DNA of 37,397 bases, from NCBI GenBank assembly GCA_029242545.1, contig JAQWTV010000128.1, forward strand, positions 68,817 to 106,213. Direction: 5' to 3'. Both the position numbers and the translations under genes were made by a program. Source of the stretch: Roseibacillus sp. (lineage in GTDB: Bacteria; Verrucomicrobiota; Verrucomicrobiia; Verrucomicrobiales; Akkermansiaceae). Shown here one piece after another: positions 1-37,397 of this stretch; within the stretch, counting starts at the first letter, position 1, and every line of letters starts with the position of its first letter. A model generated the notes under the pieces. It did no database searches, was not told the origin of the DNA, and saw nothing but the letters and a program-made list of their open reading frames with translations.

Positions 1-1139
1 ATAATAAGCTTTACTGCGAGCGCTGAAGCTCTGGTGACGGCTTGGGGGTCGACCCCTCTTTCAAACCTGTATGACGAGTCGGAGTGCAGGTTAAGGCGCC
101 GGGCGGTCCTTCGGATGCTTGGGGGGTCAAACCACGCGGACTCAAGAATCACCTCAGTGGTGGCACTGGTAACGCCCGAAGTTTCTCCTCCCATTACTCC
201 TCCAAGGGCAAGGGCCTTTCCCGACTCATCCGAGATTACACAATCAGAGGTCTCCAGATCATAGCTCTGCTCATCAAGGGCGGCGAAGGTTTCATTCTCC
301 TGGGCGTAGCGAACCCGGATTCCGCCATCGACTTGTGCAGCGTCGAAGGCATGAAGGGGTTGGCCTACCTCGTGGAGAACAAAATTAGTTATGTCGACAA
401 TGTTGTTTATCGGTCGTAGGCCAATTGCCTCCAGTCTGCCTTTCAACCAAGCTGGGCTTTCGGCTACCTTTACGTTCCGGATTCTCGTCGCGGTGTAGAA
501 GGCGCATACTTTCTGCTCCTCGATAGAGAGGGTATTATCAGCAGCCTTGGGTTCTATGGATGGAATCTCAACGGGTTTGATCTCACGGCCGGTGAGCGCT
601 GATAGCTCCCTTGCCATGCCATAGTGGCTGAGCAGGTCCGGGCGATTGGGGGTAACTTCGATTTCAAAGACAGTATCGTCGTCTACGAATTTCCGGAGAG
701 GCTTTCCTGTTTCCCAATCGGGAGGCAAAATCATCAGCCCGCTATGATCGGATCCCAGTCCCACCTCGACTGCGGAGCAGAGCATCCCTCTGGACTCTAC
801 TTTGCGCATGACGGTCTCTTTGATCTCAAAGTCTCCGGGGAGCACCGCGCCCGGAAGTGCACATGGAACCTTATCCCCTACCTGGTAGTTTTTAGCTCCG
901 CATACGATCTGCCGAAGCTCAGGTTCCCCGGCATCTACTTTTGTGACACTTAGCCGGTCTGCATTAGGGTGCTGTTCGCTCGCGACAACCTCGGCGACGA
1001 CCACCAGATCCGAAGCGATACCTTTTTCGGTGATTCCCTCTACCTCTACGCCAGCAAAGGTCAGAATGTCATCGAATGCACTGTTACTGAGATCCGTGAC
1101 ATCGAGATGCTCATTGAGCCATTTTTTCGAGATTAGCAT
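1..1139 (-). CDS. pheT: Phenylalanine--tRNA ligase beta subunit (5' part, cut by window edge)
   Basis: The beta subunit of the alpha2-beta2 PheRS charges tRNA-Phe with phenylalanine in the cytoplasm. The minus frame is open from an ATG at 1137-1139 to the first base of the window, giving about 379 of the roughly 800 residues usual for the family. The N-terminus has the typical MLISKKWLNEHLD opening. An OB-fold tRNA-binding domain follows at about residues 40-150 (HPNADRLSV, QIVCGAKN), with the EVTPNRPDLLSHYG segment after it. The start of the B3/B4 editing region includes NNIVDITNFVLHEVGQPLHAFD and ends with a RRTARRLNLHSDSSYRFERG-like block. It lies 64 nt downstream of pheS in the same orientation, so the two are probably cotranscribed. 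No strong Shine-Dalgarno precedes the ATG. The gene is certain; only its 3' end is unseen. Confidence 0.96.
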   Translation of the reverse strand, partial: MLISKKWLNEHLDVTDLSNSAFDDILTFAGVEVEGITEKGIASDLVVVAEVVASEQHPNADRLSVTKVDAGEPELRQIVCGAKNYQVGDKVPCALPGAVLPGDFEIKETVMRKVESRGMLCSAVEVGLGSDHSGLMILPPDWETGKPLRKFVDDDTVFEIEVTPNRPDLLSHYGMARELSALTGREIKPVEIPSIEPKAADNTLSIEEQKVCAFYTATRIRNVKVAESPAWLKGRLEAIGLRPINNIVDITNFVLHEVGQPLHAFDAAQVDGGIRVRYAQENETFAALDEQSYDLETSDCVISDESGKALALGGVMGGETSGVTSATTEVILESAWFDPPSIRRTARRLNLHSDSSYRFERGVDPQAVTRASALAVKLI

Positions 1140-1203
1140 TTATTTGAGGTCTCAAGGGTTGTCGACACGTCGAGTAAACTTTGTCCAGTCCAAGGGGATG
1201 AAG

Positions 1204-2220
1204 TCAGGCGAATTGGGAGAGGAATCTTGCATCGTTCTCGATCAGAAGGCGGATGTCCTTGATGCCCCACTGAATCATGGCGAGGCGATCGAGGCCCATT
1301 CCGAAGGCGTAGCCAGTTACCTTGTCAGGATCGTAGAAATCATCACCCCGCGCTTTGCATATTTCATCGAAGACCGCGGGGTCGACCATTCCACAGCCGG
1401 CAACTTCGATCCATTTTGGCTCTTCTCCCTTGAGTTTCAGCAGGGCATCGATTTCAAAACTGGGCTCGGTGAAGGGGAAAAAATGAGGGCGAAACCTAAC
1501 CTTTGTTTCCTCGCCGAACATCGCCCGGTAAAAGAATTCTAAGGCTCCCTTGAGATCGCCCACCTGAACATCGCTATCGACGTAAAGTCCCTCCAGTTGA
1601 TTGAAGGCAGGAAGATGCGTCTTGTCGACTTCGTCACGCCGGTAGCATGATCCAGGAGCGATGACCCGGACTGGAGGAGCCTGATTCTCCATGGTGCGAA
1701 CCTGGACTGTCGAAGTGTGCGTTCGAAGTAATTTTCCACTATCGAAGTAAAAGGTATCCTTTTCGTTCCGAGCGGGATGCTCAGCGGGAGTGTTAAGAGC
1801 ATCGAAACAGTGAAACTCCGTTTCAATCTCAGGGCCTTCGGCCAGAGAAAAACCAAGCTGCCTGAGGATGGTGATGGCTCGGTCTTTTACGAGAGTAAGA
1901 GGGTGGAGATTGCCCGGATGCAACGGTAGTGCTGGGAGAGAAAGATCGATGCCCTCGACGGAAGCGGCATCGGCATCGTCCTGTAAAATCCCCCCCTTGG
2001 TGTCGAGGGCCTCAGTGATGGCATATCGAGTGGTATTTAGTAACTGACCAATCACTGGTTTGTCATCCTTGGAAAGGTCCTTCATTCCAGCTGAGGCAAC
2101 GGTCAAGCGCCCTTTTTTTCCCAGGAACGCAATGCGGACTTCCTCGAGTTCCTGCTCACCTGCAGCGGCCGCGATAGCTGAAAGGGCCTCGGTTTGGATA
2201 TTGGCGATCTCTTCTTTCAT
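1204..2220 (-). CDS. pheS: Phenylalanine--tRNA ligase alpha subunit
   Basis: This is the catalytic alpha subunit of PheRS and partner of PheT just downstream. The 338-residue length fits the family (E. coli about 327). An N-terminal coiled-coil helix pair (residues 1-90) with the FLGKKGRLT motif is followed by the class II synthetase core. Motif 2 appears as FNQLEGLYVD, and the phenylalanine pocket and motif 3 as VAGCGMVDP and GYAFGMGLDRLAM near the C-terminus. I chose ATG at 2218-2220. A TTG three codons upstream would add only MIL. Downstream of rpmI-rplT in the same direction, this is the classical rpmI-rplT-pheS-pheT order. Confidence 0.97.
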   Translation of the reverse strand: MKEEIANIQTEALSAIAAAAGEQELEEVRIAFLGKKGRLTVASAGMKDLSKDDKPVIGQLLNTTRYAITEALDTKGGILQDDADAASVEGIDLSLPALPLHPGNLHPLTLVKDRAITILRQLGFSLAEGPEIETEFHCFDALNTPAEHPARNEKDTFYFDSGKLLRTHTSTVQVRTMENQAPPVRVIAPGSCYRRDEVDKTHLPAFNQLEGLYVDSDVQVGDLKGALEFFYRAMFGEETKVRFRPHFFPFTEPSFEIDALLKLKGEEPKWIEVAGCGMVDPAVFDEICKARGDDFYDPDKVTGYAFGMGLDRLAMIQWGIKDIRLLIENDARFLSQFA

Positions 2221-2368
2221 CAGGATCAATAGGGGGAAAGGGTTCTTCTTATTCAGAGATCACCGGCTCCTTCTGGCAGGGCTATTACTGGATGAGAAAG
2301 GCATGGCTCTCATAATTGGGGACAACCGGATTTTCTATTGAAGAGGAAGCTTCTGCCATAAACAGCAA

Positions 2369-2389
2369 AGGGTCGCACGTGGCGACCCT
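2369..2389 (-). terminator. Hairpin between rplT and pheS (possible terminator or attenuator)
   Basis: A perfect 8-bp inverted repeat (AGGGTCGC / GCGACCCT) with a 5-nt loop lies 30 nt downstream of the rplT stop. On the minus strand it is followed by a broken T-tract (TTTGCTGTTT). It could end the rpmI-rplT message or attenuate read-through into pheST. The weak T-tract keeps confidence moderate. Confidence 0.5.
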
Positions 2390-2418
2390 GTAGGAAATTG
2401 CAGCTGGCGGATTAGGAC

Positions 2419-2787
2419 TCAGGCTGCTTTGCCTTCCAGGGCCGTCTTGGCCTTGTCGTAGATGGCATCGAACGCGGCAGGGTCGTTCACCGAGAGATCA
2501 GCAAGGATCTTCCGGTCAACCTCGACACTTGCAGCGTTGAGGCCCTCCATAAATCGGGAATAGGTCAAACCACGCTCGCGCACAGCAGCGCTGATACGCT
2601 GAATCCAGAGACGGCGGAACTGGCTCTTTCGCTTTTTCCGGTCGTAATACTCATGTTGCTGAGCCTTGTAGACAGCGTCCTTGGCATAGCGATAGAGCTT
2701 TGAACGAAAGCCCCGGAATCCTTTCGCACGAAGCAGGACTCTTTTGCGTCGTTTGCGACTGGCTGGACCATTGGTTGCGCGTGGCAT
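2419..2787 (-). CDS. rplT: 50S ribosomal protein L20 (bL20)
   Basis: bL20 is an early-assembly protein of the large subunit that binds 23S rRNA. It is 122 residues against about 118 in E. coli. The basic N-terminal extension (MPRATNGPASRKRRKRVL, then AKGFRGFRSKLYRYAKDAV) and the globular RRLWIQRISAAVRERGLTYS region are diagnostic. The ATG at 2785-2787 follows a purine-rich AGAAAGAAAAAA stretch. It lies 142 nt downstream of rpmI. In many bacteria L20 represses its own operon through an mRNA pseudoknot. I cannot identify one by eye in the 142-nt gap. Confidence 0.98.
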   Translation of the reverse strand: MPRATNGPASRKRRKRVLLRAKGFRGFRSKLYRYAKDAVYKAQQHEYYDRKKRKSQFRRLWIQRISAAVRERGLTYSRFMEGLNAASVEVDRKILADLSVNDPAAFDAIYDKAKTALEGKAA

Positions 2788-2929
2788 TTTTTTTTCTTTC
2801 TGAAGCGAACTGTTTTAGTAGTCCTCCCACAGTCTCATTCGCTCGTATCCCGCTTGAACAGGAAGGCTGTGTAAGAGGCAACGCCGGGGTGGCTGTTTGT
2901 GTTCCGTGGCGACGAGCAGGAAGTGCTTC

Positions 2930-3139
2930 TCAGGAAAAGGGCAGGCTTGCCCTTACGTTCTTGAGATCTGCTTCGGAAACAAGTGCAGCTTTACCGAGGT
3001 TCCGCTTACGCTTGCGATTCTTCTTCTGGAGAATGTGTCGCTTGCCTTGTTTCCGCCGCAATATTTTGCCGGAGCCAGTCACTTTAAAACGTTTAGCGAC
3101 GGCTTTCCGGGTTTTGGCTTTTCCTGCAGCGCGAGCCAT
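2930..3139 (-). CDS. rpmI: 50S ribosomal protein L35 (bL35)
   Basis: bL35 is a small basic large-subunit protein. At 69 residues it is the usual size and carries [18 protein letters not shown] followed by [20 protein letters not shown], the L35 signature. It heads the rpmI-rplT-pheST cluster. The translation initiation factor gene infC, normally just upstream in bacteria, is not here. The next gene upstream on the same strand is an unrelated lipoprotein whose stop is 123 nt away. Confidence 0.97.
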
Positions 3140-3262
3140 GGGGCGCGGAGGCTACCCACCGACAGTGGGATTTCAAGGGATTTTACTGTTTTTTGAAGAT
3201 TTAAAAGAGATTGCGGCCCGGCGGGGAAGAAAGGCCTGCCAGTAAAGACCTGCGAGGAGCCT

Positions 3263-3913
3263 TTATCTCGTCACCGGTTGGAGGATTTCTCCTCCTATTC
3301 GGTCGTTTTCATGGATCTGGAGATAATGGAGGGCTCTTTGAGCCCTGCTGGCCGCGGGGTCCTTCAAATATTGCTCCAGTTGGGGGGAGAGCACCCCGAA
3401 GACGGATGTCAGATCCACTTTCCACATTCCGCCCTCCCAGACAAAAGAGACAAGGGCGTCACCATGTTTCTCTCCTGGCGCGAGAAAGACAGTGGCGACG
3501 GCTTCCTCTCCCGGTTGCCTGATAAGAATTTCTCCGATGTCCAGAAAGTGGGGTGCTCCACCGGGAAAGGTCATAGAGTCAAAGGCCTCCCGTATGATCC
3601 TTCGGCTGTTTGTGGTAGCTAGGTCTTCCGGACCATACTTGTGGCGAAGAGAGAGACAGGCGAAGAGGGCGAATGGGGGGAGGTCGCTCAGGCCCCTCTC
3701 GTCGGCGTTAAGTAAGTGAGGAAGAAGGCGATCGTAGTAGTCGAACGTTCTTTGGCTGACGTAGCGGAGAGCCTCCTCTCCTCTTCTGGCGTAGAAGGCC
3801 TGACGGAACTCGGAGAAGGATGTGCGGATTTCCGCGCGCTGCTTGTTCAGGGACTCCCCACAGGAGGAAAGAAGAATTAAACCGAGCACCCCGATGAGCC
3901 GAACCATATTCAT
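3263..3913 (-). CDS. Predicted lipoprotein of unknown function, coupled to selA
   Basis: I do not recognise the family. The 216-residue product starts with a short lipoprotein signal (hydrophobic stretch at residues 6-15, then LSSC with the lipidation Cys at 18), so it should be anchored in a membrane. The rest is soluble, with an early alpha-helical part (residues 22-70, charged) and a later beta-rich part in which EEAVATVFLAPGEKHGDALVSF and WEGGMWKVDL resemble the strands of NTF2-like or DUF4878-type folds. Its ATG overlaps the selA stop in an ATGA arrangement, so translation is probably coupled. A second ATG two codons in is also possible. Any functional link to selenium is unproven. Confidence 0.8.
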   Translation of the reverse strand: MNMVRLIGVLGLILLSSCGESLNKQRAEIRTSFSEFRQAFYARRGEEALRYVSQRTFDYYDRLLPHLLNADERGLSDLPPFALFACLSLRHKYGPEDLATTNSRRIIREAFDSMTFPGGAPHFLDIGEILIRQPGEEAVATVFLAPGEKHGDALVSFVWEGGMWKVDLTSVFGVLSPQLEQYLKDPAASRAQRALHYLQIHENDRIGGEILQPVTR

Positions 3914-5280
3914 TGCAGGGTCTCAAGGAGAGCGTTGACAATGCTTTGATCCTGCGAGGGAAAAACGGTGCGTAGGTTGAGGAGGAATTTGTCGTCACTG
4001 ACGTAACCTACGATTGCAGGGTCACCACACCTCAGGATTCGGGCCAGTTTTCCGAGGGAAGATCCAACCGATGTAATCTCGAGGGCGATCGATGGTATTT
4101 CTGCGCGGGGCATAGTGCCGCCTCCGGTTCTGGAGAGGGTCTCTACGATAGAGACCGGGAAGGAGAGATCCTTCAGCTGAGAGGAAATCTCTTCCGCACG
4201 AATACGAAGTTCTTCCACGGGGGTGGAGAGAAAATCGAGGACAGGGATACTGGGTTTTGTCTCTCCCTTGCACGCAAGGTAGTCGTCGATGCATTCCTGC
4301 AGTACTGTGAGGATAAGCTTGTCACAGCGGACCGCCCGGAAGAAAGGCTCGGACTTGATGCGTTCCACCAAGTCTGCATTTCCGGCGATGATTCCTGCCT
4401 GAGGCCCGCCAAGAAGTTTATCGCCTGAAAATATCACAAGGTCGATGCCATTGCGGAGGGCGTCCTGCGGGGTTGGTTCATGATCGATGGGCGCCAGCTG
4501 ATCAGTGTTCATTACCGCTCCTGATCCAAGGTCCTCAACAAGGGGGATGCCGTGATTGTGGGCAAGGGATGAAATCTCAGTTACATCTGGCTCATCGGTG
4601 AATCCTTCGAGGTAAAAATTGGACCGGTGAACCTTGAGGATCAGGGCAGTACGATCACTGATGGCGTCGGCATAATCCTTGAGATGAGTTTTGTTAGTGG
4701 CTCCCACCTCGATCAGTTTCGCCCCGGAAGTTTCGAGAACCTCAGGGATGCGGAATCCACCCCCAATTTCCACCAGTTCCCCTCGGCTGACTATGACCTC
4801 GTTCTTTTCAGAGGAGATCAGAGTGCGAAGGGTCAGGACGAGGGCTGCAGCGCAATTATTGACCGCAGTGGCGGCCTTGGTCTCCAGGAGAACGGCAAGT
4901 GCGGTTTCGAGATAGCCCGCCCGCTTTCCCCGTTTTCCGTCGAGGAGGTTGAATTCGAGGTTGGAGTATCCCGTGGCAACCTCGCTCAGGGTTCCAGATG
5001 CGCGTTGGCCGAGGGGAGATCGACCGAGGTTGGTATGGATGATAACTCCTGTAGCGTTGATGACAGGCTGGAGCCTCGAAGAAGAAAAATCCTTAAGGCC
5101 ACTCTGGATCTCCTGTTCGATGGAAGCTCTATCGGCAGCTTCTCCTTCGGCGAGCCGGGTACGCCACTCAGAGAGACGGCGTTTGACAAAGCCCGTGACG
5201 AGAGGGCGAGGGAGATCGCTCTCCCCCGTGAGGCGCTTGGCTAGCGTCTCTACGGAGGGCAGTTGACTGAAGTCAGGCAT
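3910..5280 (-). CDS. selA: L-seryl-tRNA(Sec) selenium transferase (selenocysteine synthase)
   Basis: SelA is the PLP enzyme that converts Ser-tRNA(Sec) to Sec-tRNA(Sec) with selenophosphate. It is 456 residues, close to E. coli SelA (463). It shows the N-terminal domain (residues 1-70), the NATGVIIHTNLGRSPL block at about 75-90, SNLEFNLLDGKRGKR at 106-120, LVEDLGSGAV at 247-256 and the PLP-lysine motif FSGDKLLGGPQAG with Lys288. All expected landmarks are present, so it should be active. The start is ATG at 5278-5280; no clear Shine-Dalgarno is visible. It lies 30 nt downstream of the rhomboid-like gene and overlaps the lipoprotein gene by 4 nt. No selB, selC or selD is present in the window. 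Its presence supports reading the in-frame UGA at 36636 as selenocysteine. Confidence 0.96.
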   Translation of the reverse strand: MPDFSQLPSVETLAKRLTGESDLPRPLVTGFVKRRLSEWRTRLAEGEAADRASIEQEIQSGLKDFSSSRLQPVINATGVIIHTNLGRSPLGQRASGTLSEVATGYSNLEFNLLDGKRGKRAGYLETALAVLLETKAATAVNNCAAALVLTLRTLISSEKNEVIVSRGELVEIGGGFRIPEVLETSGAKLIEVGATNKTHLKDYADAISDRTALILKVHRSNFYLEGFTDEPDVTEISSLAHNHGIPLVEDLGSGAVMNTDQLAPIDHEPTPQDALRNGIDLVIFSGDKLLGGPQAGIIAGNADLVERIKSEPFFRAVRCDKLILTVLQECIDDYLACKGETKPSIPVLDFLSTPVEELRIRAEEISSQLKDLSFPVSIVETLSRTGGGTMPRAEIPSIALEITSVGSSLGKLARILRCGDPAIVGYVSDDKFLLNLRTVFPSQDQSIVNALLETLQ

Positions 5281-5310
5281 GTCACAAAAAGGGAGAGGGT
5301 CCCAAGCTAA

Positions 5311-6096
5311 TCAATCCAGGCATTTACTGCAAAGCTCTTGATCTTCTTCGGTAACTCGGAACTCCCGTTCAGGATGAGAGGAATCCGTGGCGCCACACTG
5401 GGCGCAGTGGTGAAACGCCTCGCCTTCTGGCAGGACGCCTTGTTGAAACTTAGCCCTCCGAGCCATGGTCTGACCACGGGCCACATACCATTTGAGGAGA
5501 CGAGGGCATGCCCAGAGCAGGTAGGGCAGAGCGGGAAGTAATTGGAGGACGGCATCCTCCGGAGACTGGAATGCCAAAAAGAGCATCAGGACTCCTCCGA
5601 TGATTCCGAGGACCCAGACCTTAATGGGGAGAATGAAGAACAACAAGAATTCCACTCGTGGGAAGAGGGTTGCAAAGGCGAAAAACAATTGCCCGTAGAG
5701 CGTAATTCCTCCGTAAGGGTTCTCAGATTTCACGAGGAATTGGGAGAGGATCATGCATGCGAGAGTGGAGTAGACGTAGATTGACGCTCGTAAGGCCCCC
5801 CAGGCTTCCTCGATACCATTGCCGAACATGACAGTGATTCTGAAGGCGATATACATAAAAAGGGTAGCAAACAGGAGCGACCCTTGGGGTTCAACGGGCG
5901 GGACAGCTGCAAATGAGATTAGCCGCCAGTATTCACCAGCGGCAATTGCCTGAGTATTAAAGGCAAAGGAACTCTTGGCCGCCGGCAGTAGGACCAGGAG
6001 CACGAAGACAAATAAATGAATGATGCCGATTCCCCGGATCAGACCGGGGAAGGCGATCCACCTGAATTTTAGCTCCAGCGAGTTCAAAAGGGGCAC
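5311..6096 (-). CDS. Rhomboid-like membrane protein with C-terminal zinc ribbon, probably non-proteolytic
   Basis: A 261-residue membrane protein. Hydrophobic segments at roughly 24-40, 73-90, 104-121, 130-146, 149-176 and 184-200 give a six-helix rhomboid-like core. GEYWRLISF (54-62) and FGNGIEEAWG (91-100) resemble the rhomboid L1 loop and helix-2 region. Where active rhomboids have G-x-S-G, this protein reads ITLYGQLFFA, so the nucleophile serine is absent. No catalytic histidine is evident in the last helix. The tail carries C231-x-x-C234 and C256-x-x-C259, a likely zinc ribbon. The predicted start is GTG at 6094-6096. It is divergent from gcvT and 30 nt upstream of selA on the same strand. 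I infer a pseudo-rhomboid scaffold or adaptor role. Confidence 0.78.
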   Translation of the reverse strand: MPLLNSLELKFRWIAFPGLIRGIGIIHLFVFVLLVLLPAAKSSFAFNTQAIAAGEYWRLISFAAVPPVEPQGSLLFATLFMYIAFRITVMFGNGIEEAWGALRASIYVYSTLACMILSQFLVKSENPYGGITLYGQLFFAFATLFPRVEFLLFFILPIKVWVLGIIGGVLMLFLAFQSPEDAVLQLLPALPYLLWACPRLLKWYVARGQTMARRAKFQQGVLPEGEAFHHCAQCGATDSSHPEREFRVTEEDQELCSKCLD

Positions 6097-6160
6097 AGGA
6101 GGAAGAAAGGGCGGGAAGCGCTCATTGACAAGCCCGATCCGGCCTCACAGCATCCGGGAG

Positions 6161-7249
6161 GTGAGCGGAGAACTGAAAGAGACGCCGCTGCGCGAAGTGC
6201 ATCTTGAGCTTGGAGCCAAGCTGGTAGGCTTTGCAGGCTGGGAGATGCCGATCCGCTATGGATCTATTCTGGAGGAGCATCAGGCAGTGCGACAGGGTGC
6301 AGGTATTTTTGATATATCCCATATGGGTCATCTGCGCGTCGAGGGTCCCGGATCTGCTGAGTGGCTTAATCGAATGCTCACGAACAACGTGAAGGAGCTT
6401 TCCGAGGGAGAGGCTCAATACACCTTTCTTCTTAATGAAGAAGGGGGGGTGATTGATGATCTCATTCTGTATCGCCTGGAGGAGAGTAGTTTTCTGCTTG
6501 TCGTGAATGCGGCGCGGGTTGCGGAAGCATATGCATGGATGAGGGCGAACAAGACTGAGGAAGAGATAGACCTTACGGACCAGAGTTCGGAGATGGCTGG
6601 AATGGCCGTGCAGGGGCCCTTGGTGGCGGAGGTGTATTCCCGGATTATGGGTGGTCGGACCCTTCCGAGGAGAAATGAAGTGGATTGCTTTGAGATCGAG
6701 GGTCATCGTCTCCTTGTTTGTCGGACCGGATACACCGGGGAGGACGGCTTCGAGCTCTTTTGCAGAGCCGGAGCAGGGGGCTACTGGTTTCGCAGGGCTC
6801 TTGAGGATGGGGCGCGGGCGTGTGGCCTCGGAGCGCGAGACACACTTCGTCTTGAGATGTGTTATCCCCTGAATGGGTCGGACTTAAGCCCGGAACGAAC
6901 ACCGCTGGAGAGCGGGCTTGGCTTTTTCGTGGACTTGGAGAAAGAGGAATTTGTAGGAAGAGAAGTGCTCCTGAACCAGAAATCCGAGGGCTCGGCGGAG
7001 GTTCTGGCCCCTCTGAAATGTCTCGAGCCGGGGCCGCCAATCCGCCCCGGCTGTGCTGTGTTTTCCGCGGATGGGCAAGAACTGGGAAGATTGACAAGTG
7101 GAACCCTTTCGCCGTCTGTTGGGGTTGGAATTGGCATGGCTTACCTGCCCAGGGACATCGCACGAGTAGGAACTGCGGTGTCCGTCGAGGTGCGGGGACG
7201 GATGATTCCTGCAGAAGTATCGAAAAAGCCTTTTTACAAGAAGGGTTAA
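6161..7249 (+). CDS. gcvT: Aminomethyltransferase, glycine cleavage T protein
   Basis: GcvT moves the methylene group from the aminomethyl-lipoyl arm of GcvH to tetrahydrofolate, releasing ammonia. From a GTG at 6161 the product is 362 residues, the family norm, and starts just before the conserved TPLREVHLELGAKLVGFAGW block. Other marks are FDISHMGHL, CRTGYTGEDGFELF, the folate-site DTLRLEMCYPLNGSDL and the C-terminal SVEVRGR...KKPFYKK. GGGAG sits too close to the GTG to be its ribosome site. A TTG at 6125, with GGGCGGGA upstream, is a reasonable alternative start, and AGGAGG at 6097-6102 has no start codon at normal spacing. It is the first gene of gcvT-gcvH-gcvP-nudix. I see no glycine riboswitch upstream, where there is little room. 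Confidence 0.95.
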   Translation: MSGELKETPLREVHLELGAKLVGFAGWEMPIRYGSILEEHQAVRQGAGIFDISHMGHLRVEGPGSAEWLNRMLTNNVKELSEGEAQYTFLLNEEGGVIDDLILYRLEESSFLLVVNAARVAEAYAWMRANKTEEEIDLTDQSSEMAGMAVQGPLVAEVYSRIMGGRTLPRRNEVDCFEIEGHRLLVCRTGYTGEDGFELFCRAGAGGYWFRRALEDGARACGLGARDTLRLEMCYPLNGSDLSPERTPLESGLGFFVDLEKEEFVGREVLLNQKSEGSAEVLAPLKCLEPGPPIRPGCAVFSADGQELGRLTSGTLSPSVGVGIGMAYLPRDIARVGTAVSVEVRGRMIPAEVSKKPFYKKG

Positions 7250-7277
7250 GGCGCTAGGTATACTACCAGCAGACGCA

Positions 7278-7655
7278 ATGAACATTCCCGATAATCTTCA
7301 TTACACATCAGATCATGAGTGGGTCAGTATCGAAGGTGACCTCGCCACGGTTGGTATTACGGATCACGCTCAGGAAGAATTGAGCGATGTCGTTTTCGTT
7401 GAGCTGCCTTCGGTTGGTCAGGCCGTGGGCAGTGGAGATGAAGTTGGCACCGTGGAATCAGTCAAGGCCGCCAGTCCAATCTACTCGCCATTGGGAGGAG
7501 AGATCGCTGCGATCAATACAGAGCTGGAGGGAGATCCCTCGGTGATCAACAGTAGCCCATACGAGGAGGGTTGGATCTTCAAGATCCGACTGGAAGACGC
7601 GGGGGACCTTGATGACCTTCTTGACGCGACGGCTTACGAAGATCTGATCAGTTGA
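7278..7655 (+). CDS. gcvH: Glycine cleavage system H protein
   Basis: GcvH carries the lipoyl arm that shuttles the aminomethyl group between GcvP and GcvT, and then to dihydrolipoamide dehydrogenase. At 125 residues it matches the family. The lipoyl-lysine lies in [16 protein letters not shown], at Lys63. [29 protein letters not shown] and the C-terminal GWIFKIRL segments are all conserved. It follows gcvT after 28 nt and precedes gcvP by 4 nt, a compact operon. The L protein (lpd) is not in the window, as is common because it is shared with other complexes. Confidence 0.97.
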
Positions 7656-7659
7656 CGGC

Positions 7660-10533
7660 ATGGGAACTCCTGTTGTGCCTCCTAGTGCGCCCCCGGCGCC
7701 AGAGAGTTCCAAAGTGGTTATTCCCTCCGGTTTCCCCGAACGTCACATAGGACCGTCCGAGCAGCGCTGTGCGGACATGCTGCAGGAATTGGGCTGTGAT
7801 AACCTCGACTCCCTAATTGAGGAGGCGGTGCCCCAGCCTATTCGCCTTGGGAAGGAGCTGTCTCTGGAGGACTCGCTTGGTGAAAGCGAAGCCCTAGACG
7901 AGTTGAAAGCAGTGATGTCGCGGAATGAAGTGCGGCGCTCATTGATTGGACAAGGTTACCATGGAACAAAAACTCCTGCGGTGATCCAGCGCAACATTCT
8001 AGAGAACCCCGGGTGGTATACGGCCTACACTCCCTATCAGGCTGAAATCGCACAGGGGCGGCTGGAGGCATTGCTCAACTTTCAGAGTATGGTTGTGGAC
8101 TTGACGGGAATGGATGTTGCAAATGCCTCATTGCTTGATGAAGGCACCGCAGCGGCAGAGGCGATGGCGATGGCTCAGGCAGTAAGCCCCAGAGCGACGA
8201 GATTTTTTGCTGACTGCAACTGCCATCCTCAAACTCTCGATATTCTTCGAACCCGCTCCGAGGCTCTCGGAATGGACCTTGTTATTGGAAGATGGCAGGA
8301 TTTTTCAGCAGATGAAGGGGGCTTCTCAGGGGTGCTTGTCCAATATCCCGACACCCTGGGATCGGTCTGTGATTACGAAGGACTGGCGGAGAAAGTGCAC
8401 GCCGGAGGAGGGGTTCTGGTAGTGGCGGCGGATCCCCTGGCGCTCACGATTTTGAAAGAGCCCGGAGCCTTTGGCGCCGACTTATGCGTTGGATCCACGC
8501 AGCGTTTCGGGGTTCCCCTAGGGTTTGGTGGTCCCCACGCCGCGTATATCGCCTGCAGGGACGCGCTGAAGCGAAAGTTGCCTGGGAGGTTGGTAGGGGT
8601 CTCCGTAGATCATGCAGGCAAGCCGGCTTACCGGCTGGCTCTTCAAACCCGTGAGCAGCATATCCGCCGCGACAAGGCCACGTCTAACATCTGCACTGCT
8701 CAGGTCCTCCTCGCGGTAATGGCTTCCATGTACGCGGTGTATCATGGTCCTGATGGTTTGCGTAAAATAGCCTCTCGGATCCACTCCTTGACTGGGCGGA
8801 TGGCGTGTTCACTAAAGCGATCGGGTTTCCACTGCGTGGGGAGCGGTTTCTTCGATACGCTCACCGTAGAGCTTGGAGAAAAAGCGGGAGAGATCGTTGA
8901 GGCTGCCGCCAGTAAGGGTTACAACCTCCGTCTCGTAAGTGCGGGACAGGTGGGAATCACCTTGGACGAAACGGTGACCTTGAGAGAGGTTGATGAGGTT
9001 CTCGGCTGCCTCGGGGTAACGATGGAGAGCGAGGAAGAGCAAGGGCTGCCAGAGGGGCTGGCGCGGAGCTCTTCATTTCTCGATAACGAAGTCTTTAACC
9101 TTTACCACAGTGAAACCGAGATGATGCGTTACTTGCGCCGACTTGAGGGGAAAGACCTTGCGCTGAACGAGTCCATGATTGCACTTGGGTCCTGCACCAT
9201 GAAGTTGAATGCGGCTTCGGAAATGATGCCGGTCACCTGGCCTGAGGTCGGTTCTATTCACCCCTTTGCCCCGGCGGAGCAGGCAGGGGGTTACCGCCTG
9301 ATGTTGGAAACTCTTGAGAAATGGCTGGCTGAGATTACCCAGTTCGCCGCGGTTTCGCTTCAGCCCAACGCAGGGTCTCAGGGTGAATATGCGGGGTTGC
9401 TGGCGATTAGCCGCTATCATCAAGACAGAAGTAATCCTGATCGGGACGTGTGCCTTATTCCTCTTTCAGCTCATGGGACAAATCCAGCATCTGCGGTGAT
9501 GGCAGGTTTTCGGGTAGTTCCCATCAAGTGTGACGAGGAGGGGAATATCGATGTGGAGGACCTGCAGTCCAAATGTGAAGAGCATAGCAGCCATCTGGGA
9601 GCCTTAATGGTGACCTATCCCTCAACTCACGGTGTTTTTGAGGAGACTATCCTAACGGTCTGCGAAACAGTGCACTCTCACGGAGGGCAGGTCTACATGG
9701 ATGGAGCAAATATGAACGCCCAAGTCGGACTCTGCAGCCCTGGTGGAATTGGGGCTGACGTCTGTCATCTCAATCTCCACAAGACATTTTGTATTCCTCA
9801 CGGAGGTGGAGGTCCGGGTGTTGGCCCGATCGGGGTAGCCAGCCATCTGGTTGAGTATCTGCCCGGGCACGCTTTGCTGGGCGACCGGGATGGGGTTGTC
9901 AGTTCGGCCCCATGGGGCAGCGCTTCGATCAATGTGATTTCGTGGATGTATATTCGGATGATGGGTGTGGCAGGGCTGGTGGCTGCCACCAAGGTCGCTC
10001 TTCTCAACGCAAATTATATTGCTCACAGGCTGAAGGATTACTTCCCAGTGCTCTACACCGGAGCGAAGGGGCGAGTGGCTCATGAGTGTATCATCGACCT
10101 GCGCCCTCTTCAGAAAGAGAGTGGAATTACGGTGGAGGATGTAGCCAAGCGGTTGATCGATTACGGGTTTCATGCACCAACGATGAGTTGGCCGGTGGCA
10201 GGAACACTCATGATTGAGCCGACAGAATCAGAGTCAAAAGAGGAGTTAGACCGTTTCTGTGAAGCGCTGGTTTCAATCCATGGAGAGATCCAGAAGGTAA
10301 TCAGCGGAGATTGGGATGCGGAGAACAATGTTCTGCGGCGTGCTCCCCATACTGCGGAGATGGTTTCCTGCGATGAGTGGAACCGTCCCTACTCCAGAGA
10401 ATTAGCGGCTTTTCCAGTTGCGAGATTGAGAGATCATAAGTTTTGGCCTTCGGTTGGACGGATTGACAATGTTCATGGAGACCGAAATCTCGTTTGCACC
10501 TGTGAGGGAGTGGAGGCTTACCTCGAGGATTGA
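7660..10533 (+). CDS. gcvP: Glycine dehydrogenase (aminomethyl-transferring), P protein, single chain
   Basis: GcvP is the PLP-dependent decarboxylase of the glycine cleavage system. At 957 residues it is the fused alpha2-type protein rather than split GcvPA/GcvPB. The N-terminal half starts with [17 protein letters not shown] and has [20 protein letters not shown]. The C-terminal half has [21 protein letters not shown] and the PLP-lysine motif [17 protein letters not shown] with Lys708. The ATG at 7660 lies 4 nt after the gcvH stop. About 25 extra residues rich in Pro and Ala ([14 protein letters not shown]) precede the conserved start, so initiation slightly downstream cannot be excluded. 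It is followed immediately by the Nudix gene. Confidence 0.97.
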
Positions 10534-11057
10534 TGAGTATAGAAGAAGATTTCAGCAAGGAGCCTTCACCGATTGACTGGGGCCAGTGGAGGCCGGAGAT
10601 GCGGGCAACCCTGATGTTTATCCGTGATGGGAATGACGTTCTTCTTATGCGGAAATTAAGAGGAATCGGTGCAGGTAAAATCAATGCGCCAGGAGGCAAG
10701 ATTGAGCCGGGCGAAACGCCGCTTGAGGGAGCGATCCGGGAAACTCAGGAGGAGCTTCTTGTGACCCCCGTGAAGCCTCGTAAAATGGGAGAGCTTTTTT
10801 TCGCGATGAGCGATCTTCCCGATATTTTTGTCCATGTTTTCATGGCGGAGGATTTTGTGGGGGAGGTAGGCGAAACGGAGGAAGCGGTTCCCCGGTGGAC
10901 TAAAATTTCTCAAATTCCCTATGATATGATGTGGGAAGATGATGAGCACTGGTTGCCAAGAATGCTTGAGGGGGAAACCTTCAGCGGGCATTTTTACTTT
11001 GAAAGCGAGCGCATTCGCTGGATGAAAATGGACTGGAGCGTGGATTATCCCGGGTAG
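10533..11057 (+). CDS. MTH1-like Nudix hydrolase (probable 8-oxo-dGTP diphosphatase)
   Basis: Nudix enzymes cleave nucleoside diphosphates linked to another moiety. The box is seen as GGKIEPGETPLEGAIRETQEEL (about residues 54-75), with metal ligands E70, E73 and E74. The remainder resembles eukaryotic MTH1/NUDT1 more than E. coli MutT: GIGAGKINAPGGK, DIFVHVFMAEDF and especially YDMMWEDDEHWLP...FSGHFYF match the MTH1 substrate-pocket region (DMWPDD..W). I therefore favour sanitation of oxidised purine nucleotides, as an inference. The 174-residue product starts at ATG 10533, which shares one base with the gcvP stop (TGATG), so translation is probably coupled. A Rho-independent terminator follows. 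Confidence 0.88.
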   Translation: MSIEEDFSKEPSPIDWGQWRPEMRATLMFIRDGNDVLLMRKLRGIGAGKINAPGGKIEPGETPLEGAIRETQEELLVTPVKPRKMGELFFAMSDLPDIFVHVFMAEDFVGEVGETEEAVPRWTKISQIPYDMMWEDDEHWLPRMLEGETFSGHFYFESERIRWMKMDWSVDYPG

Positions 11058-11102
11058 CCTTGAGGTAGAGCCTAGATGCCGTTTTAGCGCAGAAGTGAAA
11101 AA

Positions 11103-11129
11103 CCCGCTCGGGTGAACGAGCGGGCTTTT
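11103..11129. terminator. Bidirectional Rho-independent terminator
   Basis: A perfect 8-bp stem CCCGCTCG / CGAGCGGG with a GGTGAA loop (11103-11124) is followed on the plus strand by CTTTTG and preceded by a run of A, which gives TTTTT on the minus strand. It ends the gcvT-gcvH-gcvP-nudix operon, 45 nt after its last stop codon. It would equally stop minus-strand transcripts arriving from the 11130-12763 side. Confidence 0.82.
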
Positions 11130-11431
11130 GCGATCATCCGCCGTGCCGTCCTTGACTACGCAAGCCACGTTCCCGTAGCCCAATAGGTTGGGAGCTTCCT
11201 TCGAAGTGACACCTTCCAGTAAAGGCATGATCTCACTCCGCAGGGGCTGCTCCCTTTGTCAAAGCATCGGTCCGGGCGCGAGCCAAGAATTGACGCACAC
11301 AGTAGACTCGGAAACCCTAGCTCACAGAGTGCGTAATCGCAACGGGGTTTTCCGATTCGATGAGATTTCGCCCTTTTTGGGCGTCTTTCGCAGCTCACAG
11401 GCCCACTGGAGGGTAGGATTTTCCACAGGGA
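11130..11431 (-). other. Interval without a convincing gene; possible structured RNA on the minus strand
   Basis: This stretch lies between the convergent nudix and C39 genes. No frame in it resembles a known protein; the open frames are Cys- and Arg-rich and run into neighbouring signals. Read on the minus strand it contains several potential helices: a 5-bp CGCCC/GGGCG hairpin (11369-11383), ACGCAC pairing with GTGCGT around 11294-11334, and a 7-bp helix GGCTACG/CGTAGTC around 11153-11180. It ends at a terminator whose T-tract is better on the minus strand. It could be a long 3' UTR of the C39 gene or a separate non-coding RNA. I could not match it to tmRNA, RNase P RNA, SRP RNA or 6S RNA by motif. 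Confidence 0.3.
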
Positions 11432-12763
11432 CTATGGTTTGAAATAAAAGGTAAGGTAGGCCGTCGCGGCCATCTCCTCAGCCCGCATACGGCGAGGGAT
11501 TTTCATGCCGGCCCAGCTTTCAACGAAAAGAACCTCTGTCCGGGAGGGATTGTAACCGACGACCACGGAGGCATGAAGAGGACTCTTGTGGTCTGGCCAT
11601 GAATCGCGTGCAGCGGTATCAGGTCGAGGAATCCGATAATCTGGATTTTTGGCGGCCAGAAGAGTTTGACGAGAGTGGGCCTTGTTTCGGGTGCCGGAAA
11701 AGCGTCTCCAGACTACTACGGGGAGTCCTTGGTCGATCGATTTTCGTGCTTCGTTAAGGGAGAAATCATTGGACTTGTGAAGGTCCAACGCCGCTTCTCG
11801 AGCCACTGCGAGGTAGAGGCGGGGAAGCTGCGAGCCAGCGGCTGATCCGGTATTCTGGAACTTGCCAGCGACGGCAAGCCAGTCTTCGTCAAGATGCAGT
11901 CCAAAGTAACGGGCTGCCATGGTCAGCGTATTGAGTCCACAGTAGGGCTTGTAGCCCTGGGGGACAATGGAGAGAGTCCCTATGAGGACGTCTCCATTAT
12001 CGGGTTTGGTGACTCGGCCCTCGTAAACCCGACTGAGAGCGCTGGTGGACATGGCAGAGCGATCGGTATCGAGCCACTCCCTGGAGATAGAATCTACAGG
12101 CTGGATAAGGAGGCGGATTAGTCGTTGATTTCCCACCAGCAGTCGGAGGGCGAGGTTGCCCTTCTGGTAATCAATAACTTCTGCCCTGAGAGTCCTTGTC
12201 TTTCCAATATGATTATCCCGTGGGCGTTTCTCGGTGAGTTCGCGTAGAGTATCCCTGAGAGAGGTTTCTGTTTTACGGAAGAAGGAGGAAAATTGCTGCT
12301 GCTTGGCGGCGAGACGGCGTTGAAGTTCCGCTTGCTGCTGCCGGGGGCTCAGGCCGGGCGGAAGCTTCTCGTTGAGATATCCGAAGTAGGATCCGGCATC
12401 GGCGAAGGTTATGGCGAGTGAGTCGAGCTTGCCCTCACGGTGGCGGGCTTGAACCATAATAGCGGGGAGACCCATTACCTTTGGGCGGGCGGCGAGGTAA
12501 CTTCCTTTCACGCTGGCGATGGGCGCTTCCTCCCGCCAAGTGCCGGGGAGTTCGAGTTGGCCAGCCCAGAGTTCGGGGTCGAGAAGGCGATCCCCAATTT
12601 CGGTGTCATTGAGGGGGCTTTCGGCTTGAGCCAGAAAGCCTCCGACCGCGTTGGGGATGGCTGAGGCAGAATAGGTCAGGAATGCCTGGGCGCCTATAAA
12701 GGCCAGCAATTTAAGGCAAAAGTATGGGATGCGGTAATGAGCCGAGTGCAAGGGAGAGTTCAT
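11432..12763 (-). CDS. Secreted C39-like cysteine peptidase domain protein
   Basis: A 443-residue protein with an N-terminal hydrophobic signal (about residues 13-35, cleavage likely after SASA). The middle (residues 80-260) is a helical, Gln/Arg-rich region with many charged residues (RQQQAELQRRLAAKQQQ). The C-terminal 170 residues look like a papain-fold C39 domain. QGYKPYCGLNTLTMAARYFG supplies the likely catalytic Cys275, SPLHASVVVGYN the histidine, and EVLFVESWAG the third-residue region. It also has LDEDWLA and DQGLPVVVWRRFSG, as in C39-like family members. Substrate is unknown. It may process peptides in the periplasm or be an uncharacterised verrucomicrobial secreted protein. It is 28 nt downstream of the TIM-barrel gene. 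Confidence 0.75.
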   Translation of the reverse strand: MNSPLHSAHYRIPYFCLKLLAFIGAQAFLTYSASAIPNAVGGFLAQAESPLNDTEIGDRLLDPELWAGQLELPGTWREEAPIASVKGSYLAARPKVMGLPAIMVQARHREGKLDSLAITFADAGSYFGYLNEKLPPGLSPRQQQAELQRRLAAKQQQFSSFFRKTETSLRDTLRELTEKRPRDNHIGKTRTLRAEVIDYQKGNLALRLLVGNQRLIRLLIQPVDSISREWLDTDRSAMSTSALSRVYEGRVTKPDNGDVLIGTLSIVPQGYKPYCGLNTLTMAARYFGLHLDEDWLAVAGKFQNTGSAAGSQLPRLYLAVAREAALDLHKSNDFSLNEARKSIDQGLPVVVWRRFSGTRNKAHSRQTLLAAKNPDYRIPRPDTAARDSWPDHKSPLHASVVVGYNPSRTEVLFVESWAGMKIPRRMRAEEMAATAYLTFYFKP

Positions 12764-12791
12764 GAAGGGCAGCTTGAGTGCATGGGGAAGT

Positions 12792-13571
12792 TCAGGGTGA
12801 CTGGGCCCATGTCCGAACTGCTTCAGCCAGAGAAGAGAAGGGATCGGTTGCAGTGGGAATAAACTCGTGACCCACGAAGCCTTTATACCCGATGCTGGCG
12901 ATTGCCTGGGCTATGGCCGGATAGTTAAGCTCCTGGTTCGAACCCAGTTCGTTTCGGCCAGGGACGCCAGCAGTATGAAAGTGGGCAATATAATCGATGT
13001 TTTCACGGATAGTGGAGATCACATCTCCCTCCATTACCTGCATGTGATAGATATCGTAGAGGAGCTTGAATCGTGGGTGATCCATCTTTCTGCATAGCTC
13101 TACTCCCCAGCTGGTGTGATCGCACTGATAGTCCGGGTGATCAACCTTGGAGTTCAGAAGTTCCATGACCAGAACAACATTGTGCTCTTCTGCAAGGGGA
13201 AGAACTCTCTCCAGTCCGAGGGCGCAGTTATTGAGTCCTTCTTCGTTCGAGATTCCTTCGCGGTTTCCGCTGAAGGTAATCACGTGGGGGATGTCGGAGT
13301 CTGCTGCGGCCGGAATCAGTTCCTGATAGATCTCGTAGAGGGTGTCATGGTGTTCCCGGTGATTGAAGGCGCGCTCGATACAGCCGATTCCACTCTCGTG
13401 CTCTGGTGCGGCCGTGACCGGGCAAGAGAGCCCAAAAGGGCGAATCGCGGAAACCTCCTGTGGGTGCAGGAGGTCGACCCCCTTTAGCCCGATGTTAGCC
13501 GCGCGTTCGGCAAGTTCTTCGAGGGAGTAATCTCCAAAGCACCAACGGCTGACAGATTGAGAGTAAGGCAT
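12792..13571 (-). CDS. Hydroxypyruvate isomerase-like TIM-barrel sugar isomerase/epimerase
   Basis: The product belongs to the xylose-isomerase-like TIM-barrel superfamily, with overall resemblance to hydroxypyruvate isomerase (hydroxypyruvate to tartronate semialdehyde). With the ATG at 13569-13571 it is 259 residues, the length of E. coli Hyi (258), and opens with SVSRWCFGDYSLEELAERA. The metal-binding residues are recognisable: Glu in VVLVMELLNSK, Asp and His in LYDIYHMQVMEGD, HFHTAGVPGRNELG, and Glu in FVGHEFIP. An earlier ATG at 13607 would overlap the upstream gene by 19 nt and add an unrelated leader, so I do not use it. Substrate specificity cannot be fixed from sequence. With glycine cleavage genes nearby, a C2/C3 metabolic role is reasonable but inferred. 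Confidence 0.82.
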   Translation of the reverse strand: MPYSQSVSRWCFGDYSLEELAERAANIGLKGVDLLHPQEVSAIRPFGLSCPVTAAPEHESGIGCIERAFNHREHHDTLYEIYQELIPAAADSDIPHVITFSGNREGISNEEGLNNCALGLERVLPLAEEHNVVLVMELLNSKVDHPDYQCDHTSWGVELCRKMDHPRFKLLYDIYHMQVMEGDVISTIRENIDYIAHFHTAGVPGRNELGSNQELNYPAIAQAIASIGYKGFVGHEFIPTATDPFSSLAEAVRTWAQSP

Positions 13572-13588
13572 GAGCGAGTGGTGGGTAG

Positions 13589-13933
13589 TTAATCCCGCTT
13601 CCGCCATGGGCGAAAATAGGCAAGGAGAAGGCCTGCGATAGTCCCGCAGAAAAAGGTCAGGATCAGAGTCAAGGAGAGTGAGAATTCGATTTTCTTTGCG
13701 ATGAGATCAATAGTGATGGATTGCCTGTTTGCAGTCGCAACGACTAGAAAAGCGGCTCCCATGAGCAGGAGAATCACAATCCTCACTCTGAGGAGGAGAG
13801 AGCCTTTCCTTTTGTCAGGATCCGGCTCCTCGCTGTGAGCAGTCTCTCCCTCTGGTATCGCAGGGTTATGATTCTCTTCAGCGTTTTCCTCAGTCACGAT
13901 CTGACCATGCTGGATAACACCGGGGAGGGGCAA
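13589..13933 (-). CDS. LapA/DUF1049-like two-helix inner-membrane protein
   Basis: A 114-residue protein. An acidic, soluble N-terminus (residues 10-43, EENAEENHNPAIPEGE...SEEPDPD) is followed by two transmembrane helices at about 47-65 and 83-107, joined by TANRQSITIDLIAKKIEFSLS and ending in the basic tail RPWRKRD. That layout and the NRQ-x-I-x-I connector match the LapA domain. The E. coli member LapA acts with LapB in controlling lipopolysaccharide assembly. The start is TTG at 13931-13933, 4 nt after the upstream stop. A GTG twelve codons in is an alternative. The function here is inferred from family only. Confidence 0.72.
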   Translation of the reverse strand: MPLPGVIQHGQIVTEENAEENHNPAIPEGETAHSEEPDPDKRKGSLLLRVRIVILLLMGAAFLVVATANRQSITIDLIAKKIEFSLSLTLILTFFCGTIAGLLLAYFRPWRKRD

Positions 13934-13937
13934 TGAT

Positions 13938-14198
13938 TTACTTCAGGGCTACGGGTTCAGTGGCATTCTCGTGCTGAGACTCCTGTCGTTCTAATTCGGC
14001 CCGTTCCTTTGGGATTACACGGATCAGTTTTCTTAGAGCGGCTTCCCAATCATCGAGAAGGAGCCGTGCCCGTGGAAACCCAGTCTGTCTGTGATGCTCC
14101 TCTATGAGGCCCTTCGCTTCCGCGATGTCCTCGCTGCGTTTGACTGGCAGAGCGATAATCATTTCCGGGTTGATGCGGGATGCTGTAGCGGTTAACAT
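13938..14198 (-). CDS. Free-standing GltB C-terminal-tail-like protein, or gltB remnant
   Basis: This 86-residue frame aligns along nearly its whole length with the very end of glutamate synthase large subunits. NPEMIIALPVKRSEDIAEAK matches the GltB stretch after the GXGXG domain, and GLIEEHHRQTGFPRARLLLDDWEAALRKLIRVIPKE matches the tail seen in the intact gltB next door ([21 protein letters not shown]...[13 protein letters not shown]). It has its own ATG with GGCGGA about 7 nt upstream. No GltB-like sequence lies before the ATG. It may be a translated stand-alone tail domain or the remnant of a second, inverted gltB. It sits divergently from gltB, 154 nt apart, and 4 nt before the LapA-like gene. 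Confidence 0.68.
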   Translation of the reverse strand: MLTATASRINPEMIIALPVKRSEDIAEAKGLIEEHHRQTGFPRARLLLDDWEAALRKLIRVIPKERAELERQESQHENATEPVALK

Positions 14199-14235
14199 TG
14201 ATCGTTCCGCCAGAAAAACTGAGGGAACCCGGAGC

Positions 14236-14264
14236 TTGACCAGGACATAGAGCCGCTAAATATT
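14236..14264 (+). promoter_or_regulatory. Possible sigma-70 promoter for gltBD
   Basis: TTGACC (14236-14241) is followed after 15-17 nt by an AT-rich TAAATATT segment (14257-14264) that offers several -10 alignments. It lies about 90 nt before the gltB ATG in the divergent gap. Spacing is not ideal, so this is only a candidate. Confidence 0.32.
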
Positions 14265-14315
14265 TGTCTCCTACCATCAACCTCTAAAAAGTCTGGCCCA
14301 GACAGGGCGTTGTAG

Positions 14316-14336
14316 AGCCCCGCGTTAGGCGGGGCT
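14316..14336 (+). promoter_or_regulatory. GC-rich hairpin in the gltB leader
   Basis: A perfect 8-bp stem AGCCCCGC / GCGGGGCT with a 5-nt GTTAG loop ends 16 nt before the gltB start codon. No T-tract follows, so it is not a standard terminator. So close to the start, it could limit ribosome access or bind a regulator. Confidence 0.45.
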
Positions 14337-14352
14337 GACTATCGAAACCAAT

Positions 14353-17300
14353 ATGCAAGCGAGCCAAAGCCCCCTCCGTGCCTCAGGAATGCCACGTAAG
14401 CAGGGGCTCTACGATCCTGGTAACGAGAAAGACTCCTGTGGCGTAGGATTCCTTTGTCACCTTAAGGGTCAGAAATCTCGCAGTATCATCGAGGGAGCGC
14501 TGGAGATGTGTGTTAACATGGATCACCGCGGAGGGTGTGGATGTGATGCAAACACCGGGGACGGCGCCGGGATCTTCTTCCAATTGCCGCACAAGTTCTT
14601 TGAGACCGTCTCAGCGGGAATTGGCATCGAGTTGCCTGAAGAAGGCCGTTACGCAGTGGGATTCCTGTATCTTTCACCCGAGCAGGACGCGTGTTCCCGG
14701 GCAATGTCAATTTTTGAGGGAATTGTAAACGAGGAAGGACAGGTGGTTCTTGGCTGGCGTGATGTTCCCGTGAAAAGTGAGATTCTCGGAGACGATTCCA
14801 GGGCATGTGAGCCCCTGATGAAACAGATCTTCATTGGCCGTAGCGATGACATCGAGGATGACCAGGATTTCGAGCGGAAGCTCTACGTTATACGTCGCCG
14901 GGCTTCTGACGCCATCCGTTATAGCGGTTCGAATGGAGGAGACTTCTTTTACTCGGCGACTCTTTCAGCCCGAACCATCGTGTATAAAGGGATGCTGACT
15001 ACTGGTCAGCTTGGGGAGTATTTCCCCGACCTGCATCACCCCGACATGGAGTCTGCGATGGCGTTGGTTCATTCGCGCTTTAGTACAAATACCTTCCCCA
15101 GTTGGCCCCGTGCACAGCCTTTTCGCTATATGTCGCACAACGGAGAGATCAATACGATGCGGGGTAATGCGAACTGGATGCAAGCAAGGCAGCAGCTTCT
15201 CGATAGTGGGGTCTTGGGAAAGGATCTTGATAAGCTTCTGCCTATCATACGCGATGATGGGTCAGACTCCGCGATGTTTGACAATTGCCTTGAATTTCTC
15301 GTTCTGTCCGGGCGTTCGTTACCGCATGCCGTCATGATGATGATTCCCGAGCCCTGGGAAAAACATGAACACATGACGGAGACCAAGAAGAATTTTTACG
15401 AGTATCATGCCTGTATGATGGAGCCGTGGGATGGGCCGGCTTCGATCGCTTTCTGTGACGGCATTTCCATCGGTGCTGTTCTTGACCGGAATGGTCTTCG
15501 TCCTTCCCGCTATTACGTGACATCAGATGACCTTGTGATCATGGCGTCGGAAGTTGGGGTCCTTAAAGTTGATCCTGCCACTGTGGTGAAAAAGGGCCGC
15601 CTTGAGCCAGGTCGTATATTTCTGGTCGATACGAACAAGGGCCGCATCGTGGGAGATGATGAAGTCAAGGAAGAGATCGCTGCGGAGAATCCCTATGGGG
15701 ACTGGTTGAGCGCCAATCGGCTTCATTTTGATAAACTGCCAAAATTTGATCAGAGAGAGCGGCTCAGGGGATATGATCTCATTCAGCGTAACCGGGCCTT
15801 TGGATATACCTTTGAGGACAAAAGATTCATTCTTGGGCCTTCGGCCGAAACCGGGAACCAGCCTCTTGGCTCAATGGGTAACGATGCCCCGATGGCTGTG
15901 CTTTCGGATCGCTCTCAGTTGCTCTACAATTATTTTCGCCAACTCTTTGCTCAGGTCACGAATCCGGCGATCGATCCGATTCGGGAGGAATTGATTACCG
16001 CGAGCGTAACCTTTGTAGGTTCGGAACAGGATATTCTCGATCCGCGGCCAGAGAATTGCCGAATGATCCGGCTGGAAAACCCCATCATTGACAGTTCCTC
16101 TCTTGCGACCTTGGACAACATTGAGAGAGAGGGCTTCAAGAGTCAGACCATTCCAATTCTCTACACCTTTGTGGGTCAGGATTCAGAATCTGCTGAGAAG
16201 CTCGTGTCGCACGGTTCTGAGAATGAGATTTTCGGTTCAGATCTTGAGCAAGCGATGGACAGGCTCTGTGCTGCTGCTGATTCTGCTATCAGCGAAGGGG
16301 TGAATATTCTTATTCTTTCGGATCGTGGAGTAGGCGAGAGCCATGCCCCAATCCCCGCGCTGCTTGCGGTAGCGGGACTTCACCACCACTTGATCGGCAT
16401 GGGAACCCGCACGAAGGTCTCCATAGTTCTCGAATCGGGCGAACCGCGGGAGGTGCATCACTTCGCAGTGCTCCTCGGCTACGGAGTCGATGTCGTTAAT
16501 CCGTATCTGGCAATCGATACGATTGCGGCCATGATTGATAGTGGGGAGCTTGCCGATGATTACGACAGTGCGGTCGCCAAGTATCTCAAGGCCTCGATCA
16601 AAGGAGTGGTCAAGACCATGTCAAAAATGGGAATCTCAACGGTTGCCAGTTACCGAGGAGCACAGATTTTTGAGTGTGTCGGCCTAAACAGGCAGGTCGT
16701 CGATAAGTATTTCTGTCGCACCGCTTCGCGGGTGGAGGGCATCGGGCTGGACGTGATTTCGCAGGAAGTTAAAATTCGTCATGATGACGCCTTCAAGCCT
16801 CGGGAAGTAGAGAACGAGGCCCTCGATGCCGGGGGGCTCTATCAGTGGCGTGCCGATGGTGAACGCCACCTTTTTAACCCGCAGAGCATTCATCTTCTAC
16901 AGCAGGCAACTCGGCTCGGAGATTATGAGATTTTCACGAGCTATAGTGAGCTGATCGATAACCAGTCACGGGATTTCTATACCCTGCGCGGACTGATGGA
17001 GTTCAAGTTCGACCCGGCGAAGGCAATTCCTCTGGAGGAGGTCGAGCCTGCTTCTGAAATAGCGAAGCGCTTTAAAACAGGGGCCATGTCCTATGGCTCG
17101 ATTTCCAAAGAGGCTCACGAGGCTCTTGCCGTAGCGATGAATCGGGTCGGGGGGCGCTCCAACACAGGAGAAGGAGGAGAGGACCCAGTTCGATTTGAAC
17201 CTCTGCCCAACGGGGACTCAAAAAAAAGCGCCATTAAGCAGATCGCGAGTGGACGTTTCGGTGTTCACAGTCACTACCTCGTCAATGCTGAGGAATTGCA

Positions 17301-19023
17301 AATTAAGATTTCACAGGGAGCCAAGCCCGGGGAGGGGGGAGAGCTTCCGGGGCACAAGGTCCTTCCGCAGATTGCAAAAGTTCGAGGCACGACACCAGGG
17401 GTGGGCCTGATTTCTCCGCCGCCCCACCACGATATTTACTCGATCGAGGATATGGCAGAACTCATCCACGACCTCAAGAATGCGAATGTCAATGCCCGGG
17501 TAAACGTCAAACTTGTCTCAGAAATCGGAGTTGGAACAGTGGCCGCAGGTGTGGTGAAGGCGAAGGCAGACGTTGTGCTCATTTCCGGTCACGATGGAGG
17601 GACCGGCGCAAGTCCTCGTTCCTCGATTCAGCACGCCGGATGCCCATGGGAACTCGGGCTGGCAGAAACTCACCAGACTCTGCTTCTGAATGATCTCCGA
17701 AGTCGAGTAGTTCTGGAGACGGACGGTCAGCTTAAAACTGCCCGGGACGTCGTTATTGCGGCTTTGCTCGGTGCGGAAGAGTATGGGTTTTCGACCGCGC
17801 CGCTGGTGACCCTTGGGTGCCTCATGATGCGGGTCTGCCACAAGAACACGTGTCCGGTTGGAGTGGCCACGCAGGATCCGCGCCTCCGGGAAAAGTTCAA
17901 CGGTGCGGTTGAAAACGTAGTGAACTTCATGAACTTCGTCGCTGAAGGAATTCGGGAGCTGATGGCCAAGCTAGGCTTCCGGACGATTAATGAGATGGTA
18001 GGTCACTGCGACCGTCTGGAAATGCGCAAGGCGGTTGATCACTGGAAAGCCAAGGGGCTTGATTACTCCAACATTCTTTATCAGCCAGAGGTCAGCGATC
18101 AGGTAGGTAGTTACTGCACTCAGGCGCAGGATCACCTTCTGGATCGGGCTCTGGATAACACCGCTCTTTTAGAGCTTTGCAGGCCTGCCCTGGAATCTGG
18201 TGCCAAGGTTTCTGCTGAGCTGCCTATTCTTAATACCAACCGGGTGGTGGGTACGATTACCGGTGCCGAGATCAGTCGTCGTTACGGTGCCGAAGGGCTT
18301 CCTGAGGATACGATTCAACTCAAGTTTAAGGGAAGTGCAGGGCAGAGCTTCGGGGCATTTTGTCCGCAAGGGATGAGGCTCGAATTGGAAGGAGACGCTA
18401 ACGATTATATTGGGAAGGGTCTTTGTGGAACTAAGGTGATTGTCTACTCTCCAAGGAACTCGCACCCTGACTTCGTTCCTGAAGAAAACATCATTATCGG
18501 GAACGTGGCTTTCTACGGAGCGACAAGTGGCGAAGCTAATATCGCGGGAATGGCAGGCGAACGCTTCTGTGTCCGCAACAGTGGTGTGCACGCGGTGGTT
18601 GAAGGAGTAGGTGATCACGCCTGCGAGTATATGACAGGTGGATCGGTGGTCTGCCTTGGTGGGACCGGGCGCAATTTTGCGGCAGGCATGAGTGGTGGGG
18701 TCGCATACGTATACGATGAAAACCGGGACTTTGAGTCCAAGCTTAACCGTGCAATGGTCAACCTTTACCCCCTGATTGAGTGTGGTGATAGCGAGATTTT
18801 AGAGGTGAAAGATCGCATCGAGAAGCACGTTGAGCTCACGGGGAGTGAGAAGGGGAAGAGGCTTCTGGATGAGTGGAGCAAGATCGTGCCTCAGTTTTTC
18901 AAAGTGTTACCGGCCGACTACGAGAGGGTTCTCAACGCCATCAAAAGAGCCGAAGAAAGTGGGCTTGAAGGAGATGCCGTCATTCTTGCGGCATTCGAAG
19001 AAAACGCAAAGGTTGGGAATTGA
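14353..19023 (+). CDS. gltB: Glutamate synthase (NADPH-type) large subunit
   Basis: GltB hydrolyses glutamine and passes ammonia through an internal channel to 2-oxoglutarate, making glutamate. At 1556 residues it is full length. The N-terminal amidotransferase nucleophile is Cys29 in [10 protein letters not shown], so residues 1-28 are probably a propeptide removed to expose the Cys. [20 protein letters not shown] and [11 protein letters not shown] are conserved glutaminase motifs. The FMN synthase domain has [15 protein letters not shown] and [12 protein letters not shown], and the 3Fe-4S cysteines are C1156, C1162 and C1167 ([17 protein letters not shown]). The GXGXG beta-helix and a charged tail complete it. 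The gene starts the gltB-gltD pair. No clear Shine-Dalgarno precedes the ATG. Confidence 0.97.
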
Positions 19024-19121
19024 AGTAGATATTAATACGATGCGGTGGTGGGGCGATCAAAGTCTCCATTTTCCAGCACGAGAAGATTCACACTCCCGCC
19101 ACACAGACACATTTCGACGCA

Positions 19122-20621
19122 ATGGGAAAAGCAACAGGATTCTTAGATACCGAACGGGAAACCATTCCGAATCGTCCGCCGCTTGAGCGGATCATGGACT
19201 GGAAGGAGATTCATGCTCATCGCTCAGACGAAAAAGTGATGGAGCAGGGTTCGCGTTGTATGGATTGTGGGACTCCCTATTGCCATACAGGCCTTTTAAT
19301 TTCCGGCATGGCCAGTGGCTGTCCGGTGAATAATCTTATCCCGGAGTTTAATGACCTCGTATACCGTAATCGTTGGCAGGAAGCTCTCGAGCGTTTACGA
19401 AAAACCAATAATTTTCCGGAATTCACCGGCCGGGTCTGCCCGGCTCCCTGCGAAGGGTCGTGTGTTCTCGGTTACATAGAGCCTCCCGTTACGATCAAGG
19501 ATGTTGAGTGCTCTATTGTCGATCGGGGTTGGGAAGAGGGATGGTTTACGCCCCAGATTCCAGCCAAGCGGACAGGGAAGAAGGTTGCGGTGGTAGGCTC
19601 CGGTCCTGCAGGTCTTGCTTGTGCGGATCAGCTTAACCTCGCGGGCCATCAGGTTACCGTTTTTGAGAGAGCTGATCGGATTGGTGGATTGCTGATGTAT
19701 GGCATCCCCAACATGAAACTTGATAAGAAAGAGGTCGTTGACCGCCGGGTCAATCTGATGCGTGAAGAAGGAGTTGAGTTTGTGACGGGCGTCGATATTG
19801 GGAAAGACTCGGAGTGGTCAAGGGAGCGATTGGCCAAAGATTACGATGCGACGGTCCTCTGCTGTGGAGCAACCAAGGGACGGGATCTCCCGATCGATAA
19901 TCGAGACGCAAACGGGATTCATATGGCCATGGATTTCCTCACCGCTAATACCAGTCATCAGCTTGATCATGATTTCGACGGAACAAATCCAGAAGAGTTT
20001 AATGCGACAGGGAAAGATGTGATTGTGATTGGCGGGGGCGATACAGGCACAGATTGTGTTGGCACGAGTCTTCGCCAGAAGTGCAAAAGTGTTATACAGC
20101 TTGAAATCATGCCGATGCCGCCAATGGAGCGTGCTCCGGACAACCCTTGGCCTGAGTGGCCAAAGGTTTACACCCTCGATTATGGGCAAGTAGAGGCGCA
20201 GGCCCTGCAGGGGGAGGAGCCTCGTAAGTATCTCGTCATGACCAAGAGGTTCATCAAGGACCAAGATGGTAATGTGTCAGGCATCGAGGTGGTGGACATT
20301 ACCTGGCAGAAGGACGAAGCCGGACGGTTTTCGCCCGTGGAGACGGAAGGAACGCTCCGTACTCTACCCAGTCAGCTAGTGCTTCTCGCAATGGGGTTTC
20401 TGGGCCCAGAGAAGGAGGTTGTGGAAGGATTCGGACTCGAAACGGATGCTCAGAGTAACGTCAAGGCTGAGCACGAACACTACACTACTAATGTGGAAGG
20501 GGTTTTTGCGGCTGGAGATATGCGGCGCGGTCAGAGTTTGGTCGTATGGGCAATTAATGAGGGACGGGGAGCGGCGCGGGAATGTGATCGCTATCTCATG
20601 GGAAGCACGCAACTCCCTTGA
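19122..20621 (+). CDS. gltD: Glutamate synthase small subunit
   Basis: GltD oxidises NAD(P)H through FAD and passes electrons over two [4Fe-4S] clusters to GltB. The 499-residue product is slightly longer than E. coli GltD (472). The N-terminal cluster ligands appear in [17 protein letters not shown] and [10 protein letters not shown]. The FAD fold has [15 protein letters not shown], followed by [15 protein letters not shown], and the nucleotide-binding site [15 protein letters not shown]. The C-terminal FAD-closing motif is [19 protein letters not shown]. It lies 98 nt after gltB in the same orientation. All landmarks are present, so it should be active. Confidence 0.97.
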
Positions 20622-20637
20622 AAGAGGCCTTCGGGTG

Positions 20638-20674
20638 TGCCGGGGCGAGGCCAGGGGCCCAAGGAACCCCGGCA
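20638..20674 (+). terminator. Terminator-like hairpin after gltD
   Basis: An 8-bp stem TGCCGGGG / CCCCGGCA encloses a 21-nt GC-rich loop, 17 nt after the gltD stop. It has no T-tract, so Rho-independent termination is doubtful. It may instead stabilise the 3' end of the gltBD message. Confidence 0.33.
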
Positions 20675-20796
20675 GAGAGATTCTCTGTCTCCGAGCGGAC
20701 TGGCAGAGATGAAGTGCCCCCCAACCCGGCTTTGGAAATTCCTAGCCGACAGAAGGGGCGCTGTTCCCCTGGCGGCTTGGTAATATCAGGGACCTT

Positions 20797-21255
20797 CTAC
20801 TCAACCGTGATGGTGACCTTCTTCGATATCACCGCGGGCTTGTGCAGGATGTGCGCGAAATTAGCAAAAGCGAGCTGGATGGTGTGCTTGCCCTTTGGCA
20901 GGTCGAGGGTGACCTGAGTCTGGCCCTTTCCGTAGTGAAGGCATTTCCCTTCAATGGACGGAATTGGCAGCTTTTTGTCGAGTTCAGAGGCATCCATGTT
21001 GATCAGGAGATGATGATGTCCTGTGTCAGGAAGGTAGGTCCCCGCAGGGCATACGCCCATCCCCTTAAGTCCGAAACGAATGGTAACAGGCCCTTTGAAA
21101 GTCCTCCCGTCCTTGATGCCTTGAACATATACCCGGGCTCCTTTGGGAGAAGGTGTCTCGAGGGGATTAGGTGGCTTCGGAGCGTCATCCTGACCGGTAG
21201 CGGTTAGCAAAGATCCGATGATGGCAAAGGCGGTGAGTAGTGGTTTCTTGAACAT
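20797..21255 (-). CDS. Secreted DUF4399 protein
   Basis: The 152-residue product (ATG at 21253-21255) has an N-terminal signal peptide, MFKKPLLTAFAIIGSLLTATG, with cleavage near the following QDD. A longer frame starting 16 codons upstream would place that signal internally, so I reject it. The body matches the DUF4399 pattern: VTIRFGLKGMGVCPAG, the histidine-rich DTGHHHLLIN, LHYGKGQTQVTLDLPKGKHTIQL and a final beta strand VSKKVTITVE-like end. Function is not established. The conserved His cluster suggests metal binding in the periplasm, as inference. It is a single gene on the minus strand, convergent with gltD. Confidence 0.82.
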   Translation of the reverse strand: MFKKPLLTAFAIIGSLLTATGQDDAPKPPNPLETPSPKGARVYVQGIKDGRTFKGPVTIRFGLKGMGVCPAGTYLPDTGHHHLLINMDASELDKKLPIPSIEGKCLHYGKGQTQVTLDLPKGKHTIQLAFANFAHILHKPAVISKKVTITVE

Positions 21256-21387
21256 AACAGGTAGCGGTAGCGGAAAAATACAGATGGACCCAAGTTTGTG
21301 CAAGTCCTGTCCCCCTCGCTATCGAATTAGAGTGGTCCTCGGGTTGGTGGCACGGGGTTACCGATAACTTCTACGTAGCCAAGCTGG

Positions 21388-21421
21388 CAATGTATCACTC
21401 AGGTCAATGTATCACTCAGGT
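21388..21421. repeat. Perfect 17-bp tandem duplication
   Basis: The unit CAATGTATCACTCAGGT occurs twice head to tail with no mismatch, in the gap between the DUF4399 gene and the alpha/beta hydrolase gene. It could be a recent slippage duplication. A doubled regulator site is possible but unsupported. Confidence 0.9.
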
Positions 21422-21460
21422 ATGAGCGGTGCCCGATCGCGTCTCAGCGGGTGGAGCTCC

Positions 21461-22351
21461 TCAAAAGTCGTGGGCGAGGGGGTCGGGCTCGAGGATGCCA
21501 AGGCTGACTAAAAAGGCGTCTGCTGAACGCAAGGTGACCTCGTAATTCTGCTGATGAGAGTTGTAATTGTAAAAGGTATGGCCAGCACCCTCGAATTCGA
21601 TCAGTTCACAATGGTTTTTTTTCTTCCCGTATCGCCTGGCAAATTTTGCGACTATCTCCACAGGAATAAGGCGGTCATTCTTGCCATGGTAGAGCATGCA
21701 GGGCGCAAGACCTGCCTGTGGCACATATTCCGAGGGGCTGAAGTGTTTTGCTTCCTCATCAGAGATAAAGCGCTCTCCGCCGACTCCCTTGCGGGTGGTG
21801 TTGACAAGGGGACTGAAAAGAAAAAGAGCGGAGGGCCGAAAGTCCTTTCCAGGTTCCTCTCCAATTTCTGGGAGGGTTGCACAACACAGGGCGAGGTGAG
21901 CCCCTGATCCTGACCCTCCAAGGACGATCCTTTCTGGGTCGATGCCGAGAATGGTCGCGTTCTTGCGGAGAAAAACCATGGCCATGGCGGCATCCTCGAG
22001 AGCGTCGACAGGGCTATTGCTATTGTCCTCTCCGGCTACTCGATACTCAATGCACATGCAGACTGCGCCCCGCGCCGCGAAGTGCAGTGCGTGAGGCACA
22101 AACTGAGTTGCCATGGAGAGATCCCACATGCCTCCGTGCAGGAATAGAATTACCGGCGCGTTCGCAGATTGTGGCTCGTGCCCGGGCGGGAAAAAGAAGT
22201 GTGCAGCCAGATCCTTCTCCGGTGAGTGAAAGTAAATGAAGGAGTGGGCCTTCTTTAGAAGTTCTTGTTCGCGCGCCTCACCTATTGCGGGAGCTTTGAT
22301 GAGTTGGTCGATCACGTGAAAAAGGGAGGAGCGGGTGGATTTATTTTTCAT
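21461..22351 (-). CDS. Alpha/beta-hydrolase, carboxylesterase/lipase-like, with unusual nucleophile elbow
   Basis: The 296-residue cytoplasmic protein has the core of HSL/kynurenine formamidase-like alpha/beta hydrolases. The oxyanion motif is LFLHGGMWD (residues 70-77), the acid is probably Asp in LYHGKNDRLIPVE, and the base His is in FEGAGHTFYNY. The nucleophile elbow reads LGGSGSGAHLA at 144-154. Lined up by the AHLA end, a Gly falls where the usual G-x-S-x-G serine sits, so catalysis may use a shifted serine or be lost. The first 35 residues are predicted helical without a signal peptide. It is divergent from the next gene with only 12 nt between start codons. The substrate is unknown. 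Confidence 0.78.
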   Translation of the reverse strand: MKNKSTRSSLFHVIDQLIKAPAIGEAREQELLKKAHSFIYFHSPEKDLAAHFFFPPGHEPQSANAPVILFLHGGMWDLSMATQFVPHALHFAARGAVCMCIEYRVAGEDNSNSPVDALEDAAMAMVFLRKNATILGIDPERIVLGGSGSGAHLALCCATLPEIGEEPGKDFRPSALFLFSPLVNTTRKGVGGERFISDEEAKHFSPSEYVPQAGLAPCMLYHGKNDRLIPVEIVAKFARRYGKKKNHCELIEFEGAGHTFYNYNSHQQNYEVTLRSADAFLVSLGILEPDPLAHDF

Positions 22352-22363
22352 TCATGATCGAGG

Positions 22364-23281
22364 ATGTCCATAGTTTACGTCATGATCCGAATGGTTTTAG
22401 CTTGTTTGAGTGTTAGCGGGATTGCGGGGACGATGCCGGCCGCTCCGCAGAAGGCCGATTCTGCCCTCGTTCGACATCTCGATGCCGTTTACCAGCATTG
22501 GAGAGACGCTGTGATAAGGCGGGACATGGAGAAATGGCAGGTCCATACAGCCTCTCATCGTCGGATCTCGATTCTGAACAGGATTCATTCGGAGCGCCGC
22601 CCGGTATCGTATGCCCTCTCGAGCCTTCCCGCCAGTCCGCCTGATAACCGTTCGCTGAAATTGCTGGCTGTAAAAGTGAAAGGGATTACCGCTAACATGA
22701 TTTACCTGGGGCCTGTGGATTTCAGAGTTGGGGGGACTCCGCCCAATAATCTTCTGGTGCTGTCGTTTACGAAAGAAGGTAACCGCTGGAAGTATGACTC
22801 AGCAGATTATATGAACCTTGCGAGTATTCCCGAGGCCCGTAAACAGCTCGAGGCAGGCAAGCTTGATTATCTCGAGGGACCGGAGTTTTCCCCAAAGGGA
22901 AGTATTGAGCAGCCCTCCATCGTGCTCCGTGGTGCCGTCAAATATATCGCCAAGACTTATGTCTATTGCCCCGGACGAGAGGTGAAGGTCATGGTGAATG
23001 GCGTCAGCCGGCATCTGTATCAGAACACCCAGGCCTCGGAGGTGATTGTCGGGGGCGCGAGAGACGGATTAAATGAGGTTCAATTTACGGCGCGGAAGCT
23101 TCCAGGGGGAGAGGGGAAAGAGCCTTTGGCGGTTCGAGTTTACCTGATGTCGCAGGTGGACGGGGTAAAGCCACTGAAGGTTTTTGAGTATCAGGTGCAG
23201 GAGGGTGAAAAGGTGAGGCCCGCTGGAACAGAAAACTTTGTTGTGGGGCCATCAGAGGTGCTCCGCCTCAGGGGAAGGTAA
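22364..23281 (+). CDS. Secreted protein of unknown function
   Basis: I do not recognise this 305-residue protein. It begins with a signal peptide (hydrophobic residues about 6-23, then MPAAP). The first part of the mature chain (residues 30-165) resembles a small helical-plus-beta fold with DAVYQHWRDAVIRRDMEKW and LVLSFTKEGNRWKYDSADYM, the kind of pattern seen in NTF2-like stress or scaffolding domains. The second half (residues 185-305) is beta-rich, with VKVMVNGVSRHLYQ and DGLNEVQFTARKL, like an immunoglobulin-type or carbohydrate-binding sandwich. The start could also be the ATG at 22382. It faces away from the hydrolase gene and may share a bidirectional promoter with it. Confidence 0.72.
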   Translation: MSIVYVMIRMVLACLSVSGIAGTMPAAPQKADSALVRHLDAVYQHWRDAVIRRDMEKWQVHTASHRRISILNRIHSERRPVSYALSSLPASPPDNRSLKLLAVKVKGITANMIYLGPVDFRVGGTPPNNLLVLSFTKEGNRWKYDSADYMNLASIPEARKQLEAGKLDYLEGPEFSPKGSIEQPSIVLRGAVKYIAKTYVYCPGREVKVMVNGVSRHLYQNTQASEVIVGGARDGLNEVQFTARKLPGGEGKEPLAVRVYLMSQVDGVKPLKVFEYQVQEGEKVRPAGTENFVVGPSEVLRLRGR

Positions 23282-23331
23282 TGCACTTATTTACCGGGGA
23301 CAGGAAACTACGGCGTCTCTCCATGATAGGG

Positions 23332-24090
23332 TTATTGAGGTCGATTTTCCGTTAGAACTGGAAATTCCGCTGATACTCTGAGGGGATCGGGTGCAGCGAG
23401 TGGGAGGGTATTTCCATCTGGGTCCTGATAGTTTCGAAAGGCGAGGGGTACTACTGTCAGGCACAATCGAGGCTCTTTTTCGGTGCCGGTTGTGGCGGCG
23501 TGTAGAATGAGAGCCCTGTGCTCAAGGTATTTCAGGGTGAGCTGGTATCCGATGGGGAAGAATGAGTCGACAACAGGTTCATCCAGGGGAAGGAGTAGCT
23601 CAAGAATCACTGGATAGGGACTCGGTTCCGCAAGCTCGTCGGCTCGAACGATAGCTTCGAGCCGGCAGGCCAGTCCTGGGTGGAACAAGTCTTCCTTCGT
23701 GAGTTGACGACTACCGGTCAGTTGGTAAGTCCCCTCGACGTAGTGGACCACCTCCGGCTTGGTAAAGTTCGTAATGTAGTTCCGCTTGAAATGGAGATTG
23801 TGAGCGGCTAACTGATCCCTTGGAAGAGAGTAAAATCTTGAGAGGAGTACTTGAGGATCAGAACTAGTCCCTTCCGGAGCCTCGATCGGATCATAGGATT
23901 GCACCGGGGTGATTCTGCCGAGTTTCCGGAGGGTTTCATAATTCCAAGGTCGCTCGGGTACGCTGAAGAGGAAGAGGCAGAAACTCCAGCTGGCAACTGC
24001 AAATGCACCGGCAAGGAGCTGGGCAAGCATCCACCAGAACCAGGGGGGGCGGCCTGTGATAAATCTCTTCAACTCCTGAGACCTTGGCAT
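23332..24090 (-). CDS. Single-pass membrane protein of unknown function
   Basis: From the ATG at 24088-24090 the product is 252 residues. An earlier in-frame start at 24162 would add 24 residues before an unlikely leader. It has a short basic cytoplasmic N-terminus (SQELKRFITGRPPW) and one transmembrane helix at about 18-43 (FWWMLAQLLAGAFAVASWSFCLFLF). A long outer domain follows, beginning VPERPWNYETLRKLGRI, with many acidic and aromatic residues and a beta-rich C-terminal part (YPVILELLLPLDEP, LTLKYLEHRALILH). I recognise no family. It lies between the secreted gene (convergent) and the Fe-S carrier gene upstream on the same strand. Confidence 0.7.
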   Translation of the reverse strand: MPRSQELKRFITGRPPWFWWMLAQLLAGAFAVASWSFCLFLFSVPERPWNYETLRKLGRITPVQSYDPIEAPEGTSSDPQVLLSRFYSLPRDQLAAHNLHFKRNYITNFTKPEVVHYVEGTYQLTGSRQLTKEDLFHPGLACRLEAIVRADELAEPSPYPVILELLLPLDEPVVDSFFPIGYQLTLKYLEHRALILHAATTGTEKEPRLCLTVVPLAFRNYQDPDGNTLPLAAPDPLRVSAEFPVLTENRPQ

Positions 24091-24251
24091 CAGTGGTTCT
24101 GAGTTTGAGCTGCGAACCACTGGGGTGAATGGATAGGGAACCAAGGCGAGATGCCAGTCCATGAAAAACCAAGGGCTATGCAGGAGTCCACCCTCATCGG
24201 CTCCACGAGGGAGTCTGGAAGCGGAAGGGGGGAAATCATCGCTTGCGGCAT

Positions 24252-24632
24252 TCAGGAGCAGTTAGTTCCGTCCAGAGCTGGATCATAATCAGGCTCAACC
24301 CCTTCTTCTTTTGCCTCGAAAGAAGTGCCGCACCCACATGAGCGGGCAGCATTCGGATTAACAATCTTGAAACCAGCGTCGGAAAGGTCACTCGAATAGT
24401 CGATGTGGCATCCCTTCAGGTGCTCGAGGCTGTCCTGAGCGAGAAAGACCCTCACTCCGCTCTGTTCAATCACCTCGTCTCCCTCTGCCCTGCCGGATAC
24501 CTGCATGGTATATTGTAAACCTGCACATCCTCCACGTTGCACCCCAAGCCGGAGACCGGATTCATTGGAAGCCTTTTTTTCGGCCAGAAGAGCCTTCAGT
24601 TCCTGAACGGCGATATCTGTGAGCGTAATCAT
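24252..24632 (-). CDS. A-type iron-sulfur cluster carrier (IscA/SufA/ErpA family)
   Basis: A-type carriers hold and deliver [2Fe-2S] or [4Fe-4S] clusters to apo-proteins. The 126-residue product has the three family cysteines: C36 in VQRGGCAGLQY, and C99 and C101 in ARSCGCGTSF. The conserved FKIVNPNA precedes the last pair. The C-terminal tail after SFEAKEEG is about 20 residues longer than in E. coli IscA and is acidic. Which of the three subtypes it is cannot be told from sequence alone. Likely clients within the window include GltB and GltD, though this link is inference. It is divergent from mutL. Confidence 0.93.
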   Translation of the reverse strand: MITLTDIAVQELKALLAEKKASNESGLRLGVQRGGCAGLQYTMQVSGRAEGDEVIEQSGVRVFLAQDSLEHLKGCHIDYSSDLSDAGFKIVNPNAARSCGCGTSFEAKEEGVEPDYDPALDGTNCS

Positions 24633-24894
24633 TACCGGGACGAAAAAAGATGAGGGAGGGAGGAGAAATGCGCCAGCGCTACTTTGGCAACGTGACGGAT
24701 AGGAGGAATATTTGACAAGAACCGATCAGCAACTTTGGTTTAAACCTCGGGATACAAAGAGTAAAATTTAAAAAACCGGGGGTGATGCCGGGTAACAGGT
24801 TCATTAATTTTGTGCAGGAGCGGCGGAATATCCTGGTTGAGCGGAGCTTGTGATTTGGTTCGGAGCGCGTCCTGAAAAGGCCTAGGATATCCCC

Positions 24895-26715
24895 ATGCCG
24901 GATGTCCGAGTCATGCCCGATGCCCTCGCCAGTCAGGTGGCCGCGGGGGAGGTCGTGGAGCGTCCTGCGAGTGTGATTAAAGAGCTGGTCGAAAATAGCC
25001 TCGATGCCGGTTCGAGTGAATTACGGGTGGAGAGTCAACGCGGGGGAGTAGCCCTCATCAAGGTGACTGACGACGGGTGCGGAATGGGACGGGACGATGC
25101 GGTCTTGAGTTTGGAACGGCATGCAACCAGCAAACTCCGGGAGAAAGAAGGCCTCAATGCGATCACGACGCTTGGGTTTCGAGGAGAGGCGCTGCCTTCG
25201 ATTGCGAGTGTGTCCCGATTCCGCCTGATCACCCGGACGAAGGATTCTGTTTCGGGAACAGCAATCATGGTGGAGGGAGGAAAGTTGAAGGAGGTTTCTG
25301 AGGCGGGGTGCCCCCCAGGCACGACGGTTGAAGTTCGTGATCTGTTCTACAACATCCCAGCCCGTCGGAAGTTTTTGCGAAGCGAGTCCACTGAGGCAGC
25401 TCATGTTGATTACCAGGTCAGGCTTCATGCGCTTTCTAGTCCGGGGACTCGGTTTATATACCGAAAAGATGGGCGGGTTTCCTTTGACGTTCCAGCGACA
25501 GACGACAGGAGAGTTCGCATCGCAGATCTTGGAGGACGACAGAATCTCGGTAACTTGCGGGAGGTTTCCCGCCTCGAATATCCCGGGATGGCAGTCAGCG
25601 GATACCTCGGATCACCGGACGCTGCTCGAAAAAGCAGGAGGGGCCAGTATCTATTCCTGAATGGACGACCGGTTGAAGATCAGGTTGTCTGGCGGGCGCT
25701 GGCGGAAGCCTGCCGGGGATCTCTTCCGGGTGATCACCATCCGGCAGCTTGGCTCTGGCTGGAAATGGATCCTTTGCTAGTCGATGTGAATGTTCATCCT
25801 TCCAAAAGGGAGGTGAGATTTCATCGCCCGGGGGACTTGCGAGCTCTTTTGTTGGAGGCTATCGGTGGAGTTATTACCGGAAAGGCCAGTGGCGGGACGA
25901 GTTCGTCATCTCTCTCGGGGGCGGACCCCTCGTCCAGGAAGGGAGCCATTGGGAAGAAGGTGTCAGAGTATACCTATCCGAGGGGAGAGGAGCTGGGAGA
26001 TGAATTAGGTGAAAATGTTGACCGGACTCATCCGGCCGGGGGTGAAATCCACGTGAGAGAGGGCGAGCCGGATTTGGCTGGCCCCAGAACCTGGAAAGTG
26101 GAGGTGCAGTCTGAACTCACAGCTGAGGGTAGCAGCTCCAAAGAGCCTCCGTTTCGAGTGATGGGGGTGCTCCATGGCTCCTATTTTATTCTCGAGGGAA
26201 GCGACGGGCTGGCTCTTCTCGAGGGCGAGGCTGCGCGCGAGCGGATCTTATTTGAAACCTTTTTAACAATGATGGGGAAAGGAGCTGCCGAGTCACAGGG
26301 AATGCTGGTGCCGCTGCTGCTGGATCTAGAATCCCGTGATCTTGATGTAGTTCTCCGGAATGTGGATAACTTCAGGGCGGCAGGGATGGAGCTAGAGCCC
26401 TTTGGTTCTGGGACAGTGCAGCTTCGCTGCATACCTTCTGCGCTGGGCGAGGAGGATGCTCGTGCTCTGCTTCTCGATGTCGTCGATGAGCTTGTTCACA
26501 GTGCCGAGGGAAAAAGCAGCCGGGAGCTAACTTCTGAAAAGTTCGCAGCAAAACTGGCCAAGGTCGGGGCAAAGAGGGGGCGTTGTAGGGAAAATGAAGG
26601 AAAAGCTCTACTTAAACAGCTTTTCGAATGTGACCAGCCCTATATCACTCCAGGTGGGCGTCCGATTATGGTTGAGTTCGCGCTGTCGGAGCTGGAGCGT
26701 AAATTTGGAAAATAA
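24895..26715 (+). CDS. mutL: DNA mismatch repair protein MutL, endonuclease motifs degenerate
   Basis: MutL couples MutS mismatch recognition to strand removal. The 606-residue product has a complete N-terminal GHKL ATPase: VIKELVENSLDAGSS, the Mg site DDGCGMG, and LGFRGEALPSIASV, then NGRPVEDQ and VDVNVHPSKREVRFH. A charged linker (about 325-410) leads to the dimerisation domain. The nuclease motif expected as DQHA(x)2E(x)4E reads EGEAARERILFE at 443-454, so the metal-binding Asp and His are missing. The downstream CPHGRP motif reads TPGGRP. Mismatch repair here would therefore need another nuclease. It is followed by purM after 88 nt in the same direction. Confidence 0.95.
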   Translation: MPDVRVMPDALASQVAAGEVVERPASVIKELVENSLDAGSSELRVESQRGGVALIKVTDDGCGMGRDDAVLSLERHATSKLREKEGLNAITTLGFRGEALPSIASVSRFRLITRTKDSVSGTAIMVEGGKLKEVSEAGCPPGTTVEVRDLFYNIPARRKFLRSESTEAAHVDYQVRLHALSSPGTRFIYRKDGRVSFDVPATDDRRVRIADLGGRQNLGNLREVSRLEYPGMAVSGYLGSPDAARKSRRGQYLFLNGRPVEDQVVWRALAEACRGSLPGDHHPAAWLWLEMDPLLVDVNVHPSKREVRFHRPGDLRALLLEAIGGVITGKASGGTSSSSLSGADPSSRKGAIGKKVSEYTYPRGEELGDELGENVDRTHPAGGEIHVREGEPDLAGPRTWKVEVQSELTAEGSSSKEPPFRVMGVLHGSYFILEGSDGLALLEGEAARERILFETFLTMMGKGAAESQGMLVPLLLDLESRDLDVVLRNVDNFRAAGMELEPFGSGTVQLRCIPSALGEEDARALLLDVVDELVHSAEGKSSRELTSEKFAAKLAKVGAKRGRCRENEGKALLKQLFECDQPYITPGGRPIMVEFALSELERKFGK

Positions 26716-26803
26716 TCGACTGAGCTCCAGATAAAGGCGTGTGTGTCAGAGGCTGGTGATGTTGGGCTTGCGGTCAAGCGCGGGCCTGTTAAAAAACCAT
26801 CGA

Positions 26804-27802
26804 ATGGCCGACAAGCTGACCTACACAGAGGCAGGCGTTGATACGGTGAAGGCGGCGGCCCTGGTCGGTGATATTCGCACCCACGTTCAGCGGACCCAGA
26901 GGCAGCGGCAGTTGATGGGGGGATACGGATTGTTTGCTGCCGCGCTTGAGCTCAAGGACTACCGGAACCCGGTTATCGTTACCGGGTGTGACGGAGTGGG
27001 AACAAAGCTCGAGGTCCAGCTGGAGTATGATCGGATCGAGGATGCAGGTAAGGATCTGGTTGCCATGAGTGTCAACGATATCCTGACGACAGGAGGAGAT
27101 CCGCTTATGTTCCTCGATTATATCGGGATAGCCCAGCTCGACGAGAACCGGATCACGCGACTGGTTGCAGGGATGGCGGATTACCTAGAAGAGTGTGGAT
27201 GTATTCTTGCCGGTGGGGAAACTGCGGAAATGCCCGGGCTTGTTCCCGAGGGTGTCGTTGAGCTCTCTGGATTTTGTGTCGGTTGCGTGGAGAAAGACGA
27301 AATGCTGGACGCAGGGACGGTCGCTCCCGGCGATGTGCTGGTAGGATATGAGTCGGACGGAATCCACGCAAATGGCTGGAGTCTTGTTCGGCGAGTCCTT
27401 GCCGAAAATAGTGGGGAGTTTTCGCGAGACGAGGTTGAGTCTCTTCTTCCTCCCACAAGGCTCTATCATGATGTGGCGAGTGATTTGAAGGCGAAGGGTA
27501 TTCGAGCCAGAGCGATGGCGCATATCACGGGCGGAGGGCTTCCGGAAAATCTGGAGAGGTTGCTTGCGGGGCAGGGATACGGTTCCTCCCTTCTGGTTCC
27601 AGAATGGGAAAATGCAGCAGTGCAGAAGCTCCTAGGCTTCGTCGATGAGACCAGCTACTGGCATACGTTCAACATGGGTTTTGGCTGGGTAGTCATAGTG
27701 GATGAGTCTGAGGTTGGTGCCGCTGTTGAGGCTGGTCCGGGCGGAACTATTCTTGGGGTGGTTGACGAGACCCCAGGAATTCGGGTGAGCTCCAAGCAAT
27801 AA
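26804..27802 (+). CDS. purM: Phosphoribosylformylglycinamidine cyclo-ligase (AIR synthase)
   Basis: PurM closes the imidazole ring in step 5 of purine synthesis, turning FGAM and ATP into AIR. From ATG 26804 it is 332 residues, near the usual 345, beginning MADKLTYTEAGVDTVKAA. Landmarks are VTGCDGVGTKLE, AMSVNDILTTGGDPLMFLDYI, LAGGETAEMPG, GYESDGIHANGWSLVRR, AHITGGGLPENLER and NMGFGWVV. An in-frame GTG 63 nt earlier would add a non-conserved leader. It is 7 nt before the PurF gene, consistent with a purine operon. Confidence 0.96.
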   Translation: MADKLTYTEAGVDTVKAAALVGDIRTHVQRTQRQRQLMGGYGLFAAALELKDYRNPVIVTGCDGVGTKLEVQLEYDRIEDAGKDLVAMSVNDILTTGGDPLMFLDYIGIAQLDENRITRLVAGMADYLEECGCILAGGETAEMPGLVPEGVVELSGFCVGCVEKDEMLDAGTVAPGDVLVGYESDGIHANGWSLVRRVLAENSGEFSRDEVESLLPPTRLYHDVASDLKAKGIRARAMAHITGGGLPENLERLLAGQGYGSSLLVPEWENAAVQKLLGFVDETSYWHTFNMGFGWVVIVDESEVGAAVEAGPGGTILGVVDETPGIRVSSKQ

Positions 27803-27809
27803 GTTCTGG

Positions 27810-29732
27810 ATGAGCGATCACCTGAATCACGAGTGCGGGATTGCGGTGGTACGCCTCCGTAAGCCTTTGGCCTATTTTCAGGACCGTTACGGGGATGCTC
27901 TCTGGGGATTTCGTAAGTTATTCCTGCTCATGGAAAAGCAGCATAACCGGGGGCACGACGGCGTGGGGATTGGCTGCGCTAAGCTCGATATGCCGAAGGG
28001 GCAGCCCTACATCTTCCGTCGTCGAGACTCTTCTCGTGATTCACTTGCAAACCTGTTTCAGCTTGAGCTCAAGCAGGTCAATCAACTCGCGCGAAAGGGA
28101 GAGCTGAAATTGAATGATCCCGACGCCTTGAAGCAAAGGTTCGATTTTGCCGGAGAAGTCCTCATCGGGCACCTTCGCTACGGAACATCGGGTGAATTTG
28201 ATTCTGGTTCCTGCCATCCCTACCTGCGCCGGAGCAACTGGCCCACGCGAACCCTGATGGTTATGGGGAACTTCAATATGACCAACGCCAGAGCTCTCAA
28301 TGAGCAGTTAATTGAGCGTGGTCAGCACCCGGTATTCGGAACGGACACCCAGACTGTCCAGGAAGAGGTAGGGTTTCATCTCGATGAAGCTCACTCAGAT
28401 ATTTACCGCCGCTTGCGCGACGACGGAGTCCCCGGAAAAGAGATACCACAGCGGATCTCGGATGAATTGGATGTTAGTAGAATAGTCACTGAGTCTGCTG
28501 GGGGCTGGGATGGGGGGTATGCGATCTGCGGGGTGATCGGAAATGGAGATGTGTTTGTCATGCGCGATCCGCATGGAATTCGACCATGTCACCGGCTGGT
28601 AACGGATGAAGTGGTTGCCTATGCCTCGGAGCGCGTTCCCTTGATGACCGTTTTTGAGGCCTCGCAGCAGGAAGTAGAGGAGCTCGAGCCGGGGGTGGTA
28701 GCAACCATCAAGAGAGACGGAACAATGAGCGAAGAGCGGTTTGCTCCTCCCGCTGAGAAACGGCACTGCTCGTTCGAACGCATTTATTTTTCGAGGGGGA
28801 ATGACCCTGCTATCTATCAGGAGCGCAAGGCGATGGGCGCAGCCTTGACCGAACAGGTGGTGGAATCCATCGATGGAGATTTCGGCGCGGCTGTCATTAC
28901 CTTTATTCCAAATACCGCGGAAACAGCCTGGTATGGACTAATGGATGGTCTCCGCCAGTATCGCCGGGATCGGGTAAGAGCAAACATTCTGGAAGCCGCT
29001 CGCTCCGGAGATTTGGATGAAGACTTGCTCAACCATCACATCATGGCCAACTGGCCGAGGGGGGAAAAGATTGCGCACAAGGATATCAAGATGCGGACCT
29101 TTATTTCTCAGGAGAAGGGCAGGGCTCAGCTGGTATCGCACGTATATGATATTACCTACGGTGTTGTGGGAGAAGATGATGCCCTTGTAGCCCTTGACGA
29201 TTCGATTGTCCGAGGGACAACGCTCAAGACCTCGATCCTCAAGATTCTTGGTCGGACGAATCCAAGGAAAATTGTCATATGCTCGACCGCTCCGCAGATT
29301 CGATACCCGGATTGCTATGGGATTGATATGTCGGAACTGGGGAAGTTCATTGCGTTCCAAGCGGCTATTCGACTGCTAGAGCGCAATGGGCGTCAGGGTC
29401 TCATAGAGGAAGTGCACCAGGACTGTCTGGAAGAGCTCCGCAAGCCCTGGGATGAGATGCAGAACTGCGTTAAGAAGATTTACGAGCCATTTACGGCCGA
29501 AGAAATTTCCGCAGAGATCAGCCGGATGGTATATCCAGAAAATGGATGGCAGGGTGAGGTCGAGGTGATTTTCCAGACTATTGGAAACCTTCACAACTCA
29601 TTGCAGGAGTCATGCGGTGACTGGTATTTCACTGGGAACTATCCCACGCCGGGCGGATACGCGACGGTGAATGCTGCTTTCGTAAACTGGAGAGATGGGG
29701 TCTCGGGTCGGAGCTACGACCTGCCCTTGTAA
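27810..29732 (+). CDS. purF: Amidophosphoribosyltransferase, long form
   Basis: PurF makes phosphoribosylamine from PRPP and glutamine, the first step of purine synthesis. The N-terminal Ntn-type glutaminase has its nucleophile at Cys9 (HECGIAVV), with HNRGHDGVGIG and LIGHLRYGTSG. The phosphoribosyltransferase part has the PRPP motif ALVALDDSIVRGTTLKT. At 640 residues it is about 130 longer than E. coli PurF, with insertions in both domains. This fits the long PurF of Bacteroidetes and PVC bacteria. An 8-residue propeptide must be removed to free the Cys. It follows purM by 7 nt. Confidence 0.93.
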   Translation: MSDHLNHECGIAVVRLRKPLAYFQDRYGDALWGFRKLFLLMEKQHNRGHDGVGIGCAKLDMPKGQPYIFRRRDSSRDSLANLFQLELKQVNQLARKGELKLNDPDALKQRFDFAGEVLIGHLRYGTSGEFDSGSCHPYLRRSNWPTRTLMVMGNFNMTNARALNEQLIERGQHPVFGTDTQTVQEEVGFHLDEAHSDIYRRLRDDGVPGKEIPQRISDELDVSRIVTESAGGWDGGYAICGVIGNGDVFVMRDPHGIRPCHRLVTDEVVAYASERVPLMTVFEASQQEVEELEPGVVATIKRDGTMSEERFAPPAEKRHCSFERIYFSRGNDPAIYQERKAMGAALTEQVVESIDGDFGAAVITFIPNTAETAWYGLMDGLRQYRRDRVRANILEAARSGDLDEDLLNHHIMANWPRGEKIAHKDIKMRTFISQEKGRAQLVSHVYDITYGVVGEDDALVALDDSIVRGTTLKTSILKILGRTNPRKIVICSTAPQIRYPDCYGIDMSELGKFIAFQAAIRLLERNGRQGLIEEVHQDCLEELRKPWDEMQNCVKKIYEPFTAEEISAEISRMVYPENGWQGEVEVIFQTIGNLHNSLQESCGDWYFTGNYPTPGGYATVNAAFVNWRDGVSGRSYDLPL

Positions 29733-29790
29733 TTGGGTCCGGGGGTAAGAGAAAAGAGCGGCTCCAGGATCGCGCTCATCCTCCTTTGGG

Positions 29791-30555
29791 TCACTTGAAA
29801 ACAATGCCGACAGGGCAATGGTCGGAGCCGTGGATCTCAGGATAGATAGAGGCTGATTCAAGCCGAGGGATGAGGGAGTCCGAGATGCCGAAATAGTCGA
29901 TACGCCAACCGATATTCCTCTGTCGTGCCTGTGCTCGGTAAGACCACCAGGAGTAGGCCTCTGCAGTATCGGGGTGCAGGTGGCGAAAGGAATCGGTAAA
30001 GCCTGATCCCAGAGTCTCACTGAAGCTTTCGCGCTCCTGATCTGAAAATCCTGCTGACCTGCGATTCTGGCCAGGACGGGCAATATCAATTTCATGGTGG
30101 GCCACATTAAGGTCCCCGCAGAAAATGACCGGTTTGTCCCGGGTGTCTTCCAGATGCCTCAAATAGTTACGAAAGGCTTTGTCCCACTCCATCCGATAGG
30201 GCAGGCGACGCAGTCCGTCCTGTGAATTAGGGGTGTAAACATTGACGAGCATGAAGTCGGAATACTCAGCAGAGATCACACGGCCCTCATTGTCATGCTC
30301 GTCCATTCCCATGTCCATGAGGACATCCAAGGGCTCTTCTTTCGAGAAGATCGCAGTGCCTGAATACCCTTTTTTTTCGGCAGAGTTCCAGTAGTTGCGG
30401 TATCCTCCCAGCTCAAGGGGAAGCTCCACCTGCTCAGGGCGGGCCTTGGTCTCCTGCAGGCAGAAGACATCCGGGTTTACCTCAAGGAGGGACTCCGCTG
30501 CTCCTTTGCCGAGTGCAGCCCGGATTCCATTAACATTCCAAGAGAGTAATCTCAC
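29791..30555 (-). CDS. xth: Exodeoxyribonuclease III (AP endonuclease)
   Basis: ExoIII removes abasic sites and 3' blocks during base-excision repair. The 254-residue protein has the EEP-fold motifs in order: LLSWNVNGIRA (Asn7, Asn9), VFCLQETKA (Glu35, metal), GYSGTAIFSKEEP, FMLVNVYTPNSQDGLRRLPYR, VIFCGDLNVAHHEID, GWRIDYFGIS and the final catalytic HGSDHCPVGI. The closer ExoA/Xth subtype is not resolved here. The start is ATG at 30553-30555. It is convergent with purF and lies downstream of the rpsI terminator on the same strand, so it has its own promoter or reads through. Confidence 0.95.
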   Translation of the reverse strand: MRLLSWNVNGIRAALGKGAAESLLEVNPDVFCLQETKARPEQVELPLELGGYRNYWNSAEKKGYSGTAIFSKEEPLDVLMDMGMDEHDNEGRVISAEYSDFMLVNVYTPNSQDGLRRLPYRMEWDKAFRNYLRHLEDTRDKPVIFCGDLNVAHHEIDIARPGQNRRSAGFSDQERESFSETLGSGFTDSFRHLHPDTAEAYSWWSYRAQARQRNIGWRIDYFGISDSLIPRLESASIYPEIHGSDHCPVGIVFK

Positions 30556-30590
30556 CTCCCAGATTCAAGGCCAAACCGAGATGAGAGGCT

Positions 30591-30634
30591 AAACAAAAAA
30601 AGAAAAAAGCCGCAGGTCCGTGGACGAGCGGCTT
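30591..30634 (-). terminator. Rho-independent terminator of rplM-rpsI
   Basis: Read on the minus strand, the 7-bp stem AAGCCGC / GCGGCTT, with an inner GTC/GAC pairing, is followed at once by TTTTTTCTTTTTTTG. It lies 23 nt after the rpsI stop. Stem and T-tract are both strong. Confidence 0.9.
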
Positions 30635-30657
30635 GGATTTCTGAGGCTTGGAATGCC

Positions 30658-31056
30658 CTATCGCTTGGAGAACTGAAAGCGCTTCCGAGCGCCGGGTTGA
30701 CCAGCTTTCTTTCGCTCCTTGGCGCGCGGGTCACGTCTGAGGTGTCCTGCAGCCTTGAGGCTTCCGCGCAGTTCGGAATCCATTTCCGTAAGTGCCCTGG
30801 CCACTGCCAGTTTGATGGCGTCAGCCTGTCCTGGTATTCCGCTGCCCTGAACCACTACCTTGAGGTCATACTTGTTGACCAGGTTCGTAGTCTGGAAAGG
30901 GGCGAGAACTTCGTTTTGAAGAGGGATTGTTGGGAGATACTCTTCGAAGGATCGATTGTTGATGACTATTCTTCCAGTGCCTTCTGTCATCCAGATCCGG
31001 GCAACAGCAGTCTTTCTTCGACCAGTGGCAGTGTAGGTGTTTTCAGTAGCAGGCAT
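30658..31056 (-). CDS. rpsI: 30S ribosomal protein S9 (uS9)
   Basis: uS9 sits in the small-subunit head, its C-terminal arm reaching the P-site tRNA. The 132-residue product opens with a short ATENTYTATG lead before RRKTAVARIWM, and then has RSFEEYLP, GSGIPGQADAIKLAVARAL and the basic end RDPRAKERKKAGQPGARKRFQFSKR. The terminal Ser-Lys-Arg is the conserved tail. It follows rplM by 32 nt, the classical pair. Confidence 0.97.
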   Translation of the reverse strand: MPATENTYTATGRRKTAVARIWMTEGTGRIVINNRSFEEYLPTIPLQNEVLAPFQTTNLVNKYDLKVVVQGSGIPGQADAIKLAVARALTEMDSELRGSLKAAGHLRRDPRAKERKKAGQPGARKRFQFSKR

Positions 31057-31088
31057 TTTGGAAAAGGGTATTCGCTTCCGGTAAGTAA

Positions 31089-31517
31089 TTAGATCGTGTA
31101 GGGCTCAGGCTTCTGAGCCTCCTGCTCGTGTTCGGCTCCTGCGTAAACTCTTAATTTCCGCAATTGCGCTCTCCCAAGACGAGTGTGAGGAACCATGCCC
31201 CGGATTGCGCGCTCGACGAGCAGCTCAGGTCTCCGAGCTCGGACTTTCTTCGGTGTTTCCACCTTTTGGCCGCCAACGTATCCGGAGTAGCTGGTGTAAA
31301 TCTTCTCAGTTTCCTTGTTGCCGGTTAGCCGAACCTTCTTTGCGTTGATGATCACGACGTGATCTCCCGTATCTACATGGGGTGTAAAGATAGGCTTGTG
31401 CTTTCCTCGGAGAAGACGGGCAGCTTCCACTGCGACCTTGCCAAGGATCTGGTCAGCAGCATCAATCACGTACCACTTGCGGTCAACTTCAGTGGCTTTT
31501 GCAGAAAAGGTCTTCAT
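31089..31517 (-). CDS. rplM: 50S ribosomal protein L13 (uL13)
   Basis: uL13 is an early large-subunit assembly protein. The 142-residue length matches E. coli exactly. [58 protein letters not shown] and [20 protein letters not shown] are all family hallmarks. It is first in rplM-rpsI, behind a good sigma-70-like promoter 44-72 nt upstream. Confidence 0.97.
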
Positions 31518-31560
31518 TACAGGCGTTGTAGAGGTCTGGCGGGGTTGGGAAAGGGGCGGA

Positions 31561-31589
31561 ACGCTAGGAGCGAGGCCAGTTCATGTCAA
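31561..31589 (-). promoter_or_regulatory. Sigma-70-like promoter for rplM-rpsI
   Basis: On the minus strand a perfect -35 box TTGACA (31584-31589) is separated by 17 nt from TAGCGT (31561-31566), which keeps the key TA....T positions of a -10 box. Predicted transcription start is near 31553, giving a leader of about 36 nt before the rplM ATG. Confidence 0.6.
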
Positions 31590-31742
31590 CGCTAATCCGT
31601 GGTAGCGATGAAGGAGGAGAGGATGCCCCAAGACTTTAAATAAGGGCTTTCGGGCACAGATTTCGATTGCGGGGAAGAGAATATCGCCAATGATGGGCCC
31701 ACGGGGCCGCGCATGCGGCTTCGGTTAACCCAATAGCAAGTT

Positions 31743-32042
31743 ATCGCAGGACCACCAAGAAGACGCAGAAGGGGCGGTCGCCGGAGGCGCCGCACGGACT
31801 ACAGCGGGCCCAAGAAGGGCGCGGATGGGGAGGATAAGGCTGTCGAGGTAGAAGGGACCATTTCATCGGTTCTTGCCGGGACAATGTTCAAGGTCAAGTT
31901 GCCCAGCGACCATGAGGTCCTCGCGCACATCTCTGGTAAGATGCGGAAACGCTTTATAAGATTGGTGGTGGGCGACAAGGTAAAGATGGAGATGTCCCCC
32001 TACGATACCACCAAGGGGCGAATCGTTTACCGGGTGGGGTGA
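31743..32042 (+). CDS. infA: Translation initiation factor IF-1 with Arg-rich N-terminal extension and apparent ATC start
   Basis: IF-1 is the OB-fold protein that occupies the ribosomal A site during initiation. The core is unmistakable: [49 protein letters not shown] and [11 protein letters not shown], ending at the TGA 32040-32042. Before it, the same frame encodes an Arg-rich extension ([20 protein letters not shown]) and runs back to an amber stop at 31734-31736. No ATG, GTG, TTG or CTG occurs in between. The best candidate is ATC at 31743, giving 99 residues starting M-A-G-P-P-R. No clear Shine-Dalgarno is present. A sequencing frameshift or a start in another frame cannot be ruled out. 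It is a single gene, divergent from rplM. Confidence 0.8.
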
Positions 32043-32071
32043 GCCTGTCTCCTGATTCTGAGATCTTTTTT

Positions 32072-32098
32072 CGGCTGCTCGGAATGGGCCGCTTTTTT
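32072..32098 (+). terminator. Probable terminator of infA
   Basis: CGGC pairs with GCCG around a CU/GG inner step and a short loop, and is followed by TTTTTT (32093-32098), 29 nt after the infA stop. The stem is short with a bulge, so confidence is moderate. Confidence 0.45.
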
Positions 32099-32099
32099 C

Positions 32100-33974
32100 T
32101 CAGCTCCCCTTTTCGGGATCGTAGAAAATTTTGATGTCGGCCTTGTCGGTGCCGAGAATCTGTTGGGCCCTCTTCAGCGCATCACGAGTAGAGATGTTGG
32201 GGTTGCTTGGCATGAAGAGGTAGAGGTTGCTCTCTCCTCTGGAACGGTCGCAACCTTCCTGCAGGACCTCAAGGACCCCTGAGAATTTCAAAACGCGATA
32301 CACCTCGCGAGAGGCACCTGATATGATAATATGCCTGCCCTCTTTTCGTGCGGAGCGGATCAGGTCTTCAAGAGCAAGGACACTCGTTGCGTCCAGATGA
32401 CGGGCATTCTTCAACCGCAGAATGATAACCCTCAGGTTTTCGTCAACGAAGGTACGCTGAATCTGGTTTCGAAAGAGTTCCGCAGCGCCAAAAAAGAGGT
32501 CGCCTTCCACGTGAACGATTGAAATGGAAGGGTTGGGGCGCCTCCGTTTTTCTCCTAGCTCCCTGAGGTCACCTTCGTCGTTCACCTCATATTCCACGAG
32601 GTAAGGGCGGGAGGCCTTACGGAGAAACAGTGAGATGGACAGTGCGATTCCAATAAAGATGGCGGTGTGTAGTGGCGCGAACAGGGCCGCTACAAAGCTG
32701 ACGATAAGAACGAGGGCGTCATCGCGGGTGGATCTCAGGCAAATCCGAATGACACGCGGAGAAATCAGGGATCCGGCAACAGCGATGACGAGTCCGGCAA
32801 GACAAGCCCGGGGAATGTGCTGAACGAGAGGAAAGGTTGCGAGCAGGAAGATGCCAGCGAGGCAGAGTATTCCACAGAAGAGGGAAGCGAGTCGAGTGCG
32901 CGCTCCTGATTCGTAGTTAAGAGCAGAGCGGGTAAGGGAGCCCGATGCCGGCATGCCGGCAAAGATGCCGGCTGCGATGTTTGCGGCGCCCACGGACAGC
33001 ATATCCTGATTCACATCAGGGCGGTCCCCGGTGCGGGAAGCCAGGGATTTTGACATCACGGTGTTCTCCAAGGACGCGAGGAAGGCAATGGCGAATGCAA
33101 TGGTGGAGAGCTGGGCGACCTTGTCTAGAAGTCCAGGCTGCGCAAAAATGCCAAACTCCGGGGCGAGGTCCTGAAAGGAAAAGGCTTCGAATTTTGAGAC
33201 CTCTGCAAAACCAAGGTTGGTCTTCTCTCCGAGAATCCAGGCGAGAAATGAAAACAGAACGAGGGTTACGGCGAAAACCGGGATACGTCTAAAGCGGGAT
33301 TGAAGCCCCAGATAACAAACGAGAGTGCCCGCTCCGAGAACAAGAGGCTGCCACTGGAGTGAGGAAAGGTTGCTCAGCAGTTTCAGAAGAATAGTGACAA
33401 AGGTTGTGCCTCCGCCCTCCATCAATTCGGTGATCCCGAGGATATGCTTGAACTGGTTGGCAATAATCAGCGTGGCAGCTCCTGCAATATATCCGACCAG
33501 GACGCTTCTGCTGACAAATTGGAGTAGGTCTGCGACTCTCAGGATTGCGCCCACGATACAGAATGCGCCGACCATGAGGCAGAGAAGGGGCATCAACGCG
33601 ATCATCTCTCCTTTCGCAGAAGTCATTCCCGGAATGAGAAAGAAGGAGAAGATCATGAAGGCGGTCGCATTTGTTGGACCTAGAATGGTGTGCCGTGACC
33701 CGGAGAAAAAAGGCGCTACAATCGCAGCAACGGCAGAGCATGCGATCCCGTAGGCGATAGGAAGTTCCGCAATCGCTGCATAGGCCATGCCCTGTGGCAG
33801 GGCAAGAAGGGCTACATTGATCGCAGCGCGAAAGTCCTGCGTGAATTTCGCTGAGTTGTATCGTCGCAAAGGGCCGCGAATCGGCAGGGGATCAAGCCGT
33901 CTGGTCTCCTCGCTGTTTCTCTTCCGCGTGTAGCGGGCACGCCGGAGAAGATTCTGCAGGGAAAGCTTAGGCAT
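32100..33974 (-). CDS. SulP-family anion transporter with STAS domain
   Basis: SulP proteins transport sulfate, bicarbonate or other anions across the inner membrane. The 624-residue protein has a cytoplasmic N-terminus of about 45 residues and a long transmembrane domain (about 48-450). AINVALLALPQGMAYAAIAELPIAYGIACSAV, FSGSRHTILGPTNATAFMIF and GIFAGMPASGSLTRSALNYESGARTRLAS are the classical SulP signatures. A C-terminal STAS domain follows (about 475-590), with ILRLKNARHLDATSVLALEDLI carrying the usual D-x-T/S-S motif. Substrate is not resolvable from sequence. The start is ATG at 33972-33974. It lies 21 nt downstream of the LptF/G-like gene. Confidence 0.93.
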   Translation of the reverse strand: MPKLSLQNLLRRARYTRKRNSEETRRLDPLPIRGPLRRYNSAKFTQDFRAAINVALLALPQGMAYAAIAELPIAYGIACSAVAAIVAPFFSGSRHTILGPTNATAFMIFSFFLIPGMTSAKGEMIALMPLLCLMVGAFCIVGAILRVADLLQFVSRSVLVGYIAGAATLIIANQFKHILGITELMEGGGTTFVTILLKLLSNLSSLQWQPLVLGAGTLVCYLGLQSRFRRIPVFAVTLVLFSFLAWILGEKTNLGFAEVSKFEAFSFQDLAPEFGIFAQPGLLDKVAQLSTIAFAIAFLASLENTVMSKSLASRTGDRPDVNQDMLSVGAANIAAGIFAGMPASGSLTRSALNYESGARTRLASLFCGILCLAGIFLLATFPLVQHIPRACLAGLVIAVAGSLISPRVIRICLRSTRDDALVLIVSFVAALFAPLHTAIFIGIALSISLFLRKASRPYLVEYEVNDEGDLRELGEKRRRPNPSISIVHVEGDLFFGAAELFRNQIQRTFVDENLRVIILRLKNARHLDATSVLALEDLIRSARKEGRHIIISGASREVYRVLKFSGVLEVLQEGCDRSRGESNLYLFMPSNPNISTRDALKRAQQILGTDKADIKIFYDPEKGS

Positions 33975-33995
33975 TGGTATTTAGTTGAGTAAGAA

Positions 33996-35267
33996 TCAGC
34001 GGAAGCTGGCACGTCGGAAAAGCCATATCCCAATAATGAAGCAGAGGGCATTGGGAAGCCAGAGGATGGAGAGGACTAAGGGTAATGGGGCATCCTCAAT
34101 CTGCTGGGCGAAAATCAAGAGGCCAAAGTAGGCGGCAGCCACAAAAAGACTGATGAGAAGGCCGTTAGAGGTCTCGCGACGGCGCGCCGAGATTCCAAGG
34201 GGAATGCCAATCATCGCGAAAGACAGACAAGCCAGCGAGATCGAGCGCCGCTTGTGAATTTCAATATTAAGTTCCGCCTGAAATCGCTTTTCTCGGGCAA
34301 TCGCTGTCTTTAGTTCCTCTGCCCTCCTCGGGGTCAGAGTTTCGGCCGGCAGTTCGTCATCCTCATCGAGACCTGATGGGAAGGTTGTCCCGGCAGGGAG
34401 GCCAGGGGATTGGGGAGGAATCTCTCCTGAGAGTTCCCTGCGAGAGAGCTCTTCTCGTTTCCGGGATTCCAAGATGCGAATTGGAGCGTCGTCGTTGGTG
34501 ATGTCCGACGGTTTATTCCTTTTTTTGCTAGTAGCGGAAAAGTCAATCAGGACAGGCTCCATTTCCGTTGCCCTGATGGGGATTGGGGAAACTTCGTCTT
34601 TGTCCATGGAGATCTCGATGAAGGGGTTAGAGAGCTTGAGCCGGAGTTGCTTCTCCTCCTCATTGACATAGAGGTCAACTTCCTCAGCAAACATATAGGC
34701 CTCCAGATTTGCATCTCGTCCCTGTCCCGAGAACTTGTAGATGTGAAGCCCACGGAGAAGTCCGGTTTCGTCCTCGGCTTCGGCGTAGACTCTCTGGCTT
34801 GGAAATCGTGAAATCACGACCCGGGGTTTAATCAAATTGCGAGGGTCCTTCCGAACAGCTTCGTAGAGGAGGTTGCGCGAGGCATCCTTGGCCTGTGGGG
34901 CGGCAGTTCCGGTGAGCCACCAGCACAGTCCTGAGAGACCTGCCGCTACAAGGAGAACGGGAAAGGCGAGCCGAGGCAGACTGAGGCCCGCCATTCTGAG
35001 GCTGAGGAGTTCGTTGTGGCTAGAGAGACGCCCAAAGCTGAGAAGGGTCGAGGCGAGGAACCCCCAGGGGAGGGTGAACATCAGGGTGAATGGGATAATC
35101 AGGAGGATAAACTGCCCCATTAGTTCAAGAGGAGCGGCCTGCTCCACGAGGAGGGGTCGAATTTTCCTGAACAGCTGCCCAAGCACGAGGACCACGGTGA
35201 GCAGGGAGACCCCGAAGATCGTGCCATAGAGAACCTGCCAGCCGATGTAACGGTCCGCGATACGCAT
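33996..35267 (-). CDS. LptF/LptG-family (YjgP/YjgQ) lipopolysaccharide export permease
   Basis: LptF and LptG are the membrane halves of the LptB2FG ABC exporter that moves lipopolysaccharide from the inner membrane. The 423-residue product has N-terminal helices (about 10-30, 47-75, 100-120) with LPWGFLASTLLSFGRLSSHNELLSLRMAG, the conserved coupling region. A periplasmic beta-jellyroll follows (about 125-340), then three C-terminal helices (ISLACLSFAMIGIPLGIS, LLISLFVAAAYFGLLIFA, LWLPNALCFIIGIWLF). It is about 60 residues longer than usual. The excess is a polar segment (about 245-320) with many Pro, Glu and Ser. Which of LptF or LptG it is cannot be told. The partner is not in the window. 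Confidence 0.9.
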   Translation of the reverse strand: MRIADRYIGWQVLYGTIFGVSLLTVVLVLGQLFRKIRPLLVEQAAPLELMGQFILLIIPFTLMFTLPWGFLASTLLSFGRLSSHNELLSLRMAGLSLPRLAFPVLLVAAGLSGLCWWLTGTAAPQAKDASRNLLYEAVRKDPRNLIKPRVVISRFPSQRVYAEAEDETGLLRGLHIYKFSGQGRDANLEAYMFAEEVDLYVNEEEKQLRLKLSNPFIEISMDKDEVSPIPIRATEMEPVLIDFSATSKKRNKPSDITNDDAPIRILESRKREELSRRELSGEIPPQSPGLPAGTTFPSGLDEDDELPAETLTPRRAEELKTAIAREKRFQAELNIEIHKRRSISLACLSFAMIGIPLGISARRRETSNGLLISLFVAAAYFGLLIFAQQIEDAPLPLVLSILWLPNALCFIIGIWLFRRASFR

Positions 35268-35326
35268 TGGACTGTGAGGAATCCTACTTTGGTTGAGCTC
35301 TAGTTACAAGCGGAGCTTCCGAGTGA

Positions 35327-36268
35327 TCAGGAGTGGCTACGGATCTCCTCAAAGACCTTGTGAGAGAAATACCGCTCCATCCGGTCCGGGAAGACGGTGG
35401 CCACCTGAGCGTCAGGACCGAGGTGATCAAGGACTTGGAGAGCGGCTGCGAAATTTAATCCTGAGCTGGGACCAACCGGAAAACCGAGCGCCCAAAGTTT
35501 TCGGGTAAGGTCGAGGCAGTCCTGCCCGGATATTTCCCATTCCCGTAAATGATCGCATTGCCATTCCTCATAGATCTCGCTCAGTCCTTCTGCAACGCCT
35601 GGAACATCACTGCTGAATCGTAGGCTGCAGCACTCAACATTAGAACCGAAAAGCGCGACGTCGCGGGGGATCGCGGCGTGGGCTGTTATGGAGCATCCTG
35701 CGCTGGAAAAGGCTTCATAGAGACCGCGCAGAGTTCCACCCGTGCCCACTCCTGAAACAATTGCATCGACGGTTCCTCCAGGAATCTGTTCGAGGATTTC
35801 GGGTCCAGTGTTGAGGCGGTGCGCCTCGGTATTATCTGCATTGGCGAACTGCCGCCCGAGAAACCATCCCTTATCCTCGCTTGTCTCCTGTGCGATACGG
35901 AGTACTTCCGGCATGCCGCCACTAATTCGTCTCACCTCGCCACCGTAGGCTTTGATGATCAGTTCGCGCTCAGAGGTGGCGCTATCGGGAATAAAGGCGA
36001 CGAATTGGAGCCCCATCTGACTGCAGGCGAGGGCGAACGCGATGCTGGTGGATCCACTCGATGCTTCTGCCACGGTATCTCCTGAGCGGATCAGTCCGCG
36101 TCGCCATGCCTTCTCGAGAATATGACGAGCAATCCGATCCTTTGTAGAACCACTAGGATTGAGATACTCCAGTTTGCACCAGATGCCAGGTTTGTTGCCT
36201 CCGAGGGATACCTCAACGAGAGGTATCGTTCTGATCTGGTGCAGGTAACTGTTGATCTCGGGGAGCAC
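35327..36268 (-). CDS. PLP-dependent cysteine synthase/CBS-family enzyme
   Basis: The 313-residue fold-type II PLP enzyme shows the lysine motif LEYLNPSGSTKDRIARHI (Lys43), a phosphate-cup sequence SGVGTGGTLRG and a C-terminal PSSGLNFAAAL substrate loop. Cysteine synthases usually have T-S-G-N-T-G in the substrate-binding loop. Here it is ASSGSTSIAFA (69-79), the S-G-S-T variant found in L-cysteine desulfhydrase-like (Cds1-type) members. The reaction may thus be cysteine synthesis, cystathionine formation or desulfhydration; the family is sure, the substrate is not. The start is GTG at 36266-36268. It is divergent from the candidate selenoprotein. Confidence 0.85.
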   Translation of the reverse strand: MLPEINSYLHQIRTIPLVEVSLGGNKPGIWCKLEYLNPSGSTKDRIARHILEKAWRRGLIRSGDTVAEASSGSTSIAFALACSQMGLQFVAFIPDSATSERELIIKAYGGEVRRISGGMPEVLRIAQETSEDKGWFLGRQFANADNTEAHRLNTGPEILEQIPGGTVDAIVSGVGTGGTLRGLYEAFSSAGCSITAHAAIPRDVALFGSNVECCSLRFSSDVPGVAEGLSEIYEEWQCDHLREWEISGQDCLDLTRKLWALGFPVGPSSGLNFAAALQVLDHLGPDAQVATVFPDRMERYFSHKVFEEIRSHS

Positions 36269-36408
36269 GAGTGATGGTTACACGAGGCTGCGCCGCAGGC
36301 AATGTCATGCTCGGAGCCGCTACTGCGAGAGGGTTATGGGTATTTTGTCTAGATGCTCGAGAAGGAAATTTCTTGCCAGATTGAGGGGATCCTTCAGGGG
36401 CGAGGGGG

Positions 36409-36436
36409 TCGGCTGAGACCTCTCTGAATCAGCCGA
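36409..36436. repeat. Inverted repeat upstream of the candidate selenoprotein gene
   Basis: Perfect 8-nt arms TCGGCTGA / TCAGCCGA are separated by 12 nt, in the divergent gap between the CysK-like gene and the candidate selenoprotein. There is no T-tract on either strand. It could be an operator or an mRNA hairpin. Confidence 0.5.
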
Positions 36437-36524
36437 AGAAACACTGTTGAAGCCGCCACGTTACAGTTTATGCCCTATGAAGAGAGGACTAGCTCATTTT
36501 GCTGCGTTCGCTACAATGACCTCG

Positions 36525-36884
36525 ATGAATTTATTCAGAGTAACCCTGCTCGTTGTTCTTCTGCCGCTGGGCTTTATGGCTCCGGCTCTGGCCGAGGAGA
36601 AAAAACCTTCCCTGATCTACTACTATTTCGATGGATGAGTGCTTTGTGATAAAATTACGGTCATCGTGAATGACCAGAGCAAACAGCATGGCAAGAAAGT
36701 TGAGATTTCCGCCTGCAAGGTTGGAGAAGGGAATAGCAAGGAAGATATCAAGAGCGCGAAGTTGGCGAGTCATGGTATCGTGGCCAGAGATAAGGATGGG
36801 AAGCTGGTAGCCGCAGTTGAAGGTCACAATTATGGCAAAGCTAAAGTAGTGGAAGTAGTTAGTAAATTGCTCAAGGTGAAATAG
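36525..36884 (+). CDS. Candidate selenoprotein: exported thioredoxin-like protein with a U-x-x-C motif (in-frame UGA read as Sec)
   Basis: Reading the UGA at 36636-36638 as selenocysteine gives a 119-residue protein ending at TAG 36882-36884. ATG 36525 opens a clean signal peptide (MNLFRVTLLVVLLPLGFMAPALA, then EEKK), so it is exported. Earlier in-frame starts at 36477 or 36516 would lengthen the leader. The mature chain reads as a thioredoxin-like fold: strand SLIYYYF, then DGUVLCDK with Sec38-V-L-Cys41 at the start of a helix, strand KVEISACKV, helix SKEDIKSAKLAS, strand HGIVARDKDGKLVAAVEGH and a final helix KVVEVVSKLLK. The usual cis-proline is not evident. A SECIS-like hairpin follows the UGA and selA is in the same window. 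A TGC/TGT-to-TGA nonsense mutation is the main alternative. The homologue family is unrecognised. Confidence 0.72.
36639..36680 (+). promoter_or_regulatory. Predicted bacterial SECIS element
   Basis: Right after the UGA, GGTCAT (36659-36664) pairs perfectly with ATGACC (36670-36675) around the 5-nt loop CGTGA, which has G at its second position. The loop begins 27 nt after the UGA, within the roughly 16-37 nt spacing known for bacterial SECIS. A lower helix GCTTT/AGAGC (36641-36645 with 36676-36680, one G-U) extends it across a 13-nt asymmetric loop. The hairpin is within the coding frame, as required for SelB. Confidence 0.6.
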
Positions 36885-36963
36885 TATTTTTGGAGCAGGA
36901 TACGCGACATGGAAAGGTCTTGGGAGAGGGCTGCTGTCGATCTTGAGTCCTAGTAGTAGATTC

Positions 36964-37397
36964 ATGGTCAGAAGCGTGGGCTCTTCGGTGGTGCGTATTA
37001 CTACGTGCTTCATGCTCCTCAGCGCTTCGCGAATGAGCGCGGAGGTGGCATTCGAAGGGGATATTCGTCCCATACTTGAGAGCTCGTGCCTCAAGTGTCA
37101 CGGAGGAGAAACGGTAAAGGGTAGCGTTGACTTCAAAAAGATCAGCACCGATGCCGATGCCGATGCTCAGTTTGAACTCTGGGAAACAGTTGTAGAAGTC
37201 GTGGAGGCTGGGGAGATGCCGCCTGAGGGCCACCCCCAGTTGACGCTCGAAGCAAGAAAGAAAATCGCTGAGTGGTATGAGCTCAGGCTTTCCGCGCCGG
37301 TAGAATCTCGGCCCGGGGTGTTCAAGTCGAGGCGGCTCTCGGGTCCGGAGTATCGTAACAGCTTGAGGTCGTTGTTCGGTTTTGATCTCGAGGTTGT
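36964..37397 (+). CDS. Planctomycete-type cytochrome c / DUF1587 protein (5' part, cut by window edge)
   Basis: The frame is open from ATG 36964 to the end, 144 residues. A signal peptide (about 8-26, ending near RMSA) precedes a planctomycete-type cytochrome c (PSCyt1) domain: FEGDIRPILESSCLKCHGG supplies the haem motif Cys42-x-x-Cys45-His46, and GEMPPEGHPQLTLEARKKIAEWY is the usual second half. FKSRRLSGPEYRNSLRSLFGFD then begins a DUF1587-like segment, so the full protein is probably the large PSCyt1-DUF1587-DUF1592-DUF1588-DUF1585 type, with exported oxidative functions not yet defined. It is 79 nt downstream of the candidate selenoprotein and may be cotranscribed with it. Confidence 0.9.
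   Translation, partial: MVRSVGSSVVRITTCFMLLSASRMSAEVAFEGDIRPILESSCLKCHGGETVKGSVDFKKISTDADADAQFELWETVVEVVEAGEMPPEGHPQLTLEARKKIAEWYELRLSAPVESRPGVFKSRRLSGPEYRNSLRSLFGFDLEV

Follow-up and report, generated by a model that had tools for sequence, protein, structure and literature searches.

The stretch of DNA analysed here (the window, 37,397 nucleotides) is part of contig C18 of a 3.99 Mb Roseibacillus sp. genome assembly. It carries a reading frame that begins with ATG at 36525, ends with TAG at 36882-36884 and contains a single in-frame TGA, at codon 38, followed by 81 further codons. These coordinates confirmed those of the initial annotation, which had proposed that the frame encodes one secreted selenoprotein and not two adjacent unrelated fragments. 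With the TGA translated as U, the protein after its putative signal peptide reads KKPSLIYYYFDG-U-VLC. From composition alone, the chance of 81 open codons after a TGA is about 0.03; the open frame in a single genome is thus weak evidence, and it is conservation across genomes that decides. The features of the gene and the selA gene of the same window are collected in Table 1. The window also holds a 6S RNA (11131-11311, minus strand), which scored 47.5 bits against an Rfam gathering score of 46.4.

Table 1. Features of the selenoprotein candidate locus and the selA gene in the window.
Feature	Position	Strand	Remarks
selA, L-seryl-tRNA(Sec) selenium transferase	3910-5280	-	PF03841 and TIGR00474 above cut-off
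-10-like element TACAAT	36512-36517	+	7 nt upstream of the start codon
Predicted selenoprotein ORF	36525-36884	+	119 residues, Sec at 38; homologues translate across the same codon
Putative signal peptide, residues 1-23, ending APALA	36525-36593	+	Judged by eye
Sec codon UGA (U38)	36636-36638	+	First redox residue in U-V-L-C
Cys41, presumed resolving residue of UxxC	36645-36647	+	Invariant, 40/40 rows of alignment A3
Candidate SECIS hairpin GGUCAU-CGUGA-AUGACC	36659-36675	+	Apical loop 36665-36669, 26 nt after the UGA
His83-Gly84, Gly at the presumed thioredoxin cis-proline place	36771-36776	+	Invariant in 40 rows of A3 and four Cys homologues
His101, after the Gly aligned to thioredoxin Gly92	36825-36827	+	Invariant in 40 rows of A3 and four Cys homologues

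We searched several genome sets for homologues. In a set of 98 genomes, 19 matched: 17 with one internal TGA (the window's own genome included), one in which the gene was cut by a contig end (G014), and G074, which carried a Cys homologue. A scan of a genome collection, with peptide patterns that contained no Sec residue, returned 47 named loci, each with a single TGA inside the match. When 386 genomes of the order were searched with a profile, 52 matches turned up, spread over 51 genomes, and 43 genomes had a one-TGA member. The nine matches without TGA were four Cys homologues, a fragment in G624, and weak matches in G501, G490, G091 and G094, of which the G501 protein was rejected as a member because it was an ordinary WCGPC thioredoxin. 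The three sets overlap and their counts are not additive. When the window protein and the 47 named loci were aligned, the codon was TGA in 48 of 48 members, and reading the site in each of the 43 order-wide one-TGA members placed the TGA at the U of UxxC, the first redox position of C-x-x-C to which the initial annotation had assigned it; because the members are related, these counts are not independent. The nearest named homologues, from metagenome-assembled genomes titled Akkermansiaceae bacterium and Roseibacillus sp., were 92 to 93% identical. Homologues aligned across the UGA and kept it, which favors one selenoprotein over two unrelated fragments.

Of the alignments used, A1 comprised 15 of 17 members (L006 and L009 left out), A3 comprised 40 of 48 (without L051, L054, L055, L064, L072, L073, L089 and L092), A4 comprised 46 of 48 (without L051 and L054), and A7 consisted of A4 plus L170-L173, giving 50 sequences of which 42 were distinct. 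In a sample of the phylum, only the window's own genome matched (1 of 387, at E 1e-5), and a peptide-pattern scan of a viral contig collection gave 18 pattern matches, none a relative. One family record is titled Lentisphaerales (L079), and overall the family looks restricted mainly to Verrucomicrobiales. The metagenome-assembled genome MOX_bin101 has two selenoprotein copies on different contigs (L071 and L073), either paralogues or the product of a mixed bin. The G624 fragment (G624:C67:10524-10670, L161) retains just the C-terminal portion of a member, and immediately ahead of it is the end of another frame that looks by eye like a transposase, so the gene appears to have suffered an insertion.

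The coding sequence is under purifying selection both upstream and downstream of the UGA. Over 105 pairs, dN/dS was 0.12 for the 11 codons that precede the UGA, 0.15 for those from +13 to the end, and 0.305 over the whole upstream part when the signal peptide was included. The codon immediately before the UGA (36633-36635) was GGA in 43 of 48 members, with an entropy of 0.55 versus 1.61 to 1.94 for other conserved glycines.

Upstream of the start codon, a TANNNT box lay at a distance of 4-7 nt in 30 of 48 members, compared with 3 of 26 other genes in the window, and a Shine-Dalgarno-like string from a short list was present in 1 of 48. Because such boxes were common and Shine-Dalgarno-like strings rare, the mRNA may be leaderless; we treat this as a lead, the members being related and many of their starts having been chosen by eye from the signal peptide.

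A hairpin fitting a bacterial SECIS had been reported downstream of the UGA; its geometry was borne out, and whether its energy reaches the published limit depends on the stretch folded. With a stem of 6 bp and a loop of 5 nt, the hairpin, checked by script, satisfied the geometry of the bSECIS model, which in the available text of its source specifies a stem of 4-16 bp, a loop of 3-9 nt with G in the first two loop bases, a distance of 16-37 nt from the UGA, and a minimum free energy no higher than -7.5 kcal/mol (PMC13188914). Alone it is weak, at -5.6 kcal/mol for the 17-nt core in the window and -7.1 kcal/mol with three flanking bases per side. Folding of the 23-nt stretch brought 1 of 47 members to the -7.5 kcal/mol limit, whereas 21 of the 47 reached it when the 51 nt that follow the UGA were folded and any structure was counted; three further members gave -16.7, -15.1 and -6.1 kcal/mol.

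The pairing itself was conserved. In A7, 96.8% of cells in the stem were paired, and shifting one side of the stem by 1 to 3 columns reduced this to at most 47.2%. Of 48 members, 45 had the loop CGUGA and the other three had AGUUG or AGUUA; members read later showed the same loops, with the GU of NGUNN invariant in every member read. One stem pair varied between G-C and G-U. The third pair was C-G, not U-A, in G487, G477 and G517 (L170, L172 and L173), probably a single event since all three are from one genus, and the 51-nt stretch folded to -15 to -17 kcal/mol in two of them. The swap to C-G changes Val46 to Ala and Asp50 to Gly, so that in this genus base pairing seems to have been preserved at the cost of otherwise conserved residues; G512 and G539, which are listed with these three by genus or family group, retain U-A. 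Two-sided changes occurred in 4 cells of A7, which 0 of 500 shuffles matched, a result obtained only after the four rows L170-L173 had joined the first 46; in those 46 rows (A4) there was only one two-sided cell, and 180 of 500 shuffles reached it. The number of pairs with a two-sided change in A7, two, was matched by 45 of 500 shuffles.

Constraint at synonymous sites provided evidence separate from covariation. Synonymous entropies at codons +8 to +11 were 0.15, 0.34, 0.34 and 0.00, compared with a mean of 1.40 in 24 conserved codons beyond +12, while the flanking codons +6 and +12 were not frozen (1.29 and 1.00). At codon +7 the third base was G in 40 of 48 members while the residue was Thr, Ser, Ala or Lys. 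We also considered an overlapping hairpin, UUACG-GUCAU-CGUGA, as the SECIS and rejected it because its pairing in A7 was 81.4% versus 96.8% for the GGUCAU hairpin (81.6 versus 96.9 before the last four rows); it too has some covariation, matched by 11 of 500 shuffles. A first script, which placed the stem start within 22 nt, found some hairpin that obeyed the rules in 16 of the 39 distinct sequences, and in a few of these it was another structure.

The machinery for selenocysteine was found in the same genome. The selA gene, whose presence in the window had been noted at the outset, scored 495.5 bits against a cut-off of 267.9, and its end overlaps by 4 bases a 216-residue ORF (3263-3913, minus strand) that by eye resembles a lipoprotein, an arrangement that suggests co-translation with selA. 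Of the further genes that the initial annotation had named as a check, selB (contig C65, 279 bits versus a cut-off of 242) and selD (contig C5, 368 bits) were present and selC was recovered in part. The selD gene is of the Sec type, itself interrupted by a TGA that is followed by a strong hairpin with the loop GUU; the loops are compatible with one SelB reading both this hairpin and that of the thioredoxin-like gene. In the window's genome tRNA-Sec fell below the Rfam cut-off (42.8 versus 47 bits), and a search with the locus of a congener recovered of selC only the first ~33 bases, where contig C68 begins. As its 5' bases sit at a contig start, selC is cut by an assembly break, and a whole tRNA-Sec with anticodon UCA was found by ARAGORN in four congeners. 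Proximity of selC to a contig end was also seen in G013 (C9:147) and G021 (C175:2), besides the window's own genome (G000:C68:1-74, L097), and a repeat or assembly problem beside selC is a possible cause.

The distribution of these genes was compared with that of the family. selB exceeded its cut-off in 16 of 17 genomes with a family member versus 45 of 98 overall (hypergeometric P about 8e-6), and outside the window's own genus it did so in 7 of 7 (P about 6e-4). Of the 17, 12 had a tRNA-Sec scoring above the Rfam cut-off; that search was unspecific, since 61 of the 98 genomes and 5 of the 14 controls passed it. Among 22 chosen genomes, selA was above cut-off in all 22 and selD in 21, with an internal TGA in selD in 17 of them. 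One genome, G010 (86% complete), has the gene, selA and selD, with neither selB nor tRNA-Sec above cut-off.

Cys-for-Sec homologues, which the initial annotation had pointed to as support, were also found. Four genomes of one genus in the Verrucomicrobiales encode lipoprotein-like proteins (CFLC...SHG...AH; L018 and L133-L135) with C-F-L-C at the place of U-x-[LMF]-C, which share with the Sec family the S-H-G motif and the terminal His. An hhalign comparison of the two families gave a probability of 98.9, with the first Cys aligned to Sec. Unlike the Sec family, these proteins have by eye a signal sequence that ends in a lipoprotein-type Cys; identity between the families is ~20%, and we found no curated name for the Cys family. 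It lacks the VIVND peptide encoded by the hairpin, and where Sec members have KI-x-VIVND over the hairpin it has unrelated residues, as would be expected if the RNA shapes the Sec-family peptide. All four Cys-homologue genomes hold selA and selD, so the Cys is not simply due to lack of the pathway; selB was found in G074, the one examined for it. The genome searches made turned up no close Cys ortholog for the Sec family. A Sec member and a Cys homologue occur together in G514 (G514:C587 and G514:C2), which with 4% contamination may be a mixed bin. At two of the four Cys loci the convergent next gene resembles by eye a rhodanese-type sulfurtransferase (L163 5023-5427, L166 5179-5580).

With these data we could weigh other explanations of the UGA. 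It could be a true stop followed by a second gene with its own start, since a GTG directly after the UGA in the window opens an 81-residue frame and a start-type codon stands at that place in 17 of 48 members. The next codon in the other 31, however, is not ATG, GTG or TTG, and 24 members have a Pro codon there; a downstream product alone would be without strand 1 of the fold, the codons over the hairpin are frozen, and the Cys homologues are continuous across the site. We regard a second gene as very unlikely. Reading of the UGA as Trp or another standard residue, through a changed code or a suppressor, would account for the open frame and for nothing besides, and we consider it extremely unlikely: UGA acts as a stop elsewhere in the window, since 15 of the 26 other ORFs taken as genes end in TGA; the homologues carry Cys, not Trp, at the site; and the genome encodes selA, selB and a TGA-containing selD. 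As for a sequencing error, or a recent nonsense mutation in a gene that is decaying, the evidence does come from assembled genomes only, but the same TGA is present in every aligned member and in 43 genomes of the order, and purifying selection continues downstream. The recurrence of this TGA in dozens of separately assembled genomes makes sequencing error untenable, and we assign error or decay a negligible probability.

The selenocysteine reading is carried by the conserved in-frame UGA, selection on both sides of it, the hairpin, the machinery, the Cys homologue and the predicted fold. Judged from these sequences, the gene almost certainly encodes a small, probably exported thioredoxin-fold protein in which an internal UGA is decoded as selenocysteine, and the initial annotation was supported in both its observation and its interpretation.

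The thioredoxin-like fold that had been read from the helix and strand pattern was borne out by structure prediction. With AlphaFold2, given a 40-row alignment, most of the domain reached a pLDDT of 97-98 (the mean was 87.9 and the pTM 0.75), and the predicted elements, E-H-E-H-E-E-H, follow the thioredoxin order, making this a confident model of a thioredoxin fold. In a Foldseek search, the best 50 PDB matches listed were thioredoxins and thioredoxin-like chains with a TM of about 0.6, headed by a designed chain; the thioredoxins in this list were 12-23% identical to the window protein. The family shares with thioredoxin (PF00085, TIGR01068) the fold order and a redox motif that starts helix 1, and differs from it in having U-x-[LMF]-C in place of WCGPC, in being exported as judged by eye, and in the His-Gly that replaces the cis-proline. 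In two profile alignments to solved thioredoxins, Gly84 fell on the Pro of an Ile-Pro or Val-Pro, which we take to be the thioredoxin cis-proline, with His83 on the residue just before it. In the same profile alignment His101 came directly after a Gly that presumably corresponds to Gly92 in E. coli thioredoxin numbering.

Given this arrangement, we propose the following mechanism. SelB would bind the short hairpin, which lies 26 nt downstream of the UGA, and deliver selenocysteyl-tRNA, as conservation and the presence of the machinery suggest, and the product would be exported. The selenolate of Sec38 would then attack the substrate, and Cys41 would resolve the intermediate as a selenenylsulfide. 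Because the UxxC sits at the start of the first helix, we infer thiol/selenol redox chemistry, which is probably what the protein carries out. His83 and His101, placed by the active site through alignment to thioredoxin, would probably tune the selenolate or shuttle protons, and replacement of the cis-proline by Gly84 may open the substrate site. The protein is most likely a periplasmic UxxC oxidoreductase.

Gene neighborhoods were compared at 48 loci, many of them shortened by contig ends, using BLAST clusters of ORFs of >=90 aa up to 6 kb per side, and no neighbor was conserved family-wide. The most widespread neighbor cluster was present in 12 of 48 loci, and sharing tracked lineages, for example 7 to 8 Roseibacillus-type loci. 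At some family loci no ORF was called at the selenoprotein gene because the caller halts at UGA.

An alternative role for the same selenoprotein is metal binding, with Sec38, Cys41, His83 and His101 forming a site for a periplasmic soft metal such as copper or mercury. The cis-proline of thioredoxin helps to exclude metal from the active site, and in this family it is replaced by Gly; neither histidine varies among the 40 Sec rows or the four Cys homologues. Against this, a family-wide neighbor gene of any kind is lacking, and the closeness of the histidines to Sec comes from alignment; we consider a metal site unlikely, yet a real alternative. Returning to the oxidoreductase, a fuller reading can be offered tentatively, at somewhat less than even chance as a whole: that this is a Sec-only branch forming an undescribed exported family of the thioredoxin fold, with His-Gly in place of the cis-proline, a leaderless mRNA and a minimal SECIS, in which Sec would have been kept across several families and genera of one order in a Sec/Cys/His/His site unlike those of known thioredoxins.

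We compared the family with those already named. The window protein was above no curated cut-off in Pfam or NCBIfam, and PHROGs gave no match at E 1. It scored 13.6 bits against PF00085 (cut-off 23.5) and 17.6 against TIGR01068 (cut-off 96.8), and the strongest NCBIfam E-value over the 40 A3 members was 2.5e-6, to a clostridial TrxA model. Weak Pfam matches to DUF6520 (2 of 12 members, E 1e-4) and choice_anch_I were taken as chance. The NCBIfam model thylak_slr1796, which we take to be linked to TxlA, was a sub-threshold match in 40 of 40 members, and we likewise assume that cd02950 describes TxlA-type thioredoxins. The NCBIfam selenoprotein models SaoT (NF040730), TsoX (NF045809) and DF (NF049942) matched 4, 3 and 6 of the 40 members, with best E-values of 0.004, 0.008 and 0.013, respectively.

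SaoT, TsoX and DF are selenoprotein families in a 2026 inventory of 119 prokaryotic selenoprotein families, the available text of which names SaoT as thioredoxin-like and also includes Sec-containing thioredoxins (PMC13188914); our comparison with this inventory ran through the Pfam and NCBIfam libraries only, not through its CDD- and PANTHER-listed families. GOS_C, a hypothetical protein with UxxC and a Trx-like fold according to the available text of PMC2398784, was rejected as an identification, since its model (NF045500, Omp28_seleno, 377 positions) gave nothing above cut-off in the genome and nothing at the gene at E 10. The same text, on the 2008 Global Ocean Sampling selenoproteome, describes 212 'Trx-like 3' selenoproteins that have UxxC and weakly resemble cd02950, and counts 183 Cys homologues (PMC2398784). 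Like our family these are marine and have UxxC, a likeness by description only, not sequence, and some reads of the family may sit in the 'Trx-like 3' bin. The term undescribed, used in the initial annotation, therefore stands with respect to Pfam, NCBIfam and PHROGs and is qualified by this possible overlap.

The word Verrucomicrobi is absent from the main text of PMC13188914, PMC9312934, PMC12013277, PMC1088965 and PMC2398784. Among the matches listed for selenoproteins of Verrucomicrobia or Verrucomicrobiota, the titles and abstract openings revealed no paper on the family; at that level we likewise found no selenocysteine literature naming Roseibacillus, and none on the family for Verrucomicrobi with SelB. 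This is a new, well-supported selenoprotein family, with the possible overlap with 'Trx-like 3' as a caution.

The family is spread through the Verrucomicrobiales, and the main text of those selenoproteome papers does not name the phylum. Because the UGA is present in every member checked, the Cys relatives are distant and the hairpin is weak, the family is probably hard to find either with SECIS models or through Cys/UGA pairs. If the fuller reading is true, the weak lone hairpin would help to explain why surveys based on SECIS elements and on Cys pairs passed the family over. The genomes of the Cys relatives have selA and selD, and the family would offer a clean case for what selenocysteine buys an exported protein.
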